Source: Flavobacteriales bacterium
GTDB lineage: Bacteria > Bacteroidota > Bacteroidia > Flavobacteriales_D > Sanyastnellaceae
NCBI GenBank assembly: GCA_019694805.1
Contig: JAIBBG010000002.1
Span: 1 to 64,000 of the forward strand
Length of the DNA stretch: 64,000 bases
Reading direction: 5' to 3'
A program made the translations under genes and the position numbers. Below, one piece after another: positions 1 through 64,000 of the stretch. The notes beneath the pieces are model-generated. The model saw only the letters and a program-made list of their open reading frames with translations. It made no database searches and was not told the origin of the DNA. Numbering within the stretch: the stretch's first letter is position 1; every line of letters starts with the position of its first letter.

Positions 1-67
1 AGCGATAACAGGTAGCACCAAGGGTTTGGCGACTTTCTGTGCTGGGGAGGTGCGATCTGTATGGATG

Positions 68-94
68 AAAAAGCCGGGAATTTCCCGGCTTTTT
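68..94. terminator. Bidirectional hairpin terminator after hemF
   Basis: A perfect inverted repeat (AAAAAGCCGGGAA against TTTCCCGGCTTTTT) ends immediately next to the hemF stop codon at 95-97. It gives a GC-rich stem with A runs on one side and T runs on the other, so it can end transcription in both directions. It fits the end of the leftward LysM protein-hemF operon. Confidence 0.8.
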
Positions 95-988
95 CTATAT
101 CCTATCTATACCTTTTTTAAGTTGGAGAATGGTCTTTTCTTCGTCACTACCCGGTTCGGGTGTGTAGTTGTAAATCCAAGATGCATGTTCCGGAAGGCTC
201 ATGAGAATCGATTCAATCCGTCCCCCTGTTTCAAGACCGAATCGTGTGCCACGATCGTAAACGAGATTGAATTCTACATATCGGCCGCGACGAATCCATT
301 GAAACTGCTTTTGTTTTTCGGAAAATGGTTTGGATTTGTTCATCTCAACAATAGGCAAGTATGCTGGTAGAAATGACTGGCCAACCTGTTGAACAAAATG
401 AAAAATATCTTTTATGCTGCGACCATCTTCTTGTCTGAGGTAATCGAAAAAAATTCCACCAATACCTCTCGTCTCATTTCTGTGTTTGATGAAAAAATAA
501 TCATCCGCATGTTGCTTATATGAATTGTATGCTTCGGGATGAAATGCATCGCAGGTTTTTTTAAGCACCCTGTGAAATGATGAAGCTTGATCTGTATCTA
601 CGTAGATAGGTGTCAGGTCGATTCCACCACCGAACCAGGCATCACCTCCATTGGTTTCAAAGTACCTGATATTGGAATGGATGATAGGTACCATAGGCGA
701 TGCAGGATGAATAACAATGCTTACTCCCGTTGCGAAAAAATGTGTTGCTTCTTGTAGAAGTCGATCTTTCATGAAAGCGGGAAGTGGTCCTTCAACTGCA
801 CTGAAATTGACTCCACCTTTTTCAAATACATGACCATGACTGATCACTTTAGAAATACCGCCACCGCCACCGACATGTTTCCATTCGTCTGAATGGAATC
901 GTGCATGACCATCGGCTTGTTCAAGCCCATTGCATATATCCGACTGAATCTGTCGAAATGCAGTGGCAACTTCTTCTCTGAAATTCAT
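95..988 (-). CDS. hemF: Oxygen-dependent coproporphyrinogen III oxidase HemF
   Basis: HemF converts coproporphyrinogen III to protoporphyrinogen IX by oxidative decarboxylation using O2, late in haem synthesis in the cytoplasm. The 297-aa product has the usual length. It shows the family's glycine-rich GGGGGIS stretch near residue 42, the FFATGVSIVIHP segment, the WFGGGIDLTP motif and the C-terminal RGTRFGLETGGRIESILMS block. A TTG lies just upstream at 991, but the ATG at 988 gives the natural start. The gene lies 26 bp downstream of the LysM protein gene on the same strand, so the two are probably cotranscribed. Its presence indicates aerobic haem synthesis. Confidence 0.96.
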   Translation of the reverse strand: MNFREEVATAFRQIQSDICNGLEQADGHARFHSDEWKHVGGGGGISKVISHGHVFEKGGVNFSAVEGPLPAFMKDRLLQEATHFFATGVSIVIHPASPMVPIIHSNIRYFETNGGDAWFGGGIDLTPIYVDTDQASSFHRVLKKTCDAFHPEAYNSYKQHADDYFFIKHRNETRGIGGIFFDYLRQEDGRSIKDIFHFVQQVGQSFLPAYLPIVEMNKSKPFSEKQKQFQWIRRGRYVEFNLVYDRGTRFGLETGGRIESILMSLPEHASWIYNYTPEPGSDEEKTILQLKKGIDRI

Positions 989-1014
989 CAATCTTGGGGA
1001 AAAATAGAATCGAA

Positions 1015-2778
1015 TTACTTTTCACGAATGAGCGAATACTCTTCGGTACCGATAATCATTACAAATTGATTTTCGAAACCACTTTCGTTGGATGTTTTCA
1101 TAAAATCAAAACCATTCGCGTAGACTTTGGTTTTGATCTCATTCAAATGATTGGGAAAATCTCGTCCGTATTTGAGTAATCCGGTGCCGTAAAATTTCAT
1201 CACATCATATCCAACAAATGAGTATTTACCGGGTTCTGTTTTGAACTGTTTGCGGTAAGCTTCGATCCATCTTTGAACATCGGGATTATCGTAATCAATG
1301 AAAGTAGTTTGGGGAAAATGCACGTGATACTTGTTGCGATTAGCAACGGATATAGCGTCAAGATCATCCCAACTTTCATTGCCATAAACAATGATATCGC
1401 CATCGCCCAATACCCTGAACAATGTTGCAATAACTTTTTTGTCACTCGTTGGAGCGATTACGATGTTCTTCTTGCCGGCAGCGTATTTATCCTTGACATT
1501 AAATGATGCGGCATCTGCAACAACAATGATGTTTTTAAGACTATCACCCGATAGCTTTTTCCATTCCTCACGAAATGAATCAACAGCTTTTCTATCATCC
1601 AGATTTTTGGAGTCGATGATGATAATATTGTCTTTAGGATGCTTGGAATAGACATGTCGGGCTACACCGATCCATTGCGTTGCCGTTGCTGGTACTGTCT
1701 TGCTCATATTTGGTGATTGAAGCAAAACTTTATTCGGTTGTTGCACCGGACTCACCACATGTACTCCTTCTTTCGCTCCCCATGCGCATACATCTCCAAA
1801 AGTTTCTCTGAAGATCGGTCCAATCAATAAATCTACTTCTTTCATTTCAGGCTTGGCCAGTACATCGTTCGTCATGGACTTACTATCAATGGCATCATAG
1901 ACCCGGAGCGTAGCATTCAATCCTTCTTTTTCAAGCGAATCAGCCGCCATCAATGCACCACGATACATTTGAAGGGCAACATCGCGCATCCTGTTTTCCC
2001 TTGTTTCCATGGTGTCTTTGTAGTTGGTATAGAAAGGAAGCATGAGCGCGATGTCATAACTTTCCTCAATGATCTCACCGGTAATTTTCACGGGTTGAAG
2101 AGGCGCAGGTCCTTCGTCTTCTTTTACTTCAGGGCCAATGTTTGTTGGTATCAGAATGACCTCACCAGCAAGAAGTCCATCTTTTAATCCTGGATTGGCA
2201 TTTTTGATATCATCTGGAGTTACATGATATTGTTTTGAAATGCCGTAAAGCGTTTCACCGGGTTTCACGGTGTGAGGAAATTTGTCTTGAGGGATTTCCT
2301 TGGGCGCTTCTGTTTTGATGGGAATGCGCAAGGTCTGACCTTTCTTCACCCCTTGATCACTACCAGGATTGGCAGCGATGAGGTCATTCATGTCAATGTT
2401 GTATTTTCCAGAAATGGAATAGAGTGTTTCTTTCTTTTGAACTTCATGCATCAAAAATTTCCTACCCGGATCATTGCTGATGCTCGCTCCTTTAATACGC
2501 GATTTAGCAGCAGGAATTTTGATTTGTGTTCCTTCTTTGAGACCATTATCACTACCGGGATTAGCAGCGGTGATGTCGTTGATTTCACATTGATACAGTT
2601 TGGAAATGGAATAAAGTGTCTGACCTTTGGTGACATCATGGATGTAATAAGCTACACCATGAATCTCTTCAATTCTTGAAGATGCTTGTGATAGAGCGCT
2701 TACAATAAACGCACAAACAAGCAAAACAATAAGCAGACACTGACGCAGAATCGATATCAAGGGATAAGAAAATTTCAT
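1015..2778 (-). CDS. Exported LysM-repeat protein with a periplasmic-binding-like domain
   Basis: Start chosen at the ATG that opens a clear signal peptide (MKFSYPLISILRQCLL...ALSQ) rather than a TTG further upstream. After it come three LysM repeats of about 45 residues (about 44-89, 108-155 and 167-210), each with a TLYSIS/TLYGIS core and an AANPG or NANPG turn. LysM modules bind peptidoglycan. The remaining roughly 350 residues look like a type I periplasmic-binding fold (ALMLPFY, RGALMAADSLEKEG, DLLIGPIF, FVGYDVMKFYG), related to branched-chain amino acid receptors and LpoA-like proteins. I infer a cell-wall-bound periplasmic protein that senses or binds a ligand or assists wall synthesis; the ligand is unknown. 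It is upstream of hemF in the same transcript, with no obvious functional link. Confidence 0.85.
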   Translation of the reverse strand: MKFSYPLISILRQCLLIVLLVCAFIVSALSQASSRIEEIHGVAYYIHDVTKGQTLYSISKLYQCEINDITAANPGSDNGLKEGTQIKIPAAKSRIKGASISNDPGRKFLMHEVQKKETLYSISGKYNIDMNDLIAANPGSDQGVKKGQTLRIPIKTEAPKEIPQDKFPHTVKPGETLYGISKQYHVTPDDIKNANPGLKDGLLAGEVILIPTNIGPEVKEDEGPAPLQPVKITGEIIEESYDIALMLPFYTNYKDTMETRENRMRDVALQMYRGALMAADSLEKEGLNATLRVYDAIDSKSMTNDVLAKPEMKEVDLLIGPIFRETFGDVCAWGAKEGVHVVSPVQQPNKVLLQSPNMSKTVPATATQWIGVARHVYSKHPKDNIIIIDSKNLDDRKAVDSFREEWKKLSGDSLKNIIVVADAASFNVKDKYAAGKKNIVIAPTSDKKVIATLFRVLGDGDIIVYGNESWDDLDAISVANRNKYHVHFPQTTFIDYDNPDVQRWIEAYRKQFKTEPGKYSFVGYDVMKFYGTGLLKYGRDFPNHLNEIKTKVYANGFDFMKTSNESGFENQFVMIIGTEEYSLIREK

Positions 2779-2814
2779 GTTGAGATGAGAAGGGCTTAAA
2801 AACAGTGCCAGAGG

Positions 2815-2850
2815 CAAATTTAACCCAAAACACCCAGTTCATAACCCAAA
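2815..2850 (-). promoter_or_regulatory. Bacteroidota-type promoter for the LysM protein-hemF operon
   Basis: On the minus strand a TAAATTTG (-7 element, 2815-2822) is preceded by TTTG (2847-2850) at a spacing of 24 bp, slightly long. It would start transcription about 30 nt before the ATG at 2778. The -7 octamer matches the TAnnTTTG consensus fully. Confidence 0.5.
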
Positions 2851-2925
2851 TCTATGCGGCCGAAGACTCGTACACATGCATTGAAAATGCTTCCATTTTT
2901 CGGAAAAATCGCTACTGGCCAGCTT

Positions 2926-4458
2926 TTATTCCCACTCAATGGTTGCAGGTGGCTTAGAACTGATGTCGTAAACTACACGATTGATGCCTTTCACTTTGTT
3001 GATGATGTCATTAGAAACTTTGGCTAAAAAGTCATGTGGAAGTCTACTCCAATCAGCGGTCATCCCATCTGTGCTATTGACTGCGCGAAGAGCAACTGTT
3101 TGTTCGTAGGTCCGTTCATCGCCCATAACGCCAACACTCTGCACAGGAAGCAAGATAGCCCCGGCCTGCCATACTTCATCATAAAGATCATTGGCTCGGA
3201 GACTTGAAGTCCAAATATGGTCGGCTTCCTGGAGAAGCTGAACTTTTTCCGGAGTCACCTCACCAAGAATTCTGATACCTAAGCCTGGACCAGGGAAGGG
3301 ATGTCTTCCCAAGATATCAGCAGGAATGCGAAGGGCTTTACCTACGCGTCTGACTTCATCTTTAAAAAGCAGTCGAAGGGGTTCAATTACTTTCAATTTC
3401 ATATAATCAGGTAACCCGCCAACGTTGTGATGACTTTTAATGGTTTGAGATGGGCCGCCACCAACAGACACCGATTCAATAACATCTGGGTAAATCGTTC
3501 CCTGACCTAACCATGTGGCATCTTTTTCCTTCTTGGATTCTTCATCAAAAACCTCAATAAACACGCGGCCAATGGCTTTGCGTTTTGCTTCTGGATCACT
3601 CAACCCCTTTAAAGCACTATAGAATTTTTGTGATGCGTCTACACCCGTTACATGAAGACCAAGTACTTTGTAGCTATCAAGGACATGTTGAAATTCATTT
3701 TTGCGCAATAAGCCATTATCGACGAAAATGCAATGAAGCCTATCTCCAATAGCCTGCTGGAGCAATACTGCAGCGACGGTTGAATCAACGCCACCGCTTA
3801 ATCCCATCACAACAGTTTCTTGACCAATTTTCTCCTGTAGTAATCTCACCGTTTCGTCGATGTAGTTGAGAGGAGTCCAATCTTGGTCGCATCCGCAAAT
3901 TCCACATACGAAGTTTTTTAGCATGCGTGTGCCATCGACCGAATGATAAACCTCTGGGTGAAATTGTAAACCATATATCTGATCACGTTGAAGCTGATAT
4001 CCCGCCACTTTAACATCAGAGGTCGAGCATATAATTTCAGCATGTTCAGGGGCATGCAAGATCGTATCACCATGCGACATCCAGACTTGAGATTGTAATG
4101 GAATGTCTTGCATCAATACCGAAGTGTGATCAATGGATACCAACTCAGCACGTCCATATTCCCTATGAGTGGAACGAATCACTTCTCCTTTTCTCAAATG
4201 AGAGATGAGTTGTGCGCCATAACAAATACCCAAAACCGGAACTTTACCTATGTACTTATTGATATCTGGCAATGGCGCATTTTCTTGATGCACTGAAAAT
4301 GGACTACCAGAAAAAATGACGCCTTTCACAGATGCTGTAAGTTCCGGTGCTTTATTCCACGGGTGAATTTCACAATACACATTCAGTTCACGTACCCTGC
4401 GTGCAATGAGCTGTGTTACTTGTGAACCGAAGTCCAGTATGAGAATGGTCTGATGCAT
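2926..4458 (-). CDS. guaA: GMP synthase (glutamine-hydrolysing)
   Basis: GuaA aminates XMP to GMP using ATP and glutamine, the last step of de novo guanine nucleotide synthesis. The 510-aa protein has the full two-part layout. The class I glutamine amidotransferase has nucleophile Cys79 in GICYGAQ, and His167 and Glu169 in QFHPEV. The ATP pyrophosphatase domain has its P-loop SGGVDS at 221-226. The C-terminal dimerisation domain ends in KPPATIEWE. The start is an ATG at 4458 with a TAAATTCG element only 4 nt before it, so the mRNA may be leaderless. It diverges from maf. All key residues are intact. Confidence 0.98.
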
Positions 4459-4567
4459 GGCGCGAATTTACTGGCTTGCTGAGGTTGCTGAATTATCCTG
4501 TGAACAATTTGAAGAAAATATCTTCCATTCATGAATACAGAAAGGTAAAATCGACGAAAATTGCGAC

Positions 4568-5158
4568 ATGTTGAATAATTTGCAGCATTACCGCGTGGTT
4601 CTTGGTTCTGCCAGCCCGAGAAGGCAACAACTTTTGGCCGGCATAGGCCTGCCTTTTGAGGTGGAAGTACGTCCAACCGATGAGTCTTTTGATCAGGAAT
4701 TGCGCGCTCATGAAATACCCCTTCATATTGCGACGAGTAAAGCCGAGGTATTTTCACCGGATCTTGGACGTGCTGATATCATCATCACTGCGGATACCGT
4801 GGTGTGGATCAATGATCATGTGATGAATAAGCCCGTAGATCGCACCGAAGCCATAGAAATGATTTCAGAGCTTTCAGGCAATGTGCACGACGTGTACACT
4901 GCGGTATGTGTATTGAGTACTCAGGGTAAAATTTCTTTTTGGGACGAAACACGCGTGCACTTCAGCAAGTTGGATCAAGATGAAATAGCATTTTATGTTG
5001 ATCAGTATAAACCATTCGACAAAGCGGGCGCTTATGGTGCTCAGGATTGGATTGGTCTTGTTGGAATCGATAAATTGGAGGGATCGTATTTCAATGTGAT
5101 GGGATTACCTGTGCACAAGTTATATGCTGTACTCAAAAATGTTCCACCGCTCGGGTAA
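4568..5158 (+). CDS. maf: Maf family nucleoside triphosphate pyrophosphatase
   Basis: Maf proteins hydrolyse non-canonical or excess nucleoside triphosphates (dTTP/UTP or modified bases), a housecleaning role also linked to septum formation. The 196-aa product has the N-terminal LGSASPRR motif, the KAEVF helix, the DTVVW metal-binding strand with ITADT, and the KPFDKAGAYGAQ motif near the C-terminus; the last two mark the YhdE (dTTP/UTP) branch. The gene diverges from guaA across a 109-bp spacer and converges on the outer-membrane protein gene at 5230. Confidence 0.95.
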   Translation: MLNNLQHYRVVLGSASPRRQQLLAGIGLPFEVEVRPTDESFDQELRAHEIPLHIATSKAEVFSPDLGRADIIITADTVVWINDHVMNKPVDRTEAIEMISELSGNVHDVYTAVCVLSTQGKISFWDETRVHFSKLDQDEIAFYVDQYKPFDKAGAYGAQDWIGLVGIDKLEGSYFNVMGLPVHKLYAVLKNVPPLG

Positions 5159-5208
5159 TTTTTCAGATCAGATCATCACACAACAATAGGGGGATAGCTT
5201 GCTCAGGT

Positions 5209-5227
5209 GATTGAAAGTACTTCAATC
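5209..5227. terminator. Hairpin between convergent maf and OMP gene
   Basis: A 7-bp perfect stem (GATTGAA/TTCAATC) with a 5-nt AGTAC loop lies in the 71-bp gap between two convergent stop codons. The flanking T runs are short, so it is a weaker terminator candidate than others in the window. Confidence 0.4.
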
Positions 5228-5229
5228 CT

Positions 5230-5901
5230 TTAGCTAAAATAAAATCGGATACCCACAAAACTTCTTGTGAGATGTTTCACAGATCTGGTTTTATAATCAT
5301 CTGGATCATCACCGATCAAATCAAAAAAGCCATGTGAATAGTACAGCTCAGTGCGCATGGATGCTTTCCTAACTTTGATAGGCAGTCCAATTCCCAAATC
5401 AAGATTCAAATTAAAAGGATCAATCAAAGGTCTCTTGTCGCTGTAAGATTCAGGAGCATAAGCAGGTCTGATGGCCAATTGTGCTGTCGGGGAGTTTGAT
5501 TTGGATGTTAGGTTGAATACTGTGGCAATCGGAAATTCAAGACTGATGGGATACACCCTGGATGTAGTTTTATGATCAATTTCGGTGTCGTATGAAATTT
5601 TAGCCGGCATCATATGCGCTTCAATGGAAGGACGAATCATGAACCTGTTGCTGATTTTGAACATATATCCCGCGCTGGCACTGAATCCCGCACTATTGAT
5701 GATTTCACTCTGACCAACTTTACCGGTTGAATCGATAAAGTAAGGTCGTGATTCAAATCCCATGATGGAATAACTCACTCCAACCCCCAGAGCAAAATTG
5801 CTTGGTTTTTTTGGCGCCTTCACATCGAGACTATCTTGTGCTGTAAGCATAAGTGTGTGAAGGATAAAGAGGAGTGCTAGGATTGTTCTGTGCATTATCA
5901 T
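5230..5901 (-). CDS. Small outer-membrane beta-barrel protein, function unknown
   Basis: The 223-aa protein opens with a signal peptide (MHRTILALLFILHTLMLTAQ; ATGs at 5901 and 5895 are both possible). It continues with alternating hydrophobic strands typical of an 8- to 10-stranded barrel (FALGVGVSYSI, FSASAGYMFKI, RFMIRPSIEAHM) and ends in the aromatic strand FVGIRFYFS, as outer-membrane barrels do. I recognise no specific family beyond the porin or PorT-like beta-barrel class common in Bacteroidota. It is a single gene between two terminators, with its own -7 promoter element. Confidence 0.7.
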   Translation of the reverse strand: MIMHRTILALLFILHTLMLTAQDSLDVKAPKKPSNFALGVGVSYSIMGFESRPYFIDSTGKVGQSEIINSAGFSASAGYMFKISNRFMIRPSIEAHMMPAKISYDTEIDHKTTSRVYPISLEFPIATVFNLTSKSNSPTAQLAIRPAYAPESYSDKRPLIDPFNLNLDLGIGLPIKVRKASMRTELYYSHGFFDLIGDDPDDYKTRSVKHLTRSFVGIRFYFS

Positions 5902-5916
5902 AATTAAAATTCAACG

Positions 5917-5924
5917 CAAACATA
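5917..5924 (-). promoter_or_regulatory. -7 promoter element for the small OMP gene
   Basis: TATGTTTG on the minus strand matches TAnnTTTG and lies 15 nt upstream of the first ATG at 5901. No clear -33 element is visible at the usual distance. Confidence 0.4.
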
Positions 5925-5940
5925 GTTGGCTAAAAATGAA

Positions 5941-5972
5941 ACTGCCCGGAATGTTGAATAATTCCGGGCAGT
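5941..5972 (-). terminator. Strong terminator of the M16 peptidase operon
   Basis: A perfect 12-bp stem (ACTGCCCGGAAT/ATTCCGGGCAGT) with an 8-nt loop lies 21 bp beyond the stop codon of the downstream M16 gene. On the minus strand it is followed by a T-rich tail (TTTCATTTTT). Confidence 0.85.
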
Positions 5973-5993
5973 GTTCATACAGAATGATATTAT

Positions 5994-8075
5994 TTATTCG
6001 AGATTGAATTCCTTATCATCAATGCTGCCGTTGAGTTTGGTATCAGAGTAAGTAATGACAATTTGCTCTGAACCCACAGTCTGCGACATTTTTCCCGGGA
6101 ATTTGATTCCACCAAAATCTTTGTAGTCGTCATAAGTCGACTCTACAATCATACCGCCGTCCTCTTCACCACCAACGGAAATACTCTTCACTTTTAGATT
6201 GGTCTTTACATTGTAGTAATCAGTATTGACCGTGCCATCAGGCTTTGTGATTTCGATGACATAACAATCTTCTTTATTCACAACGTCAATTCCTTTGAGT
6301 GCGGCTTTCATGCCGTATTTATCAAGATGTAATACAGACAATAGATCGCTTTCCATTTGAGTATCTGCAATGGTTGAAGCATCCATAGGTGACTTCTGAC
6401 CCATCTGCACATTCATGCCGGCGTTGCCATTTACCACTTGTTTCATAATTTCCTGAGGTCCCATCGAGAGCGACATCTTGAATTTATCTGGTGATTTTAT
6501 TTTCACAGTCATTCCAAGTTGCATTCCACTCATGTTCATGGTTCCGGTTTGTTCGAATGTTTTCATGCTGGAAATATTCTTTTCTCCACCACGTGCTTCG
6601 ATGTAACTTTTGAAAACCATTTCGGCAGTCATGCCTGCAGGAGCAGGTTTGAGTTCAGAAAATGCAGTGCCATCTGCATTCATCAATTCTGTTTTACCAC
6701 CTGCAGCGAATTTGTCCAGTTTAGCTGCAACTTCTTTGTTACCTACAACAGTGATGTATGCGTTTTCTGGTTTGATTACTTGTTTGGCGAATTCACGAAT
6801 TTCAGCCGATGTGATGGCATTCAGGCGTTGTAAATACGTTTCATAGTAGTCTTTTGGAAGATGATACTTCTCGATGTTGAGTGCGAAGTTTGCGATGGTC
6901 TGCGGTCTTTCGAGTGATCGGGCAAAATTGCCAATCATGATGTTCTTGATGGTTTGCAGTGTGCTATCTGCAACTAATTCTGTTGTCAGTCTCTTCATTT
7001 CATAGAGAATTTCTGTCACTGCGCTATCAGTAACAGCATTGCGCACACTTGCACCAGCACTGAAGTATCCGATCACTTCATCATCTACAATTTGAGAATA
7101 CGATCCGTAAGTATATGCTTTATCTTCTCTGAGATTTTGATTCAATCTTGATTGGAAACCGCTTCCACCAAGAATATTATTTAATACACGGGCTTTGAGA
7201 GCCTCTGCAGTGCCAGGCTGAATGTCGACGGGATAGGTTACATCAATACTGCTTTGCACAGCTCCAGCCAATGGAACAAATACTACGCGATTGCCTGTTG
7301 GCAAAGTAGGTTTAGAATAAGTGAGTGGTTTTACCTCACCTTTTTTCCATGAACCGAAAAATTTATTGGCTTGTGTTTTTGCTTCTTCAAAAGTGATATC
7401 ACCAACCACGATAAGATAAGCAATATTGGGTTTGAAGTAGCTGTTGTAGTAACCTACCAAATCATCACGGGTAATGCTGTTGATTGTTTCTTCTGACTTT
7501 TGCTCACCATATGGGTGATTAGCGCCATACTTCATGAGGTCTCCGATTTTACCGGAAAGTGCATCTGGATCAGTCTTCTCGCTTGCGAGTGCTGACAATG
7601 ATTGTTTCCTGTTTTTTTCTATTTCTTCTTGAGGATATGAAGGATGAAGTAGGACATCGGAATAAATTTCCAAAAAGGCATCAGCATGTTTTTTCAAGCA
7701 ATCACCATAAACACCACCGGCAGAGGTAGACAATGAAGCACCGATATAGTCAACAGCTTCATCAATTTGTGCTTTGGTTCGGGTGGTTGTGCCGGAACCC
7801 AAAAGGTCTCCGGCCATTTGAACATAACCTGCTTTTGGACCTTCCAAAATAGGATCTGTATCAAGTCCTATACTGTACGATACACGAGGTAGCTTATGAT
7901 TTTCGACAACAATAAGTTTCAATCCATTGTCGAGTTGCACCAATTGGTATTGACCGATTTGAAGTTTTGGAGCTGGACCTACCGCAGGTGCGTGTGATCT
8001 GTCCAGTTTTTTAGGACTGCATGCAGCTAAAACGAAAACTGCTGCAAGTGTAATAAGTGATATATATTTTTTCAT
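5994..8075 (-). CDS. Non-catalytic M16B peptidase subunit, lipoprotein with an added C-terminal domain
   Basis: A 693-aa lipoprotein: the signal peptide ends in the lipobox LAAC, so it is lipid-anchored. Residues about 35-470 form two M16 half-domains, but the HxxEH zinc motif is absent; the aligned stretch reads GYVQMAGDLLGSG. The R...Y substrate-binding pair of the non-catalytic partner is visible in NLREDKAYTYGSY. In M16B enzymes such an R/Y subunit pairs with an HxxEH subunit, and the HxxEH partner is encoded 38 bp upstream. Residues about 480-693 are an extra beta-rich domain resembling LolA/LolB-type lipoprotein-sorting folds (DDYKDFGGIKFPGKM). I infer an envelope peptide-degrading heterodimer. 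Confidence 0.88.
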   Translation of the reverse strand: MKKYISLITLAAVFVLAACSPKKLDRSHAPAVGPAPKLQIGQYQLVQLDNGLKLIVVENHKLPRVSYSIGLDTDPILEGPKAGYVQMAGDLLGSGTTTRTKAQIDEAVDYIGASLSTSAGGVYGDCLKKHADAFLEIYSDVLLHPSYPQEEIEKNRKQSLSALASEKTDPDALSGKIGDLMKYGANHPYGEQKSEETINSITRDDLVGYYNSYFKPNIAYLIVVGDITFEEAKTQANKFFGSWKKGEVKPLTYSKPTLPTGNRVVFVPLAGAVQSSIDVTYPVDIQPGTAEALKARVLNNILGGSGFQSRLNQNLREDKAYTYGSYSQIVDDEVIGYFSAGASVRNAVTDSAVTEILYEMKRLTTELVADSTLQTIKNIMIGNFARSLERPQTIANFALNIEKYHLPKDYYETYLQRLNAITSAEIREFAKQVIKPENAYITVVGNKEVAAKLDKFAAGGKTELMNADGTAFSELKPAPAGMTAEMVFKSYIEARGGEKNISSMKTFEQTGTMNMSGMQLGMTVKIKSPDKFKMSLSMGPQEIMKQVVNGNAGMNVQMGQKSPMDASTIADTQMESDLLSVLHLDKYGMKAALKGIDVVNKEDCYVIEITKPDGTVNTDYYNVKTNLKVKSISVGGEEDGGMIVESTYDDYKDFGGIKFPGKMSQTVGSEQIVITYSDTKLNGSIDDKEFNLE

Positions 8076-8113
8076 TGTATTTCGATTGAAGTCTGTGTTG
8101 ATGAGTGTTTACT

Positions 8114-9442
8114 TTATTCGTTGAGTAGCGACGGATCGTGAACGAAATACAACACAACGCGATTCTCTTTGGTGTAATACTTCTTGGCAGCATTCATCAA
8201 ATCTTCTCTGGTTACCGCCATGTATTTGTCAATTTCTGTATTGATCAGATTGGCATCACCGAGGTACATATGATAGTTGGCAAGGCTTTCTGCGATACCT
8301 GCTACGGATTGATTTCTGGTGATGAAGTCATTTTCAATTTGATTTCTCAGTTTTTGAAATTCCTTTTCGCTGATCAATTCATTCTTTACACGTTCAAACT
8401 CTTCATTCATGGCAGCTTCAACTTGAGAAGGATCTACACCCATATTGGCAAGACTGAAGGCCATGGTCAATCCAGGATCTTCCGTCTCATAGGTAAATGC
8501 ACTGGAGAAAAGTGCGAGCTCTTTTTCTTCCACGATGGCGCGATTCAATCTTGAACTTGAACCATCGGCAAGTAGTTTATTGAGCATATCAACGGCATAG
8601 AAGTCTTTGGTGCCTTGTGCTGGAATGTGATAAGCCTGAACTACCAGTGGCAATTGATCTTTTACCTTGATGCTATCACGAACTTCACCTTGATTCACAG
8701 GTTCTACTGCACTTGGACGAACAATGGGTCCAGCGCCTCTTGGAATTTCTGAAAAGTATTTCTTCACAAGTTCAGTAGCTTCTTTGATGGTGATATCACC
8801 AGCGATGCTCAAAACAGCATTGTTCGGTACATAGAACATTTTATAGAAGGCTTGAAAATCTGCTTCTTGTGCGGCATTCAGATCAGTCATGCTACCAATC
8901 GGAGCCCAACTGTATGGATGAACGTTATATGCATGATCAAGCGTCTCCTGAAAGAGTGTGCCATATGGCTGATTGTCGATACGAAGACGTTTTTCTTCCT
9001 TAACAACTTCACGCTGTGTTTCAATGCCTGCTATTTCAACTTTCGCATGAAGCATCCTTTCACTTTCGAGCCACAGTCCAAGTTCAAGTTGATTGCTTGG
9101 AAGTAGATCATAGTAAAAAGTTCTATCCTGAGTGGTATTGGCATTGAGAGCACCTCCGGCATTTTCGACGTATCTGGCATATTCGCCTCGACCAATGTAT
9201 TCAGAACCTTCGAAAAGAAGATGTTCGAAAAAGTGCGCCATTCCTGATCTGCCAGCGGTCTCGTTTTTCGAACCCACGTGATACATCACGGTCACAGCTA
9301 CAATGGGAGTTGAGTGGTCTTCATGAAGAATGACATGTAGTCCATTTTTGAGATCAAATTCGGTAAAATTGATCTTCTGGGCATTGGCAGCGGCAGGAAT
9401 AAGCAGCGCCAATGCAATTTTAAGGTAAGTCTGTATTTTCAT
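8114..9442 (-). CDS. Catalytic M16B zinc peptidase subunit (exported)
   Basis: Insulinase-family metallopeptidase of 442 aa that cleaves peptides in the envelope. Start chosen at the ATG giving a signal peptide (MKIQTYLKIALALLIPAAANAQ); the frame stays open 87 codons upstream, but that part overlaps the promoter. The inverted zinc motif HFFEH is at residues 70-74, with the distal glutamate in the REVVKEEKR segment. The R/Y pair is not obvious, as expected for the catalytic half. It is first in a two-gene operon with the inactive subunit. Confidence 0.92.
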   Translation of the reverse strand: MKIQTYLKIALALLIPAAANAQKINFTEFDLKNGLHVILHEDHSTPIVAVTVMYHVGSKNETAGRSGMAHFFEHLLFEGSEYIGRGEYARYVENAGGALNANTTQDRTFYYDLLPSNQLELGLWLESERMLHAKVEIAGIETQREVVKEEKRLRIDNQPYGTLFQETLDHAYNVHPYSWAPIGSMTDLNAAQEADFQAFYKMFYVPNNAVLSIAGDITIKEATELVKKYFSEIPRGAGPIVRPSAVEPVNQGEVRDSIKVKDQLPLVVQAYHIPAQGTKDFYAVDMLNKLLADGSSSRLNRAIVEEKELALFSSAFTYETEDPGLTMAFSLANMGVDPSQVEAAMNEEFERVKNELISEKEFQKLRNQIENDFITRNQSVAGIAESLANYHMYLGDANLINTEIDKYMAVTREDLMNAAKKYYTKENRVVLYFVHDPSLLNE

Positions 9443-9460
9443 TTTGGCAATTTGCGGTCG

Positions 9461-9494
9461 CAAAGCTAACAATTGCTTCACTCCGTTATTCAAA
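9461..9494 (-). promoter_or_regulatory. Promoter of the M16 peptidase operon
   Basis: On the minus strand TTTG (9491-9494) is followed after 22 bp by TAGCTTTG (9461-9468), a full match to the Bacteroidota TAnnTTTG -7 element. It lies 18 nt upstream of the ATG at 9442 and within the longer open frame, which argues against the longer start. Confidence 0.6.
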
Positions 9495-9577
9495 AACAAG
9501 ACAAGAGGCCAATTCACCAGTTGAGCGGTTGGTTGGAATGCCTTCCATAACTTGCGCCGAAATATTTCCAGAAATCT

Positions 9578-11053
9578 GTGGATCATTCCGTAATTGATAT
9601 TCGACGCAGCATAACACCGGAGGAGGTTTATGCCGCAGCAAGTAGCCATCATCACATCCAACTTGATGAATCTGCATTGACCCTCATCCGCAAAGCGAGG
9701 CATTTTCTTGATGGTAAATCTTTGGGAAATGGATCTCCGATCTATGGCGTCAACACTGGTTTTGGCTCATTGTGCAATACCGTCATCCCGGACCATGATT
9801 TGGGTGTTCTTCAACGCAATTTGCTGGTTTCTCATGCTTGTGGCGCTGGCGAGGAGGTGCCGGAAATCATCGTTCGTATGATGCTCTTGCTCAAAATCCG
9901 TGGATTGAGCTATGGCCACAGTGGGGTGGATGAATCAACTGTTTTAAGATTGATCGACTTCTTCAACTTAGGCATTACACCTGTGGTCTACCAACAAGGC
10001 TCGCTGGGTGCTAGTGGTGATTTGGCTCCTCTGGCTCATCTATGTCTGCCGCTTATTGGAGAAGGAGAGGTGTATTGGAAAGGCGAAAAGGTGATGGCAT
10101 CCGTGGCGTTAAAAGCTTGCGGATTGCAGCCGCTCACTTTAAAAAGCAAAGAAGGTTTAGCGCTGATCAATGGCACACAGTTTATGTCGGCGTATGCAGT
10201 TTGGTGTGTTGTCAATGCCGGTTCCATGTTGGATACAGGATTGCGCATTGCAGCTATGTCCTTGGATGCTTTCGATGGCCGACCAGAACCGTTCGATCCT
10301 GCCATACATCATACACGACCTCATACAGGTCAAATTCGCGTGGCCGAAAAAATGCTGGACTATTTGAGTGGCAGCGAATTGATCCAAAAGAAAAAGGAAC
10401 ACGTACAGGATCCATATAGTTTCCGTTGCATCCCACAAGTAATTGGTGCAAGTCTGGATAGTATAGACTACATCAGGAGTGTGATTCGAACTGAAATCAA
10501 TGCGGTTACTGATAATCCCGTCATCATACCCGATGAGGATAAAGTGATCTCCGGTGGAAATTTTCACGGTCAGCCGCTCGCTTTGGTATTGGATTTTTTG
10601 GCCATAGCCATGGCTGAATGCGGCTGTATCTCCGAACGTCGCGTCTATAAACTGATTTCAGGTCAAAGAGGACTTCCTCCATATCTAGCACCTGATGCCG
10701 GATTGAATAGCGGATTTATGATTCCACAATACACGGCTGCGAGCATCGTGTCCCAGAATAAACAATGGTGTACCCCAGCATCTGTCGATACGATTGATAG
10801 CAGCAATGGACAGGAAGATCATGTAAGCATGGGAGCGAATGCTGCAACAAAATGTTATCGAGTGATTGAAAACGTCAGAAGCATTTTCGCCATCGAATTG
10901 TTTACCGCAGCACAGGCTTTGGAATTTCGCAGACCTGCAAAAAGTTCTCAGTTGGTTGAACAACTTCACGCCAAAGTTAGAAGCATAGCACCATTCCTCG
11001 CTATGGATGAATTGATGTCCGGATACATGCGGGAGCTGAAGAAGCTGATTTGA
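9578..11053 (+). CDS. hutH: Histidine ammonia-lyase
   Basis: HutH deaminates L-histidine to urocanate, the first step of histidine breakdown. The 491-aa protein carries the Ala145-Ser146-Gly147 triad in GSLGASGDLAPLAHL that cyclises to the MIO electrophile. It also has YGVNTGFG near residue 56 and the SSNGQEDHVSMG region. The start is a GTG at 9578; with it the MIO triad falls at the family's usual position, so the start is probably right. No other hut gene is in the window. It converges back to back with the DoxX gene: the two stop codons are adjacent. Confidence 0.96.
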   Translation: MDHSVIDIRRSITPEEVYAAASSHHHIQLDESALTLIRKARHFLDGKSLGNGSPIYGVNTGFGSLCNTVIPDHDLGVLQRNLLVSHACGAGEEVPEIIVRMMLLLKIRGLSYGHSGVDESTVLRLIDFFNLGITPVVYQQGSLGASGDLAPLAHLCLPLIGEGEVYWKGEKVMASVALKACGLQPLTLKSKEGLALINGTQFMSAYAVWCVVNAGSMLDTGLRIAAMSLDAFDGRPEPFDPAIHHTRPHTGQIRVAEKMLDYLSGSELIQKKKEHVQDPYSFRCIPQVIGASLDSIDYIRSVIRTEINAVTDNPVIIPDEDKVISGGNFHGQPLALVLDFLAIAMAECGCISERRVYKLISGQRGLPPYLAPDAGLNSGFMIPQYTAASIVSQNKQWCTPASVDTIDSSNGQEDHVSMGANAATKCYRVIENVRSIFAIELFTAAQALEFRRPAKSSQLVEQLHAKVRSIAPFLAMDELMSGYMRELKKLI

Positions 11054-11482
11054 TCAGTTGATTTTTTTTCTAAAGATGAGATAGTCGAGACTATACTTCC
11101 CCGGTCCGGCCAGAAAGATTGCAGTGAATGCGGCAAGGTAGGTGATGGAACCTTCACGATCATCTAAAGCATCTCCAGCATGCACATAAAAGGCAGCAAC
11201 TGCCATGGTGATCATGATGAGCAGAGTATTGATTCTTGTGAAGAGTCCAAATACTATCATCATACAGCAAAACAACTCAGCGAAAATGGTAAATCCTGCT
11301 GCAAACCAGGTAGGCATGCCAAATGGTTCAACAAAATCGCCTCGGATCAAATCCCACTTTTCCCATTTGCTATAGCCATGAAGTATGGCCATGAAGCCGC
11401 CCATAAAAATCCGTATAAGCAGAATAGCGACATCAAAATGGATGGCATCCAGAAAAATCTTTGACATGTTGATTTTCTTCAT
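11054..11482 (-). CDS. DoxX family membrane protein
   Basis: A 142-aa protein with four hydrophobic segments in the DoxX pattern (ILLIRIFMGGFMAILHGYSK; FAAGFTIFAELFCCMMIVFG; LLIMITMAVAAFYVH; LAAFTAIFLAGPGKYSLDYL). DoxX proteins are quinone- or redox-associated small inner-membrane proteins of mostly unknown role. The start codon overlaps the stop of the sugar transferase gene by 4 bp (ATGA), so the two are translationally coupled. Confidence 0.9.
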   Translation of the reverse strand: MKKINMSKIFLDAIHFDVAILLIRIFMGGFMAILHGYSKWEKWDLIRGDFVEPFGMPTWFAAGFTIFAELFCCMMIVFGLFTRINTLLIMITMAVAAFYVHAGDALDDREGSITYLAAFTAIFLAGPGKYSLDYLIFRKKIN

Positions 11483-12891
11483 TTGCCAGATCCTTTGAGT
11501 ACGATAGCAATTGTATAGAAAAGAATTTTGAAATCCATGGCCAGCGACATATTCTCGATGTAGAGAATGTCATACTTCAAGCGTTGTATCATCTGATCAA
11601 CATTTTCAGCATATCCAAATTTCACCTGTCCCCACGATGTGATTCCTGGTCTTACACGATGGAGGTGACTATAGTGTGGAGCTCTTTGTGTGATGAGTTC
11701 AATGAAGTATGCTCGCTCTGGTCGTGGCCCCACCAATGACATATCACCTTTCAGGACATTTACGAATTGTGGAATTTCATCCATGCGGGTTTTGCGCAGA
11801 AAGCGGCCAATTCCGGTAACACGCTCGTCATGTGCTGAACTCAATTGCGGTCCATTTTTTTCCGCATCACACACCATGGTTCTAAACTTATAGATACGAA
11901 ATGGTTTTCCAAACTTACCAATTCTTTCCTGAGAATAAAATACACTGCCTTTCGAAGAGAGTTTAATCGCAACGACCACAAACAATAGAAAAGGAAAAAG
12001 GACAATAAGAGCAGTAAGTGAAACCACAACATCAATCATTCTTTTCACCGAGAATTGCCAGGCAGGCATGATTTCATGATTCACACGAATCAATGGCACG
12101 CCATAAATGCTGTTCATTTTTACAGAACCACTCAGGATGTCGTACATGTCGGGAATGATGTTCACATTCACTTCTGTGTCTTCCAAAAGCGAAAGGATAT
12201 TTTCCAAATCCTGGTGGTCACCACTTTCAACAGCAATAATCACTTCTTCAATTTTTCTCTCGCGAATGAGTTTGGGCAATTCGTGGTATTTCCCTAACAA
12301 AGGAATATGCTTGGTGAGAAGATCATCTTGTCCATTAACGCGCACGAATCCTTCAAATTTGAAACCTGGCGAAGTTCGCATGGCCATGATCTCTTCGTAC
12401 ATGCTTAATGCTTGTGCATTTCCGCCGACGATGATGGTATTGAATCCGATGTTGCCGTTATGAACTAATGACACGGTGCGGGAAGTGAGAATTAATCGTT
12501 CAGAAAGTGTAAGCACAAAGTGAGAACAGAATAACACCAGAAGCGTTTCATAGTAGTTCCTGTAGTGTTTGATCTGGTCGTCAAGCAACAATACAAAGAA
12601 TATGATGAGTACCCCTACCAACGTCGTGATTGCAACCTGGCCTAGCTCTTTTAAACGATGTCTGCGGAATATTCTCACATAATGTCCACCGACATAATAC
12701 AGCATGATCCAGAAGAGTGGAATGAAGATGAGTCCAAGTATATAATTCGAGTCGAACTCCAGTTTTACATTATCACCAAATCTTGCAGGCTCTAGTTTCG
12801 TTTTTCTGTAAACGAAGAGAATGGTCCAGGCGAGCATTGCAGCAATAAGGTCTGCTGCAAGGTATTTCGCTATCTGTCTTCTTTCGTTCAT
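11479..12891 (-). CDS. Polyprenyl-phosphate sugar-1-phosphate transferase (WcaJ/ExoY-like)
   Basis: This enzyme starts exopolysaccharide or capsule repeat assembly by moving a sugar-1-phosphate onto undecaprenyl phosphate at the inner membrane. The 470-aa protein has four N-terminal membrane segments, a CoA-binding-like middle domain (TIIVGGNAQALSMYEEI) and a C-terminal bacterial sugar transferase domain. That domain shows FYSQERIGKFGKPFRIYKFRTM, RKTRMDEIPQF, VGPRPE and RPGITSWGQV, in the family order. ATG 12891 is preferred to an upstream TTG. It forms a tight operon with the lipoprotein upstream (6-bp gap) and DoxX downstream. No glycosyltransferase or polymerase cluster is nearby, so it may act as an orphan initiating enzyme. 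Confidence 0.93.
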   Translation of the reverse strand: MNERRQIAKYLAADLIAAMLAWTILFVYRKTKLEPARFGDNVKLEFDSNYILGLIFIPLFWIMLYYVGGHYVRIFRRHRLKELGQVAITTLVGVLIIFFVLLLDDQIKHYRNYYETLLVLFCSHFVLTLSERLILTSRTVSLVHNGNIGFNTIIVGGNAQALSMYEEIMAMRTSPGFKFEGFVRVNGQDDLLTKHIPLLGKYHELPKLIRERKIEEVIIAVESGDHQDLENILSLLEDTEVNVNIIPDMYDILSGSVKMNSIYGVPLIRVNHEIMPAWQFSVKRMIDVVVSLTALIVLFPFLLFVVVAIKLSSKGSVFYSQERIGKFGKPFRIYKFRTMVCDAEKNGPQLSSAHDERVTGIGRFLRKTRMDEIPQFVNVLKGDMSLVGPRPERAYFIELITQRAPHYSHLHRVRPGITSWGQVKFGYAENVDQMIQRLKYDILYIENMSLAMDFKILFYTIAIVLKGSGK

Positions 12892-12897
12892 CTTCAA

Positions 12898-13755
12898 TTA
12901 TTTCACAACTTTGATGTTGTCCAATAAAATCGTGGGTGTTGTGGATTCGTATGCGTTGGCTTCAACATAAAACCTGAAGTTATCGGCATTGGGATATGAT
13001 CCTGCGATTCCTCCGAGATCGAGATAAATCTTGTTCCATGTTGGAAACAATCCGGTGATCGAGGTCGTGGGTACAAGAGTGAGTACCGGGTATTTTTCGG
13101 TGTTGCCGTCCTGAATCACATACACACCACAAGTGAATGAATTGTCGCAACTATAATCCATTTCCAGAAATGAAATACTTCCTGCTGTGACATCTAGATC
13201 GAGGTCATCTATGTAATGCAAATAAGATTCGTTGGCATCGAGTGCGATCGAACAGTATTTATTGCCATTCACAGCGAGTACCGGATCATATATGACATCC
13301 AGACTTGCTTGATTATTTGGCCCTGAAACAAAATAATTGGTGGTCTCAAAATTTCTTCGGTTATCGACGTCAGCATTGGCTGAATAACTGATTTTAGCTG
13401 ATAAGTGATGTTCTGAAAGGGCATTCAAAACGATGGAAGTATCAAATGCAGCATAAAAGGGATATTTGATTCTTGTTGAACCCAACCCATTGTTTTTGAT
13501 ACCACCGTACACGCTGATTTTGGTTTTGCCGGCTTTCAAAACCGGAACGACTGCCGGTACATCGAAGATTCCAACAATGTCGTCATTGGCATAAACCCAT
13601 ACTTCTGTGATGTTATGACTCGCCGAACCTTGTTCTGAAGTTGTGATGACATGAACATCATCAATATAAATGAATGAAGGCTCTTGTTCGTCGGGATCAG
13701 TCACCCGGCATCCGGTAAAAATGAGTGCAGCAAGGAGAACGTAGAGTAGCTTCAT
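12898..13755 (-). CDS. Hypothetical lipoprotein
   Basis: A 285-aa protein with a signal peptide and lipobox FTGC (Cys16), so it is lipid-anchored. The rest is beta-rich with no motif I can name. The C-terminal part (NFRFYVEANAYE...ILLDNIKVVK) resembles the last strands of galactose-binding or jelly-roll carbohydrate-binding domains. It lies 6 bp upstream of the sugar transferase gene in the same operon, which suggests a role in surface polysaccharide, but this is inference from position only. Confidence 0.75.
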   Translation of the reverse strand: MKLLYVLLAALIFTGCRVTDPDEQEPSFIYIDDVHVITTSEQGSASHNITEVWVYANDDIVGIFDVPAVVPVLKAGKTKISVYGGIKNNGLGSTRIKYPFYAAFDTSIVLNALSEHHLSAKISYSANADVDNRRNFETTNYFVSGPNNQASLDVIYDPVLAVNGNKYCSIALDANESYLHYIDDLDLDVTAGSISFLEMDYSCDNSFTCGVYVIQDGNTEKYPVLTLVPTTSITGLFPTWNKIYLDLGGIAGSYPNADNFRFYVEANAYESTTPTILLDNIKVVK

Positions 13756-13835
13756 AAATTCCTTTCAACGAGGTTGAAAATTAAGGTCGGCGAAGGTAGT
13801 ACAAGGTGCTTTTGAGGCATTCCTATGAACGCAGA

Positions 13836-13887
13836 TTGTGCGATTTATTGCGAAAGTTCATTTTTTGATGAAAATCAAATCGCACAA
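13836..13887. repeat. Long intergenic inverted repeat
   Basis: Two perfect 11-bp arms (TTGTGCGATTT at 13836-13846 and AAATCGCACAA at 13877-13887) enclose 30 bp that itself contains a TTCAT/ATGAA pair. It lies in the 173-bp gap between the Gfo/Idh/MocA gene and the lipoprotein gene. It has no T run, so it looks less like a terminator than an operator or RNA element. Confidence 0.65.
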
Positions 13888-13928
13888 ACTTTGACTTGAG
13901 TATGAAAATCAGTCGTTTATAGGATCGA

Positions 13929-14936
13929 TTATTCTTCGTCGGTTTGAAGAAGAATATGCTGACTCATTTTATCTAACACCATGAGGGCCACATCAAGCGC
14001 ACGTGTGCCGTCTTCAAGGCTCACTTTGGGGAATTTATCGTGATGAATACAATCCGCCAGGGAGGCAAGTTCATCGCGAATGGCATTACTCTCCGGGATT
14101 TGTGGTTTTTCAAAGAGAATTTCTTTCACCCCTTTTCCGGCACCTAGATTAATGGTGACACTGAAAGGATCTGGTTCTCCAATCACTTCTCTCATCCTCA
14201 CAATTTCCGATTCTTTTTGCAAGAAGTCAACAGAGATATAAGCGTCCCTTTGAAAAAACCTTGATTTACGCATGCTTTTCAAAGAAATGCGGCTGGCGGT
14301 GAGATTGGCAACGCATCCATTGTCCAATTCAATTCGAGCGTTGGCGATGTCCGGCGTATCGCTGAGGACGGCGACTCCACTCGCAGAAATTCTTCTCACG
14401 TTGGCTTTAGTGACCGCCAATACAATGTCAATATCGTGAATCATCAAATCGAGCACCACAGAAACATCTGTTCCGCGTGGATTGAATTGCGCAAGACGAT
14501 GGGTTTCAATGAATCGTGGTTGAGCCAAATGAGGTTCGGCGGAAAGAAAAGCAGGATTGAATCTTTCTACGTGACCAACTTGGGCCTTGATGCCGGCTTC
14601 TTTGGCCAGTTTGATCAAACGACGGGCTTCATCAATGGTGGTTGTTACCGGCTTTTCAATAAACACATGCCGGAGCTTTTTGATCGCTGCCACTGCACAA
14701 AGGAAGTGTTGTGTGGTAGGCGTCACAATATCGACCACATCAACGGCATCGATCAGCGAATCCATGCTGTGGAAAGGCATCAACTCAAATTGTTCAGCAG
14801 CAGATTTCGCATTGGCTACACTCGGATCATAGAATCCAACGAGCTCGTAAACATCTGGTAATTCACGGATGCACTTCATGTGAATTTTACCGAGATGCCC
14901 GGCTCCCAATACACCAATCTTGAGTCGTTCTGCCAT
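13929..14936 (-). CDS. Gfo/Idh/MocA family NAD(P)-dependent oxidoreductase
   Basis: A 335-aa cytoplasmic protein with an N-terminal Rossmann domain (IGVLGAGHLGKIHM, residues about 6-19), the EKP motif in FIEKPVTTT typical of this family, and the C-terminal sandwich domain with DLMIHDIDIVL carrying the catalytic-region His. These enzymes oxidise or reduce sugars or their nucleotide forms. The start is ATG 14936 (MAERLKIGV); the frame stays open for 32 upstream codons that overlap the divergent pcm promoter region. It may supply a sugar for the nearby exopolysaccharide genes, but the substrate cannot be read from the sequence. Confidence 0.9.
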   Translation of the reverse strand: MAERLKIGVLGAGHLGKIHMKCIRELPDVYELVGFYDPSVANAKSAAEQFELMPFHSMDSLIDAVDVVDIVTPTTQHFLCAVAAIKKLRHVFIEKPVTTTIDEARRLIKLAKEAGIKAQVGHVERFNPAFLSAEPHLAQPRFIETHRLAQFNPRGTDVSVVLDLMIHDIDIVLAVTKANVRRISASGVAVLSDTPDIANARIELDNGCVANLTASRISLKSMRKSRFFQRDAYISVDFLQKESEIVRMREVIGEPDPFSVTINLGAGKGVKEILFEKPQIPESNAIRDELASLADCIHHDKFPKVSLEDGTRALDVALMVLDKMSQHILLQTDEE

Positions 14937-15010
14937 GTCGCAAAAATTTGGCGAACTGAAGTCTACAATGCATCGTTCATTTTTAATTTTCAACAACGAA
15001 CAGATGAACT

Positions 15011-15688
15011 GTGAGTGACATAGTTTTGGCACGTATGCTTCAGGATACCTATAAACACAAAGGACTTCGGAAAAAGCTTGTAGATGAGCTGCGTAAAATG
15101 GGAGTCAGCGACGAAAAAGTCCTGGAGGCGATCAACCGTGTTCCAAGGCATTATTTCCTTTCCAGCGCATTCCTGGAATTTGCCTACGATAACAAAGCCT
15201 TCCAAATTGGAGCAGGTCAAACCATTTCACACCCATTTACGGTTGCTACGCAATCACAGCTTTTAAGGGTTGAACCAGGAATGAAGGTGCTGGAAATCGG
15301 CACAGGAAGTGGTTTTCAGACTGCTGTGCTCTGTGAATTGGGTGCGAAGGTGTATTCCATTGAACGTCAAAAACTGCTTCACGACAACTCTAAAAAACTA
15401 CTGGCACTTATGGGACATAAACCTCATCTGGTTTATGGCGACGGATACAAAGGTCTACCGGCTTTTGCCCCATTTGACAGGGTTATCATCACTTGCGCTA
15501 TTCCTAAAATACCTGAAGAACTCCTCATTCAACTTAAACCGGGCGGACTCCTTGTGATGCCTTATGGAGAAGGAGAAGTGCAGCAAATGATGGTTATCGA
15601 GGAATTACCTGATGGGACTTTTCAATCTCAACTTCATGGCAAATTTTCTTTTGTTCCCATGCTTGAAAAGAGAAATTCCGTGCACTAA
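15011..15688 (+). CDS. pcm: Protein-L-isoaspartate O-methyltransferase
   Basis: Pcm methylates isoaspartyl residues in damaged proteins using S-adenosylmethionine, starting their repair. The 225-aa product shows RVPRHYFL, the substrate-loop segment GAGQTISHPFTVA, SAM motif I VLEIGTGSGFQTAVL, and VYSIERQ. The start is either GTG 15011 or ATG 15035 (residue 9); both keep the full domain. Its end overlaps the stop of the convergent helicase gene by 4 bp. Confidence 0.95.
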   Translation: MSDIVLARMLQDTYKHKGLRKKLVDELRKMGVSDEKVLEAINRVPRHYFLSSAFLEFAYDNKAFQIGAGQTISHPFTVATQSQLLRVEPGMKVLEIGTGSGFQTAVLCELGAKVYSIERQKLLHDNSKKLLALMGHKPHLVYGDGYKGLPAFAPFDRVIITCAIPKIPEELLIQLKPGGLLVMPYGEGEVQQMMVIEELPDGTFQSQLHGKFSFVPMLEKRNSVH

Positions 15689-17556
15689 TAGAGGTATTCC
15701 CAAGCAGTTTTGTGTGCGCCAATGGATTCGATGTAATCCAAAAAATCACTGTAGAACCGGTCATTGCCTAATGTAGCGCTGTCGCCAATGATGATCAGCT
15801 TTTTTCGTGCGCGCGTCATGGCCACATTCATTCGACGGTAATCGCGCAAAAATCCGATGTCGCTGTTCTCATTGCTTCTAACCAAACTGATGTAAATCAC
15901 ATCCCGCTCCTGACCCTGAAATGAATCTACAGTATTGACACTCACAAAAGGAATTGAAGCAAATTCTTCCTGAAGTATTTCTACTTGTGCGCGATATGGC
16001 GAAATGATTCCAACATCAAATCCGGTTTTATTGTTTTCTGTGAGTTGATCAAAGTGCTTGCGCAACAATTTAGCTTCTTCAGGATTGCACTTCGAATCTG
16101 ATTCTTCCCCTTTTTCTTCTTCAAAACCACATCCGGCCGTGTCGATGAATTCTATGACTTGTGGCGAAAAATCCAAATGCCAGGAGGCATTCGTACTGTG
16201 CGCTTCAAGTTTGCTATCATAGAATTTTCTGTTCGAAAACTCCATGATGTCTTGATGCATACGGTATTGTGTTTTGAGTAAGGTAACACCCGGATGACGG
16301 CGGATGAGTTTTTCCAATAGTGTAACTGTCAATCCTTGGCGCGCCGCTTCCTGACTTTTCACTGTAGGTGGAAGTTGAAATGGGTCACCCGCCATGATCA
16401 CTTTTTCTGCACGAAGGATTGGCACCCACACTGCGGGCTCAATCCCTTGTCCGGCTTCATCAATCACTACCGTGCTGAATTTTCTTCCTTCGAGATAATC
16501 TGAAGTGGATCCTATCAATGTGCAAGCAATGACTTGTGCTTCATCCAGAATTTTAGAAACCAGATAACTCTCAAGTTCGCGTGCTTCTTTGTTGAGATTT
16601 CTTGCTTCGCTAAAAATGAGTTTGCGTTGTTCAGCTTCTTCACGACCAAAATTGCGCTTGTATTTGCCCCCCATCTTACGCAATTCCACTGCACGTTTCT
16701 TCAATTCACGAATTTGTTTGAAGTCTTTTTCCTTTTGCAGCAGAACATCAAGGGTCAATGCTGTGTTATCTGTTTCAACTTTGGCCAAATTGCCAATCCT
16801 GACGACTTTGATTCCTTTTACAGCAAGGCTTTTCGCCAAATGATCCGTAGCGGCATTGCTCGGCGCACATACCATGATTTGCTTCTCGCGTTTGGTCAGT
16901 TCTCCTATAGACTCCACTAATGTTGTGGTTTTTCCTGTGCCAGGAGGTCCATGTACCACGGCAAAATCTTCAGCGTCGAGTATACTCTGCATGGCCTCTT
17001 GCTGAGATGTATTCAATTTTGATGAAACGACCTGAGCAGTGGTATGAAAAGCTGCTTCTTTTTCACCGAGTAGAATATTTCTCAATTGAAATAGTCTTCC
17101 CTTTTCGAGATTGATGAGGATGTTCAATGCTTTGAACATTTCATCATATGTTTTTGAGTCGAACAAGAGATTCACTCCAAGCTTACCCTCATCAATCCAA
17201 TCGGGCAGATCATCCATAAAGAAACTAATCTTCATGCGTTGATCATCAACATAACCGATGGTGCCATTCACACTGGTGTTGTCATGTCCGTCAGCCGCAG
17301 TGAATAGACTTACGGGTGATGCGCTTTGGAATTTATGATCAAGTCTATCACCTGGATTTCGTTCAACTACAATAAATGGATATGCACCAAGACCAAAACC
17401 TGTCTCGACAATTTTAAGTGGAAACCACGTGATGCCGTTCTTTTTGCGTTCACTGATGCCGGATTTTTTTAGCCACGCATCGTGCAGAGCAAAATCTTCT
17501 CGTTGTTCAATGCGCAGGATTTGCGCCAGTTTTCCAAGTTCTAATGCTGATTCCAT
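15685..17556 (-). CDS. SF1 DNA/RNA helicase, Upf1/IGHMBP2-like
   Basis: A 623-aa superfamily 1B-type helicase. After an N-terminal beta-barrel region (about 1-190) come the Q-motif SQQEAMQSIL, Walker A GPPGTGKTT (about 204-212), motif Ia CAPSNAATDHL, Walker B VVIDEAGQ, motif III GDPFQLPPTV, motif IV LKTQYRMHQ, motif V VDSFQGQERDVIYISLVRS and motif VI RRMNVAMTRARKKL. Such proteins unwind nucleic acid 5' to 3' with ATP; the cellular role in Bacteroidota is not established. ATG 17556 is preferred to the upstream TTG at 17568. Confidence 0.93.
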   Translation of the reverse strand: MESALELGKLAQILRIEQREDFALHDAWLKKSGISERKKNGITWFPLKIVETGFGLGAYPFIVVERNPGDRLDHKFQSASPVSLFTAADGHDNTSVNGTIGYVDDQRMKISFFMDDLPDWIDEGKLGVNLLFDSKTYDEMFKALNILINLEKGRLFQLRNILLGEKEAAFHTTAQVVSSKLNTSQQEAMQSILDAEDFAVVHGPPGTGKTTTLVESIGELTKREKQIMVCAPSNAATDHLAKSLAVKGIKVVRIGNLAKVETDNTALTLDVLLQKEKDFKQIRELKKRAVELRKMGGKYKRNFGREEAEQRKLIFSEARNLNKEARELESYLVSKILDEAQVIACTLIGSTSDYLEGRKFSTVVIDEAGQGIEPAVWVPILRAEKVIMAGDPFQLPPTVKSQEAARQGLTVTLLEKLIRRHPGVTLLKTQYRMHQDIMEFSNRKFYDSKLEAHSTNASWHLDFSPQVIEFIDTAGCGFEEEKGEESDSKCNPEEAKLLRKHFDQLTENNKTGFDVGIISPYRAQVEILQEEFASIPFVSVNTVDSFQGQERDVIYISLVRSNENSDIGFLRDYRRMNVAMTRARKKLIIIGDSATLGNDRFYSDFLDYIESIGAHKTAWEYLY

Positions 17557-17565
17557 TTTCTGTTG

Positions 17566-17593
17566 CAAAGAAAAGGCTGCCCGAAGGCAGCCT
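17566..17593 (-). terminator. Terminator of the CUB/PKD surface-protein operon
   Basis: An 8-bp GC-rich stem (AGGCTGCC/GGCAGCCT) closed by a stable UUCG loop on the minus-strand RNA and followed by TTTCTTT. It lies between the surface-protein stop codon (17616) and the helicase start, ending the upstream operon. Confidence 0.85.
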
Positions 17594-17615
17594 CATCTCT
17601 TTATTTCGAAAAAGA

Positions 17616-20447
17616 TTATCGAATCAATGTTACGTTGCCGCTGAAGTACTCCATACCTGAAGCCCTGTTCACACCAACAACATAGTAATAAGTGCCTTCT
17701 GACATGTCTTCACCATTCCAGGTGCCATCATAGTCGTCATCTTCAAACACCAGGTTACCCCAGCGATTGTAAATCTTGCAAGTACTGCCAGGGTAAGCAC
17801 GGATTCCAGTGACATTGAACGTGTCATTGTCACCATCACCATTTGGAGTCATGATATTTGGAATCATGATGTTGCAAACTTTAATGCTCACACCAATTTC
17901 TTGTACCGAAGTCAAACCACAATTCGGTTCAGTGATCGTTACAAAATAGGTACCGGGCAAACTTGAAGTTACCGAGGTCACTTCACCATAGTTGATGGTA
18001 GTATCTGGATTGATAAATACCCATTCAAAGGTTGACAACGGTTGTTGATTGTTTGGGATATATACCTGATAAGGTAAAAGATCAAAACAAGGATTGATAT
18101 TGTAATTTTCAACTACTGGCACAATCGGCATGATGGCAAGCACAGAATCTGTGGTTGTGCAAGTATTGTCGAACATTGGGTAAACCGATAGGTAGTAATA
18201 AGTATCCTCAGTAAGGTTGCCAGCTAATGTTGGGCTTGCGGCAGTCGGATTGGAAAGATTGTCTACCGGAGTCCAAACATATCCATAAGTAAGACCAGGA
18301 ATTGGATCCTGCACTGACCCTGTGAGTGTCACTGGATTTCCGCAATAGTAAAAATCTTCACCTGCCTCTGCAGTTGGTGGAGGTGTTACATAATAGGTAA
18401 CTGTTGAAGTCGTATTACAATCTGCATTCGTTACAGTAAGAACGTACTGTCCATACTGAGTAGCTGATTGATTCTGTCCATTGCCCACAACGTTTGATCC
18501 GTTGGAATTGTTCAATACCCATTCGAAAACGATGTTCTCATTTACCTGCTCAGCCGATTCAAGGTCAACAGGAAAATCTTCAGAACAGAAGTACTGAGGA
18601 TTAGGATTTGTTGGTACGATGGCCTGAGTTACATCTACAAATGCTTCATCAGAACCGGAACAACCTGCAAGGCCATTGACCGAAACTGTAACCGTATAAG
18701 TTGTAGCTGTATTCAAATTCACTACCGTTGGTGATGAAGAATTTGCGCCTGTCAATCCTGTAGTTGGAGTCCACGCGTAAGAATAATTGACTCCTGCTGT
18801 AGGATTAGTAATCGTTGAAGGAAGGTTGATAGGACTTCCACAGAAGAAGGCATCGTCCACTTGAACTTCAGGAGTTTCAATGGCAGTGATCGTTATGTCT
18901 TCAGTGTATTCGCATCCAAAGTCATTGATCACATGATAGGTGAAGGTATAATTTCCACCAGCCGTAGGAGAGAACAATGCCCAATCGCAATTGCTACCTG
19001 TAGCAGTAAGTTGATTTGGAGTTTCCCAATAGCTGGAGTCGCAACCATTGCCAACAGAAGGAGTGAATTGGAGAACATCAGGATAAAATTCTGGTGCGAA
19101 TTGAATACCGAATTCGAATACCCATCCATCGTCTACACCAACAACGTCACAAATTTCAAGTTGCCAAGTACCATTCAATGGGCAGCCTTCGAGGCTAGAC
19201 CAGTTGCCTTCTGGCTCATAATCACCAGCTGGAATGGTGCCGCCAAATCCGGTCATTCCTTCCATCCATGTTCCACCTACTGAATTTGGTGAAAACGAGT
19301 AAGTATAACCAACTCCTGGAACACCGTCATCGATATCAATAGGTTCTCCGAGGTAGGTTCCTGAACCTCCAGCTTCTGGGAAAATGTTCAGAATCTGACC
19401 ATTTGGACAAATGATGTTGATGATGATATCGCCAACGAATGAGTGTTCAACATTGAAGAATATTTGACTGAAGTCAGTAGAATCCTGAATGACAGCATTG
19501 CCGAATTGGTTAAAGGTGAGATCTGCGTAGAAGCAACCCTGATTGTCTGGGATATATACTCCATTTTCGAAGCTCACAGTATTGGTTTCAATCCAAGTCA
19601 CAGTGTTACCGTTTTGAACTTCGCCTTCGAAACTGGTGCTGTCTTGTTGAGCATAATCACTATTTCCAATTAAAACTTCATCACCAATACAAATGGTTGT
19701 AGCAGACGCTGCCAAGTCAAAGTCATAATCGGTAGCCACGAAAACGATAATCTCCGGGATATTCGCTGAATAGCAGTCATTATCATCGGTGAGGTAAAGG
19801 CGAACGCGATAACCACCAGGGGTATTAAACGTTTTGGTAACCGTTGGCCAAGCGGTTGTATTTGAAGTATTGTCTCCAAAATCCCACTCCCAGCTTGCAA
19901 GGTTAGCACCCTCAGTCCAATAAGAATTGCTTCCATCAAATGTCACGGATTCGCCTGGACAAATTTTTACTGTATCAGCTGGAGCTTCAATCAATGCCAC
20001 TGGATAGTCGCAAGGAACTCCGCAGGAAATCCTAATTGAAAAGTCACCAGTTTGATCATCATTGTTCGATTCAAAATGAACGGTTAAGCAACCACTGGCG
20101 GTAGACGATGACAATGTCTGAAACAACATTTCACCACCTGAATAACCACCGAGGAGGGTAGCACTCATATCCGCACCATCATATACCCAAAGTGAATCGC
20201 CATCTGAAAGGTCAAAACCAATGAAATAGAGATTGATCTGAGTCTCAGGCGCAGGAGCGCAAAGCGTAATGGTGAAGTTTGCACCAGCCGAATAAGGAAC
20301 CAGTCCACCTTGATCATCATGCATGATGGCATCACAAGTTTCGTAGTTGGTATGATCCGAGATATTGAAAACTTCGGTTTGAGCAAAACTGCTATAACCA
20401 AGCATGGTAGCAATGAGTCCTGCTAAATATTTCATATATGTTTTCAT
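17616..20447 (-). CDS. T9SS-type surface protein with CUB, PKD, proprotein-convertase-P-like and CHU_C domains
   Basis: A 943-aa exported protein with signal peptide MKTYMKYLAGLIATMLGYSSFAQ. The order is: a CUB-like domain with a DGDSLWVYDGADMSATLLGG core (about 25-145); a PKD domain (SVTFDGSNSY...WEWDFGDNTS, about 165-240); a P-domain-like region (DIIINIICPNGQILNI...GTWQLEICD, about 335-450); several Ig/PKD-like repeats; and a C-terminal gliding-motility (CHU_C) domain with PNGDGDNDTF, IYNRWGNLVFE and EGTYYYVVGV. That tail is the type B signal for T9SS export and surface attachment. Likely a large adhesin or surface protein. Its start overlaps the stop of the upstream 143-aa gene by 4 bp. 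Confidence 0.88.
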   Translation of the reverse strand: MKTYMKYLAGLIATMLGYSSFAQTEVFNISDHTNYETCDAIMHDDQGGLVPYSAGANFTITLCAPAPETQINLYFIGFDLSDGDSLWVYDGADMSATLLGGYSGGEMLFQTLSSSTASGCLTVHFESNNDDQTGDFSIRISCGVPCDYPVALIEAPADTVKICPGESVTFDGSNSYWTEGANLASWEWDFGDNTSNTTAWPTVTKTFNTPGGYRVRLYLTDDNDCYSANIPEIIVFVATDYDFDLAASATTICIGDEVLIGNSDYAQQDSTSFEGEVQNGNTVTWIETNTVSFENGVYIPDNQGCFYADLTFNQFGNAVIQDSTDFSQIFFNVEHSFVGDIIINIICPNGQILNIFPEAGGSGTYLGEPIDIDDGVPGVGYTYSFSPNSVGGTWMEGMTGFGGTIPAGDYEPEGNWSSLEGCPLNGTWQLEICDVVGVDDGWVFEFGIQFAPEFYPDVLQFTPSVGNGCDSSYWETPNQLTATGSNCDWALFSPTAGGNYTFTYHVINDFGCEYTEDITITAIETPEVQVDDAFFCGSPINLPSTITNPTAGVNYSYAWTPTTGLTGANSSSPTVVNLNTATTYTVTVSVNGLAGCSGSDEAFVDVTQAIVPTNPNPQYFCSEDFPVDLESAEQVNENIVFEWVLNNSNGSNVVGNGQNQSATQYGQYVLTVTNADCNTTSTVTYYVTPPPTAEAGEDFYYCGNPVTLTGSVQDPIPGLTYGYVWTPVDNLSNPTAASPTLAGNLTEDTYYYLSVYPMFDNTCTTTDSVLAIMPIVPVVENYNINPCFDLLPYQVYIPNNQQPLSTFEWVFINPDTTINYGEVTSVTSSLPGTYFVTITEPNCGLTSVQEIGVSIKVCNIMIPNIMTPNGDGDNDTFNVTGIRAYPGSTCKIYNRWGNLVFEDDDYDGTWNGEDMSEGTYYYVVGVNRASGMEYFSGNVTLIR

Positions 20448-20875
20448 TTGTTGCTTTTCTTTTGGAGTGCGACTTTGCTTCTCTGTTCTTCGCGCTTCAT
20501 CATGTCAGAAGAACGCACGATCAGAAGGTGTTTCTTACCTGCGGTATCCACAATGGTGAGATTACTGCAAGCAACCTGATCTTGAGGCAGGATGTAGAGG
20601 AGCGGATTGAAATCAGCGATTTGTTCCGGAGTGAGAACCACCGGAGTTTGGTTGCGCAATTTCATCTGAAAAACCTCTTCATGACCGCTTTTAGGTTCCT
20701 CAAACCAGCAAAGTTTTTCGGTAATGAGATTGAGGCTTTCAATTTGTTCTGAACTCATGGCCGCAATTTCACTTGAAGTGTAAGCTGCCTTCACTTTTGG
20801 ATTTGCCCCTGCATGTTGAGCGAAAAGTCCGCCGCCAAGCAAGAGGAAAATCAGAATGTTAATCGTTGGTTTCAT
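20444..20875 (-). CDS. Small exported protein, partner of the CHU_C surface protein
   Basis: A 143-aa protein with a clean signal peptide (MKPTINILIFLLLGGGLFAQ). The mature part has a lysine-rich C-terminus and the repeated feature AAMSSEQIESLN / VVLTPEQIADFN, two copies of a short helical TxEQI motif. I recognise no family. Its stop overlaps the start of the large surface-protein gene (ATGA), so the two are made together. It could be a periplasmic partner for export or anchoring, but this is inference. An upstream TTG at 20905 is rejected because it lies at the promoter. Confidence 0.75.
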   Translation of the reverse strand: MKPTINILIFLLLGGGLFAQHAGANPKVKAAYTSSEIAAMSSEQIESLNLITEKLCWFEEPKSGHEEVFQMKLRNQTPVVLTPEQIADFNPLLYILPQDQVACSNLTIVDTAGKKHLLIVRSSDMMKREEQRSKVALQKKSNK

Positions 20876-20902
20876 GTATGATTCTGTAATTCGAGAAGTT
20901 GA

Positions 20903-20931
20903 CAAATATAATTGCCTGCAAGTTGTCCCAA
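20903..20931 (-). promoter_or_regulatory. Promoter of the small exported/CHU_C surface-protein operon
   Basis: Minus-strand TTG (20929-20931), an 18-bp spacer and TATATTTG (20903-20910), a full match to the -7 consensus, 27 nt upstream of the ATG at 20875. Confidence 0.55.
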
Positions 20932-20958
20932 GGTGAAATTATTTTCATCCCAGGAGCT

Positions 20959-20988
20959 TTTGGAGGCTGCACTACACGGCTATTTTTG
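20959..20988 (+). promoter_or_regulatory. Promoter of the GNAT-like gene
   Basis: TTTG (20959-20962), an 18-bp spacer and TATTTTTG (20981-20988). It lies 19 nt upstream of the ATG at 21008 and inside the longer open frame starting at 20912, so it supports the shorter start. Confidence 0.6.
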
Positions 20989-21007
20989 CCTTGAAATCAA
21001 TTCCTTT

Positions 21008-22168
21008 ATGGAAGTAAAAAGGGTTCAAAACCGAAATTTAGAAAAGTCATGGCTTCAGTTGCCAAACAGTTTATATCGTGGAGATCATAATTGGATTCCG
21101 CATATCAGGCAAGACATACAAGGGATTTTTGATCCGGGAAAGAATAAACTCTTTCGTGAAGGCGCAGCGGAAAGATGGATTCTATTGAATGATAAAAGTC
21201 AGGTTATTGGACGGATTGCTGCCTTTTGGTCGAAACGATACGCCTCCGGCCAAAAACAACCTACAGGCGGTTTGGGATTTTTTGAATGTATCCATGATAG
21301 AGAAGCTGCTTTTTTGCTTTTTGATACTGCTTGTGATTGGCTGAAGAGTCAAGGAATGGAAGCAGTGGACGGGCCCATCAATTTTGGAGAGAAAGAGGCA
21401 TACTGGGGATTATTGGTGGAGAATTTCTCGGATATGAGCAGTTTTCGAATGAATTACAACCTGCCTTATTATCAGGAGTTCTTTGAATCATATGGTTTTC
21501 GCACTTACTATGAACAGTGGTGTTATAAGCGCGACTTATCAGTTCCGGCGCAAGAGATATTTGTTCGAAAAAACAATGCTTTGATGACCGAGCCCGGATA
21601 CCGCATTGCAAGTGCCAGAGGGAGAAGTCTGGAGCAAATTGCCATAGATTTTGTAACCATTTATAATGCAGCATGGGCAGGACATTCAGGATTTAAAACC
21701 ATGCAGTTGCAGCAGGCCAGAAACGCAGTAAAGGCTATGAAGCAGGTCATGGATCCGGATATCATGGTTTTTGTATACCATTACGATAAACCTATTGCTT
21801 TCTACATCAACCTTCCGGAAGTGAATGAATTTATGCAACACGTCCATGGTAACCTGAACTGGTGGGGAATACTCAAGTTTTTGTACTACAAGAATTTTGG
21901 TAAACGCAAGGTCATGGTAGGACTGGTATTTGGAGTTGACCGTGATTATCACGGAAAAGGAGTAGAGGGGGCCATGATCAAATGGACAGAAGAAAACATT
22001 GTCACCTTGAACCGATATCAAGAAACGATTTTGACATGGATTGGAGATTTCAATCCGAAAATGATCAAGGTTGCAGAGAATCTGGGTGCTGAAGTTTATC
22101 GGAAACTCATCACTTATCGGAAACTTTTTGATGAAAATAAGCCTTTTGTGCGTCATCCGCAGATTTAG
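21008..22168 (+). CDS. GNAT-superfamily-like conserved protein
   Basis: A 386-aa cytoplasmic protein of the YghO-like type: an N-terminal region (SLYRGDHNWIPHIRQDI...FREGAAERWIL), a central GFFECIHDREAAFLLFDTACDWL segment with the characteristic DGPINFGEKEAYWGLLVENF block, and a C-terminal acetyltransferase-like domain (GLVFGVDRDYHGKGVEGAMIKWTEENI). These proteins are widespread in Bacteroidota, and no reaction is established for them to my knowledge. It is probably monocistronic and is followed by the tRNA cluster. Confidence 0.8.
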   Translation: MEVKRVQNRNLEKSWLQLPNSLYRGDHNWIPHIRQDIQGIFDPGKNKLFREGAAERWILLNDKSQVIGRIAAFWSKRYASGQKQPTGGLGFFECIHDREAAFLLFDTACDWLKSQGMEAVDGPINFGEKEAYWGLLVENFSDMSSFRMNYNLPYYQEFFESYGFRTYYEQWCYKRDLSVPAQEIFVRKNNALMTEPGYRIASARGRSLEQIAIDFVTIYNAAWAGHSGFKTMQLQQARNAVKAMKQVMDPDIMVFVYHYDKPIAFYINLPEVNEFMQHVHGNLNWWGILKFLYYKNFGKRKVMVGLVFGVDRDYHGKGVEGAMIKWTEENIVTLNRYQETILTWIGDFNPKMIKVAENLGAEVYRKLITYRKLFDENKPFVRHPQI

Positions 22169-22222
22169 AACCCTTGATAATGGTGGGATTCAGAAACAAT
22201 TTTGACAAATTCTCAACAATGG

Positions 22223-22252
22223 TTGTATCAGTGAATCTGGAGACTATATTTG
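22223..22252 (+). promoter_or_regulatory. Promoter of the tRNA cluster
   Basis: TTG (22223-22225), a 19-bp spacer and TATATTTG (22245-22252) lie 25 bp upstream of tRNA-Lys. Spacing and -7 octamer fit the Bacteroidota consensus exactly. Confidence 0.7.
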
Positions 22253-22277
22253 CGCCCGCTTTTCAGAAAAGCGAAAG

Positions 22278-22350
22278 GATCTCGTAGCTCAGCTGGTAGA
22301 GCAATACACTTTTAATGTATGGGTCCTGGGTTCGAGTCCCAGCGGGATCA
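22278..22350 (+). tRNA. tRNA-Lys (anticodon TTT)
   Basis: A 73-nt cloverleaf: acceptor GATCTCG pairs with CGGGATC (one G-U), D stem GCTC/GAGC, anticodon stem ATACA/TGTAT with loop CTTTTAA (anticodon TTT), and T arm CTGGG-TTCGAGT-CCCAG. Discriminator A. The CCA end is not encoded. Confidence 0.95.
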
Positions 22351-22369
22351 CAACTGTAGAAGAAAAAGG

Positions 22370-22392
22370 GAGGACGGTTAATAGCTGTCCTC
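22370..22392 (+). terminator. Hairpin after tRNA-Lys
   Basis: A 6-bp stem GAGGAC/GTCCTC followed by a T-rich stretch (GTTTGTTCTTC), between tRNA-Lys and the first tRNA-Leu. It may be a terminator or a processing signal within one tRNA transcript. Confidence 0.45.
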
Positions 22393-22418
22393 GTTTGTTC
22401 TTCATAAAAACTGAATTT

Positions 22419-22500
22419 GCCCTGGTGGTGAAATTGGTAGACACGTACGTTTGAGGGGCGTATTTCGCAAGATGTGCTGGTTCGAGTCCAGTCCAGGGCA
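22419..22500 (+). tRNA. tRNA-Leu (anticodon GAG)
   Basis: An 82-nt class II tRNA with a long variable arm. Acceptor GCCCTGG/CCAGGGC is perfect, anticodon stem TACGT/GCGTA has loop TTGAGGG (anticodon GAG, reads CUC/CUU), and the T arm is CTGG-TTCGAGT-CCAG. Discriminator A; CCA not encoded. Confidence 0.94.
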
Positions 22501-22697
22501 CTACCCAAAATGGTGAATGGAAGATCTCTCGTTGAGGGTCTTCTAAGTCAGGAAACTCATAAATCACTCTACGTAGTGATGGAATTCGGAAAATTTTCCC
22601 AATTCAGGAATCCTCAAGACTGACATTGACAAAAGAATTGGAGAAGCAAGCACAGCTTCAAAAATTTTCAGAGGCGCGAAGCTAATGAGACCACTTT

Positions 22698-22779
22698 ACC
22701 GAAGTGGCGGAATTGGTAGACGCGCACGTTTCAGGTGCGTGTGCCGCAAGGTGTGAGGGTTCGAGTCCCTCCTTCGGTA
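22698..22779 (+). tRNA. tRNA-Leu (anticodon CAG)
   Basis: An 82-nt class II tRNA. Acceptor ACCGAAG/CTTCGGT, anticodon stem CACGT/GCGTG with loop TTCAGGT (anticodon CAG, reads CUG), long variable arm TGCCGCAAGGTGT, T arm GAGGG-TTCGAGT-CCCTC. Discriminator A. It starts with A rather than the common G. Confidence 0.94.
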
Positions 22780-22780
22780 C

Positions 22781-22807
22781 GAAAGGGCCGCTTCCAGCGG
22801 CTCTTTC
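22781..22807 (+). terminator. Terminator of the tRNA cluster
   Basis: A 12-bp stem (GAAAGGGCCGCT/AGCGGCTCTTTC, one G-U) with a TCC loop begins 2 nt after the last tRNA. The remaining 191 bp to the DUF779 stop shows no gene or RNA that I can recognise. Confidence 0.85.
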
Positions 22808-22998
22808 CATGTAATCATAAGAATCATGAATTTTGATCTTTGAGAATTCAATTTGTCTTGTTGCTTCGAGTGACTTGAATGGAAAGGATGTCTTTTTGAA
22901 AAGTTACCTCAACCGATTTTTTGTCGCATTGAATGGATTACGGCTTATGCTCTTTACTATCTATCTATAAATCGAATTTGCCGACGAGAAAACCCGGT

Positions 22999-23379
22999 TC
23001 AATCTGTTTTGTAAAATAAATCTTCCAAATGCTCAAGCTCTTCGGGTTTAAAAAGTTCTGACCTTATGATAAACCTTTTTCCCGTCGGGATTTCCAATGA
23101 AAAGCTTGAACCTCTTCCAACCACTACATCGAGTGTGAGCCTGGTATGCTTCCAATATTCGAACTGATCTTTGCTCATCCAGAAAGCAATGGAGCCGATA
23201 TATCCTAATCCCACATCACTATATCCAATTCGGAAATCATCAATTGAAAAACACATGGGAGAGGAACCATCACAACAACCACCACTCTGATGTATAATGA
23301 GCTGTCCGTGCAATGCGGTGAGTTCATTCAACAATGTGAGTGCTTCTTCTGTAGCGTTGATGCGTGGGATTTTATTCAT
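22999..23379 (-). CDS. DUF779 domain protein
   Basis: A 126-aa protein with the DUF779 hallmarks: the Cys-rich HQSGGCCDGSSPMCF stretch (about 33-47), DVGLGYIGSIAFWMSKDQFEYWKHT and DVVVGRGSSFSLE. DUF779 proteins are found beside acetaldehyde/aldehyde dehydrogenases and are thought to assist or accompany them; the adjacent Cys residues suggest metal or redox chemistry, unproven. ATG 23379 is used; a TTG three codons earlier abuts a T run. The gene follows the aldehyde dehydrogenase by 68 bp, with a full terminator hairpin between them. Confidence 0.92.
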   Translation of the reverse strand: MNKIPRINATEEALTLLNELTALHGQLIIHQSGGCCDGSSPMCFSIDDFRIGYSDVGLGYIGSIAFWMSKDQFEYWKHTRLTLDVVVGRGSSFSLEIPTGKRFIIRSELFKPEELEHLEDLFYKTD

Positions 23380-23386
23380 GGCTTTC

Positions 23387-23425
23387 AAAAAAAAAGAGAG
23401 TGGTCCGCAGCGGACTGCGAACCAC
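23387..23425 (-). terminator. Intra-operon terminator between aldehyde dehydrogenase and DUF779
   Basis: On the minus strand the arms GTGGT-x-CGCAG and CTGCG-x-ACCAC pair with one internal mismatch and a 4-nt loop, followed by CTCT and nine T residues (23387-23395). The T run ends 7 nt before the DUF779 ATG. It has the full form of an intrinsic terminator, so DUF779 may be made only by readthrough. Confidence 0.8.
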
Positions 23426-23447
23426 CCATTGGATGCATAGGGTATGA

Positions 23448-24953
23448 TCAGAAAAATCCGAGCTTGTTTTTGTTGTAGGAAATCAGCATGTTTTTCGTTT
23501 GACGATAATGACCTAACATCATTTTATGTGTCTCCCTTCCGAAGCCTGATTTTTTATAGCCACCAAACGGCGCATGTGCAGGGTAAGCATGATAACAATT
23601 GACCCAAACTCTTCCCGCCTGAATTGCTCTGGGAACAGTATAAAGTTCGTGTGCATCTCTTGTCCAAACTCCTGCACCTAAACCGTATAAGGTATCATTT
23701 GCAATGGCAAGTGCTTCTTCTGTTGTTTTGAATGTAGTCACACAAACAACCGGACCGAAAATCTCTTCCTGAAAAACGCGCATCTTGTTATGACCTTTGA
23801 GCACTGTAGGTTGCACATAATAGCCACCATCCAAATTACCTCCGAGCTTATTGGCAGTACCACCGGTAAGAACTTCAGCCCCTTCGTCTTTGCCAATTTG
23901 AATATAGGAAAGTATTTTTTCATATTGGTCATTTGATGCCTGTGCACCCATCATCACTTCTCCATCCAAAGGATCACCTGTCTTGATTGCCTTCACGCGT
24001 GCGATGAATTTTTCCATGAACTTTTCGTAAATGCTTTCATGAATCAACATTCTTGATGGACAAGTACAAACTTCTCCTTGATTCAATGCGAATAACACCG
24101 CTCCTTCTATGGCTTTATCAAAATACTCATCATCATACTCGGCTACTGAAGGAAAAAAGATGTTCGGTGATTTACCTCCGAGTTCCATCGTCACTGGAAT
24201 CAAATTTTCTGACGCATACTGCATGATGAGTCTTCCGGTTGTCGTTTCTCCCGTAAAGGCCACTTTATTCACTCTCGAAGATGTAGCCAACGGCTTGCCT
24301 GCTTCAGGGCCGAATCCTGTAACGACATTCAAAACTCCCGGAGGCAGAACATCAGCAATAAGTTCCATTAAACACATAATGGATGTCGGCGTTTGTTCCG
24401 CTGGTTTTACCACCGTACAACATCCAGCGGCCAAAGCTGGCGCAATTTTCCAGCTCGCCATCAACAACGGAAAATTCCAAGGGATAATCTGACCAACCAC
24501 TCCTATTGGCTCATGCAAGTTGATGCTTACGGTATGTTCATCATGTTCTGAAATGGTACCCTCTTCAGCCCTGAGCACACCTGCGAAATACCTGAAATGA
24601 TCAATGCAAAGCGGAAGGTCTGCTGCCCTCGTTTCACGTATGGCTTTACCATTATCGATGGTTTCAACGGTAGCTAAATATTCGAGGTTATCTTCCATGA
24701 TTTGGGCAATTCGGAGCAAAAGGTTACTGCGCAATGCTGCAGGCGTTTTGCTCCAACTTGGAAAGGCAGCATGTGCCGCATCTAAAGCGTTTTCGATGTC
24801 TTCGGATGTAGATCGAGCCGCTTTGGTAAATACTTTTCCATCAACCGGTGATATGTTATCGAAGTAATTACCCTTCACAGGAGGCACAAATTTTCCTCCA
24901 ATAAAATTGTCGTATTGGCCCTTGAAATTTGGCCTTTTAGCAGTGTTTCCCAT
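23448..24953 (-). CDS. NAD-dependent aldehyde (acetaldehyde) dehydrogenase, ExaC/AldB-like
   Basis: A 501-aa enzyme that oxidises aldehydes to carboxylic acids with NAD. It shows the opening [16 protein letters not shown], the NAD-binding [20 protein letters not shown], the general-base region [13 protein letters not shown], the catalytic cysteine in [11 protein letters not shown], and [10 protein letters not shown] near the C-terminus. The TCPSR form with adjacent DUF779 and an AraC regulator is the known acetaldehyde/alcohol-oxidation arrangement. Start is the ATG at 24953 ([10 protein letters not shown]) rather than a TTG 11 codons earlier. Divergent from the AraC gene. Confidence 0.96.
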
Positions 24954-25062
24954 TTTTATTCGTTTTGTTTGATTTGTTGAATGCAAGCTGAGCTTGTAAT
25001 TTTTAAAAGCGCTGCACCAAAATCTTTACCCATAGCACTCAATTCCCAAAGTTTCTCTTCCC

Positions 25063-25092
25063 TTGGTTGAACAAGGCAGTTGACTATTTTTG
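25063..25092 (+). promoter_or_regulatory. Promoter of the AraC gene, start codon close behind
   Basis: TTG (25063-25065), a 19-bp spacer and TATTTTTG (25085-25092) match the consensus fully. The ATG begins only 4 nt after the -7 element, so the transcript probably has no leader. Confidence 0.6.
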
Positions 25093-25096
25093 ATTT

Positions 25097-26041
25097 ATGC
25101 AATCATTTAGGATTCCGATAGAGAATGTAGCAACCACGCCCTTGAGAAAATTGCGTGAAGAAGTTGAGCAGAAGACGAGTTATGTTTTGGATAAATGCGA
25201 ATTGAATATTTTCGAGACGCATCACAAAGCGGAAAAGGTGAGGTTGACTTTTGATGGATTCACCATCACAAGCATGCTGCGCGGTAAAAAGGTTTTACAC
25301 GGAGAAGATGCTTCAAAAGATTATCTACCAGGTGAAACATTCCTCATTGATGCAACAACGGAAATGGTCATTGATTTCCCGGAGGCGAATTATTTCAATC
25401 CAACTCAGTGCACTGCTCTGGTGATTGATGAAGATTATCTCAAAAAACAAATCGATTATCTCAATGAAATGAACCGACCACACGAAGAGTGGTCATCGCC
25501 TTGGAATCTGGATTTAAACAATGTTTGGCTTAGAAATGATGAAGCCATAGCTCTGCTTAGTTCTCGTATGCTCAGGCTATTTTCCGGAAATGATCCATTA
25601 AAGGAAATTTTGGTGGACATCAAATTGAAAGAATTGATGCTTTGTATCATGAGGCTGAAAAATTTCAATCAGCTCTGCAATGACCATCCGGGAAGCTCAT
25701 TGGTGAATGATAGATTTAAGGCTGTTGTTGAATATATACGGCGCAATTTGACATCACCTATTCAACCAGCTGAGTTGAGCAAAATGGCTTGTATGAGCAA
25801 ATCAGTTTTTTACCGAGCCTTCCTCAATGAATTCGGAGTTCCTCCAACAAAACTTATTCTAGTCGAAAGGATAAGACAAGCAAAAGCTATGCTGGCCACA
25901 GAAAACATGAAAGTGAAAGAAATTTGCTTCGCGCTTGGTTTTTCTGACCCTAATTATTTCTCCAGAGCCTTCAAGAAAATTGAGGGGATTACTCCATTAG
26001 AATATCTCACTTCGTTGAAAGGAGAACATCACCCAAAATAG
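25097..26041 (+). CDS. AraC family transcriptional regulator
   Basis: A 314-aa regulator with an N-terminal ligand-binding region of the AraC_N type (LNIFETHHKAEKVRLTFDGFTITSMLRGKKVLH, metal-like or aldehyde-sensing, unproven). The C-terminal double helix-turn-helix spans about 210-308: KAVVEYIRRNLTSPIQPAELSKMACMS, then KVKEICFALGFSDPNYFSRAFKK. It diverges from the aldehyde dehydrogenase gene across 143 bp and is probably its activator in response to an aldehyde or alcohol; this follows from position and family. Confidence 0.93.
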   Translation: MQSFRIPIENVATTPLRKLREEVEQKTSYVLDKCELNIFETHHKAEKVRLTFDGFTITSMLRGKKVLHGEDASKDYLPGETFLIDATTEMVIDFPEANYFNPTQCTALVIDEDYLKKQIDYLNEMNRPHEEWSSPWNLDLNNVWLRNDEAIALLSSRMLRLFSGNDPLKEILVDIKLKELMLCIMRLKNFNQLCNDHPGSSLVNDRFKAVVEYIRRNLTSPIQPAELSKMACMSKSVFYRAFLNEFGVPPTKLILVERIRQAKAMLATENMKVKEICFALGFSDPNYFSRAFKKIEGITPLEYLTSLKGEHHPK

Positions 26042-26083
26042 TCGGAAACATAGCCATGCCAAATCATGTAGAATAGGTTGGTG

Positions 26084-26091
26084 TATATTTG
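26084..26091 (+). promoter_or_regulatory. -7 element upstream of the exported protein at 26109
   Basis: TATATTTG matches TAnnTTTG and lies 17 nt before the ATG. No -33 TTG is seen at 19-22 bp. Confidence 0.4.
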
Positions 26092-26108
26092 TAACGAGTC
26101 CAATTCTC

Positions 26109-26714
26109 ATGAAACAGATACTATTATTCAACATTTACTGGATTGTATTTGGTTTTTGCTCTAATGCCCAGCAACAAGCTGCACTTGATTTTCATGATGA
26201 CGACCACTTCATCACCTGTCAGGTTGGTGTAAATACTGCAGTGCATTACGAATTGAGGTATGAGAAGTTTTTTCATGATGAATGGAGCCTCCTTTACACC
26301 TTCGGATTGAGTCACAATGAATCCAGAAGATATTCCGAATTTCGCCTCCCAATGGGTGCAAGTGTTGCGACTGGTGTATTGATTGGAGCATCGGCATGTT
26401 CTTTAGCCGATGCATTTTATTGGTCGGATTTCGAGTTTTTTAGATTGGCTTGTTTGATCCCCGATGGTATTTCATACCATCACAAAATAAGAGGTGGCTA
26501 TTATTTTTCTCCCTATCTCAACTGGTCTGGTATTTCTGTGAGATTGAATGAAGATACAGATCAGGTTGATTGGATTTACACTCCCAAAGCCGGTCTCAGG
26601 CTGATGAAGCCATTGGGCAAAGTGGGTGTGCTTTCCGCTGAACAAACCATCCAACGCGGCGCCAACAATCAGATTCAACTTTACCCATCTATTGGCCTTT
26701 CTGTAAGATTCTGA
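26109..26714 (+). CDS. Exported protein, probably a small outer-membrane barrel
   Basis: A 201-aa protein with signal peptide MKQILLFNIYWIVFGFCSNAQ. The mature part has amphipathic strands (ITCQVGVNTAVHYELRYEKFF, WSLLYTFGLSHN, YYFSPYLNWSGISVRL) and ends with a terminal aromatic strand YPSIGLSVRF, as in outer-membrane barrels. One hydrophobic, cysteine-containing stretch (VLIGASACSLADAF) is unusual for a barrel. No family recognised. It sits alone between the AraC and DAHP synthase genes. Confidence 0.65.
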   Translation: MKQILLFNIYWIVFGFCSNAQQQAALDFHDDDHFITCQVGVNTAVHYELRYEKFFHDEWSLLYTFGLSHNESRRYSEFRLPMGASVATGVLIGASACSLADAFYWSDFEFFRLACLIPDGISYHHKIRGGYYFSPYLNWSGISVRLNEDTDQVDWIYTPKAGLRLMKPLGKVGVLSAEQTIQRGANNQIQLYPSIGLSVRF

Positions 26715-26771
26715 TCCAGCGCAATGTTCTTGTGCTCTTCACTGCCTAATTTCGTGCTGTAATTCTTTTTC

Positions 26772-27911
26772 TTGGAAAATCACCTTCATACAATTCCTGT
26801 CAGAGATTGGCTGAAAAGTCCATTTCAACCATTATTGATCAGCGGCCCTTGCAGTGTCGAAACGGAAGAACAATTTGTTGAAACAGCGAAACTACTTGCT
26901 GCAACGGGTAGGGTGAATCTCCTGCGTGGTGGCTTGTGGAAGCCTCGCACAAGACCTAATTCTTTTGAGGGTGTCGGAGCAATTGGGTTGGAATGGATGG
27001 TACGAGCACGGGCTGAAACCGGATTAAAACTGACCACGGAAGTTGCTACAGCCGAACATGTGGAACTTTGCCTCAAACACGGCATCGATGTGCTATGGAT
27101 TGGCGCACGAACCACGGTGAATCCATTTTCCGTACAGGAGATTGCAGATGCACTGAAAGGTGTCGATATCCCTGTTATTGTCAAAAACCCAGTAAATCCT
27201 GATTTGCAGCTTTGGATAGGTGCACTGGAAAGAATTTACCAAAGTGGTATTACAAAGCTTGTGGCGATGCATCGCGGATTTTCGCATTTTGGCGATAGCA
27301 TCTACCGCAATAAACCCATGTGGGAAATTCCCATAGCACTGAAAACGCAATATCCACAACTGAGTATTTTCTGCGATCCAAGCCACATATGCGGTCGTCG
27401 TGATCTTCTGTTACAAGTTGCACAAAAGGCATTGGACCTCGGCATGGATGGTTTAATGCTAGAAAGCCATCTCACGCCGGATCAAGCATGGAGTGATGCC
27501 AAACAGCAGGTAACACCACATGCGCTTGTTGACCTCTTGGATCAGCTTCAGGTGCGCGCAACTTCCACCGATGATCGGAATTTTGTGAATGAACTCCATG
27601 CATTGCGCTCTAGAATTGATAAGGTAGATGAAGAAATTATTCAATTGATTGCAAAGCGCATGAACATCACGCAAGAATTGGGACGATATAAACGTGATCA
27701 CAATATCACCATACTACAAGTTGATCGGTGGAAGGAGATCATTGATACACGCACCATGCTTGCGGATAAATTGGGTCTGACGAGGGAATTCATCATGCAT
27801 TACCTTGAGCAATTGCACAAGGAATCCATTCGCACACAGACGCGAATCATGAATGAAGAGAATGGAGATATTGCCTCACAAAAAAACGCTACCGACTCTA
27901 TCGCACCTTGA
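26772..27911 (+). CDS. Bifunctional DAHP synthase / type II chorismate mutase
   Basis: Catalyses both the first committed step of aromatic amino-acid synthesis (PEP plus erythrose-4-phosphate to DAHP) and chorismate to prephenate. The DAHP synthase domain (about 1-265, KDO8PS-like short form) has LLISGPCSVETEEQF, LLRGGLWKPRTRPNSFEG, TEVATAEHVE, WIGARTTVNPF, HRGF and CDPSHICGRRD. The chorismate mutase domain (about 275-360) has LHALRSRIDKVDEEIIQLIAKRM and ELGRYKR. The fusion order is the one known in Bacteroidota. The start is TTG 26772: a stop lies 4 codons upstream, and the next ATG (about residue 75) would remove the active site. A TAATTTCG element at 26747-26754 may be the -7 box. Confidence 0.95.
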   Translation: MENHLHTIPVRDWLKSPFQPLLISGPCSVETEEQFVETAKLLAATGRVNLLRGGLWKPRTRPNSFEGVGAIGLEWMVRARAETGLKLTTEVATAEHVELCLKHGIDVLWIGARTTVNPFSVQEIADALKGVDIPVIVKNPVNPDLQLWIGALERIYQSGITKLVAMHRGFSHFGDSIYRNKPMWEIPIALKTQYPQLSIFCDPSHICGRRDLLLQVAQKALDLGMDGLMLESHLTPDQAWSDAKQQVTPHALVDLLDQLQVRATSTDDRNFVNELHALRSRIDKVDEEIIQLIAKRMNITQELGRYKRDHNITILQVDRWKEIIDTRTMLADKLGLTREFIMHYLEQLHKESIRTQTRIMNEENGDIASQKNATDSIAP

Positions 27912-28512
27912 TGCGATATATGTTTTTCTCCTCGATAAATCCTTCGAGAATATCACCAGAAATCACAGGACCAACTCCAGAAGGTGTACCTGTGAAAATG
28001 TAATCGCCGATTTTTAATGTCATGTATTGTGACACAAATGAGATGATTTGATCCATCGAAAAAATCATATGCGAACTATCAGATGATTGTACTACTTCAC
28101 CATTTTTTTTGAGTGAAAATGAAATGGCTTTTGGATTTTGAAAAGTACTTACCCCTAAAAAGTCTTGACCAATAACAGCAGAGCCATCAAAGGCTTTAGC
28201 TTTTTCCCATGGCAATCCCTTTTTTTTGAGTTCATCCTGAACATCTCGCGCAGTGAAGTCTATACCTAAACCAATTTCATCGTAATAACGTGAGGCAAAT
28301 TCAAGTGGAATGTTTTTTCCAAGCCTATTGATCCTGACCACCAATTCACATTCATAATGCAGATCTTTCGTCCAGTCGGGAATCATCATCGGATTGCCTT
28401 TTGGCAAAATGGCTGAATCGGGTTTACAAAAAAATACTGGTTCCGTTGGAAGGGCATTGCCAAGTTCTTTGGCGTGTTCAGCATAATTTCTTCCGATGCA
28501 AATGATTTTCAT
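27898..28512 (-). CDS. Fumarylacetoacetate hydrolase family protein
   Basis: A 204-aa single-domain FAH-family enzyme (2-hydroxyhepta-diene isomerase/hydrolase or acylpyruvase type). It starts with ICIGRNYAEHAKELGN, then has PVFFCKPDSAILP, the metal-binding HYECELVVRI (two Glu) and DFTARDVQ (Asp), the WEKAKAFDGSAVIG loop and IFTGTPSGVGPV. Mg2+ ligands look intact, so it is probably active on an acylpyruvate-like substrate. Its 3' end overlaps the convergent DAHP synthase gene by 14 bp. ATG 28512 is used in place of the upstream TTG. Confidence 0.93.
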   Translation of the reverse strand: MKIICIGRNYAEHAKELGNALPTEPVFFCKPDSAILPKGNPMMIPDWTKDLHYECELVVRINRLGKNIPLEFASRYYDEIGLGIDFTARDVQDELKKKGLPWEKAKAFDGSAVIGQDFLGVSTFQNPKAISFSLKKNGEVVQSSDSSHMIFSMDQIISFVSQYMTLKIGDYIFTGTPSGVGPVISGDILEGFIEEKNIYRIKVR

Positions 28513-28535
28513 ATTCAATATCAGATGTTTTCGAG

Positions 28536-29912
28536 TCAGCGCACAAATTCAATTTCAACTTTGCGGTCATTGGAGTTTTCACTGGACGAATCTCTATCGC
28601 CAAAATACTTGGTGATGAACCGATCCTGTGGCAATCCGCTGGCTGCAAGAAATTGTTTTACCTTATTTGCACGTTGTTGCGAAAGCAAGAGGTTTTTAGC
28701 GGCGTCACCTGTCTTATCGGCATAGCCTGTTACAATCAGTTTCAGTGATGGACTGCGAGCGAGTATATCCACAATTTCATTCAACGACATTTTAGAATTC
28801 GCGTCAAGCTCAACAGAACCTTTCGCGAAATAAATGTTCATGGATTTCGGTAGGTTGGTAACTGTGCTTTCTGATTTTCCGGGTTTGATGATGTCGCTTC
28901 CGGCATTGGCCAATGGTTCACCTGTATTCATTTTTACCAAAGCAAAAACCATCTCGCGTAAATCATCAATTTGTTTTTGCATGGCGATATTCTTATCGTC
29001 TTGTTGTTGTTGCCATAACCTGATCTGTTCAGCCCTTAAATCATCTATCTGTTGTTGCATTCCATCCAACTTCGCATTGTTAGCTTCCAGAAGCTGTAGT
29101 ACTTGAGCTGCAAAATCACTTTCACTTTGAAGATCATCACCAACAGGTATTCCTGTGCTGTCCAATGTGGAGACGTCTTTAAAGTTGATAAGCGCCATCG
29201 ATTCATCACTCAATTGTACTTTGATGGGTTCAAGAGGTTTGTCAGGATCGTAAGCAGTATATTGATCAATGATTCGCTGTTTCACATCTTCATCAATGAT
29301 CGTTTCATCACTGGAAGAAACAACCATGAGGTTATCGTCACCATATATGCCAACTTCCATATTCACCAGCAGTTTGAGATCACTGAGTTCTTTTTGCAGA
29401 TAAAATTTCTGCATCCTGTTCTTGGATTCCTCATCTGCGGCACCTGCGGCAAATTCAAATTTGTTGAAGTCGAGCGCGTCGATGGCATTGATTTTATTTT
29501 CGACCATCTTCGAAAATCCTTTAAAGTCTTGCAGTTTTTCGTATTCGTAAAATGCGAGTGCTCCAATCACAATTTGATCAAGGTCTTTTTTTGTTTCCTT
29601 TTTGGATCTTTTGAGTTTGACATCACCTTCGCTGATAATGGCACATTTGTCAATGTATAGATTGAGATAAGAACTGACCAATTCCTGAAACTGATCAAGT
29701 TCCTGAGCATCTGCTGGTTCGTAATAATTGATGACGATTCTATGCTCGGCTGTTTTCGTAGGAACGAGTTCCTTACCTGTAGTGTCTTTCGGAAAATGAT
29801 TGATGACAGTGGTCCGCTGGGCATAAAGTCCCAGTCCTGACACTAAAAGAAATGTCGGTAATATCAGCGTTCTAAGCCAGGTCATCTGAACTTTCAAAGT
29901 TAGTTTTTTCAT
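28536..29912 (-). CDS. OmpA-domain envelope protein with a coiled coil
   Basis: A 458-aa exported protein (signal peptide ending LYAQ). Residues about 30-250 are of no family I know. A Q-rich coiled coil follows at about 265-325 (LEANNAKLDGMQQQIDDLRAEQ, QQQDDKNIAMQKQIDDLRE). The C-terminal OmpA/MotB peptidoglycan-binding domain (about 350-458) has IYFAKGSVELDANS, VTGYADKTGDAAKN, LSQQRANKVKQFL and NDRKVEIEFVR, with the Asp and Arg that bind diaminopimelate. Likely a peptidoglycan-attached outer-membrane or periplasmic protein. The upstream spacer carries clustered palindromes, so transcription is probably regulated. Confidence 0.87.
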   Translation of the reverse strand: MKKLTLKVQMTWLRTLILPTFLLVSGLGLYAQRTTVINHFPKDTTGKELVPTKTAEHRIVINYYEPADAQELDQFQELVSSYLNLYIDKCAIISEGDVKLKRSKKETKKDLDQIVIGALAFYEYEKLQDFKGFSKMVENKINAIDALDFNKFEFAAGAADEESKNRMQKFYLQKELSDLKLLVNMEVGIYGDDNLMVVSSSDETIIDEDVKQRIIDQYTAYDPDKPLEPIKVQLSDESMALINFKDVSTLDSTGIPVGDDLQSESDFAAQVLQLLEANNAKLDGMQQQIDDLRAEQIRLWQQQQDDKNIAMQKQIDDLREMVFALVKMNTGEPLANAGSDIIKPGKSESTVTNLPKSMNIYFAKGSVELDANSKMSLNEIVDILARSPSLKLIVTGYADKTGDAAKNLLLSQQRANKVKQFLAASGLPQDRFITKYFGDRDSSSENSNDRKVEIEFVR

Positions 29913-29935
29913 TTCCCTGTGGGGTTAGGTCTGTT

Positions 29936-29974
29936 GTGTTAACACGGTAGAATTATTAACGTGTTATGAACACG
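29936..29974. promoter_or_regulatory. Clustered palindromic sites between the OmpA gene and a lipoprotein gene
   Basis: The palindrome GTGTTAACAC (29936-29945) is followed by CGTGTTATGAACACG (29960-29974, 6-bp arms, 3-nt spacer). The half-site AACACG/CGTGTT therefore occurs three times in 34 bp, centred between divergent genes. This is the form of a dimer-binding operator. Confidence 0.6.
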
Positions 29975-30031
29975 AAAGCCGCGTCTGTCGGGGATTTGAA
30001 GTAATGAGGACTATGAATATCTTTGACCACG

Positions 30032-31039
30032 ATGAAAACAATACACTACCTCAGAATTTGTTTTGCGATTTCACTGATCGCGTTCGTGTTTTATTCCTGC
30101 AAGAAGAATGAAGACAATCCAGATGACAATGTCACAAACACGGAACCAACACCAACGGAAACTTGCTCACCGTCTTACTCATTTGTACCAGACAATGGTC
30201 TTGGACCACGATTGATTTTCAAATTCAAATTTGATAGCACCCAAACCAGATTAAATAATCTTGGACAGCCTGCTACAATGCCTTCAGGGCATGCTGGTCA
30301 ATCACCATTGTTCAATGAAATGAGTCAGCACTACATAGAATTGGCGGGCGATTTTGACATGCTTGGTGATGGAGAAGTTTTGTATGTTGGTGCTGAAACA
30401 ACCGCGGGAGGAGAAAGTGCCATTGATTATTGTGAGTCTGTGATCACAGAAGAAGATGAAGTGTTTTTTTCTAAGCGCCTGAGTGAAATCACTCCCGGCA
30501 CTTATAAATGGCTGCGTGTTTCTCTTGCTTACCAGAATTACGATATCATCTATAAATCTTCCTTGTTACCTTCTCCCGGAACTGCATATGGCACAGTAGC
30601 TTCATTCGTGGGTTTCAGAACCTATTTGCAGAATTACCTCATCAATGGCATTGAGTATACACCCAGCGCGGCGGCCGGCGGTCAGGGTAATCATAGTCAA
30701 GGTTATTGGGGATTTCAGACTTCAGTTTTTGGTACAAACTACTTTACTGATGGTCAGGCTCCCGCCGGTGCGACCACAGTGCCCAATCCCTTCACGAGTT
30801 CGCCCATACCAGCGGGAAGTTGTGTGGTCACTGGGCAATTTGTTGATCCAGCGCAATCGTTAACTCCATTGACCATTACTGGTTTTGAAACAGATGATAT
30901 CGTCATCACCGTTTCCCTTTCTACCAATAAAAGTTTTGAATGGATTGAAGTTACTCCTGACAATCTTTACCAACCCGAAATTGGCGAAGCGGTTGTTGAT
31001 ATGGGTTTGCGTGGCTTGATGCCTATCATCAACAATTAA
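30032..31039 (+). CDS. Hypothetical lipoprotein
   Basis: A 335-aa protein with lipobox FYSC and a short Asn/Asp/Thr-Pro-rich linker after the cysteine, typical of surface-exposed Bacteroidota lipoproteins. The body is beta-rich with the segments GPRLIFKFKFDSTQ, MSQHYIELAGDFDMLGDGEVLYVGAETTAGGE and WGFQTSVFG. I know no family for it. ATG 30032 is used rather than a TTG at 30023. It diverges from the OmpA gene and shares the palindromic spacer, so the two may be co-regulated. Confidence 0.75.
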   Translation: MKTIHYLRICFAISLIAFVFYSCKKNEDNPDDNVTNTEPTPTETCSPSYSFVPDNGLGPRLIFKFKFDSTQTRLNNLGQPATMPSGHAGQSPLFNEMSQHYIELAGDFDMLGDGEVLYVGAETTAGGESAIDYCESVITEEDEVFFSKRLSEITPGTYKWLRVSLAYQNYDIIYKSSLLPSPGTAYGTVASFVGFRTYLQNYLINGIEYTPSAAAGGQGNHSQGYWGFQTSVFGTNYFTDGQAPAGATTVPNPFTSSPIPAGSCVVTGQFVDPAQSLTPLTITGFETDDIVITVSLSTNKSFEWIEVTPDNLYQPEIGEAVVDMGLRGLMPIINN

Positions 31040-31060
31040 TAAGATATTTAGCATAAAAGA

Positions 31061-31090
31061 AAAAACGGAAGGTGTCACCTTCCGTTTTCT
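31061..31090. terminator. Bidirectional terminator
   Basis: A perfect stem AAAACGGAAGG.../...CCTTCCGTTTT, with T runs after it on both strands, lies between the convergent lipoprotein and lolA genes. Confidence 0.88.
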
Positions 31091-31141
31091 TTTTGATATC
31101 TATGAGAAAAATAATCGTCAATAATTGACAACTGCGAGGGA

Positions 31142-31792
31142 TTAAATCCTGTTGTCGATCACTTCAACATTCGGGAATTTGGTTTTATTGAATGTGAATT
31201 CTGCATCCGGAACTTCCGATCCAGTCTTGAAATTCTTAATCTTATAAGTGATGGTAGCATTTTCACGGGTCTTCACTTCAACCTTTACCACTTCCATTTT
31301 TGTTTTATCGACATAAAGAAAAATGGTATGGTATGATTTGTTCTTCGGGTCATTGGGATTGAGTCCGATTTGATAGCAGCTCACACCATCAACAGTAACA
31401 TTGGCGTTGCGCATGTCATGTTTGAAGTTCTTTTCCCAAATGGTGAACATTTCAGCGGGATCAAATCCACCGTCCTTCACGTCTGCGAGGTTGTCGATAG
31501 TCACTGAATTATCGCTCTTGTTGTAATTCCAAACGGTGATTCCATCACTCCAAATTTGATAGTCACCCATATTCACATAGTATTTGGATCCTTTGATCTT
31601 CACAGATCCGTTGTGGGTCTGATTTGCACCTGTTTTTGGATTGTTAAGGGTTGAAGCGAAATCAGAAGTAATGCTTTTGAAGTTTTTCGCTTTTGCAGAA
31701 AGTTTGTCGAGGATTTCTTTCGAAGTCTGAGCTTGAGTTTGAAACGCAATGGTGACAAGTGCCAGCACCAATAGTGCAGAAATTTTTTTCAT
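31142..31792 (-). CDS. lolA: Outer-membrane lipoprotein carrier protein LolA
   Basis: LolA ferries lipoproteins through the periplasm from the LolCDE transporter to the outer membrane. The 216-aa protein has a signal peptide (MKKISALLVLALVTIAFQTQAQ) and the LolA pattern: KAKNFKSITSDFASTL, VKIKGSKYYVNMGDYQIWSDGITVWNYN, and C-terminal DAEFTFNKTKFPNVEVID. It follows ftsK by 9 bp, an arrangement common in Bacteroidota, so the pair is probably cotranscribed. Confidence 0.92.
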   Translation of the reverse strand: MKKISALLVLALVTIAFQTQAQTSKEILDKLSAKAKNFKSITSDFASTLNNPKTGANQTHNGSVKIKGSKYYVNMGDYQIWSDGITVWNYNKSDNSVTIDNLADVKDGGFDPAEMFTIWEKNFKHDMRNANVTVDGVSCYQIGLNPNDPKNKSYHTIFLYVDKTKMEVVKVEVKTRENATITYKIKNFKTGSEVPDAEFTFNKTKFPNVEVIDNRI

Positions 31793-31801
31793 TGGATTGA
31801 A

Positions 31802-34444
31802 TTAAAACGGTTGTTGGGACGAATTGCTTTTCAAGAACTGTTCCAAAGCGATTTCATCCGGAATAATGACCTTCCTGGCTTTGCTTCCTTCAAACGGACC
31901 AATGATGCCGGCAGCTTCTAGTTGATCAATCAACCTTCCTGCGCGATTGTATCCGAGTTTCAGTTTTCGCTGTAGAAGCGAAGCACTTCCTTGTTGTGTC
32001 ATCACCACGATGCGGGCTGCTTCATTGAAAAGTTCGTCCCTGTCTTCATCGGCAAAATTACCCATTTCCAGTGCATTTTCATCTACAACTTCTGGAAGCA
32101 GGAATGCCGTTGGATAGGCTTGTTGCATACCAATAAAGTCTGTGATGGCTTCAACTTCTGGAGTATCAACAAAACCACACTGTAGACGAATGAGGTCATT
32201 TCCGGTAGAGTAGAGCATATCCCCGCGACCAATCAATTGATCTGCGCCTCCAGTATCCAAAATGGTCCTGGAGTCAATTTTCGACGTCACCCTGAACGCA
32301 ATACGAGCCGGGAAGTTGGCTTTTATGGTACCCGTAATGATATTGACTGAAGGACGCTGCGTTGCGATGATCAGGTGAATTCCAATCGCCCGTGCAAGCT
32401 GCGCCAATCTGGCGATAGGTGTTTCTACTTCACGGCCTGCAGTCATGATCAGATCTGCGAATTCGTCCACAACCAGCACGATATAAGGAAGGTATTTGTG
32501 GCCATTCTCAGGGTTAAGTCTGCGGGCTACAAATTTGGCATTGTACTCTTTGATATTTCTACATCCCGCTGTTTTCAGCAATTCATAGCGGGTGTCCATT
32601 TCGATACATAGCGAAGTAAGGGTTTTCACCACTTTCTGTACATCGGTGATAATCGCCTCTTCCTCATTGGGAAGTTTGGCTAAGAAGTGTCGCTCAATTT
32701 TGTTGAAAAGCGTCAATTCCACTTTTTTCGGATCGACCAGTACAAATTTGATTTCGGCAGGATGCTTTTTATAGAGCAGAGACACCAGTATGGCATTCAG
32801 ACCAACGGATTTACCCTGGCCTGTAGCACCAGCCATAAGTAGGTGAGGCATCTTGGCAAGGTCAGCCACAAAATTTTCATTCGAAATTGTTTTTCCCAGC
32901 ACGACCGGCAACTCCATTTCTGCATTCTGGAATTTTTCCGATGCAATCAATGATCGCATACTTACCACATCAGGTTTGGAATTGGGCACTTCAATACCGA
33001 TGGTGCCTTTGCCGGGAATCGGTGCAATGATTCGAATCCCCAACGCAGCCAAACTCAATGCGATATCATCCTCGAGGTTTTTAATCTTGGAAATTCTCAC
33101 TCCGGGAGCTGGAATGATTTCATACAGCGTAACCGTTGGACCAATGCTGGCTTTAATCTTCGATATCTCAATCTTATAATGATTGAGCGTTTCAACGATT
33201 TTGTTTTTATTCTCTTCGAGTTCTTCTTTATTGATCTGCGGTCCTTGGCCACCGTGCGGTCTGAGTAATTCTATGGACGGAAGGGTATACCTCGACAAAT
33301 CTCGTTTCGGATCGAATGGTCCAAGCTCTTCGAGTTTCTGGCTGATGTCAGCTTCACTCAGTTCATCATCTCCTTGTTCGACCTCCACAGAAAAGTCATC
33401 ATCAACCATGACGGTGGTACCACCAGTAGGTGTCAGGGATAATTCCGTTTCTTCTGGTTCTGTTTCCTCTACATCTTCTTCCTCTTCGATTTCTTCTTCG
33501 ACCTCTTCCTCATCCTCTTCTTGTACCATCAATTCAGGCTCTGGTCCCTCTTCTTCTTCTTCGGGGAGGATTTCAGGTTCTGTTATAGCCTGATTGATTT
33601 CCATTGAAGGTTTGGGCGAATTGATCGGTACAGCCGGAGGTATGGCAGATTCTTGTTTGACCGGACGATTTTCTTCAATGGGTTCTTCTTCCTCATCTTC
33701 ATCAGGTGCAATGGCAGTCGCCCGATTTTTCCACCATTCTGACATTCTCGCCCACAGTGCTTCAACGCGATGGTTAAAATTAAAAATGATGAATGCACCG
33801 GCTACAAATAACAAAACCATCAAAGCTCCAGACCATCCCAAAGTATAGGTGAGCCATTCGGTAGCAAAATGGCCATAACCACCCACCAGATTTTGGTTAC
33901 AGGTAATTTCAATCGTCCTATCCAGTCCATCAACACGGTGGTGAAATAAAAAACCTATGGCCACAGGGAAATAGAACATGGCCAATATGGAGAGTCGAAA
34001 AGTTTTCCAATAAGGAAGAATATCCCGCTTAAGCCAAATGTGAACTCCATGAATAAATCCGATGAGTGAAAGGAAAATCGCACCAATTCCAAAGTATTTA
34101 TTCATGAAAAACCAGGCCACATGTGCCCCGATTTTTCCCATCCAGTTTTTATATGGCTCCTGTGCTGACAAGCTTTCGGCTGAATCCACTCCGACAACGA
34201 GCCTCAGGTCATGTTTTGCAGTAAAGAGGTAAGAGGCGAAGGAGAGAAAGAAGAAAAAACTCATGAGCACCAGGAAAATCCCGGAGATTTTTTGGACCCT
34301 GGGATCTCTCCAGAATTCAACAAACCTGGACCAACGACCATTGCCAGAAGAGCTGGATTTTTTGCTTTTCGGGCTCTTTTCTTCCTTCACTTCTGGTTCA
34401 GGATCACTTTCCTGTGTTGTATTTTTTATGGTATTCCTCGCCAC
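31802..34444 (-). CDS. ftsK: DNA translocase FtsK
   Basis: FtsK pumps chromosome DNA at the division septum and activates dimer resolution. Four membrane segments lie at about 50-220. An unusually acidic linker (Glu/Asp-rich, about 250-360) replaces the Pro/Gln-rich linker of enterobacteria. The motor has Walker A GATGQGKSVG and Walker B IVLVVDEFADLIM, and the C-terminal gamma winged-helix (SASLLQRKLKLGYNRAGRLIDQLE) reads KOPS-type sites. No ATG exists near the start: I choose GTG 34444 (VARNTIKN), giving 880 aa; a TTG at 34474 is the alternative. Confidence 0.95.
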   Translation of the reverse strand: MARNTIKNTTQESDPEPEVKEEKSPKSKKSSSSGNGRWSRFVEFWRDPRVQKISGIFLVLMSFFFFLSFASYLFTAKHDLRLVVGVDSAESLSAQEPYKNWMGKIGAHVAWFFMNKYFGIGAIFLSLIGFIHGVHIWLKRDILPYWKTFRLSILAMFYFPVAIGFLFHHRVDGLDRTIEITCNQNLVGGYGHFATEWLTYTLGWSGALMVLLFVAGAFIIFNFNHRVEALWARMSEWWKNRATAIAPDEDEEEEPIEENRPVKQESAIPPAVPINSPKPSMEINQAITEPEILPEEEEEGPEPELMVQEEDEEEVEEEIEEEEDVEETEPEETELSLTPTGGTTVMVDDDFSVEVEQGDDELSEADISQKLEELGPFDPKRDLSRYTLPSIELLRPHGGQGPQINKEELEENKNKIVETLNHYKIEISKIKASIGPTVTLYEIIPAPGVRISKIKNLEDDIALSLAALGIRIIAPIPGKGTIGIEVPNSKPDVVSMRSLIASEKFQNAEMELPVVLGKTISNENFVADLAKMPHLLMAGATGQGKSVGLNAILVSLLYKKHPAEIKFVLVDPKKVELTLFNKIERHFLAKLPNEEEAIITDVQKVVKTLTSLCIEMDTRYELLKTAGCRNIKEYNAKFVARRLNPENGHKYLPYIVLVVDEFADLIMTAGREVETPIARLAQLARAIGIHLIIATQRPSVNIITGTIKANFPARIAFRVTSKIDSRTILDTGGADQLIGRGDMLYSTGNDLIRLQCGFVDTPEVEAITDFIGMQQAYPTAFLLPEVVDENALEMGNFADEDRDELFNEAARIVVMTQQGSASLLQRKLKLGYNRAGRLIDQLEAAGIIGPFEGSKARKVIIPDEIALEQFLKSNSSQQPF

Positions 34445-34671
34445 GGCAGATAATAAACGATGGTGCAACGGCAAAAACCGCCACAGATTTCAGGCCTTTA
34501 GGCCCAGGTTCAAAAGTAGAACCGGCCTTTACCGCAGAAGTCCTTTGTTCGTGCGGCTTTATCAACAATGTGATGTGCAGCCCGCCAGGCATTTTTCGAC
34601 GAAAGAAATCACTGAAAATGGGCTATTTTAGCACCGGATGCATTTTCCATGAGAAAAAAACAGGGAAATGC

Positions 34672-34703
34672 TTTGGGGAGAACAGAAAGTAGTCGTACAT
34701 TCG
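34672..34703 (+). promoter_or_regulatory. Promoter of the rpmG-DUF4295 unit
   Basis: TTTG (34672-34675), a 20-bp spacer and TACATTCG (34696-34703), one mismatch from consensus, 25 nt before the rpmG ATG. The rest of the 284-bp ftsK-rpmG gap shows no gene that I can support. Confidence 0.55.
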
Positions 34704-34728
34704 CGGCCCCATTTAAGAATTTAAGACA

Positions 34729-34911
34729 ATGGCTAAGAAAGGTAACAGAGTACAGGTGATCATGGAATGCACTGAACACAAAGAATCAGGTCTTCCAGGC
34801 ACAAGCCGTTATATCACCACGAAGAATCGTAAGAATACTCCGGAAAGATTGGAAAAGAAAAAGTACAATCCGATTCTGAAGAAAATGACAGTTCACAAAG
34901 AAATCAAATAA
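34729..34911 (+). CDS. rpmG: 50S ribosomal protein L33
   Basis: A 60-aa basic protein of the large ribosomal subunit: [47 protein letters not shown] and HKEIK match L33. It is the form without the four zinc-binding cysteines (one Cys only, in MECTEH). rpmB, often just upstream in Bacteroidota, is not present here. Confidence 0.96.
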
Positions 34912-34923
34912 TACTGAGTCACC

Positions 34924-35079
34924 ATGGCAAAGAAAGTAGTTGCAACCCTGCAGACCGGTAGTGGTAAGAACCACACTAAGGTTATTAAAATGGTGAAGTC
35001 GCCTAAAACTGGCGCGTACACCTTCAAAGAAGAAATCGTGCATAACGACAACGTTCAGGCTTGGTTCGCTAAGAACTGA
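34924..35079 (+). CDS. DUF4295 small basic protein
   Basis: A 51-aa protein beginning MAKKVVATLQTGSGK and containing KVIKMVKSPKTGAYTFKEE, ending NVQAWFAKN. This is DUF4295, a Bacteroidota-restricted family always placed between rpmG and ftsY; its position suggests a ribosome-associated protein. It starts 12 bp after rpmG and is followed by a terminator. Confidence 0.93.
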   Translation: MAKKVVATLQTGSGKNHTKVIKMVKSPKTGAYTFKEEIVHNDNVQAWFAKN

Positions 35080-35103
35080 TGAACCTGTTATGATATGACC
35101 GAA

Positions 35104-35133
35104 GGCTTTTCTCAACAGGGGAAGGCCTTTTTT
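35104..35133 (+). terminator. Terminator of rpmG-DUF4295
   Basis: Stem GGCTTTTC/GGGGAAGGCC (8 bp with G-U pairs), loop TCAACA, then six T residues, 25 bp after the DUF4295 stop. Confidence 0.78.
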
Positions 35134-35177
35134 GTTTGATATCCCAGTGCTAATCACCTGATTTGATATTACGGAAA

Positions 35178-36146
35178 ATGAATTTTTTTAAGAGACTCTT
35201 CAGTTCAGAAAAGAAGGAAACCCTCAATCAGGGTCTCGAAAAGACCCGTACCGGTTTTTTCTCTAAACTGGCTAAAATCATTGTCGGCAAAAGTCAGGTC
35301 GATGACGAAGTACTCGATAACCTTGAAGAACTATTGATCAGTAGCGATGTTGGAGTAGAAACAACACTTAAAATCATACGCAACATTGAAGATCGTGTGA
35401 AGCGCGACAAGTTCATGGGCACAAATGAACTCAATGAAATTTTGCGCGATGAAATTTCCGGGTTGCTCAAAGGTCATGAAGGCGAAGAATCGGAAAATGT
35501 TCACATTCCTAAAGTCAATGGACCTTATGTCATAATGGTCGTAGGTGTGAATGGTGTAGGTAAGACGACCACGATCGGAAAACTTGCCAATCAGTTGAAA
35601 TCTCAGGGAAAGAAAGTGATGCTTGGCGCCGCAGATACTTTTCGTGCCGCGGCTGTTGATCAGCTTAAAATATGGAGTGAAAGGGCCGGAGTGCCTATCG
35701 TAGCCCAAGGTATGGGATCCGATCCTGCCAGTGTGGCATTCGATACCCTGCAAAGTGCGGTCGCTCAAAATATGGATGTCGTATTGATTGACACTGCGGG
35801 AAGACTACACAATAAAGTCGGGTTGATGAACGAATTGACGAAAATCAAAAGAGTCATGCAGAAGGTGATGCCAGATGCACCTCATGAAGTCTTACTCGTT
35901 TTGGATGGTTCAACTGGTCAGAATGCTTTCGAGCAGGCAAAACAATTTACTGCGGCCACTGAAGTATCGGCGTTAGCCATCACCAAAATCGACGGCACAG
36001 CGAAAGGCGGTGTTGTGATCGGTATCAGCGATCAGTTTAGCATTCCTGTGAAATACATTGGTGTGGGGGAGAAAATAGGAGATTTGCAGGTATTCAACCG
36101 ATTCGAATTCGTCGACTCTTTGTTCAACGCAAATCAAGAGAAGTAA
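35178..36146 (+). CDS. ftsY: Signal recognition particle receptor FtsY
   Basis: FtsY receives SRP-ribosome complexes at the inner membrane and hydrolyses GTP together with Ffh. The 322-aa protein has a short N-terminal region in place of the long acidic A domain, then the NG domain: G1 GVNGVGKTTTIGKLA (about 124-138), DTFRAAAVDQL, G3 DTAGRLHN, G4 TKIDGTAKGG, and KYIGVGEKIGDLQ. ATG 35178 is used; an upstream TTG at 35163 is less likely. It probably has a separate promoter because a terminator lies upstream. Confidence 0.97.
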   Translation: MNFFKRLFSSEKKETLNQGLEKTRTGFFSKLAKIIVGKSQVDDEVLDNLEELLISSDVGVETTLKIIRNIEDRVKRDKFMGTNELNEILRDEISGLLKGHEGEESENVHIPKVNGPYVIMVVGVNGVGKTTTIGKLANQLKSQGKKVMLGAADTFRAAAVDQLKIWSERAGVPIVAQGMGSDPASVAFDTLQSAVAQNMDVVLIDTAGRLHNKVGLMNELTKIKRVMQKVMPDAPHEVLLVLDGSTGQNAFEQAKQFTAATEVSALAITKIDGTAKGGVVIGISDQFSIPVKYIGVGEKIGDLQVFNRFEFVDSLFNANQEK

Positions 36147-36157
36147 TTCAGTGAGTA

Positions 36158-36181
36158 GAGCTTGAGTGTGAGTTTAAGCTC
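36158..36181. terminator. Hairpin between convergent ftsY and siaC-like genes
   Basis: GAGCTT (36158-36163) pairs with AAGCTC (36176-36181) across a 12-nt loop between two convergent stops. Short stem and no long T run; a weak terminator call. Confidence 0.35.
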
Positions 36182-36551
36182 AGTTACTGATCTTGATGTC
36201 GATACCTAATATTCCCTGAAAAGATTCTGCTGCTTCCAGCATAAATTCGTCATCGTCTTCAACAAACCAATCGATCACCCAATCATTTCCTGAGACGATT
36301 CCCTCCTTAATTCTTTCCAACAATATGAGGATAGCTTTCATTGTTGCAGAATTGAAGTAAGGCAGATTGAATTCAAAAGTGGCACTTCGAGGAAGTTCGC
36401 TTTCGTTTTCATTCATCCAGGCAACAATATTTTGGTAAAATTCAAAAGCATTGATAGGTGTGCTGATTCCTTTAACCCTGAAAGTATTTTCACCAGGGTG
36501 GTAATAAATTTCAGGAGTGCTTTTTGTCGGAGCGATGATGAGTTTGCTCAT
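36180..36551 (-). CDS. SiaC-like DUF1987 regulatory phosphoprotein
   Basis: A 123-aa cytoplasmic protein of the DUF1987/SiaC family: PTKSTPEIYYHPGENTFRVKGIS, FNLPYFNSATMKAILILLERI and DWFVEDDDEFMLEAAE. In Pseudomonas aeruginosa SiaC is phosphorylated on a threonine by SiaB, dephosphorylated by SiaA, and activates a diguanylate cyclase. The equivalent acceptor is likely Ser or Thr in FNSATMK. It follows siaB by 12 bp and is last in the four-gene operon. No diguanylate cyclase is in the window, so its target here is unknown. Confidence 0.9.
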   Translation of the reverse strand: MSKLIIAPTKSTPEIYYHPGENTFRVKGISTPINAFEFYQNIVAWMNENESELPRSATFEFNLPYFNSATMKAILILLERIKEGIVSGNDWVIDWFVEDDDEFMLEAAESFQGILGIDIKISN

Positions 36552-36563
36552 GGTTAGGGTGGC

Positions 36564-37052
36564 TTAAAATTTTTTGATAGGAGTGACAATTTTGCAAATG
36601 CAAACATACTCTCCAAGAGCTGAAACATCAACATGTACATCGATAGAAACAGCTCCTTTTCTAAGCATTTGAAGTAATCCTAATCCGGCACCGCCTTTTT
36701 TTCCAAAATGCGGTTCGAGCATCACCTTTCTGAATTCATTGTTTTTTTCTTCTTCAGAAAATGATTTAATCATGTCGGCTTGCTCACGAAGTCTAAATGC
36801 ATCGTCTTCCTGAGCGCGATTTTGTAATTCAAATGTGATATGATCGTTTTGAATAACCCATGAAAAGGAAATGTTGTCGTCAACACTATATCGCATGCCG
36901 TTGTCCAACAATTCAATGGCAAAACTGCATATTTTTCTCAGGTCCTTCCTGGCACCGAGGTTTCTTGTAAGAATACCATTGAGTAGATCAACAAACTCGA
37001 CAATACAATGCTCATCGATTTTGCCAAAATAATTAAGCGCGTTTTCTTTCAT
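36564..37052 (-). CDS. SiaB-like GHKL protein kinase
   Basis: A 162-aa protein with a GHKL ATPase layout: N-box AIELLDNGMRYS (Glu/Asp-Asn), hinge DFELQN-type strand (ITFELQNRA), and glycine-rich G2 loop GKKGGAGLGLLQMLRKG. This is the SiaB/DUF6272 class, which phosphorylates SiaC. Its start lies 20 bp inside the 3' end of the SiaA-like phosphatase gene, so translation is coupled. Together the three genes form a complete partner-switching set. Confidence 0.9.
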   Translation of the reverse strand: MKENALNYFGKIDEHCIVEFVDLLNGILTRNLGARKDLRKICSFAIELLDNGMRYSVDDNISFSWVIQNDHITFELQNRAQEDDAFRLREQADMIKSFSEEEKNNEFRKVMLEPHFGKKGGAGLGLLQMLRKGAVSIDVHVDVSALGEYVCICKIVTPIKKF

Positions 37053-39573
37053 GATATCTGGGTTGATTTAGTTCAATACCTATGAGTACAATGTCATCAG
37101 TCTGAATGGTGTCACCTTTCCATTCTTCAAAAGCTTCCAGCAGCTTAGCCCGCAATACTTCCATGGGCTGATGGTGCATTTGCTGGAAGATGGCTGTTAG
37201 CCTTTTCATGGAAAATTTCTTGGCTCCATTTTCACCACCGAATTGGTGAATGAATCCATCACTCAAGAGGAAAATCCGATCCTGTTCTTCAAGCTGTCGA
37301 GAATGGGTTGGGAAATCAGGACATTCTTGATTGCGATAAATATCTCCTACAGACTGCATTTCGCCTTTGATACGTTCACAACCGCTATCGTTCACAATAA
37401 TCACAGGAAGGTTTGCACCGGCAAACTCAACATCATTTGTGTCGAGGTTGATTTTGCAAAGTCCAATGTCAATACCTGATGCGAAATTGGGGTTGGAATA
37501 TCTTTTTTTCAATGACTCTCCAAGACGATCGTGCAACTGACTCAATAATTGGCCACACAATATGTCTTGCTTTTCATTGATGATTTCTGTGAGGTTGTAG
37601 TAAGCCATGAAACTGAGCATTGCTGCTGGTACACCATGGCCGATACAATCTATGGCGCCGATGTAAAGCGAGGATTCCTTTCTCACAATAAATGGAATAT
37701 CTCCGCTAACAATATCCAATGGCTGATAAATCAGGAAACTTTTTTCCATTTGAGCCTGGAATACTTCTTCTGCCGGTATAATGGTGTCCTGAAAATTGCG
37801 GGCGTAATGAATACTCGAAATGATTTCTTCATGTTGTCCGGCCAGCTGTTCATTCGCCATCTGCACATTGATGTTGCTCAAGTGAATCAACCGGTTTTTT
37901 TGACGCATGATGTACAAATTATAAAGCACGTATCCCAGAATGAATACCAACAATCCGATACCAACAGTCCATAATTTGCGTTCACTTGCCTGTTGTTCAA
38001 CTTCAATTTCTTTGAGTTTGCGTTCACTTTCCAAAAGGATATTTTCCTTTTTCAAAAGTTCATATTCTTTTTGCCTTTCATCGTTGGCATGTGAAAGCTC
38101 AGTGAGTTTAAGCTGTTCTGCAGTTTTTTCCCCTTGAAGTTGGGCAATCGTGCGTATTTGTTGTTCTGACTGGAGTGCCGCTCTTACGAGTTCAAGCTCT
38201 CGTTGTGCTTTGTCTCTTGCTGTTTGTTCGTTGACGAGTTCGGCCTGCTGTAATTCACGCTCGAATTTGAGCTCATTCATTTCCTGATCTCGCTGTGATT
38301 GTTCAAGTTGTTGTCTCAATCGAAGCCTTGATTCTTCTTCAGCCGCAATACCCATCAGTACTAATTTCTCTTTGCTTGATATCGCAACAGATTTTTCATA
38401 ACTGCTTGTATTGTGTTGCTTTTTTTGTTTCTCGAATTCTTTACGCTGAATTTCAGACTTGCGCTTGAATTCAGAAGCAATCAACTGATCACCGCTTTTG
38501 TTCGCCAATGATGACATCAGGTTGTACAATTCACTATGAAGAAGCGGGTCATCGATCTCTGATGCTACGTTTAGTGCATCGTTGCCAGTTGTAATCGCAT
38601 TGGACATATCACCAAGACTACTCAATATTCTAGCTTTCAAGGCCAATGTGAGACTGTGATTTTTTGGAGAAGGATATTTACTGTAAATCCCTTCTGCGAG
38701 TTCTATGGCTGCAAATGCGCGTGTTGTTTGACTTTTCTTGAATAGGGTTGTAGCGATATTCAAGAGTATCTCCGCAGTGCCAATACTTTGGTCGCTTTTA
38801 AAATTCAGAGCATTTTCAAGGTGTGTGAGTGCAAGGTCGTATTCACCCAAATCTAAATAAAGTGAACCTAAATTGTTTTCACAGATGGATTTATCTGTAG
38901 CATCACCATCCTGTTCAAGAAGAATTCTCAATTTGCTTTCATTCTTCAATGCACCACTGATATCGCCGGAACGACGCTTGAAGGAGGTGAGTTCGCCCAT
39001 ATAATATCTTTTCAATCCATCATTCGATTGATTGATTAAATCCTCCAAAACCCAAATGGCTTCTGTTGATTTATTGAGGGACCGATAAGCCACAAACAAC
39101 TCATGATTTACAGCAGCTTTGGTATTGGCATCGGTACCTGGGTATTTATCCAGTAATTTGCAATATTCAATGACCTTTTCCCACGCTTCCCATTCATAGA
39201 ATAACTCAATCAATGCAAGGGTGGAACTTGTCTTATAAGAATCAGATACACCTTCAGAGGTTTTGAGCGCACGTATTCCAAAATCCAGTGCCTCGTAAAA
39301 GTTTCCTTTATTGCGATAGATGATAGAAAGGAGTAGCGACGACCTCGCTATTTCGTTTTTTGATTCAAGACCAGAGGCAATTCGATAACCTTCTAAAGCA
39401 ACGGGTGCAGCTTCCGTGTATTTTTTCGATGCGATCAGATCAGTGGCTTGATCAAGAAGTCCCAACATATATTCATGTTGTTGTCCTGGATCTGACTCCT
39501 GCACTGATTGTGCGAGATTCGGATGCGGTGCACACATCAGAAGAATGATCCATATGTTCAAGATCAATCTCAT
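37033..39573 (-). CDS. SiaA-like PP2C/SpoIIE phosphatase with exported TPR sensor region
   Basis: An 846-aa protein. Signal sequence MRLILNIWIILLMCAPHPNLAQ; about 30-390 TPR repeats (NLGSLYLDLGEYDLALTHLENAL, EILLNIATTLFKKSQ); about 395-530 a long Gln/Glu-rich coiled coil; one membrane segment at about 535-556 (WTVGIGLLVFILGYVLYNLYIM); then a cytoplasmic SpoIIE-type phosphatase with IVSGD, AIDCIGHGVPAAMLS and C-terminal TDDIVLIGIEL carrying the metal-binding aspartates. The TPR part should lie in the periplasm and sense protein partners. The start is ATG 39573, overlapping the TonB receptor stop (ATGA). SiaA of Pseudomonas has a different sensor, so this is a variant. Confidence 0.9.
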   Translation of the reverse strand: MRLILNIWIILLMCAPHPNLAQSVQESDPGQQHEYMLGLLDQATDLIASKKYTEAAPVALEGYRIASGLESKNEIARSSLLLSIIYRNKGNFYEALDFGIRALKTSEGVSDSYKTSSTLALIELFYEWEAWEKVIEYCKLLDKYPGTDANTKAAVNHELFVAYRSLNKSTEAIWVLEDLINQSNDGLKRYYMGELTSFKRRSGDISGALKNESKLRILLEQDGDATDKSICENNLGSLYLDLGEYDLALTHLENALNFKSDQSIGTAEILLNIATTLFKKSQTTRAFAAIELAEGIYSKYPSPKNHSLTLALKARILSSLGDMSNAITTGNDALNVASEIDDPLLHSELYNLMSSLANKSGDQLIASEFKRKSEIQRKEFEKQKKQHNTSSYEKSVAISSKEKLVLMGIAAEEESRLRLRQQLEQSQRDQEMNELKFERELQQAELVNEQTARDKAQRELELVRAALQSEQQIRTIAQLQGEKTAEQLKLTELSHANDERQKEYELLKKENILLESERKLKEIEVEQQASERKLWTVGIGLLVFILGYVLYNLYIMRQKNRLIHLSNINVQMANEQLAGQHEEIISSIHYARNFQDTIIPAEEVFQAQMEKSFLIYQPLDIVSGDIPFIVRKESSLYIGAIDCIGHGVPAAMLSFMAYYNLTEIINEKQDILCGQLLSQLHDRLGESLKKRYSNPNFASGIDIGLCKINLDTNDVEFAGANLPVIIVNDSGCERIKGEMQSVGDIYRNQECPDFPTHSRQLEEQDRIFLLSDGFIHQFGGENGAKKFSMKRLTAIFQQMHHQPMEVLRAKLLEAFEEWKGDTIQTDDIVLIGIELNQPRYHERKRA

Positions 39574-41570
39574 GAATTGATATGCCACAATATATTTAAG
39601 GTGAATTGTCTTGCGTATAGAGGCATAGAACCAATGCCATTGACAGCAGGGCTGCAAACTTCAAAACGTTGGTTGAATAGATTATTCAACATGCATTGCA
39701 CTTGAAGTGATTTGAGTTTTTTCGGATGCACAATGATTCCCGTGTTGATCAATGTTGTACTGCCTTTTTTGGTCAAATGGTAGTTGCCAACATCGTCATA
39801 GTCATATGCTTGAAATGAACCAAAGTAAATGCCGGTTGCAAACACATCAACGGATTCTCCGAGATGAACCCTACAGGTCAAAGATGTTTTGTGGTTGGGA
39901 AATCCGAGCATTTGTTTGTTCATGCCTTTGTCCACAACAAGCTCTTTGATGTCTGGACCATGTAATGCCTCATACACACAGAATCCAGCAAGCACATTAA
40001 ATCTATTTCCATTGTAGTGATAACGATAATCAAAACCGTAAGAACCGATCCTATTACCATTGAGATAACCATCAGTCTGCATCGAGTCGGTCACATAAAT
40101 GATCGGGTCAAATATGGAGGTGTGATAAAAAATAGCCTCAAGCGCCGATTGAGTATTCGGAGAATAGCTGATCGATGATTCCAGATTTTTTACGGTCTCA
40201 TGCTTCACGTCTATGGAATCTACACTCAGATTGATATTCTGTATCGTTGGAATTTTAAATGCAGAATTGATCATGAATTTGAATAGCCATTTCTGATACG
40301 ATTTATTCCATGCAAATCGTGGAGCGAAAAGAACAGGTGTGAATGTGTTCTTTTCTACACGGCCTGCAAGTCTCATGATTCCTGCTTTTCCAGCATATAC
40401 CAGTTCGCTGTGTACGGCCAAGTCGCCGAAGTAAATTCTATTCTGATCATTAATATCATAGGTTTGACTTCGGGAAACTATTCTTCCACCTTGTAAATAA
40501 CCTTGTACTCCATTGATCCATGATAAATGCGAACTCAATCTTGTTTCATTTAGGGCATGAACCCTGAAGCGCTGACTGATGGTATTGGTTGAAATAATAT
40601 CCGGATCGGCATTATTCAAATTAAACCATGGCATTTGATAGTTGTATACACTCTTAAAATTGAAAGAGGACTTTTCACTGAAATGTTTGCTGAATTGATT
40701 CTGCCACGCCAATCCAAACATCATGATGCTATAATCTTCATCGCTTACATTGTACGTGTAATTGTTTAAATATAACTGTGAACTAAACCTCTTTTTGGTT
40801 ATTCCCAAATACAACTGTTGGGTATTGATTCTGGTACTATCACCGTACGAGATTGGCGTATTGTCGCTTCGATAATCTGTCCAGGTGCTCCTCAGCGAAT
40901 TGCGCAGTATGGCCTGCAATGTTACATAGGTGTCTTTGCTGATCTGGTGATTACTCACTATACCCGCACTATTGTCCGATAAGTAACCGTTCGAGATTGT
41001 ATTCTGGCTGTTAATACTTGTTCCGGATTGCTCCTGAGGTGTTTTCAATACAACATTGATTACACCTAATGCGGCAAATCCTCCGTGAACCACAGAACCA
41101 GGCCCGTTCATGATCTCAATTCGATTGATATTGGAAATTGGAAACCTGCCTCCGAGCGCATAAGTACCGAAATCGAGGTCATTCAGAGGCATACCGTTCA
41201 CCATGATCATCACTTTGCCTTCATGAGCCCAAAGCCCACGCATTCCAATACCAATCACATCATCGACATCCCTCCCCAGCGAGATACCGGGGATGGCATT
41301 CAATACATCCATCAGGTCTGTAGCTCCCATGGCGCGTATCTGCGCATTGGTGATTACCAAAACGGCACCAGGTGTTTCTCTGATGTCTTCTTCACGGAAA
41401 CCTGATACGGATGATTTGTGCGTTTGCAGCTGTATGGTGCTGTCTTCCCGGAGTACCTTGTAAATATTACCCAACAGCAATTGCTCACCGATGGTGTCTT
41501 GCTGACCAAAGATGTTACACGCGAATGCCGCGGCTATCAGGGTGGATATGATGGAGAGGTTTGACCTCAT
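39570..41570 (-). CDS. TonB-dependent outer-membrane receptor
   Basis: A 666-aa exported receptor (signal peptide ending FG/QQ). The plug domain (about 45-165) has DIRETPGAVLVITNAQIRAMGATDLMDVLNAIPGISLGRDVDD and IEIMNGPGSVVHGG; the barrel ends with RFEVCSPAVNG...LYARQFTLNILW. There is no N-terminal carboxypeptidase-like repeat, unlike SusC-type receptors. The substrate is unknown: no transport or polysaccharide genes are nearby. It is the first gene of the operon with siaA, siaB and siaC homologues and overlaps siaA by 4 bp, so it may serve in signalling or deliver a signal. Confidence 0.92.
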   Translation of the reverse strand: MRSNLSIISTLIAAAFACNIFGQQDTIGEQLLLGNIYKVLREDSTIQLQTHKSSVSGFREEDIRETPGAVLVITNAQIRAMGATDLMDVLNAIPGISLGRDVDDVIGIGMRGLWAHEGKVMIMVNGMPLNDLDFGTYALGGRFPISNINRIEIMNGPGSVVHGGFAALGVINVVLKTPQEQSGTSINSQNTISNGYLSDNSAGIVSNHQISKDTYVTLQAILRNSLRSTWTDYRSDNTPISYGDSTRINTQQLYLGITKKRFSSQLYLNNYTYNVSDEDYSIMMFGLAWQNQFSKHFSEKSSFNFKSVYNYQMPWFNLNNADPDIISTNTISQRFRVHALNETRLSSHLSWINGVQGYLQGGRIVSRSQTYDINDQNRIYFGDLAVHSELVYAGKAGIMRLAGRVEKNTFTPVLFAPRFAWNKSYQKWLFKFMINSAFKIPTIQNINLSVDSIDVKHETVKNLESSISYSPNTQSALEAIFYHTSIFDPIIYVTDSMQTDGYLNGNRIGSYGFDYRYHYNGNRFNVLAGFCVYEALHGPDIKELVVDKGMNKQMLGFPNHKTSLTCRVHLGESVDVFATGIYFGSFQAYDYDDVGNYHLTKKGSTTLINTGIIVHPKKLKSLQVQCMLNNLFNQRFEVCSPAVNGIGSMPLYARQFTLNILWHINS

Positions 41571-41679
41571 TGCCTCATTCAGAGGAGTTTATTCCGGTCT
41601 TCTACGGAAAATGGCCCTGATTGTTTCATGAAGGAAAGTCAAGTGGCAGAACTGAGAATGTTTCTTTCCTTTGCAGCAC

Positions 41680-42993
41680 ATGAAAACAAAGACGCTAAGG
41701 AAAAATAAGGTCAATGTCATCACCCTGGGATGCGCCAAGAATATCTTCGATAGTGAAGTGATGATGGCACAATTGAAGGCGAATCATTTTGATGTTGAAC
41801 ACGAGTCCACAGAGCAGGATTCCGAAATTGTCATCATCAACACTTGTGGATTTATTGATAATGCCAAGGAAGAAAGCATCAATACGATACTCAATTGGGC
41901 CAGAGAGAAAGAGCAAGGTCGTGTAGACAAATTGTACGTGACAGGTTGCCTCAGCGAAAGGTATAAACCGGAGTTAGAAAAGGATATTCCTGAAGTGGAT
42001 GCATTTTTTGGTACACGTGAACTTCCACGATTACTCAAGACACTGAAGGCGGATTATAAACATGAATTGGTAGGAGAAAGATTGCTCACTACGCCGTCGC
42101 ATTATGCATATTTCAAAATATCGGAAGGATGCGACAGACCTTGTTCATTTTGTGCCATTCCACTGATGAGGGGTAAACATGTGAGCACCCCGATCGATGA
42201 ATTGGTTGCTGGTGCACAAAAACTTGCTGCAAAAGGAACCAAGGAACTCATTTTGATCGCACAGGATCTCACTTACTACGGACTCGATGTCGCCAAAAAA
42301 AGAGAATTGCCCGAATTACTTCGCAGATTAAGCGATGTGGAAGGTATTGAATGGATCAGATTGCAATATGCTTTCCCATCAGGTTTTCCAATGGAAGTGC
42401 TCGATGTGATGAATGAAAGAAAAAACATCTGCAAGTATCTTGATATGCCATTACAACATGCGACCACCAAAATGCTCACTGCGATGCGACGCGGTATTAC
42501 CAGGGAAAAGACGGATGCACTGATCTCTGAAATTCGAAACAAGGTTCCTGATATTGCCCTTCGTACAACCCTGATCACTGGTTTTCCTGGAGAAAGCAAA
42601 GAAGATTTTGAGGAAATGAAAGCTTGGGTGGAATCAACCCGATTTGATAGACTCGGTGTCTTTCAATATTCTCATGAAGAAAACACACATGCTTATGGAA
42701 TGAAGGATGATGTTCCAGCCAAGGTGAAAAAGAAAAGAGCCGATGAAATCATGGAAATTCAATCTCAAATCAGTTATGAGTTGAATCAGGAAAAAATAGG
42801 GAAGTCGTATCGAGTGCTCATCGATCGTATTGAAGGAGACTATTTTGTTGGAAGAACAGAATTCGATTCACCTGAGGTAGACAATGAAGTACTCATATCC
42901 AAGAAGGAGTATTATGTGAGAGTCGGCGACATGGTGCAAGTGAAAATAGAAAAGGCAGAACACTACGATCTGTATGCCATTCCAACGAATTAA
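41680..42993 (+). CDS. rimO: Ribosomal protein S12 methylthiotransferase RimO
   Basis: RimO adds a methylthio group to Asp in ribosomal protein S12 using radical SAM chemistry. The 437-aa protein has the UPF0004 domain (VNVITLGCAKNIFDSEVMM, INTCGFIDNAKEES, VTGCLSERY: three cluster cysteines), the radical SAM CxxxCxxC motif in SEGCDRPCSFCAIP, DLTYYGLD, and a C-terminal TRAM domain (GKSYRVLIDRIEGDYFVGRTEFDSPEVDNEV). ATG 41680 is used. It heads an operon with the potassium channel (11-bp gap). Confidence 0.96.
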   Translation: MKTKTLRKNKVNVITLGCAKNIFDSEVMMAQLKANHFDVEHESTEQDSEIVIINTCGFIDNAKEESINTILNWAREKEQGRVDKLYVTGCLSERYKPELEKDIPEVDAFFGTRELPRLLKTLKADYKHELVGERLLTTPSHYAYFKISEGCDRPCSFCAIPLMRGKHVSTPIDELVAGAQKLAAKGTKELILIAQDLTYYGLDVAKKRELPELLRRLSDVEGIEWIRLQYAFPSGFPMEVLDVMNERKNICKYLDMPLQHATTKMLTAMRRGITREKTDALISEIRNKVPDIALRTTLITGFPGESKEDFEEMKAWVESTRFDRLGVFQYSHEENTHAYGMKDDVPAKVKKKRADEIMEIQSQISYELNQEKIGKSYRVLIDRIEGDYFVGRTEFDSPEVDNEVLISKKEYYVRVGDMVQVKIEKAEHYDLYAIPTN

Positions 42994-43004
42994 AGCAGGA
43001 AAAA

Positions 43005-43955
43005 ATGTTCAGTAAGAAATTAGATCAATCGAGAATTCCTGATCCGGGTTTTGGCGAAAAAATTGGAGGTCGGTCGAAAAGATTGATCAATCATGATGGT
43101 AGTTTTAACGTAAGCCGAAAAGGAGGCGAACGAGGATTGAGGGTGATTTATCAATATCTCGTCGAGATGAATAACATCACTTTCTTTTTGATGATATTGA
43201 TTTCTTACATCACCATCAGTCTATTCTTTGCGTTGTTCTTCTTCTGGATTGGTACCGAACATTTGATTGGTGTGAGAGGTGAAACATTGGTCAGTTCGTT
43301 CATGGACTGTTTCTATTTTTCAACCCAAACTTTCACCACCGTGGGTTATGGAGCTATAGCTCCACGCGGAATTCTTGCAAGCACTGTGGCATCATTTGAA
43401 GCATTTACCGGATTGATATTTTTCGCAATAGCCACCGGTTTAATGTATGCAAGGTTTTCTAAACCACGAGCATTATTGCGCTATAGCAGTCATGCATTGG
43501 TAAGTCCGTTTGGTCAGGATAAAGCCATCATGTTCAGGTTGGCCAACGCCAGGAAAAATGTATTGATGGATGTTCATGCACGCATGATTATGGTGATGCG
43601 ACAATCCAAGGAAGACCAAGTCAACCGAAAATATTATTCGCTCAAGTTAGAATTGGATCAGATCACATTTTTGCCATTGTCTTGGACTCTGGTTCATAAA
43701 TTAGATGAGACGAGCCCGCTTTATGGAGTTACTGCCGATGAAATGAAAGATCTTGATCTCGAAATTATGGTTTTGATTACAGCTTTTGACGACACTTTTC
43801 ATCAAACGGTACATTCCCGCCACAGCTACACGGGACATGAAGTTGTTTGGAATGCCCGGTTTTTAAGAGCATTCAAGCCGGATGAAACCGGAGAGATCAT
43901 TTTGGATCTCAATGATCTCGATAAGTATGAACATATTGAATCAAATAACGAATAA
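43005..43955 (+). CDS. Inward-rectifier potassium channel (KirBac type)
   Basis: A 316-aa channel. An N-terminal slide-helix region precedes TM1 (FFLMILISYITISLFFALFFFWIG, about 60-83); the pore helix and selectivity filter are TFTTVGYGAI (TTVGYG at 111-116); TM2 is VASFEAFTGLIFFAIATGLMYARFSKP; then comes the cytoplasmic Kir immunoglobulin-like domain (LVSPFGQDKAIMFRLANARKNVLMDVHARM, GHEVVWNARF). The family conducts K+ at the inner membrane. ATG 43005 follows an AGGA sequence. The link to rimO upstream is only positional. Confidence 0.95.
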   Translation: MFSKKLDQSRIPDPGFGEKIGGRSKRLINHDGSFNVSRKGGERGLRVIYQYLVEMNNITFFLMILISYITISLFFALFFFWIGTEHLIGVRGETLVSSFMDCFYFSTQTFTTVGYGAIAPRGILASTVASFEAFTGLIFFAIATGLMYARFSKPRALLRYSSHALVSPFGQDKAIMFRLANARKNVLMDVHARMIMVMRQSKEDQVNRKYYSLKLELDQITFLPLSWTLVHKLDETSPLYGVTADEMKDLDLEIMVLITAFDDTFHQTVHSRHSYTGHEVVWNARFLRAFKPDETGEIILDLNDLDKYEHIESNNE

Positions 43956-43980
43956 TCATTTAACTGTAAAAACACACAAT

Positions 43981-44517
43981 ATGAATTTTGGAATTGGCGC
44001 AAAGATTTCTCATCCGAGTTATGGTGAAGGTGTCGTGTTTGGAATGGACGAACACAAATACCGTATTTACTTCAGAGAACACGGCGAAAAGGAACTCGGT
44101 AAAGCTTATGATGGATATCAATTGATCGAAGCGGCACCATCTGTAACCAGCACAGTGGAATTGGAAGATGTGGTGGACGCTGTGAAGAATGTTTTTGACA
44201 TGTATTATGAAGTCACAGAGATTGTGGAGATTGGTGATCGATGGGAAGGTGGTACACTTTTAATTCAACCTAAAGACAGCAGCTTAAAACCGAAAGAAAT
44301 TCCTGTAGATAATTTCTTTCACAAAATTGTGATGTTGCGAGATAGACTGCGCGTACTAGAGCAGAAGATCAATGCACATTCGAAATTAACGGAGTCCGAA
44401 AAAATTGAAATGCAACAGTATATCACGCGGATTTACGGTTCACTCACGACATTCAACGTGCTCTTCAAGGCGAAAAAGGATTGGTTTGTTGGAGAAACAT
44501 CCAAAGGCGAAGAGTAG
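43981..44517 (+). CDS. Conserved hypothetical protein with a CarD-like or Tudor-like N-terminus
   Basis: A 178-aa cytoplasmic protein. The first 45 residues (FGIGAKISHPSYGEGVVFGMDEHKYRIYFREHGEKEL) form a small beta-barrel pattern seen in CarD-like or UvrD-associated tudor domains. The rest is helical, with a probable coiled coil at about 115-150 (MLRDRLRVLEQKINAHSKLTESEKIEMQQYITRIYGS). A family exists in Bacteroidota to my impression, but I cannot name it. The longer frame from 43882 is rejected because it overlaps the channel gene. Third gene of the rimO-kir unit. Confidence 0.75.
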   Translation: MNFGIGAKISHPSYGEGVVFGMDEHKYRIYFREHGEKELGKAYDGYQLIEAAPSVTSTVELEDVVDAVKNVFDMYYEVTEIVEIGDRWEGGTLLIQPKDSSLKPKEIPVDNFFHKIVMLRDRLRVLEQKINAHSKLTESEKIEMQQYITRIYGSLTTFNVLFKAKKDWFVGETSKGEE

Positions 44518-45056
44518 AGCTGGGCTACGTAATTCACAAAAGTGAATAAAGTCGGTGAACAGAAAGTTGATAAAAATCAACCTGTTAGGTATTGATATGT
44601 TGCCAATTTCTCCTAACTTTCGATCACAATTCGATTCGTTAGACGGGTTGTTCGGAAAGACTACGGTAATTCCGGTAATGAGGAAATCCACATTGGCAGA
44701 TCGGTAGAAAAACCCGCACAAAATGAACAATGGGAGCTTCCATTGAAATGTTATGAGATGAATCTTGTTGGCCCTCTATTTTGGTTGATATGGACGACAC
44801 AAGTTTTCTCTTCAGCTGTTGTTCTTCGGCCTTTGGTCGTTAGGTTTAGGCACCTTACAACAATCAGCGGAACACCGCAGAAGGTCTTAGATACCCCTGT
44901 GGGACCTGTATTCAGGTAATGAAGAGTACCGGATTCACTTATCTTTTCAGGAGCGAACTTAAAATTCTGGTTTTTCAACTTACTGTTGATGTGGATTTTC
45001 CTTTGGTCTGAATCGAAGTCCCATTTACGGCGCCTGAAGTGACATAAATTTGCCGA
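44518..45056. ncRNA. Structured spacer upstream of queE, candidate RNA
   Basis: 539 bp without a supportable gene: the open frames here start with TTG and contain no internal Met. It contains a chain of stems: CAATGG/CCATTG (44728-44745), an ACCTT/AAGGT stem (44852-44856 with 44881-44885) closing over GCGG-AACA-CCGC (44867-44878), then CCC-TGT-GGG (44895-44903) and ACCTG-TATT-CAGGT (44904-44917). Three adjacent stems with tetraloops suggest an RNA or leader. It does not match the preQ1 riboswitch, RNase P, tmRNA or SRP RNA motifs I know. Strand is not settled. Confidence 0.35.
45045..45052 (+). promoter_or_regulatory. -7 element of queE, leaderless layout
   Basis: TAAATTTG matches TAnnTTTG fully and ends 4 nt before the queE ATG, so if it is used, the spacer upstream is not part of the queE leader. 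No -33 TTG at the usual distance is visible. Confidence 0.45.
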
Positions 45057-45665
45057 ATGTCAGACGTGAAATCACTACCTGTTATGGAGACGTTTTACAC
45101 CGTGCAGGGCGAAGGTGCCTACACAGGCGCTCCAGCTTTTTTCATCAGGCTTGCTGGATGCGATGTAGGTTGTACTTGGTGCGATGTAAAGGAAAGTTGG
45201 AATGCAGAGCTTCATCCAAAGATTTCAGTCAGTGATTTGACGTCAATGGTGGTGAATGCGGGTGCAGCAATCTGTGTGATTACTGGTGGTGAGCCCATGA
45301 TGCACAACCTCGAAGATTTGACGAATTCGTTAAGATCCTCAGGGATAAGAACTCATTTGGAAACTTCAGGGGTATATCCCATTACTGGCATTTGGGACTG
45401 GATCACTTTCTCCCCGAAAAAATTCAAGAAGCCAGTAGAACAAATTTATGATGTTGCGCACGAATTGAAAGTGATCGTTTTTCATCCTTCTGATATTCCA
45501 TGGGCAGAAGAACATGCCGCACGTTTGAATGAAGGATGTAAATTATTTCTTCAACCTGAATGGGAGAAGAGAGACAAAATGCAACCGCTCATTTTGGATT
45601 TTATACGCAGAAACACTCAATGGAGAATTTCTGTTCAAACCCACAAATACTTAGGGGTTGATTGA
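45057..45665 (+). CDS. queE: 7-carboxy-7-deazaguanine synthase QueE
   Basis: QueE is a radical SAM enzyme that converts 6-carboxytetrahydropterin to 7-carboxy-7-deazaguanine in queuosine synthesis. The 202-aa protein has the QueE opening METFYTVQGEGAYTGAPAFFIRLAGCDVGCTWCDVKESW with the CxxxCxxC cluster motif, VITGGEPMMHN and LETSGVYP. The short form is typical of Bacteroidota. It is probably transcribed alone and converges with the DUF5777-like gene. Confidence 0.96.
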   Translation: MSDVKSLPVMETFYTVQGEGAYTGAPAFFIRLAGCDVGCTWCDVKESWNAELHPKISVSDLTSMVVNAGAAICVITGGEPMMHNLEDLTNSLRSSGIRTHLETSGVYPITGIWDWITFSPKKFKKPVEQIYDVAHELKVIVFHPSDIPWAEEHAARLNEGCKLFLQPEWEKRDKMQPLILDFIRRNTQWRISVQTHKYLGVD

Positions 45666-45684
45666 TGAATCGCATGGCTAAATC

Positions 45685-46596
45685 TCAATGCTCTTCCGGC
45701 AATTTCTTTCTGATGATGGTGAATACCCTGGATACATTGAATCCAAATTGAATATCGCCTTTACCCCAATCGCCCGTCGTTTCCGTAATGAATCCTTTTT
45801 CATTCATCGGTTTACTGTTCGTGAAATGCAATTGGAAAACGTGACCACCGGTCTCTACATCGAATCCCAACGAAAGTGAGTTTTTGTACATCGGATCCAT
45901 TTGTCCTGTAGGCACATAAACATATTCAGCATTGAATGACGTTCTTTTGGTGAGTTTGTATCTTCCACCAATACCCAAAGCATAAACATCATTTTTTACA
46001 GTGCTGTCGGCAACCAGATTTCGGTGAACGAGGGTAGGCGCCAGTTGAAGTGAAAGTGATTCGTTGAATTTTCTTCCTATGAGCAACTGATGACAATAGA
46101 ACAATCTCGAAGTAAAGTAATTTTTTCTATCAGGTTCAGGCCATTCGCCGGTTCGCACAACCATGGAAGCGAAATATGAAAGGGTGATAGGCATATTCTT
46201 CGCACCACTGCTTTGTCTAAGAATTTTGTATTTCAGAAATCCATCCACTTCCTTATTGACATTGGACCTTCCAAATCCTATCATCAATCTGTCAGTAATA
46301 CCAAATTCGAATCCGAGTCTCATATATGCCTGATCCAATCCGTAGAGGTTGTTGGCTCCGGAGTTGATGGTGCCGAATCGGTGAGAGATTCTGAAATCCA
46401 TAACACCTGCCGCCGGATTTTCAACAGAGTGCATATTGATCACACGCGTTGATTTGAAAGTAGCGTAGGTATAAGTGGTGATCGGTTCATCGGGACCGAG
46501 CAATGATAACAGGTCAGTAGTATCCTGTTGTGCAGAAGATGAATAGAATGAGAACAGGGCCGAAAAAATCAGCCCTGTCAGTAAATATTTGCTCAT
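45685..46596 (-). CDS. DUF5777-like outer-membrane beta-barrel protein
   Basis: A 303-aa exported protein (MSKYLLTGLIFSALFSFYSSSAQ) of the DUF5777 barrel type: TTYTYATFKSTRVINMHSVENPAAGVMDFRISHRFG, NNLYGLDQAYMRLGFEFGITDRLMIGFGRS, TLVHRNLV, GIGGRYKLTKRTSFNAEY. Function unknown; the family is often beside YceI and haem-binding lipoproteins, as here. It is last in a five-gene operon (21 bp after YceI). A GTG at 46608 is an alternative start. Confidence 0.83.
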   Translation of the reverse strand: MSKYLLTGLIFSALFSFYSSSAQQDTTDLLSLLGPDEPITTYTYATFKSTRVINMHSVENPAAGVMDFRISHRFGTINSGANNLYGLDQAYMRLGFEFGITDRLMIGFGRSNVNKEVDGFLKYKILRQSSGAKNMPITLSYFASMVVRTGEWPEPDRKNYFTSRLFYCHQLLIGRKFNESLSLQLAPTLVHRNLVADSTVKNDVYALGIGGRYKLTKRTSFNAEYVYVPTGQMDPMYKNSLSLGFDVETGGHVFQLHFTNSKPMNEKGFITETTGDWGKGDIQFGFNVSRVFTIIRKKLPEEH

Positions 46597-46617
46597 AGGT
46601 TGTTTCACCGGTTGTGA

Positions 46618-47169
46618 TTATTTTTTGAGTTCGCTCAAATTAGCTTTCACGGTAACTTCGATGTTATTGGAAATGCTATCCGCTTTATCGCCTGGAATCA
46701 CGATACCGTAATCCGAAGGTTTTACAAAAAACTTAGAGTCAGCATTGATTTTTCCTCCTGATACTACAAAAGAGGCATCCACTGTGATTCTTTTCGTAAC
46801 GCCATGCATGGACAAGTCACCGGTTACTTTCACCTTGTATGTTCCATCCTTTTTCAGATTTACGGATGCCATATTTTCAACCTGTCCTTTAAAATTAGCT
46901 TTTGGGAATTTTGGGCTTTCCATGTAAGTCTCGTTGAAGTGTTCCTGCATGAAAGCACTTTCAAACACGAAACCAAGATTCAATACCGACCACTCAATGG
47001 CACCGGTCGAGGCATCCAATACACAGGTAGCTTTATTATTGATTCCTTCGATTTTCTCCATTTTGGCATCCGAGAAAAATCGAATCGTGCCATCTTTGGT
47101 AAAATATTTTTGAGTAAAACCTGATTGAGCTGCGATGACTAATGTCGCAATTGCGAGGATCTTTTTCAT
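46618..47169 (-). CDS. YceI-family lipid-binding protein
   Basis: A 183-aa periplasmic lipocalin-like protein (signal peptide MKKILAIATLVIAAQSGFTQ). It has FTKDGTIRFFSDAKMEKIEGINNKA, the MQEHFNETYMESPKFPKANFKG block and GDLSMHGVTKRITVDASF, the YceI core that binds polyisoprenoids or fatty acids. In an operon with haem-binding-type lipoproteins it may bind a quinone-like lipid for electron transfer, an inference. A second YceI is at 61137. Confidence 0.92.
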   Translation of the reverse strand: MKKILAIATLVIAAQSGFTQKYFTKDGTIRFFSDAKMEKIEGINNKATCVLDASTGAIEWSVLNLGFVFESAFMQEHFNETYMESPKFPKANFKGQVENMASVNLKKDGTYKVKVTGDLSMHGVTKRITVDASFVVSGGKINADSKFFVKPSDYGIVIPGDKADSISNNIEVTVKANLSELKK

Positions 47170-47189
47170 TGTAGTGATTTAATTGATGA

Positions 47190-47615
47190 TTATTCTTTTT
47201 CTTTTACAAGGACTCCCTGATTGAGTAAAACATCACTGAGGTATCCGTTGCATATGCCTTTCAAGTCAACTGTCATGCCAGTATTGATGCTTTCTGCCTT
47301 TTCACCTTGCTTGAGTGTGCAAATGACTTTACCAAGAATATCTTCTGTGGTTAAAACAATATCTGTATTGCCTGAGGCATCAGTTTTTACTTCTTCAACA
47401 ACACCATTCACCTGAATGACTTTGTCACGATACTTTTCGAACGCCGCACTCTCATTGGTTGAGAATTCAACAAACAAATCATTGGCACTTACAACAGCAA
47501 AAGGTTTCTCATCTTCGGCAGTGCGATGTGGTTTATTGAAAAGGTAGATCACAGTGCCGCCTCCGATCAATCCCATGATCAGAAGAATAATCAATATAAT
47601 TTTTGTCTTGCTCAT
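47190..47615 (-). CDS. Membrane-anchored OB-fold (tRNA_anti-like) protein
   Basis: A 141-aa protein with an N-terminal membrane anchor or uncleaved signal (MSKTKIILIILLIMGLIGGGTVIYLF), then an OB fold: VSANDLFVEFSTNESAAFEKYRDKVIQVNGVVEEVKTD and VICTLKQGEKAESINTGMTVDLKGICNGYL. The pattern matches tRNA_anti-like proteins, which are membrane-tethered and of unknown role. Stop and start codons in this operon are 1 to 21 bp apart, so it is made together with the cytochrome-like lipoproteins. Confidence 0.82.
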   Translation of the reverse strand: MSKTKIILIILLIMGLIGGGTVIYLFNKPHRTAEDEKPFAVVSANDLFVEFSTNESAAFEKYRDKVIQVNGVVEEVKTDASGNTDIVLTTEDILGKVICTLKQGEKAESINTGMTVDLKGICNGYLSDVLLNQGVLVKEKE

Positions 47616-47616
47616 A

Positions 47617-48003
47617 TTAGTTTTCAGGATAACCTCTTTCTTTCCATTTTGCGAATGCATCCAAAGTACATGCATCTAATTTACTTGCATTCTTGGGCAT
47701 TGGATTACAACCGCTGTTTTGGTAAATGGTGCATAAGAATTCACCATTCTCCATATTATTCACGACATCATCATACGTTTCGAGACCAATGTTACTTGAC
47801 GGACTTACACCCGCATGGCAATCGGCAGTTGCGCAGTTTTGATCCACAATAGCCTTAATCCTGCCCGTATATGTATAGGTCGTGTCAGTACAATTCCCAC
47901 CAGAATAGAGATACGCTTCATTATCGTAATAGCATGAATTCAAACTCATGGTCAGTACCAAGAAAAGTGTGCCTGCAAAAAATATGATCGATTTCAAATT
48001 CAT
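47617..48003 (-). CDS. Cytochrome-like lipoprotein, single haem-binding motif
   Basis: A 128-aa lipoprotein (MNLKSIIFFAGTLFLVLTMSLNSC). It contains the unusual haem-type motif CATADCH (CxxxxCH, longer than CxxCH), followed by HAGVSPSSNIGLETYDDVVNNMENGEFLCTI and GCNPMPKNASKLDACTLDAFAKWKERGYPEN. The HAG...L.TY...MP layout is that of c-type cytochrome domains of Bacteroidota and Planctomycetes. Whether haem is bound is not proven. It ends 1 bp before the OB-fold gene. Confidence 0.8.
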   Translation of the reverse strand: MNLKSIIFFAGTLFLVLTMSLNSCYYDNEAYLYSGGNCTDTTYTYTGRIKAIVDQNCATADCHAGVSPSSNIGLETYDDVVNNMENGEFLCTIYQNSGCNPMPKNASKLDACTLDAFAKWKERGYPEN

Positions 48004-48010
48004 AAATGTC

Positions 48011-48766
48011 TTAGTTATTTGGCGCTCCCGCATCAATCCAGTTTTGAATTTGGGTGATATAACACTCCGGAAGACCAGTTGTGTTGTCTGGCATAATGGC
48101 ATAGCCATTGGTAGCCAGAAGAGAATTCATCAGACTTCCATCAAGAGCTGATGCGCTTATTTGTGCATGAGTCTCTAAACTTAAGTTAGCACTTGGGTTG
48201 GAGCCGGCGTGACATCCACCTTGGCAAGTTTGCTGAATGATAGGCAGAACATTCTGTGCAAATGAACCTTGGGTTGGATCGCAGTCTTCTGTACAACCAT
48301 TATTCAAAGCCCCTTGCATGATCCATGTTTGAATAGCCGCCATATCTGATGCAGACAGCGGTCCACCGAAATCTGCCGGTGGCATCATGTCATTGCCGGT
48401 CTCATGTAATGCATCCCATAAATCACTTCCATTAAGTGAGAATGGTTCAACAATATTCATGATGTGAGCATAATCGTAAAGCCTCACCCCTTCAGCATGA
48501 TCCACCGCATCGTGGCAACCATCTCCCGGTTGATCAGGAATGGCACAACTCATTTGAAGAAGCGGTAAAATGGTATTTTGAAAGTAAACAGTATCGGGAT
48601 CACATGGATCATTATTGATGATAACAACGGTATCCGGCGGGTTATTTCCTCCATTGTTTCCGCCATTATCCGTCAGGATAACACCATCTGTTTCAGGATG
48701 ATGCTGACAAGCCACCGCTACGAGGATGGTCAGGATGGGTAAGAAAAACAAAATTTGCTTTTTCAT
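48011..48766 (-). CDS. Cytochrome-like lipoprotein, two-domain
   Basis: A 251-aa lipoprotein (lipobox VAC at Cys20). Two repeats of the same domain: SCAIPDQPGDGCHDA (expanded spacing) and TCQGGCHAGSNPS (CxxxCH), each followed by an MP motif (NDMMPPADF, YAIMPDN) that could give the haem-iron Met ligand. Related in sequence to the 128-aa neighbour (HAG..PS.NLSLETH). Probably an envelope haem protein; only the second motif has near-normal spacing. It heads the five-gene operon and is preceded by a 61-aa gene. Confidence 0.82.
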   Translation of the reverse strand: MKKQILFFLPILTILVAVACQHHPETDGVILTDNGGNNGGNNPPDTVVIINNDPCDPDTVYFQNTILPLLQMSCAIPDQPGDGCHDAVDHAEGVRLYDYAHIMNIVEPFSLNGSDLWDALHETGNDMMPPADFGGPLSASDMAAIQTWIMQGALNNGCTEDCDPTQGSFAQNVLPIIQQTCQGGCHAGSNPSANLSLETHAQISASALDGSLMNSLLATNGYAIMPDNTTGLPECYITQIQNWIDAGAPNN

Positions 48767-48810
48767 GTGCGAGATTACTGAATGGTTAATTGTATGAGTT
48801 TTTGTAGCGG

Positions 48811-48996
48811 TTATTTTGTTTTTTTAATTCGGTCCAAATTTATCTGCCTGGCCAACTGATCCACATCAAGAGAATCGTTGTAGTAATCATGATTGAGTTT
48901 ACTCAGTTCACCATAAACATCAATGAATAACTCGTTGAGGAGGAAATGCTGGTGTTTTTCACTCAAAATGGTTGGTTGTCCGTTCACAGTCTTCAT
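48811..48996 (-). CDS. Small hypothetical protein (61 aa)
   Basis: An ATG-started 61-aa frame, 44 bp upstream of the cytochrome-like operon. It is helical and mildly charged (HQHFLLNELFIDVYGELSKL, DVDQLARQINLDRIKKTK) with balanced composition, so it could be real. No family known. It might be the first gene of the operon or a chance frame. Confidence 0.45.
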   Translation of the reverse strand: MKTVNGQPTILSEKHQHFLLNELFIDVYGELSKLNHDYYNDSLDVDQLARQINLDRIKKTK

Positions 48997-49325
48997 TGCG
49001 AGGCAAATTTTGTGGTTTCATTGGGATTCTCTAAATACAACCGGTTGAATGGGAAAATTCGACCGCCGAGTCGGTATTCCCAAAACGGGATGCGGACTAC
49101 GTTTGTTTCAAAAACAAAAAAGTATGGAATTTCCTTGGGTATTAGCGTGGAAAAAACTTGGTCGGGTTCGTAATGAGCTGAGTTCGAAAGATTTTTTTTG
49201 GACAACCCAAGGATTGAACAAATTGATATGTATTAAGGTCAAAGAGTTCATTGATACCGCTATCTTCGGGACATTGGATGAGACTGAAAAACACCTGAGA
49301 AACCACTGCTAACGACTTAGGTTGA
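48997..49325. other. 329-bp divergent spacer with three stem-loops
   Basis: Between the 61-aa gene and the sigma factor gene. Stems: GGGAA/TTCCC (49051-49081) enclosing ACCG/CGGT (49062-49075), and TTTGTTT-CAA-AAACAAA (49102-49118). A -7-like TATCTTCG is at 49261-49268, with no -33. No supportable gene; the frame 49049-49312 has no codon or family signal. Confidence 0.4.
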
Positions 49326-49892
49326 TTGGATGCATTAGTTAGTCATACACTCATTCAGCGTTGCCTAGAAGAGGACAGACGCGCTCAGAGCGAACTGTAC
49401 AGAATCTTGTACAAGTCTCTGATTGGTTTGTGCTGGCGTTATGCGTCGGATAAAGAACAAGCGATAGAATATATGAACATCGGTTTCGTCAGGATTCTGC
49501 TCAATTTAAAGCAGTACAAGCCTGATGTGCCATTTGAAATGTGGGCAAGACGGGTTACGATCAACACCATCATCAACGAATTCCGGAAAAACAAAAACTG
49601 GAATGAAAAGGTGGTCAGAAATCATGATAACCTGATGAGAAGCGACGCGGATGAGTATGACCTCTCCGAACATCAGCAGGAATTGCTGGATTTGGTAAGG
49701 TCAAAAGCTTTAAAGCTTCCTCCTATGACGCTGAAGGTGTTCAATATGTATGCTATTGATGGTTATCAGCATACAGAAATTGCAGAGATGCTCGGAATCA
49801 GTGAAGGGACAAGCGCCTGGCACTATTCTGATGCTAAAAAGAAGATTAGACAAATGCTTGGCCTCAATTTGGCGAAGGCATCCAATGAATAA
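49326..49892 (+). CDS. ECF-type RNA polymerase sigma factor
   Basis: A 188-aa sigma-70 family factor of the extracytoplasmic type. Region 2 (about 15-88) has AQSELYRILYKSLIGLCWRYASDKEQAIEYMNIGFVRILLNL and FEMWARRVTINTIINEFRKNK. Region 4 (about 130-180) has LKLPPMTLKVFNMYAIDGYQHTEIAEMLGISEGTSAWHYSDAKKKI. An in-frame TGA directly precedes the TTG at 49326, and the next Met is in region 2, so TTG is the likely start. The next gene overlaps its end by 8 bp. Confidence 0.92.
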   Translation: MDALVSHTLIQRCLEEDRRAQSELYRILYKSLIGLCWRYASDKEQAIEYMNIGFVRILLNLKQYKPDVPFEMWARRVTINTIINEFRKNKNWNEKVVRNHDNLMRSDADEYDLSEHQQELLDLVRSKALKLPPMTLKVFNMYAIDGYQHTEIAEMLGISEGTSAWHYSDAKKKIRQMLGLNLAKASNE

Positions 49893-51285
49893 GAAACACA
49901 ACATACAAGAAGACAGTTTCATTCCCGACGGCCTGGAATTCAAAGAAGAATACTTTGAAAAGGTTATGGAAATGTACAAGCGCGAGCGTCTTATGCTCAG
50001 ATGGAAAAAGGCGCTTGTGATCTCTGGTTCAGTTGTGGCAGCTGCTTCAGTGATATGGTTCGTGATCATGCCTTTCCTCAAGAATGATCAGCCGACACCA
50101 TCTACCCAACCGGTGGTGGTGACGAACGAACCGGTCTTGAAACCATCTGTTGATGAGACCCAAACGAACCAGGTTGAGCAATCAGGTGTTGTTAACCAAA
50201 ATGAAAATTTAGTACAAGCTTCAATGGCTGGAGATCATGGTGTTTTGGCGAGTAGTGGCGCTGATTCACCTGATCGACGGCCGAATACCAAGAGTAGGGC
50301 TTTAGCGCAGGATGAAATCGCGAGTAGTGGCGCGGCTTCAAACGACTCAAGCCCAAATCATTCACAGAAAGCTCCTGGTCAGAAAGATATAGCGAGTAGT
50401 GGCGCTATACGGCATGACCAGGAGCCTGTTTTCATCACTAAGGATGCCGCATCTGCGTCTCCAAATTTGGAAGCCACCACAAGTTTTCATGATGCAAAAG
50501 ATCAGAGTATTCTGGCTACAGTTGATCCCATAGCTGTTAATGCATCGGAAATACTGAAAGAGCATGTTGATCCAGCTTCACTTCCGGAGATTCATTTCAT
50601 AGCCGGACGGGATGGTAAATTCTTACCCCATGAGCAGGGACTCCGCCCAAATACGGATATCAAAATGGATAAGTCTTCCAGATTCTCGTATTATTTAGGC
50701 TTAGGTATGAATATTTGGGCAGATTATGGAAGGAACAAAGGCGCCCAAATTCCTGCAGGTTACTTTTTGGAATCAGGAATGAATTATGCATTTCATGGCG
50801 GTTGGAGCATCTCAGCGGCGCCGCACTACTTCTATGTTTCAGGATTGTCTAATCCAGTAATCATCGAGAACACAACTTATGGTCAAGGTTTCCATACTAC
50901 AGCCCAAACGATCTTTACCAATCAGCTACACTATGGTGGATTACAGTTTTCAGTGAAAAAGAACTTGAACCAAACCAATCAGGTCTACCTCGGCTATGGT
51001 GCCGATTACTTGATTTCTGGAACCAACACCATATTGACCTATAGCTATTCTTCTTATGAGAATTATCCTTCTACACAAGTCAAGACCAAAGGCTATGTAA
51101 AGGGATTCAAAGAGGTGAATCACAGTTTAGTATTTGGATACCAAAGAATGATGGGAAGGTATACCGCCGGAGTGCGTGGTCAGTTCGGTTTGACTGATAT
51201 AACCAAAGACGGAATCTTTGCTCAGGAGACAAAGAGCGGAAATTCAATGGTCACCATTTGCCTCGGTTTAAATCTACACAGATGA
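49885..51285 (+). CDS. Inner-membrane-anchored protein with predicted outer-membrane barrel
   Basis: A 466-aa protein. Residues 1-45 are charged and cytoplasmic (EDSFIPDGLEFKEEYFEKVMEMYKRERLMLRW); one membrane segment follows at about 50-73 (ALVISGSVVAAASVIWFVIM). Then a long Ser/Asp/Pro-rich linker (about 74-265) holds three 24-residue repeats. The C-terminal about 200 residues are alternating strands (SYYLGLGMNIWADYG, SISAAPHYFYVSG, VYLGYGADYLISG, YTAGVRGQFGLTD), ending VTICLGLNLHR, in the style of an outer-membrane barrel. Cotranscribed with the sigma factor, so it takes the place of an anti-sigma factor. One chain could thus cross both membranes. Confidence 0.8.
   Translation: MNKKHNIQEDSFIPDGLEFKEEYFEKVMEMYKRERLMLRWKKALVISGSVVAAASVIWFVIMPFLKNDQPTPSTQPVVVTNEPVLKPSVDETQTNQVEQSGVVNQNENLVQASMAGDHGVLASSGADSPDRRPNTKSRALAQDEIASSGAASNDSSPNHSQKAPGQKDIASSGAIRHDQEPVFITKDAASASPNLEATTSFHDAKDQSILATVDPIAVNASEILKEHVDPASLPEIHFIAGRDGKFLPHEQGLRPNTDIKMDKSSRFSYYLGLGMNIWADYGRNKGAQIPAGYFLESGMNYAFHGGWSISAAPHYFYVSGLSNPVIIENTTYGQGFHTTAQTIFTNQLHYGGLQFSVKKNLNQTNQVYLGYGADYLISGTNTILTYSYSSYENYPSTQVKTKGYVKGFKEVNHSLVFGYQRMMGRYTAGVRGQFGLTDITKDGIFAQETKSGNSMVTICLGLNLHR
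50245..50460 (+). repeat. Three tandem 72-bp in-frame repeats (24 aa)
   Basis: Units at 50245-50316, 50317-50388 and 50389-50460, each opening with (L/I)ASSGA and keeping the same 14-nt core GCGAGTAGTGGCGC at 72-nt spacing. Outside the core the copies have diverged. They lie in the extended linker of the membrane-spanning protein. Confidence 0.8.
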
Positions 51286-52388
51286 AAAAGATACTGACCA
51301 TCCTGATTGGCATTTTGCTCATCACTTCCTGCAAAAGGGAATCTTATCCCGATGCTGTCGAAAGTGTTCCGGTCTTTAAAATGTCCGGTTCATTGAATGG
51401 AGCCCCTTTTTCACTTGCAGCTGGACAAAACGATATTTACATGAACTCGTCGGCCATTCAAAATGAATTTGGTGTCTATGAGTTGAAATGTGAATTTGAT
51501 CAAGTTTCCTGTTCATCATGCAGTCCTGTCTTCTCGTTGTTGATCAACGACAATGAAACCACTGAGCCCGGTGCACCTTGCACACCGGATGTTTTAGATA
51601 CAGGTCAGTTGCCACTGGTCATTTCTTCAAATACATCGGATTTTTTAGAATTGGAGTTTCATGTACCCAATGATCCTGGATACGAGTATTCATGGGACTT
51701 CGGCGATGGAAACACCGCTGGTGACGTTCACAATCCGGTACATACTTTCCCCAATCCGGGTACTTATATTGTCACTGCAATGCTCGAAGATGAATCTCCT
51801 TCCAATCATGATGTAATCATTCAACAATCAGTATTGGTGGGCAATTCCATGTTTTTGTCACGTCCGTTCAATATTCAGAACATGCCTGGAGATGATTGGA
51901 AATTCAGCTACAATGAGTCCCAAATTCAGTCTTATCTGCACGTCGATGGTTGGGAAATAAATGGCAATACCTATTTTGGAAGTGAAGTGGAAATAGACTT
52001 CGAAGGTCAGATTGAAGCCCGCTTGAATTTCACCAATATAACATTGGGCATAACAGGTTTCTATCAGGTTACATTCGATGGTGATGATAGCGGACAAGTT
52101 CCTGATCTCTTTACTTATCAGTGGGAGGCACAAGACCTGAATATCGGAAAGGTGGAGTTTAGTTACACAAATGCTAATGGTGTCCAGTACACTTCCAGAA
52201 CCCCATTGAACCAAAGCCCGGATTCATTTCTGGAAATTACTGCCGTGAGCAATTATGATGAAGAAATCAATGGCCACCCAGCGAAAAAAGTGGAAGCCAT
52301 ATTTTCTCTGAAGATGGTCAACATCGACGACCCGGATGACGTGATTGAATTTGAAAACGTCGAAGCCGAACTCGGTTTCGTGTATTGA
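51282..52388 (+). CDS. PKD-domain lipoprotein
   Basis: A 368-aa lipoprotein (MKKILTILIGILLITSC). The N-terminal region is beta-rich with two close cysteine pairs (CEFDQVSCSSCS). A PKD domain lies at about 105-190 (YEYSWDFGDGNTAGDVHNPVHTFPNPGTYIVTAMLED). The C-terminal part (about 195-368) is beta-rich and unfamiliar. ATG 51282 overlaps the stop of the barrel gene by 4 bp (ATGA), so it belongs to the sigma factor operon. It may be the surface or ligand-binding partner of the system. Confidence 0.85.
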   Translation: MKKILTILIGILLITSCKRESYPDAVESVPVFKMSGSLNGAPFSLAAGQNDIYMNSSAIQNEFGVYELKCEFDQVSCSSCSPVFSLLINDNETTEPGAPCTPDVLDTGQLPLVISSNTSDFLELEFHVPNDPGYEYSWDFGDGNTAGDVHNPVHTFPNPGTYIVTAMLEDESPSNHDVIIQQSVLVGNSMFLSRPFNIQNMPGDDWKFSYNESQIQSYLHVDGWEINGNTYFGSEVEIDFEGQIEARLNFTNITLGITGFYQVTFDGDDSGQVPDLFTYQWEAQDLNIGKVEFSYTNANGVQYTSRTPLNQSPDSFLEITAVSNYDEEINGHPAKKVEAIFSLKMVNIDDPDDVIEFENVEAELGFVY

Positions 52389-52446
52389 GTGTTGTATCCT
52401 GTAATCCACTGCAAGGGATTCAAGAATAAAGTACGAACCAATTGAA

Positions 52447-52467
52447 GTATAGTCCTGCGGACTGTAC
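52447..52467. terminator. Hairpin after the sigma factor operon
   Basis: GTATAGTCC pairs with GGACTGTAC (9 bp, one G-U) across a 3-nt loop, 58 bp after the stop codon. The tail is only mildly T-rich. Confidence 0.45.
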
Positions 52468-52498
52468 AGCCATCTTATTGACCTGGAAATAATATCAA

Positions 52499-53356
52499 AT
52501 GAAGAATAATTTTTCGATTCCTGTCTTTTTTATCCTCGCCTGTAGCGTGGTCTTTTTTTCTGCTCAAAACAGTCAGGAGGATCCTGATGGTAAAGCGGGT
52601 GCAACTGGTTCACCCAACGAAGTGACTTGTGCGGATTCAGATTGTCATGCTACATACATTCTGAATTCGGGTACGGGATCCATCACTATATCATCCCCAG
52701 ATCTTATCAATTGGGAGTATGTTCCAGGAGAAACTTACACCATTTCGGTGACCGTCGCAAAGACTGGACATGACCTTTTCGGTATTGGATTCGAAGCTTT
52801 GAAAAGCAATGGCGACAATGCCGGAACACTCGTTGCTGGATCAGATACCCAAATCAAAAACAAAACCGTTGGTGGTTTTCAAAGAAAAAATATTACGCAC
52901 GATGATGGAACTGGTGCAGGCACGAATTCACATACTTTTACTTTCACATGGCATGCTCCAACAACCAATGTTGGTTCAATAACATTCTATGCCGCCGGCA
53001 ATGCATGCAACGACAACGGCAATGAAAATGGTGATTATGTCTATACCACAACACAACAGGTTTCTGTTGCTGTGGGCGTTTATGAAATCAATCGCGATGA
53101 AAACGCATTGACGGTATTTCCAAATCCAGCCACGGATCAGTTGAATATCGTGCAACAGGTCTCAATTGGTGGTAATGTTCAGTTTCGTTTATTCGATCAG
53201 CGCGGCGCGTTGGTTCAGGATTTCGGACAAATCAATCATAGCTCCGGCGAGTTGAAAAAAAACTTGGACATCAGCATGCTGCCATCTGGTATTTACATGC
53301 TGCAAACCAATATTGACGGCAACACTGTGGCATCCAAAGTGATCGAAAAAAAATAA
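52499..53356 (+). CDS. T9SS cargo with a choice-of-anchor V-type domain
   Basis: A 285-aa exported protein (MKNNFSIPVFFILACSVVFFSAQ). Residues about 30-180 match the Reeler-like or choice-of-anchor V domain found next to haem-type motifs: GKAGATGSPNEVTCADSDCHATY (note CADSDCH), TYTISVTVAKTGHDLFGIGFEAL, HTFTFTWHAP. The C-terminal 75 residues are a type A T9SS sorting domain (VFPNPATDQLNIV, LPSGIYMLQTNIDG, KVIEKK). Likely secreted and surface-bound. CADSDCH resembles the CATADCH of the lipoprotein at 47617. Confidence 0.9.
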   Translation: MKNNFSIPVFFILACSVVFFSAQNSQEDPDGKAGATGSPNEVTCADSDCHATYILNSGTGSITISSPDLINWEYVPGETYTISVTVAKTGHDLFGIGFEALKSNGDNAGTLVAGSDTQIKNKTVGGFQRKNITHDDGTGAGTNSHTFTFTWHAPTTNVGSITFYAAGNACNDNGNENGDYVYTTTQQVSVAVGVYEINRDENALTVFPNPATDQLNIVQQVSIGGNVQFRLFDQRGALVQDFGQINHSSGELKKNLDISMLPSGIYMLQTNIDGNTVASKVIEKK

Positions 53357-53373
53357 TTGAAAATGTTGTTTCG

Positions 53374-53427
53374 GACATCTCTTCCAATTTTTGACATTGG
53401 TTTTTGGTTAAGGGTGGAGGAGATGTC
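53374..53427 (+). promoter_or_regulatory. Stem-loop between the two T9SS cargo genes
   Basis: GACATCTCTTCC (53374-53385) pairs with GGAGGAGATGTC (53416-53427), 11 of 12 positions, with a 30-nt loop. The right arm covers GGAGG and the ATG at 53423, so it could hide the start or act as an attenuator or a weak terminator. Confidence 0.5.
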
Positions 53428-56095
53428 TTTGTTCTCCAAGATGCGCGGATTCGTTCTCATATTGCTTTTCAGTTTTTCATTCTTGCCGAATGTGTTTGCT
53501 TCACACATTATCGGTGGTTCAATCCATTATGAAATTCTGTCGGGTGATCTTTATGAAGTAACACTTACATTATATCGCGATTGTTCCAGTTCCACTGAAT
53601 ACGATGATCCTGCGTCTATAGGTATTTTCAATTCTTCGGGCACATTGGTACACAACCTTGAAATCAATTTTGACGATGCCACTGTGACAAGCATCGAAAC
53701 GGAAAGCTATAATGCATGCTTCATGGCTCCGTTGGGACTATGCGTGGAAGAGGCTATTTATGTTGGAACTGTTAATCTTCCTCCGATAGCGGGTGGTTAT
53801 ACCCTGACGTATCAACGTTGTTGTAGAAATTTTTCTATTGTCAATGTTCCTACCGGAACTGATGTTGGAATTACGCTAACCACTGAAATTCCCGGTCCAG
53901 TATTGGCATCAGTGAATGCAAATCCTGAATTTGCCACCCATCCACCTCTTGTCATTTGTTTGAATGCACCATTTGTTTTTAATCATTCCGCTACTGATGC
54001 TGATGGTGATCAATTGGTCTACGAATTTTGTGCACCACTCAATACGAATGTTTCTGGCAGTTATATCAACCCTCCTGGAGCGCCACCATACAATGGACTC
54101 TCATACAATGCCGGATACTCTTCAGTTTATCCTATTGACGCGAGCCCAGCCTTTACCATCAATCCATCAACTGGTTTAATCACTGGAACACCAACAGCAT
54201 TGGGTCAATATGTGTTTGGTGTTTGCATACATGAATATCGCAATGGTGTGCTCATCAATTCTACCAACAGGGATTTTCAATTGAATGTGACCACTTGCGA
54301 CCCAGTAGACTCACCGGTTATTGCTGATCAAGAGAATATCTGTTCTGGTCTTACAGTAGAGTTTTTAAATGACTCAGATGAAGAGCTCACTTATCATTGG
54401 GATTTCGGTGTGACCGGTACAGTTGCAGATACCTCTAATTTGTATGAGCCTTCTTACACGTATCCACTGCCGGGGACCTATGAAATTATGTTGGTGATGA
54501 ATCCCGGTCTTCCTTGCGCTGATACGACTTATGCAAACTATGTATCATCTCCGGGCCTGACACCTGCCATTTCTAGTTATGATTACTATTGTGATGGCAA
54601 CACGTTGCTTTATAATTTTTACGGTGAAGGTGGCACCAACAATACAACGACATTTCAATGGGAACTCACCAATAATGGTGAAACCATTGTCTACAATCAA
54701 CAAGACCTGCTTGCAATTTCAGTGGGAGACAATGGAACTGCAGTTGATGTAGCCCTAACTGTTTCTCAGGATGGATGCAGCGAAACGGTGGAGGATGCGT
54801 TTGTCATACCATCATCTGTTGTCGCTGAAATCGCTCCTCAAAACACCTTTTGTGATGGTTTTGGGTATCAATTCGAAAACAATTCTCAAAATGCAGATAG
54901 TTATCATTGGGATTTCGGGTTGATGGATGCCGTGGCATCTTCCGATGAAGAAAATCCTTATTACCTCTTTCCTGATACAGGTCTCTATACTGTTGAGTTG
55001 ATCGCTTATGCGGAAAACTTGTGCCCCGATACAACCACAACACAAATGCTCATTTATGGATTGCTGGATCCGTCATTTGATCCGCAGGAAGCTCAATGTT
55101 ATGAAGGCAACTCATTTCAATTTTCTGCTCAAGGAGCATCAACTGATGAAGCTCAATATCAATGGTATTTTGGAGCTCTTGCAACACCTTCAATTTCGAA
55201 TAGCCAACATCCATCTAATATCCATTTCTTGCAGGAAGGAGTTTATGAAGTTGCGTTGACCATTACGGAAAATGATTGCATTGAAACTTACACAGATTCA
55301 ATAGAAGTCATTTTGAATCCGGTATTTAGTGCAGTGTGCGACACTGCAATCGGATGTGGTTCGGTGAATGCTATTTTCCATGGTGCCACAGAGTACAATT
55401 ATCCTGTTCATTATGATTGGGATTTTGGTGATGGCACCACAGCGACGGCTTCAAGTCCTGTTCATGAATATACTTCACCTGGTATATATGATGTCGCAGT
55501 GCACTGTTATACGGAGACTGGTTGTATCGATGCTGAAGATTTCATTTTCTATGACGTTATTGAAGTCCATTCATTACCCGTTGCTGGATTTGAAATTTCA
55601 GGAAGTTCAGACGAATTGATTGGCGCATATGCCGAAATCACTTCGGTATCGACAGGTGCTATTGCATGTTATTATGCTATCTCTGATGGTTCCACCTATC
55701 AATCATTCGACTTCTCACATGAGTTTACTGAAAGTGGAATTATCACAATTACCCAGATCGTAGAAAATGAGTTAGGCTGCACGGCGACGGCAGTGGGTAC
55801 AGTCATCATCAATGGTTATGTGTTTTATGCGCCAAATTCATTTACCCCCAATGAAGATGGAATAAATGATATTTGGAAACCTGAAGTAACAGGGGCAAGC
55901 ACTTACCACTTACAAATTTTTGATCGTTGGGGCGAAGTCATTTTTGAATCAGATGACCAGAATGAGCCTTGGATCGGAAATGTACATCGAGGTGAATACT
56001 ACGCTCAGGATGGCGTATATGCATACCAGGTTGTCATCGAGGATCTCGTTGGTCTGCCTCATGATTTCAAAGGCCACATCACGCTTGTGCGTTAA
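53423..56095 (+). CDS. Large PKD/CHU_C surface protein
   Basis: About 890 aa, exported through the T9SS. Signal peptide FVLILLFSFSFLPNVFA; start is ATG 53423 or 53441. The first part (SHIIGGSIHYEILSGDLYEVTLTLYRDCS) is the conserved opening of a Bacteroidota surface-protein group. PKD modules follow, with YHWDFG in several copies (about 330, 510) and a last one with YDWDFGDGTTATASSPVHEY. The CHU_C tail has FYAPNSFTPNEDGINDIW, LQIFDRWGEVIFE and DGVYAYQVVIED, and ends HITLVR. Likely a cell-surface adhesin. Confidence 0.88.
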   Translation: MSLFSKMRGFVLILLFSFSFLPNVFASHIIGGSIHYEILSGDLYEVTLTLYRDCSSSTEYDDPASIGIFNSSGTLVHNLEINFDDATVTSIETESYNACFMAPLGLCVEEAIYVGTVNLPPIAGGYTLTYQRCCRNFSIVNVPTGTDVGITLTTEIPGPVLASVNANPEFATHPPLVICLNAPFVFNHSATDADGDQLVYEFCAPLNTNVSGSYINPPGAPPYNGLSYNAGYSSVYPIDASPAFTINPSTGLITGTPTALGQYVFGVCIHEYRNGVLINSTNRDFQLNVTTCDPVDSPVIADQENICSGLTVEFLNDSDEELTYHWDFGVTGTVADTSNLYEPSYTYPLPGTYEIMLVMNPGLPCADTTYANYVSSPGLTPAISSYDYYCDGNTLLYNFYGEGGTNNTTTFQWELTNNGETIVYNQQDLLAISVGDNGTAVDVALTVSQDGCSETVEDAFVIPSSVVAEIAPQNTFCDGFGYQFENNSQNADSYHWDFGLMDAVASSDEENPYYLFPDTGLYTVELIAYAENLCPDTTTTQMLIYGLLDPSFDPQEAQCYEGNSFQFSAQGASTDEAQYQWYFGALATPSISNSQHPSNIHFLQEGVYEVALTITENDCIETYTDSIEVILNPVFSAVCDTAIGCGSVNAIFHGATEYNYPVHYDWDFGDGTTATASSPVHEYTSPGIYDVAVHCYTETGCIDAEDFIFYDVIEVHSLPVAGFEISGSSDELIGAYAEITSVSTGAIACYYAISDGSTYQSFDFSHEFTESGIITITQIVENELGCTATAVGTVIINGYVFYAPNSFTPNEDGINDIWKPEVTGASTYHLQIFDRWGEVIFESDDQNEPWIGNVHRGEYYAQDGVYAYQVVIEDLVGLPHDFKGHITLVR

Positions 56096-56148
56096 TATTT
56101 CTGTTCCGAATTATTTTCGAAGGGAAAGAACTTGCTTCCTATACCGAT

Positions 56149-56165
56149 CATTCTTTTCAAGAATG
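56149..56165. terminator. Small hairpin after the CHU_C gene
   Basis: CATTCTT-TTC-AAGAATG, a 7-bp perfect stem in the gap between convergent stop codons. Little T run; weak. Confidence 0.35.
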
Positions 56166-56174
56166 AATGGTAAA

Positions 56175-56669
56175 TCAGTCATCATGTTCTTCTTCTTCCT
56201 GAGTGCTTCCAGGCGCTGATGGATTGGCTTGCCCGGACAATTCGGGATGGCGTATCAATCCACCTTGGTGAGAAGCTATCGTCAATGTAATGACAGCAGA
56301 TAATGTTGCTGCCATCATGATCCACATGATGGCATTTTTCCATTGCGGAAATTTCTTTTCTCCAATGATGAATGCCAAGGCTAACACGGCACTGACTAAT
56401 GTAAGTTGCAATGCAAGTTCAGCGGCCTCTTCATGTTCGTGAATCGCATCATGACTCACACCTGCAATGTTTTCAGAAGTTTCTTCGGCCATTTCACCCG
56501 TCTTATTGGCTGGTAGAGCAGTAAGTCCGGCAATTAAAATGATCCATGCCGCAGTAAGTCTCACATGAGGCTTCTTCAGGATCAATCCAGCCATCAAAAC
56601 AATAAATCCTGTCATTACACCAATAGGTGCCAAATGATTGAAGATGTGGTGGAGTTGTATGTCGCTCAT
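56175..56669 (-). CDS. Four-helix membrane protein, DUF2231-like
   Basis: A 164-aa inner-membrane protein with four hydrophobic helices: HHIFNHLAPIGVMTGFIVLMAGLI, AAWIILIAGLTALPA, LVSAVLALAFIIGE and AIMWIMMAATLSAVITLTIAS. Conserved-looking His residues (HHIFNH) and a His/Glu-rich loop (SHDAIHEHEEAAE) recall DUF2231 proteins, thought to be haem- or metal-related. It follows the response regulator gene by 18 bp on the same strand and may be part of its operon. Confidence 0.65.
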   Translation of the reverse strand: MSDIQLHHIFNHLAPIGVMTGFIVLMAGLILKKPHVRLTAAWIILIAGLTALPANKTGEMAEETSENIAGVSHDAIHEHEEAAELALQLTLVSAVLALAFIIGEKKFPQWKNAIMWIMMAATLSAVITLTIASHQGGLIRHPELSGQANPSAPGSTQEEEEHDD

Positions 56670-56687
56670 AAGGTTTGTTTTTTCGTC

Positions 56688-57452
56688 TTATTCACCACCC
56701 AGCCATTCTTTAAACAATGGAGATTTTTCAGTACTTACGATAACATCATCTTGTTTGAAAGGCGGGTTGAGATCTATTTGTACACGTGATTTAGATACGA
56801 CATGCATATTGCCAATGGACTTGAGATTGACAATAAACTGGCGGTTTATTCTGAAAAATTTCTTGGGATCAAGTTCTTTTTCGAGTTGATCCATGGTTTT
56901 ATCCAGAGGATATTCCTTGCCCGTGAACAACACAAGGAACACTGCTTTTTGCGTCGTGTAGATATATGCGATTTCATCACTTTGAACGGTGCGCACTTGT
57001 TCGCCGTATCTGATGAGATATCTCCGATCGAATTTCTGTTCTTCTTTGAGAATTGCCTGAGCAAGTTTTACATAATCCAGATTGGTGAGAGCTGGTGTCA
57101 TCTGTTTTTTTACCTTCTCAAGCGCGTTGTCGAGGTCTTCCTGCTTAAGTGGTTTGAGCAAATAGTCTTTCGCATTAAGCTTAAAGGCTTCTACCGCGTA
57201 ATGGTTGAATGCAGTGATGAAAACAACTGGACAATTGGGTTGGAATTGATTGAATAGGTCAAAACAAGTACCGTCTGCCAGTTGAACATCAGTAAGAATT
57301 AAATCTGGCGAATCATGTGTTCTCAGCCATTCGAGAGCAGTGTCAACACTGTCTGCATCTCCTGCAATTTCAACGGAATAACCAGAATCTGAAATCATTT
57401 GTTTCAGTCTGTTGAGGGCGATTGGTTCATCTTCGATCAGGAATACTTTCAT
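56688..57452 (-). CDS. LytTR-family response regulator
   Basis: A 254-aa regulator. The receiver domain (1-125) has the acidic pair in FLIEDEP, phospho-acceptor Asp55 in LILTDVQLAD, TAFNHYAVEAFKLNAKDYLLKPL; the LytTR DNA-binding domain (about 150-250) has RYLIRYGEQVRTVQSDEIAYIYTTQKAVF, DKTMDQLEKELDPKKFFRINRQFIVNLKSI. It is the probable partner of the large LytS-type kinase at 58126. Start ATG 57452 is usual for the family, but the frame stays open to an ATG at 57563 and 57602. Confidence 0.93.
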   Translation of the reverse strand: MKVFLIEDEPIALNRLKQMISDSGYSVEIAGDADSVDTALEWLRTHDSPDLILTDVQLADGTCFDLFNQFQPNCPVVFITAFNHYAVEAFKLNAKDYLLKPLKQEDLDNALEKVKKQMTPALTNLDYVKLAQAILKEEQKFDRRYLIRYGEQVRTVQSDEIAYIYTTQKAVFLVLFTGKEYPLDKTMDQLEKELDPKKFFRINRQFIVNLKSIGNMHVVSKSRVQIDLNPPFKQDDVIVSTEKSPLFKEWLGGE

Positions 57453-57682
57453 GGGTAGCTTATTCACGAAGTTTTGGTAAATATGGTGAAATCCTTCCGA
57501 ATTCAGGAGTTTTCTGATCTCCGGTGATAAATTTGATGGTATGACAGTAGTGGAGTATGCCATATTTGAAGATTTTCCCGGATCAAAACTATAATAACTC
57601 ATGGCCGTATCTTTTCAACTGCACCCGAATGGAATGAATTTGTGCTTGAACTGGTAATTTGACATATTGGAAGCGAATTGAT
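57453..57682 (-). promoter_or_regulatory. Upstream region of the response regulator with a -7 element
   Basis: The minus strand carries TAGTTTTG (57584-57591), a full TAnnTTTG match, with TTG 24 bp further upstream. A transcript starting there would have about 125 nt of leader to ATG 57452, or would make a 37-aa extension from ATG 57563. No other gene is seen. Confidence 0.4.
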
Positions 57683-57714
57683 AAAAAACGAAGGCGAACC
57701 GTTGTTCGCCTTCG
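57683..57714 (-). terminator. Strong terminator after the 77-aa gene
   Basis: On the minus strand CGAAGGCGAAC-AACG-GTTCGCCTTCG is a perfect 11-bp stem with a 4-nt loop followed by TTTTTT. It ends transcription of the kinase/77-aa side, so the response regulator at 56688 has a separate promoter. Confidence 0.9.
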
Positions 57715-57775
57715 CACTGTTAACACTAACCAAAACCAAATACCAACTACTTATACGGATTACAGATTTACCAAT

Positions 57776-58009
57776 TCATGCTGCGTGATCGCCTTTTCTA
57801 AATGCCAGCGTCTCACACGTCTCAAGATGTTTTGCTTCCAATGTATAATCTCCATCACTCAATCTTTCGGTATCAAGTGTGAAGGAAGGCGTTATCGTAT
57901 GAGCTTCCAAAAGCACATTTCCACTGCTATTTCTGATTTCGATATGTGATCGATCAGGAAGATCATTTACTGTGATCATACCAGCTTCTTTGTTTAGGGC
58001 GAATCTCAT
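57776..58009 (-). CDS. Small protein (77 aa) resembling a lone T9SS-type sorting fold
   Basis: An ATG-started 77-aa frame with no signal peptide. The sequence pattern IEIRNSSGNVLLEAHT...LDTERLSDGDYTLEAKHLETCETLAFRKG recalls the strand order of T9SS type A tails (fibronectin-like: strand, turn GN, LSxGxYTL, final strand with K). It may be a cytoplasmic homologue or a remnant. It follows the kinase gene by 116 bp and is closed by the terminator at 57683. Confidence 0.6.
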   Translation of the reverse strand: MRFALNKEAGMITVNDLPDRSHIEIRNSSGNVLLEAHTITPSFTLDTERLSDGDYTLEAKHLETCETLAFRKGDHAA

Positions 58010-58125
58010 ACTCTCAATTTACATGACAAATGTGGGAGGAGTGTGCAACATCAAACAACCAATTGCCGATGACATAGGCAGTTTGGAAGCTGAAGTGTAA
58101 AATTGTAAGGTCGATTGGATAACGG

Positions 58126-61002
58126 TCAATCCGCTTTTACGATAGGGAGGAGTATGACGAATTCTCCTCCTGCAGAAAGGACTTCAATTTCTTTGTTGAA
58201 TAGGATTTTATAACGGAGACGAATGTTTGGAAGTCCTATACCTGTGCTTGGTTCTTTCGAAATTTTTTCCTGAATATTATTAGATACCCTGATGAATTCA
58301 CCCACTCTTGATATCTGAATACTCAATGGTTTTGACCGTGAGATAACATTGTGTTTTATGGCATTCTCCACCAACAATTGAATGGTAAGTGGGGGAAGTA
58401 TCGTAGCGAGTATGCGATCCTCTAAATTGATTTGCACTTCAAGATTATCACCGAATCGTTGTTTTTGTAAATAAAGGTAATTCTTGACAAGCTCAAGCTC
58501 TTCGCGCAAAGTGATGACATCTTTATCTCTTTGTTGAAGTACAATCCTGAAATAATCCGACAGTTTCTCAACGTATCCAATGGCCGCTTTCGAATCTGTG
58601 GAGATAATAGAAATAAGTGTGTTGAATGAATTGAACAGAAAGTGTGGGTTCACTTGATTTCTCAGCGTGTCAAACTGGCTCTGTACTTTTTCTCGGGCTA
58701 CTGCAGCATTCTCTTTGATTCTTCTGAATCTGAACCAAACGATAAGCCAAATGAGACTGGCAAATAAAATGAGAACGATGAGTATAAACCACCACTGTTT
58801 CCAATAGGCTTTGTGAATTTCAAAAGAGTATGATTTTTCATTGGCAAATTGCCAATCACCATTGATGGATGAGCGCACGCGCAGTTGATACGGACCCGGT
58901 TCAAGTTTGGCGAATGTGATGGTTCTATCCAGTGTTTGTTGCCAACCCATATCGTATCCTTCTAACTTATACTGAAAAATGACATCTTCAGGAGCATCAA
59001 GCCAAATAGAGGTGAGATGAAAAGTGAAATGATGCTGATCATAAGAGAAGGAATGTAAATTGGTATCAATGGGCTGTAGCATCACATCTACTCCACGTAT
59101 CCATGTCATGGGCCTTCTCATCTCGCCTTGATAATATTCATTAAACCTGATCATCGCTGTTTCTGTACCCAGCCACATGCGACCTTTTTTATCCATGTCA
59201 ATCACATTCAGGTAATTTACAGAAATGTCGAATTCTGTATTGATAAATGTGGCTACCTCTGTATGATGATTGATGGATGCAAGTCCCATGGAGGTAAGTG
59301 CAACGATATTGCCAATCGGATCGCTATGTATGGCAAAGACTTCTGGTTCCTGGTGTTCAGAACCAATGATGATATCATGAAGTGATCTCTCATTGGTCCA
59401 TTGCAAGCCTTTGTCTGTTGATGTAAACCAAATATTGCCATGTTCATCTTCTGTTATTGATATGATGCTTTTGCCTGCTTCTGGAAATTTATCATTGAGG
59501 AAAAAGAAGTTGCCTCCATGGTATTTTACCAAACCTTTACCATCTGTACCCAGCCACACATTGTTGTGTCTATCTGTGAAAACGGTATAGATAAAATTGA
59601 TACCAAGCGCTGTCTGAGAATCGAAATGGCTAAATACGGGTTTCTTCTTTTTAAATTCTAAAGTTGCTACACCTCCCAGTGTTGCCATCAGTAAGGTGCT
59701 ATCCCTTAAGGTCAATGAAAGCACATTGTTATTGACGAGCCCATTTTTTTCTGTATACAATTTTACCTTACCGGTCCTCTTATCCAATTTACCAAGTCCG
59801 CTTCCGAAAGTTCCAAAATAAATGGAACCGTCAGGGCCTTCACACAAGGTGACAATTTTATCCAGATGTTTTGGCGCACTGTAAATTTTCTCGATCATCT
59901 GGTTGTTTGAAAACTCACCGGCATGCCTGAATATGCCGTCCTGATTAGCAAACCATAGGTAACCTTCTTGATCCGACAATACACATTGTGCGTCGCTAAA
60001 TGAAATACCATCGTGCATCTTGATGAACTGAACACGGAAATCAGCAAGAACCACTTTTTGGTCTCCAAAAGCGATCAATAGATTCCCATCCTGCGCGACA
60101 ATGCAATCTAAGGGTTTACGCATTTGTGTATTTTCCGGCTCGAGGAAGAATTGCTGCAGTTGATTGTAGTCTTCAAGGCTGAACATCAAGACCCCATCTC
60201 GTTCTGTAATCACAAGGATTTCATTGTCCGCCTTAATGATTTTCAAAACAGAGGACAGGGGTAGTGTATTGTAGTGTTCAAGTGGAGCTGATATTTCTGA
60301 TTCCAAGTTAAAAGAACAAACACTTCCATTTTGCATACCAAGGAGCAAAACACCTTGATCAATTTCTGTGATCACGAGGATGAGATTATCAGTTAATCCC
60401 TGATCAGTTGTGTAGTTCTCGAAAATGATGTTATCCTCCTGGAGCTGACACACCGACAAACCTAAGTCAGTGGCAATAGCGAGTTGTCCTTTGGTATAAC
60501 ACAGTTCGTGCACGAAATCATCAGCAAGGCCATTTGACGTGGTAAAAAGTTTGGTTTGCCCATCCTTGATCCGCAATAATCCTTCGCCTTCAGTTGCTGC
60601 CCAAAGAGCTTCATCTGCAGTGATGACCATGCAGGAAATTTTGGATTGTACTATTTTCCAAAATTGGCGGATGGTGCTTGTACTCTTATTGATACACACA
60701 ATGGTGCCATCATCAAATCCTGCATAAACAAAGTTCTCATGAATGAGTAGTGATGTGTTTTTTGCAGTGGTAATGGAATCAGAGATGATGATCGGCTCGG
60801 CAAGCAGACCATCATAGAGAATAACCCCATGATCAGTGCCTAACCACAAAAAACCATTTTGATCCTGCGCAATATTTTGAATTCTGGGGTTCATGTTTTT
60901 GGTGATGACTTCCAGAATTTTGTGTTGAGGAACCTGGGCATGAATCGCCACGATGTTGAACAACATCATGATGAATAGTGTGATATATGAGTTCCGTCTC
61001 AA
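58126..61002 (-). CDS. Hybrid-class periplasmic propeller sensor kinase (LytS-type)
   Basis: A 958-aa inner-membrane kinase. Signal MRRNSYITLFIMMLFNIVAIHAQ; two seven-bladed propellers of Reg_prop repeats (about 30-650: FLWLGTDHGVILYDG, YLWFANQDGIFRH, NVWLGTDGKGLVKYHGG, NIWFTSTDKGLQW); a Y_Y_Y domain (about 655-745: YKLEGYDMGWQQT); a membrane helix at about 755-775 (WWFILIVLILFASLIWLIVWF); and a His_kinase/HATPase pair with QVNPHFLFNSFN and LTIQLLVENAIKHN. No receiver follows. The start is TTG 61002, giving the signal peptide; no ATG fits. Its regulator is the LytTR gene. Confidence 0.9.
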   Translation of the reverse strand: MRRNSYITLFIMMLFNIVAIHAQVPQHKILEVITKNMNPRIQNIAQDQNGFLWLGTDHGVILYDGLLAEPIIISDSITTAKNTSLLIHENFVYAGFDDGTIVCINKSTSTIRQFWKIVQSKISCMVITADEALWAATEGEGLLRIKDGQTKLFTTSNGLADDFVHELCYTKGQLAIATDLGLSVCQLQEDNIIFENYTTDQGLTDNLILVITEIDQGVLLLGMQNGSVCSFNLESEISAPLEHYNTLPLSSVLKIIKADNEILVITERDGVLMFSLEDYNQLQQFFLEPENTQMRKPLDCIVAQDGNLLIAFGDQKVVLADFRVQFIKMHDGISFSDAQCVLSDQEGYLWFANQDGIFRHAGEFSNNQMIEKIYSAPKHLDKIVTLCEGPDGSIYFGTFGSGLGKLDKRTGKVKLYTEKNGLVNNNVLSLTLRDSTLLMATLGGVATLEFKKKKPVFSHFDSQTALGINFIYTVFTDRHNNVWLGTDGKGLVKYHGGNFFFLNDKFPEAGKSIISITEDEHGNIWFTSTDKGLQWTNERSLHDIIIGSEHQEPEVFAIHSDPIGNIVALTSMGLASINHHTEVATFINTEFDISVNYLNVIDMDKKGRMWLGTETAMIRFNEYYQGEMRRPMTWIRGVDVMLQPIDTNLHSFSYDQHHFTFHLTSIWLDAPEDVIFQYKLEGYDMGWQQTLDRTITFAKLEPGPYQLRVRSSINGDWQFANEKSYSFEIHKAYWKQWWFILIVLILFASLIWLIVWFRFRRIKENAAVAREKVQSQFDTLRNQVNPHFLFNSFNTLISIISTDSKAAIGYVEKLSDYFRIVLQQRDKDVITLREELELVKNYLYLQKQRFGDNLEVQINLEDRILATILPPLTIQLLVENAIKHNVISRSKPLSIQISRVGEFIRVSNNIQEKISKEPSTGIGLPNIRLRYKILFNKEIEVLSAGGEFVILLPIVKAD

Positions 61003-61136
61003 AGAATGATTGTCAAATCGAATCTGATCAACAGCTTGAAAAGCCTGAACAGAATTTGAATACAATCTTAATGAAACTTCACCTTTTCTGAATGAGTGCA
61101 GGTGAACTTATGCTAAAAATCAATGTTGGTAACGAC

Positions 61137-61682
61137 TTATGGCTTGAGTGCGAGAGTGCCATCCACAATAACTGCAATGTTCTCTGCAATTTTTTGATTG
61201 ACAATTTTCGGCACCATGATGCCGTGATCCTGAAGTAAAACATTGAATTCTGAATGAATCGAATATCCGGATGACGTTTTCTGTATAGCCACCTCAATGA
61301 TGCGTTCTTGTTTTACGCCGTGAATTTCAAGCGTGCCTTTTGCCCGTATGGTTTGAATGCTCTGTTCGGGGTTGAATTTATCGATGAGTTTTCCTGAGAA
61401 GGTTGCTCTGGGATAAAGATCCGTTTGCATATAGTTCTCATAGAAGTGTTCTTGCTGAAGCGCACTGTTGAATCCTTTAAAGGTGTTCACATCCACCGCG
61501 AATGCAAAGTTGTTCGCACTGATGTTCATGAGTCCGGTCAAGGATTTCGACGTGGCATCAATATTCTCTTGCGGTGCATTGGAGTGGAAAACGATGCTGC
61601 CTTTTTTCACTTCAAACATTTGTGAAAACAAAGGCATTGCCATCAAAAGAGCAGCGAGCACGATGTAGTGAGACTTGTGCAT
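61137..61682 (-). CDS. YceI-family protein (second copy)
   Basis: A 181-aa exported YceI lipocalin-like protein (MHKSHYIVLAALLMAMPLFSQ). It shows FEVKKGSIVFHSNAPQENIDATSKSL, LQQEHFYENYMQTDLYPRATFSG and KGTLEIHGVKQERIIEVAI. It differs clearly from the YceI at 46618, so it is not a recent duplicate. It is the last gene of its strand run, with its own -7 element (61690-61697). Confidence 0.9.
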   Translation of the reverse strand: MHKSHYIVLAALLMAMPLFSQMFEVKKGSIVFHSNAPQENIDATSKSLTGLMNISANNFAFAVDVNTFKGFNSALQQEHFYENYMQTDLYPRATFSGKLIDKFNPEQSIQTIRAKGTLEIHGVKQERIIEVAIQKTSSGYSIHSEFNVLLQDHGIMVPKIVNQKIAENIAVIVDGTLALKP

Positions 61683-61689
61683 GAATATT

Positions 61690-61697
61690 CAAAGATA
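61690..61697 (-). promoter_or_regulatory. -7 element of the YceI gene
   Basis: TATCTTTG on the minus strand is a full consensus match, 7 nt before the ATG. A TTG at 15 bp upstream is closer than usual. Confidence 0.45.
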
Positions 61698-61740
61698 ATT
61701 GACTTTCCTTTTCAACTATCGTGCAGGAAATTTATTCCTA

Positions 61741-62019
61741 TCAGATATCCCAAGTCAATTTCACCACATCTGAGGTCGGATGTGACTGGCAACAGAGTAT
61801 CAAGCCTTTTTTCACTTCGGCATCTGTTAATGCATAATTCGCATCCATGTGAACACTGCCTTCTGTGAGTTTGGCCATGCAAGTTGTGCACACTCCGCCT
61901 TTGCAGCTGAAAGGTGCATCCAATCCTTGGTCCAATGCAGTATCCAAAATACTGTTGCCATTTCTATCGAGATCAAATGTTGTTTCTGTTCCGTCTAATG
62001 TAACTGTAACCTTTGCCAT
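61741..62019 (-). CDS. 2Fe-2S ferredoxin (plant type)
   Basis: A 92-aa ferredoxin with cluster-binding motif CKGGVCTTCMAK (CxxxxCxxC) plus a fourth Cys in LILCCQSHP. The opening TVTLDGTETTFDLDRNGNSILDTALDQGLDAPFSC resembles the ferredoxin domain of PaaE and other oxygenase reductases. Here it is a stand-alone electron carrier. ATG 62019 is used; the gene is 8 bp downstream of the thioredoxin-like gene. Confidence 0.93.
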   Translation of the reverse strand: MAKVTVTLDGTETTFDLDRNGNSILDTALDQGLDAPFSCKGGVCTTCMAKLTEGSVHMDANYALTDAEVKKGLILCCQSHPTSDVVKLTWDI

Positions 62020-62027
62020 GTCTTTTC

Positions 62028-62516
62028 TTATTGTTTGAATCGGTTGATGATTTCTTCGTGGTTTTTCCAATCCACGGGATCAACTTGTTGTGATGTTATT
62101 TTTTGATTGAGGAGAAAGTATGAAGTAGGAATGGTATAAATCCCTGCATCTTGTAAGGAGGGAATTTGCAGGAATAGGGCGTCATCCGGCATTTGTTTTC
62201 TAAACGGCTGTATTCTGTTTTCCGGATCATCTGTAAGGAAAATGATTTGAATGCCTTCATCACGTAACGTAGACCATTCGGTACGAAGTTCATTCATTTC
62301 CCGAATGCATGGACCACACCATGAGGCATAAAAATGAATCACGCATTTTTCTTTCATCATGGATCCAAGAGGAATGGTATTGCCGTCTTGTTGAGTCACC
62401 ATCAATTCCGCAAAGTTGATTGCTGGTGCGCTACGGTATCTGAAGTGATAAAATGCCAATAAGCCGGCGATAATCACTACATAAGGCAGGTACTTTTTCA
62501 AATGACTTCCCTTCAT
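62028..62516 (-). CDS. Membrane-anchored TlpA-like thioredoxin
   Basis: A 162-aa protein with an N-terminal anchor (YLPYVVIIAGLLAFYHF), then a thioredoxin fold: VIHFYASWCGPCIREMNELRTEW with the CGPC active site, and the cis-Pro region IYTIPTSYFLLN. TlpA-type proteins reduce disulfides in the periplasm. ATG 62516 preferred to a GTG at 62525. It lies between the DUF4412 and ferredoxin genes in one operon. Confidence 0.93.
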   Translation of the reverse strand: MKGSHLKKYLPYVVIIAGLLAFYHFRYRSAPAINFAELMVTQQDGNTIPLGSMMKEKCVIHFYASWCGPCIREMNELRTEWSTLRDEGIQIIFLTDDPENRIQPFRKQMPDDALFLQIPSLQDAGIYTIPTSYFLLNQKITSQQVDPVDWKNHEEIINRFKQ

Positions 62517-62543
62517 TTCAATCACAAATGCAGCACTGAAATA

Positions 62544-63209
62544 TTACTTACCACCGAAATTCTTTTCAAATTCCTGTGAGGTCATTTTTTTATATCCCGT
62601 GGGAATTGTAAACAGACTTTCATCCACTTTTTTCTCCTGAATTTCAGTAACGATAAAATGCATGTTGATGCCTTCAGTAGTAATGTTGTACTCCAGAGGC
62701 ATTCCCGGATATTCATCCATCTCCGTATTCACATTTTGAATATCCTGAGCACACCATACTTCCATTTCAAGGGTGCCATCACTGGTCTTCATTGTAGCGA
62801 TTACTTTTTCACATTTATGTCCGGCAATGGTTTTCGTCTGACCAGTTTTTTTAATCTGAGTTTCTACATTGTCCTGAGATTTTTTTTGTGCTTTGTATTC
62901 ATCAAGCTTATAGGTTACCGCTGATTTTTCCCCCATCATATCAAGAAGCATGATGAATTCATTTTTGGAAGGATCAGACATCATGATCATGTTGCCTGTT
63001 ACCGGATTTGTCATTTCAGTTCTTGATCGTTCTCCTTTCACATCAATGCTGATGTTGCTTTCAAACATAGATTTCATACTCTCTAATTCAGCAGGAACTT
63101 CCAAGACCTCCATTTTCATGGTGAGATGTCCTTCGAAATTCTGAGCGTGGATGACAGTTTGACTTATGGTGATGATTGCGGCAAATAGGAATGCTATGAC
63201 TTTTTTCAT
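62544..63209 (-). CDS. DUF4412 exported protein
   Basis: A 221-aa protein with signal peptide MKKVIAFLFAAIITISQTVIHAQ. The pattern NFEGHLTMKME, NISIDVKGERSRTEMT, HKCEKVIATMKTSDGTLEMEVWCAQDI and FTIPTGYKKM matches DUF4412, a lipoprotein-carrier-like beta fold of unknown role. Two cysteines (HKCEK, VWCAQD) are placed as if to form a disulfide, fitting the TlpA gene next door. It lies 11 bp from the E1 gene. Confidence 0.87.
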   Translation of the reverse strand: MKKVIAFLFAAIITISQTVIHAQNFEGHLTMKMEVLEVPAELESMKSMFESNISIDVKGERSRTEMTNPVTGNMIMMSDPSKNEFIMLLDMMGEKSAVTYKLDEYKAQKKSQDNVETQIKKTGQTKTIAGHKCEKVIATMKTSDGTLEMEVWCAQDIQNVNTEMDEYPGMPLEYNITTEGINMHFIVTEIQEKKVDESLFTIPTGYKKMTSQEFEKNFGGK

Positions 63210-63220
63210 GTTAGATATGA

Positions 63221-64000
63221 TTAGTATTTAAGTATATCTTGAATTTTTTGGAACACTTTTTCAGCGTTAGGCAGCATAGTGGATTCCAAAGTTGAATTCA
63301 ATGGAATAGCAGGCAAACATTCTGAACCGATGATGCTCACCGGCGCATCTAAATATTCAAAACACATTTCAGAAATTCGACCTGCAAGTGCTTGAGCAAA
63401 ACTGTTGGATGGAGCTTCTTCTGTAACCACGAGACAACGTCCACATTTTTTTACAGATTCAAATACCCTGTTCTCATCTAAAGGGACAATGGTTCTAAGG
63501 TCAATGATTTCGACCTGACCGGGCAATTCTTTGGCTGCACCCAACGCCCAATACACCCCCATACCATAAGTGATGACGGCAATTGATTGGTCTGAGGTAG
63601 CAGTGGTTACTTCGCGCGCTTTACCAAATGGTACCACATAATCTTCAGATGGTTCAATCGTCCTGGCTTCTTCCGTGCCTTTTACTTTACTCCAATACAA
63701 ACCTTTGTGTTCTAAGATCACAACAGGATTTGGATCATAAAATGCGGCTTTGAGCAAACCCTTTAGGTCAGCTCCAGTGGAAGGATAGGCCACTTTGATT
63801 CCACGGATATTGGCGAGGACACTTTCAACACTGCTGCTGTGATATGGTCCGCCACTGCCATAGGCCCCAATCGGAACACGCACCACAGCGCTAACAGGCC
63901 ATTTACCATTGCTCAGGTAATAACTGCGACTGGCTTCGGTGAACAATTGATTCAAACCTGGCCAGATATAATCTGCAAATTGAACTTCAACAATGGGTTT
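63221..64000 (-). CDS. 2-oxoacid dehydrogenase E1, beta subunit or beta domain (partial)
   Basis: The C-terminal 259 residues of an E1 protein, cut by the window edge. KPIVEVQFADYIWPGLNQL at the edge is the E1-beta hallmark; RVPIGAYGSGGPYHSSSVESVLA, ILEHKGLYWSKV, VITYGMGVYWAL, VEIIDLRTIVPLDE and GRCLVVTEEAPSN complete the pyrimidine and C-terminal transketolase domains. In the branched-chain or pyruvate complex it decarboxylates 2-oxoacids with thiamine diphosphate. Whether it is fused to an alpha domain, as in many Bacteroidota, cannot be seen. Confidence 0.92.
   Translation of the reverse strand, partial: KPIVEVQFADYIWPGLNQLFTEASRSYYLSNGKWPVSAVVRVPIGAYGSGGPYHSSSVESVLANIRGIKVAYPSTGADLKGLLKAAFYDPNPVVILEHKGLYWSKVKGTEEARTIEPSEDYVVPFGKAREVTTATSDQSIAVITYGMGVYWALGAAKELPGQVEIIDLRTIVPLDENRVFESVKKCGRCLVVTEEAPSNSFAQALAGRISEMCFEYLDAPVSIIGSECLPAIPLNSTLESTMLPNAEKVFQKIQDILKY

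Follow-up and report, generated by a model that had tools for sequence, protein, structure and literature searches.

Bacteria use partner switches as one of their main types of serine/threonine phosphorylation circuit, and no such switch with an outer-membrane input is known to us. TonB-dependent transducers of the FecA/FpvA type carry an N-terminal STN domain and have a FecR-type anti-sigma factor as partner. In the SiaABCD system of Pseudomonas aeruginosa, Thr68 of SiaC is the phosphorylated residue (PMC7647112), and SiaD, a diguanylate cyclase, is activated by SiaC in its unphosphorylated form (PMC8457831). In the same organism, the periplasmic protein YfiR moves back and forth between a protein of the outer membrane and an effector in the inner membrane (PMC3375315).

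The window analyzed here (a stretch of 64,000 nucleotides from a Flavobacteriales bacterium) carries, between ftsY and rimO, a TonB-dependent-type receptor gene together with siaA, siaB and siaC. All four genes lie on the minus strand and run in the same direction, and the features of the locus are the following:

35163..36146, plus strand: ftsY, the flank used to anchor the locus in comparisons (~90% identity in congeners, at the same place)
36180..36551, minus strand: SiaC phosphoprotein, 123 aa (PF09345, E 5.8e-27)
36564..37052, minus strand: SiaB-like GHKL kinase, 162 aa (DUF6272, PF19788, E 6.6e-13)
37033..39573, minus strand: SiaA-like phosphatase, 846 aa (TPR; SpoIIE PF07228, E 4.1e-20)
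39570..39573, minus strand: ATGA common to the receptor stop and the SiaA start, as read in the sequence
39570..41570, minus strand: TonB-dependent-type outer-membrane receptor, 666 aa (Plug PF07715, E 1.3e-17)
41671..42993, plus strand: rimO, the other flank, divergent from the receptor (~80% identity in congeners; same place in G027 and G1010)

The receptor gene is the first of the operon, siaA and siaB overlap by 20 bp, and siaB and siaC are 12 bp apart; when the sequence was read again, the gene order, coordinates, overlaps and gap given in the earlier note proved exact. The ATGA overlap likely provides translational coupling between receptor and siaA, and from the gene overlaps co-transcription of the cluster is likely. 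Scans for promoters and terminators gave results little or no better than those with shuffled sequence.

The SiaA-like protein has a signal peptide, a modelled TPR superhelix (residues ~29-360), a helical/coiled-coil arm (363-598) that includes the one membrane helix detected by hydropathy (~535-556), and a SpoIIE/PP2C domain (~600-835). Because an N-terminal signal peptide is combined with a single membrane helix, the TPR arm should be periplasmic and the PP2C domain cytoplasmic. The top structural match of the latter is 6k4e, the PP2C domain of P. aeruginosa SiaA; PF07228 scores above its cut-off, the metal-binding aspartates D625, D642, D772 and D826/D827 are invariant, and NF038263 (prot_phos_SiaA) is matched in part, over residues 570-833. 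SiaB matches DUF6272 above the gathering cut-off and NF038262 (SiaB_fam_kinase) with 43.9 bits (E 1.8e-11; cut-off 85), its kinase motifs ELxDN and GGAGLG are invariant in 12 relatives, and a sequence search against solved structures gave no match for it. SiaC aligns without gaps to 6kko, P. aeruginosa SiaC, so that Ser68 stands opposite Thr68, and this putative phosphosite is Ser or Thr in the relatives that were read. None of the three proteins reaches the NCBIfam cut-off set for its P. aeruginosa equivalog or subfamily. The locus resembles SiaABCD (PMC7647112, PMC8457831) in its membrane-anchored PP2C, its putative SiaB-family kinase and the position of the putative SiaC phosphosite, but differs from it in the predicted periplasmic TPR/coiled-coil sensor arm, in the receptor gene that comes first, and in a genome without SiaD or any GGDEF protein.

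This genome (3.85 Mb, 99.5% complete) encodes seven SpoIIE proteins and two further SiaC genes with no receptor nearby. One of these (L027:8859-9233) stands alone next to a large ABC transporter protein, and the other (L028:8280-9788) has a double-length SiaB and a divergent TPR-SpoIIE protein as its neighbours. The remark in the earlier note that no diguanylate cyclase is near the locus was borne out, and no GGDEF domain was found in the whole assembly either, so that SiaC must have a partner other than SiaD; a c-di-GMP/SiaD output was ruled out here on this ground. Among 60 genomes searched, a GGDEF domain above cut-off was found in only one, and SiaC in 55. The locus also raises the question of what SiaC targets in those Bacteroidia that lack a diguanylate cyclase and almost always encode SiaC.

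The receptor consists of a signal peptide, an unstructured segment (residues ~19-50), a plug and a beta barrel. Its AlphaFold2 model is a plug-barrel structure (pLDDT 85.8, pTM 0.86), for which Foldseek returned BtuB and other TonB-dependent transporters (TBDTs) as the closest solved folds, FhuA and FepA being matched as well; together with the PF07715 match, this gives the protein the plug and barrel of a TBDT. A ligand was not deduced from the likeness to BtuB, since the identity is 16-17% and every TBDT matches. The domain search returned Plug only, and neither this search nor the AlphaFold2 model revealed an STN or carboxypeptidase-like domain; between ftsY and rimO no anti-sigma partner or STN-type gene was found. 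A FecA-type transducer was ruled out on the missing STN domain and the unstructured residues 19-50. What the receptor would share with FecA and FpvA is that a TonB-type receptor is thought to signal besides binding its ligand; unlike them, it has no N-terminal STN and no FecR-type anti-sigma factor, and its partner would be a TPR-PP2C phosphatase.

We then analyzed how far receptor and siaA occur together. The family sample comprised 114 genomes, many of them fragmented draft MAGs in which contig ends conceal some neighbours. The receptor was found in seven of these; in an eighth (G073) its C-terminal portion, cut off by a contig edge, directly precedes SiaA. The cognate SiaA, which in most cases matches along the TPR part too and is separated by a score gap from generic SpoIIE proteins, was present in exactly the same 8 of the 114 genomes and nowhere else (Fisher 1.8e-12, with relatedness ignored). 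Wherever both gene ends could be read, the two genes were adjacent, with a spacing of -4 to +18 bp among family members and +23 bp in G202; the cases other than the locus described here span -1 to +23 bp. A contig end separates the pair in G075. In a tree of SiaA catalytic domains, those from receptor-linked genes of the family group together with 100/100 support, distinct from other SpoIIE proteins encoded in the same genomes. G202's SiaA lies outside that clade, so that its pairing may be separate in origin, or recombined.

The same linkage was found beyond the family. As regards co-occurrence in Bacteroidota, a point already raised in the earlier note, the receptor is paired with SiaA-type genes in four families of the class, i.e., f1, f74 (G1010), f101 (G888 and G825, with two SiaB genes, and G1040, with a SiaA-SiaB fusion) and f9 (G202, phosphatase only). 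The linkage is not incidental, a possibility that the earlier note had allowed for, given the same eight genomes in the family and the recurrence of the pairing in others. Comparative genomics supports a conserved pairing of the receptor with the SiaA-type phosphatase and argues for a functional coupling of the two.

In seven congeners the receptor and siaA are both absent from the ftsY-rimO site; siaB is retained in all seven and siaC in six, with about 50-56% identity to those of the window. In one congener (G007) the contig ends within siaB and siaC is on another contig. The arrangement ftsY-siaC-siaB-rimO was also observed in three genomes of other genera (G014, G033 and G023). In the first two of these the receptor-siaA pair is located elsewhere in the genome, siaBC remaining at ftsY-rimO, and in G202, too, siaBC does not adjoin the pair. 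In four genomes of another genus of the family (G010, G072, G073 and G075) the entire cluster adjoins rpoC. At this rpoC site G029 carries a deletion scar (L243:5305-6178), where the last 32 codons of siaA lie between rpoC and an orphan siaB and the receptor, the remainder of siaA and siaC are gone; an orphan siaB occupies the same site in G076 (L244). Overall, siaBC without an adjoining receptor was found in at least nine genomes and siaB alone in two. Loss of the receptor without siaA, or of siaA without the receptor, was never seen, and siaB and siaC vary separately. The case that the earlier note had taken as a sign of incidental coupling, i.e., a missing receptor beside an intact siaABC, was thus observed in its first half in 7 of 7 congeners, but in none of them in its second, as siaA was lost from all. 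The tie that it proposed between receptor and siaABC holds for siaA but not for the block as a whole: because siaBC or siaB persists without the receptor and siaA is always lost with it, the linkage is to SiaA. The putative unit is the receptor plus SiaA; the SiaB-SiaC core would be older, and this input to it optional. Joint loss alone does not prove function, because one deletion can take two neighbours.

The full cluster, in the order ftsY-siaC-siaB-siaA-TBDR-rimO and with extra genes inside, was also found in a genome of another family (G1010), so that the four-gene state at this site is likely ancestral and the receptor-less state a loss; alternatively, the G1010 cluster may have arrived by block transfer. 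The SiaA of this genome (L275:5516-8056) is read in two frames of 141 and 701 aa, 9 bp apart, which reflects a frameshift, an assembly error or a split gene.

These data bear on two other explanations of the arrangement. That the receptor is a functionless passenger beside siaABC would fit the congeners, which retain siaBC without it, but not the occurrence of both genes in the same eight genomes, the clade specificity of the receptors, or the recurrence of the pairing at different sites (the rimO side, the rpoC side and elsewhere) and in other families. This explanation, which we regard as scarcely credible, was ruled out on co-occurrence, synteny and tree. A reversed direction, in which SiaABC would control the receptor or how it is used through feedback or expression, is also highly improbable. 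The likely co-transcription would allow it, but siaBC is kept without an adjoining receptor in the nine or more genomes mentioned above, the receptor gene stands first in the operon, and no DNA-binding component was found.

In searches of the order, the phylum, the class and public genomes, the receptor superfamily was found in Bacteroidota, Acidobacteriota, Elusimicrobiota and Myxococcota, and its Bacteroidota members outside the SiaA-linked group mostly adjoin a YfiR-like DUF4154 gene, often followed by a hybrid histidine kinase. In a tree of 42 receptor rows made with a careful method, several of them on long branches, a branch with 99/97 support separates 12 SiaA-linked receptors from the rest; among them, L277 was included on its tree position, its contig ending 95 codons into the following gene. 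In a quick tree of all 73 receptor rows, the SiaA-linked receptors fell into separate groups next to each other, which the 42-row tree joins. In the class sample, which was selected for likeness to SiaA-linked receptors and searched with neighbourhood family HMMs built from few sequences, YfiR was near 0 of the 12 SiaA-linked loci vs 32 of 36 other receptors. Ahead of the plug the receptors differ too. The sequence there reads LEELL...VAS in most of the other receptors, i.e., the relatives linked to YfiR and kinases, and it is changed in the SiaA-linked clade, where an N-terminal comparison with these relatives left the expected TonB-box segment unrecognisable; this pattern was formulated only after the sequences had been inspected, and the Fisher value calculated for it is merely descriptive. 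The earlier proposal that SiaA might contact the TonB box is therefore weak in that part.

The cluster has the receptor superfamily and the operon logic of the TBDR-YfiR-hybrid histidine kinase operons of Bacteroidota and Acidobacteriota, but TPR-SpoIIE and SiaB/SiaC take the place of YfiR and the histidine kinase. It also recalls YfiBNR and the YfiR/HmsC-like relays (PMC3375315), in which an outer-membrane component signals across the periplasm to an inner-membrane effector, and sister receptors of the superfamily adjoin YfiR-like DUF4154 genes; unlike YfiBNR, it has no YfiR or diguanylate cyclase, and a TBDT-type barrel instead of a Pal-like lipoprotein.

The reading that we favour, and to which we give somewhat better than even chances, is that a cell-surface receptor signals via the periplasmic TPR arm and the PP2C domain of SiaA to the SiaB/SiaC partner switch. 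The receptor would take a ligand from outside, so that its periplasmic face shifts state; the TPR/coiled-coil arm of SiaA would read this state across the periplasm, presumably by contact, and the single membrane helix would relay the signal inwards to the cytoplasmic PP2C domain. By analogy with P. aeruginosa SiaABC, this domain would strip from Ser68 of SiaC the phosphate added by SiaB, and unphosphorylated SiaC would then bind a partner other than a GGDEF enzyme. The TPR arm would replace the separate periplasmic YfiR, which is probably the relay of the sister receptors that stand beside histidine kinases; the mutual exclusion of YfiR and SiaA-type partners points to a transfer of this role to the TPR arm. 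More tentatively, and at slightly less than even chances, we propose that the receptor clade signals directly to PP2C phosphatases via the TPR arm and arose from the YfiR/histidine kinase type by exchange of relay and effector.

An alternative is that receptor and SiaA share an operon but are coupled indirectly, the receptor being an ordinary transporter and the TPR arm sensing the imported substrate or a periplasmic cue with no contact between the two. In its favour, the receptor folds like an ordinary TBDT, with BtuB as the nearest structure, TPR domains are capable of binding peptides or ligands, and SiaA of P. aeruginosa has, to our knowledge, no receptor partner for its signalling. In these genomes, generic SpoIIE proteins without receptors are frequent, and some of them contain TPR repeats. 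By itself, however, indirect coupling leaves unexplained why the SiaA-linked receptors form a separate clade with an altered N-terminus and no YfiR, and we consider it rather unlikely. Under direct signalling from receptor to SiaA, one receptor superfamily would have been connected to no fewer than two kinds of effector, namely histidine kinases and SiaA-type phosphatases, which would provide a natural experiment on how an outer-membrane receptor passes its signal across the periplasm. The stable receptor-SiaA pairing suggests, as far as gene content can tell, an undescribed route from the cell surface to an intracellular partner switch; in the literature searched, to which most subscription journals did not belong, no description was found of a TonB receptor arranged with SpoIIE, partner switching, YfiR or DUF4154.

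Several further arrangements were observed around these genes. Operons of a TBDT-type receptor, a YfiR-like protein and a hybrid histidine kinase were found in Bacteroidota and Acidobacteriota (L072, L085, L169, L170, L171, L303, L305 and L307), on which a literature search turned up no paper, and in Elusimicrobiota (L082) an ABC_sub_bind protein is in YfiR's place. In several families a SpoIIE protein of 587-615 aa is divergent beside the receptor-YfiR pair (L288 ~8203, L292 ~8348, L301 ~8311 and L287 ~8642), so that a further coupling is possible. In L306 (~8485) a superfamily receptor is followed by a 573-aa protein with receiver and SpoIIE matches, which is, judged by its domains, a separate phosphatase linkage outside the SiaA-linked clade. 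In Bacteroidales, a YfiR (DUF4154)-PAS-SpoIIE protein is divergent from a superfamily receptor (L087:1154-3523, minus strand), and its predicted domain design is intermediate. Two tandem siaB genes lie between siaA and siaC in f101 (L278 and L279). Finally, SiaA-SiaB fusions were found in two distant lineages (L022:10298-13282 in G010 and L276:10655-13837 in G1040), which ties SiaA and SiaB together.
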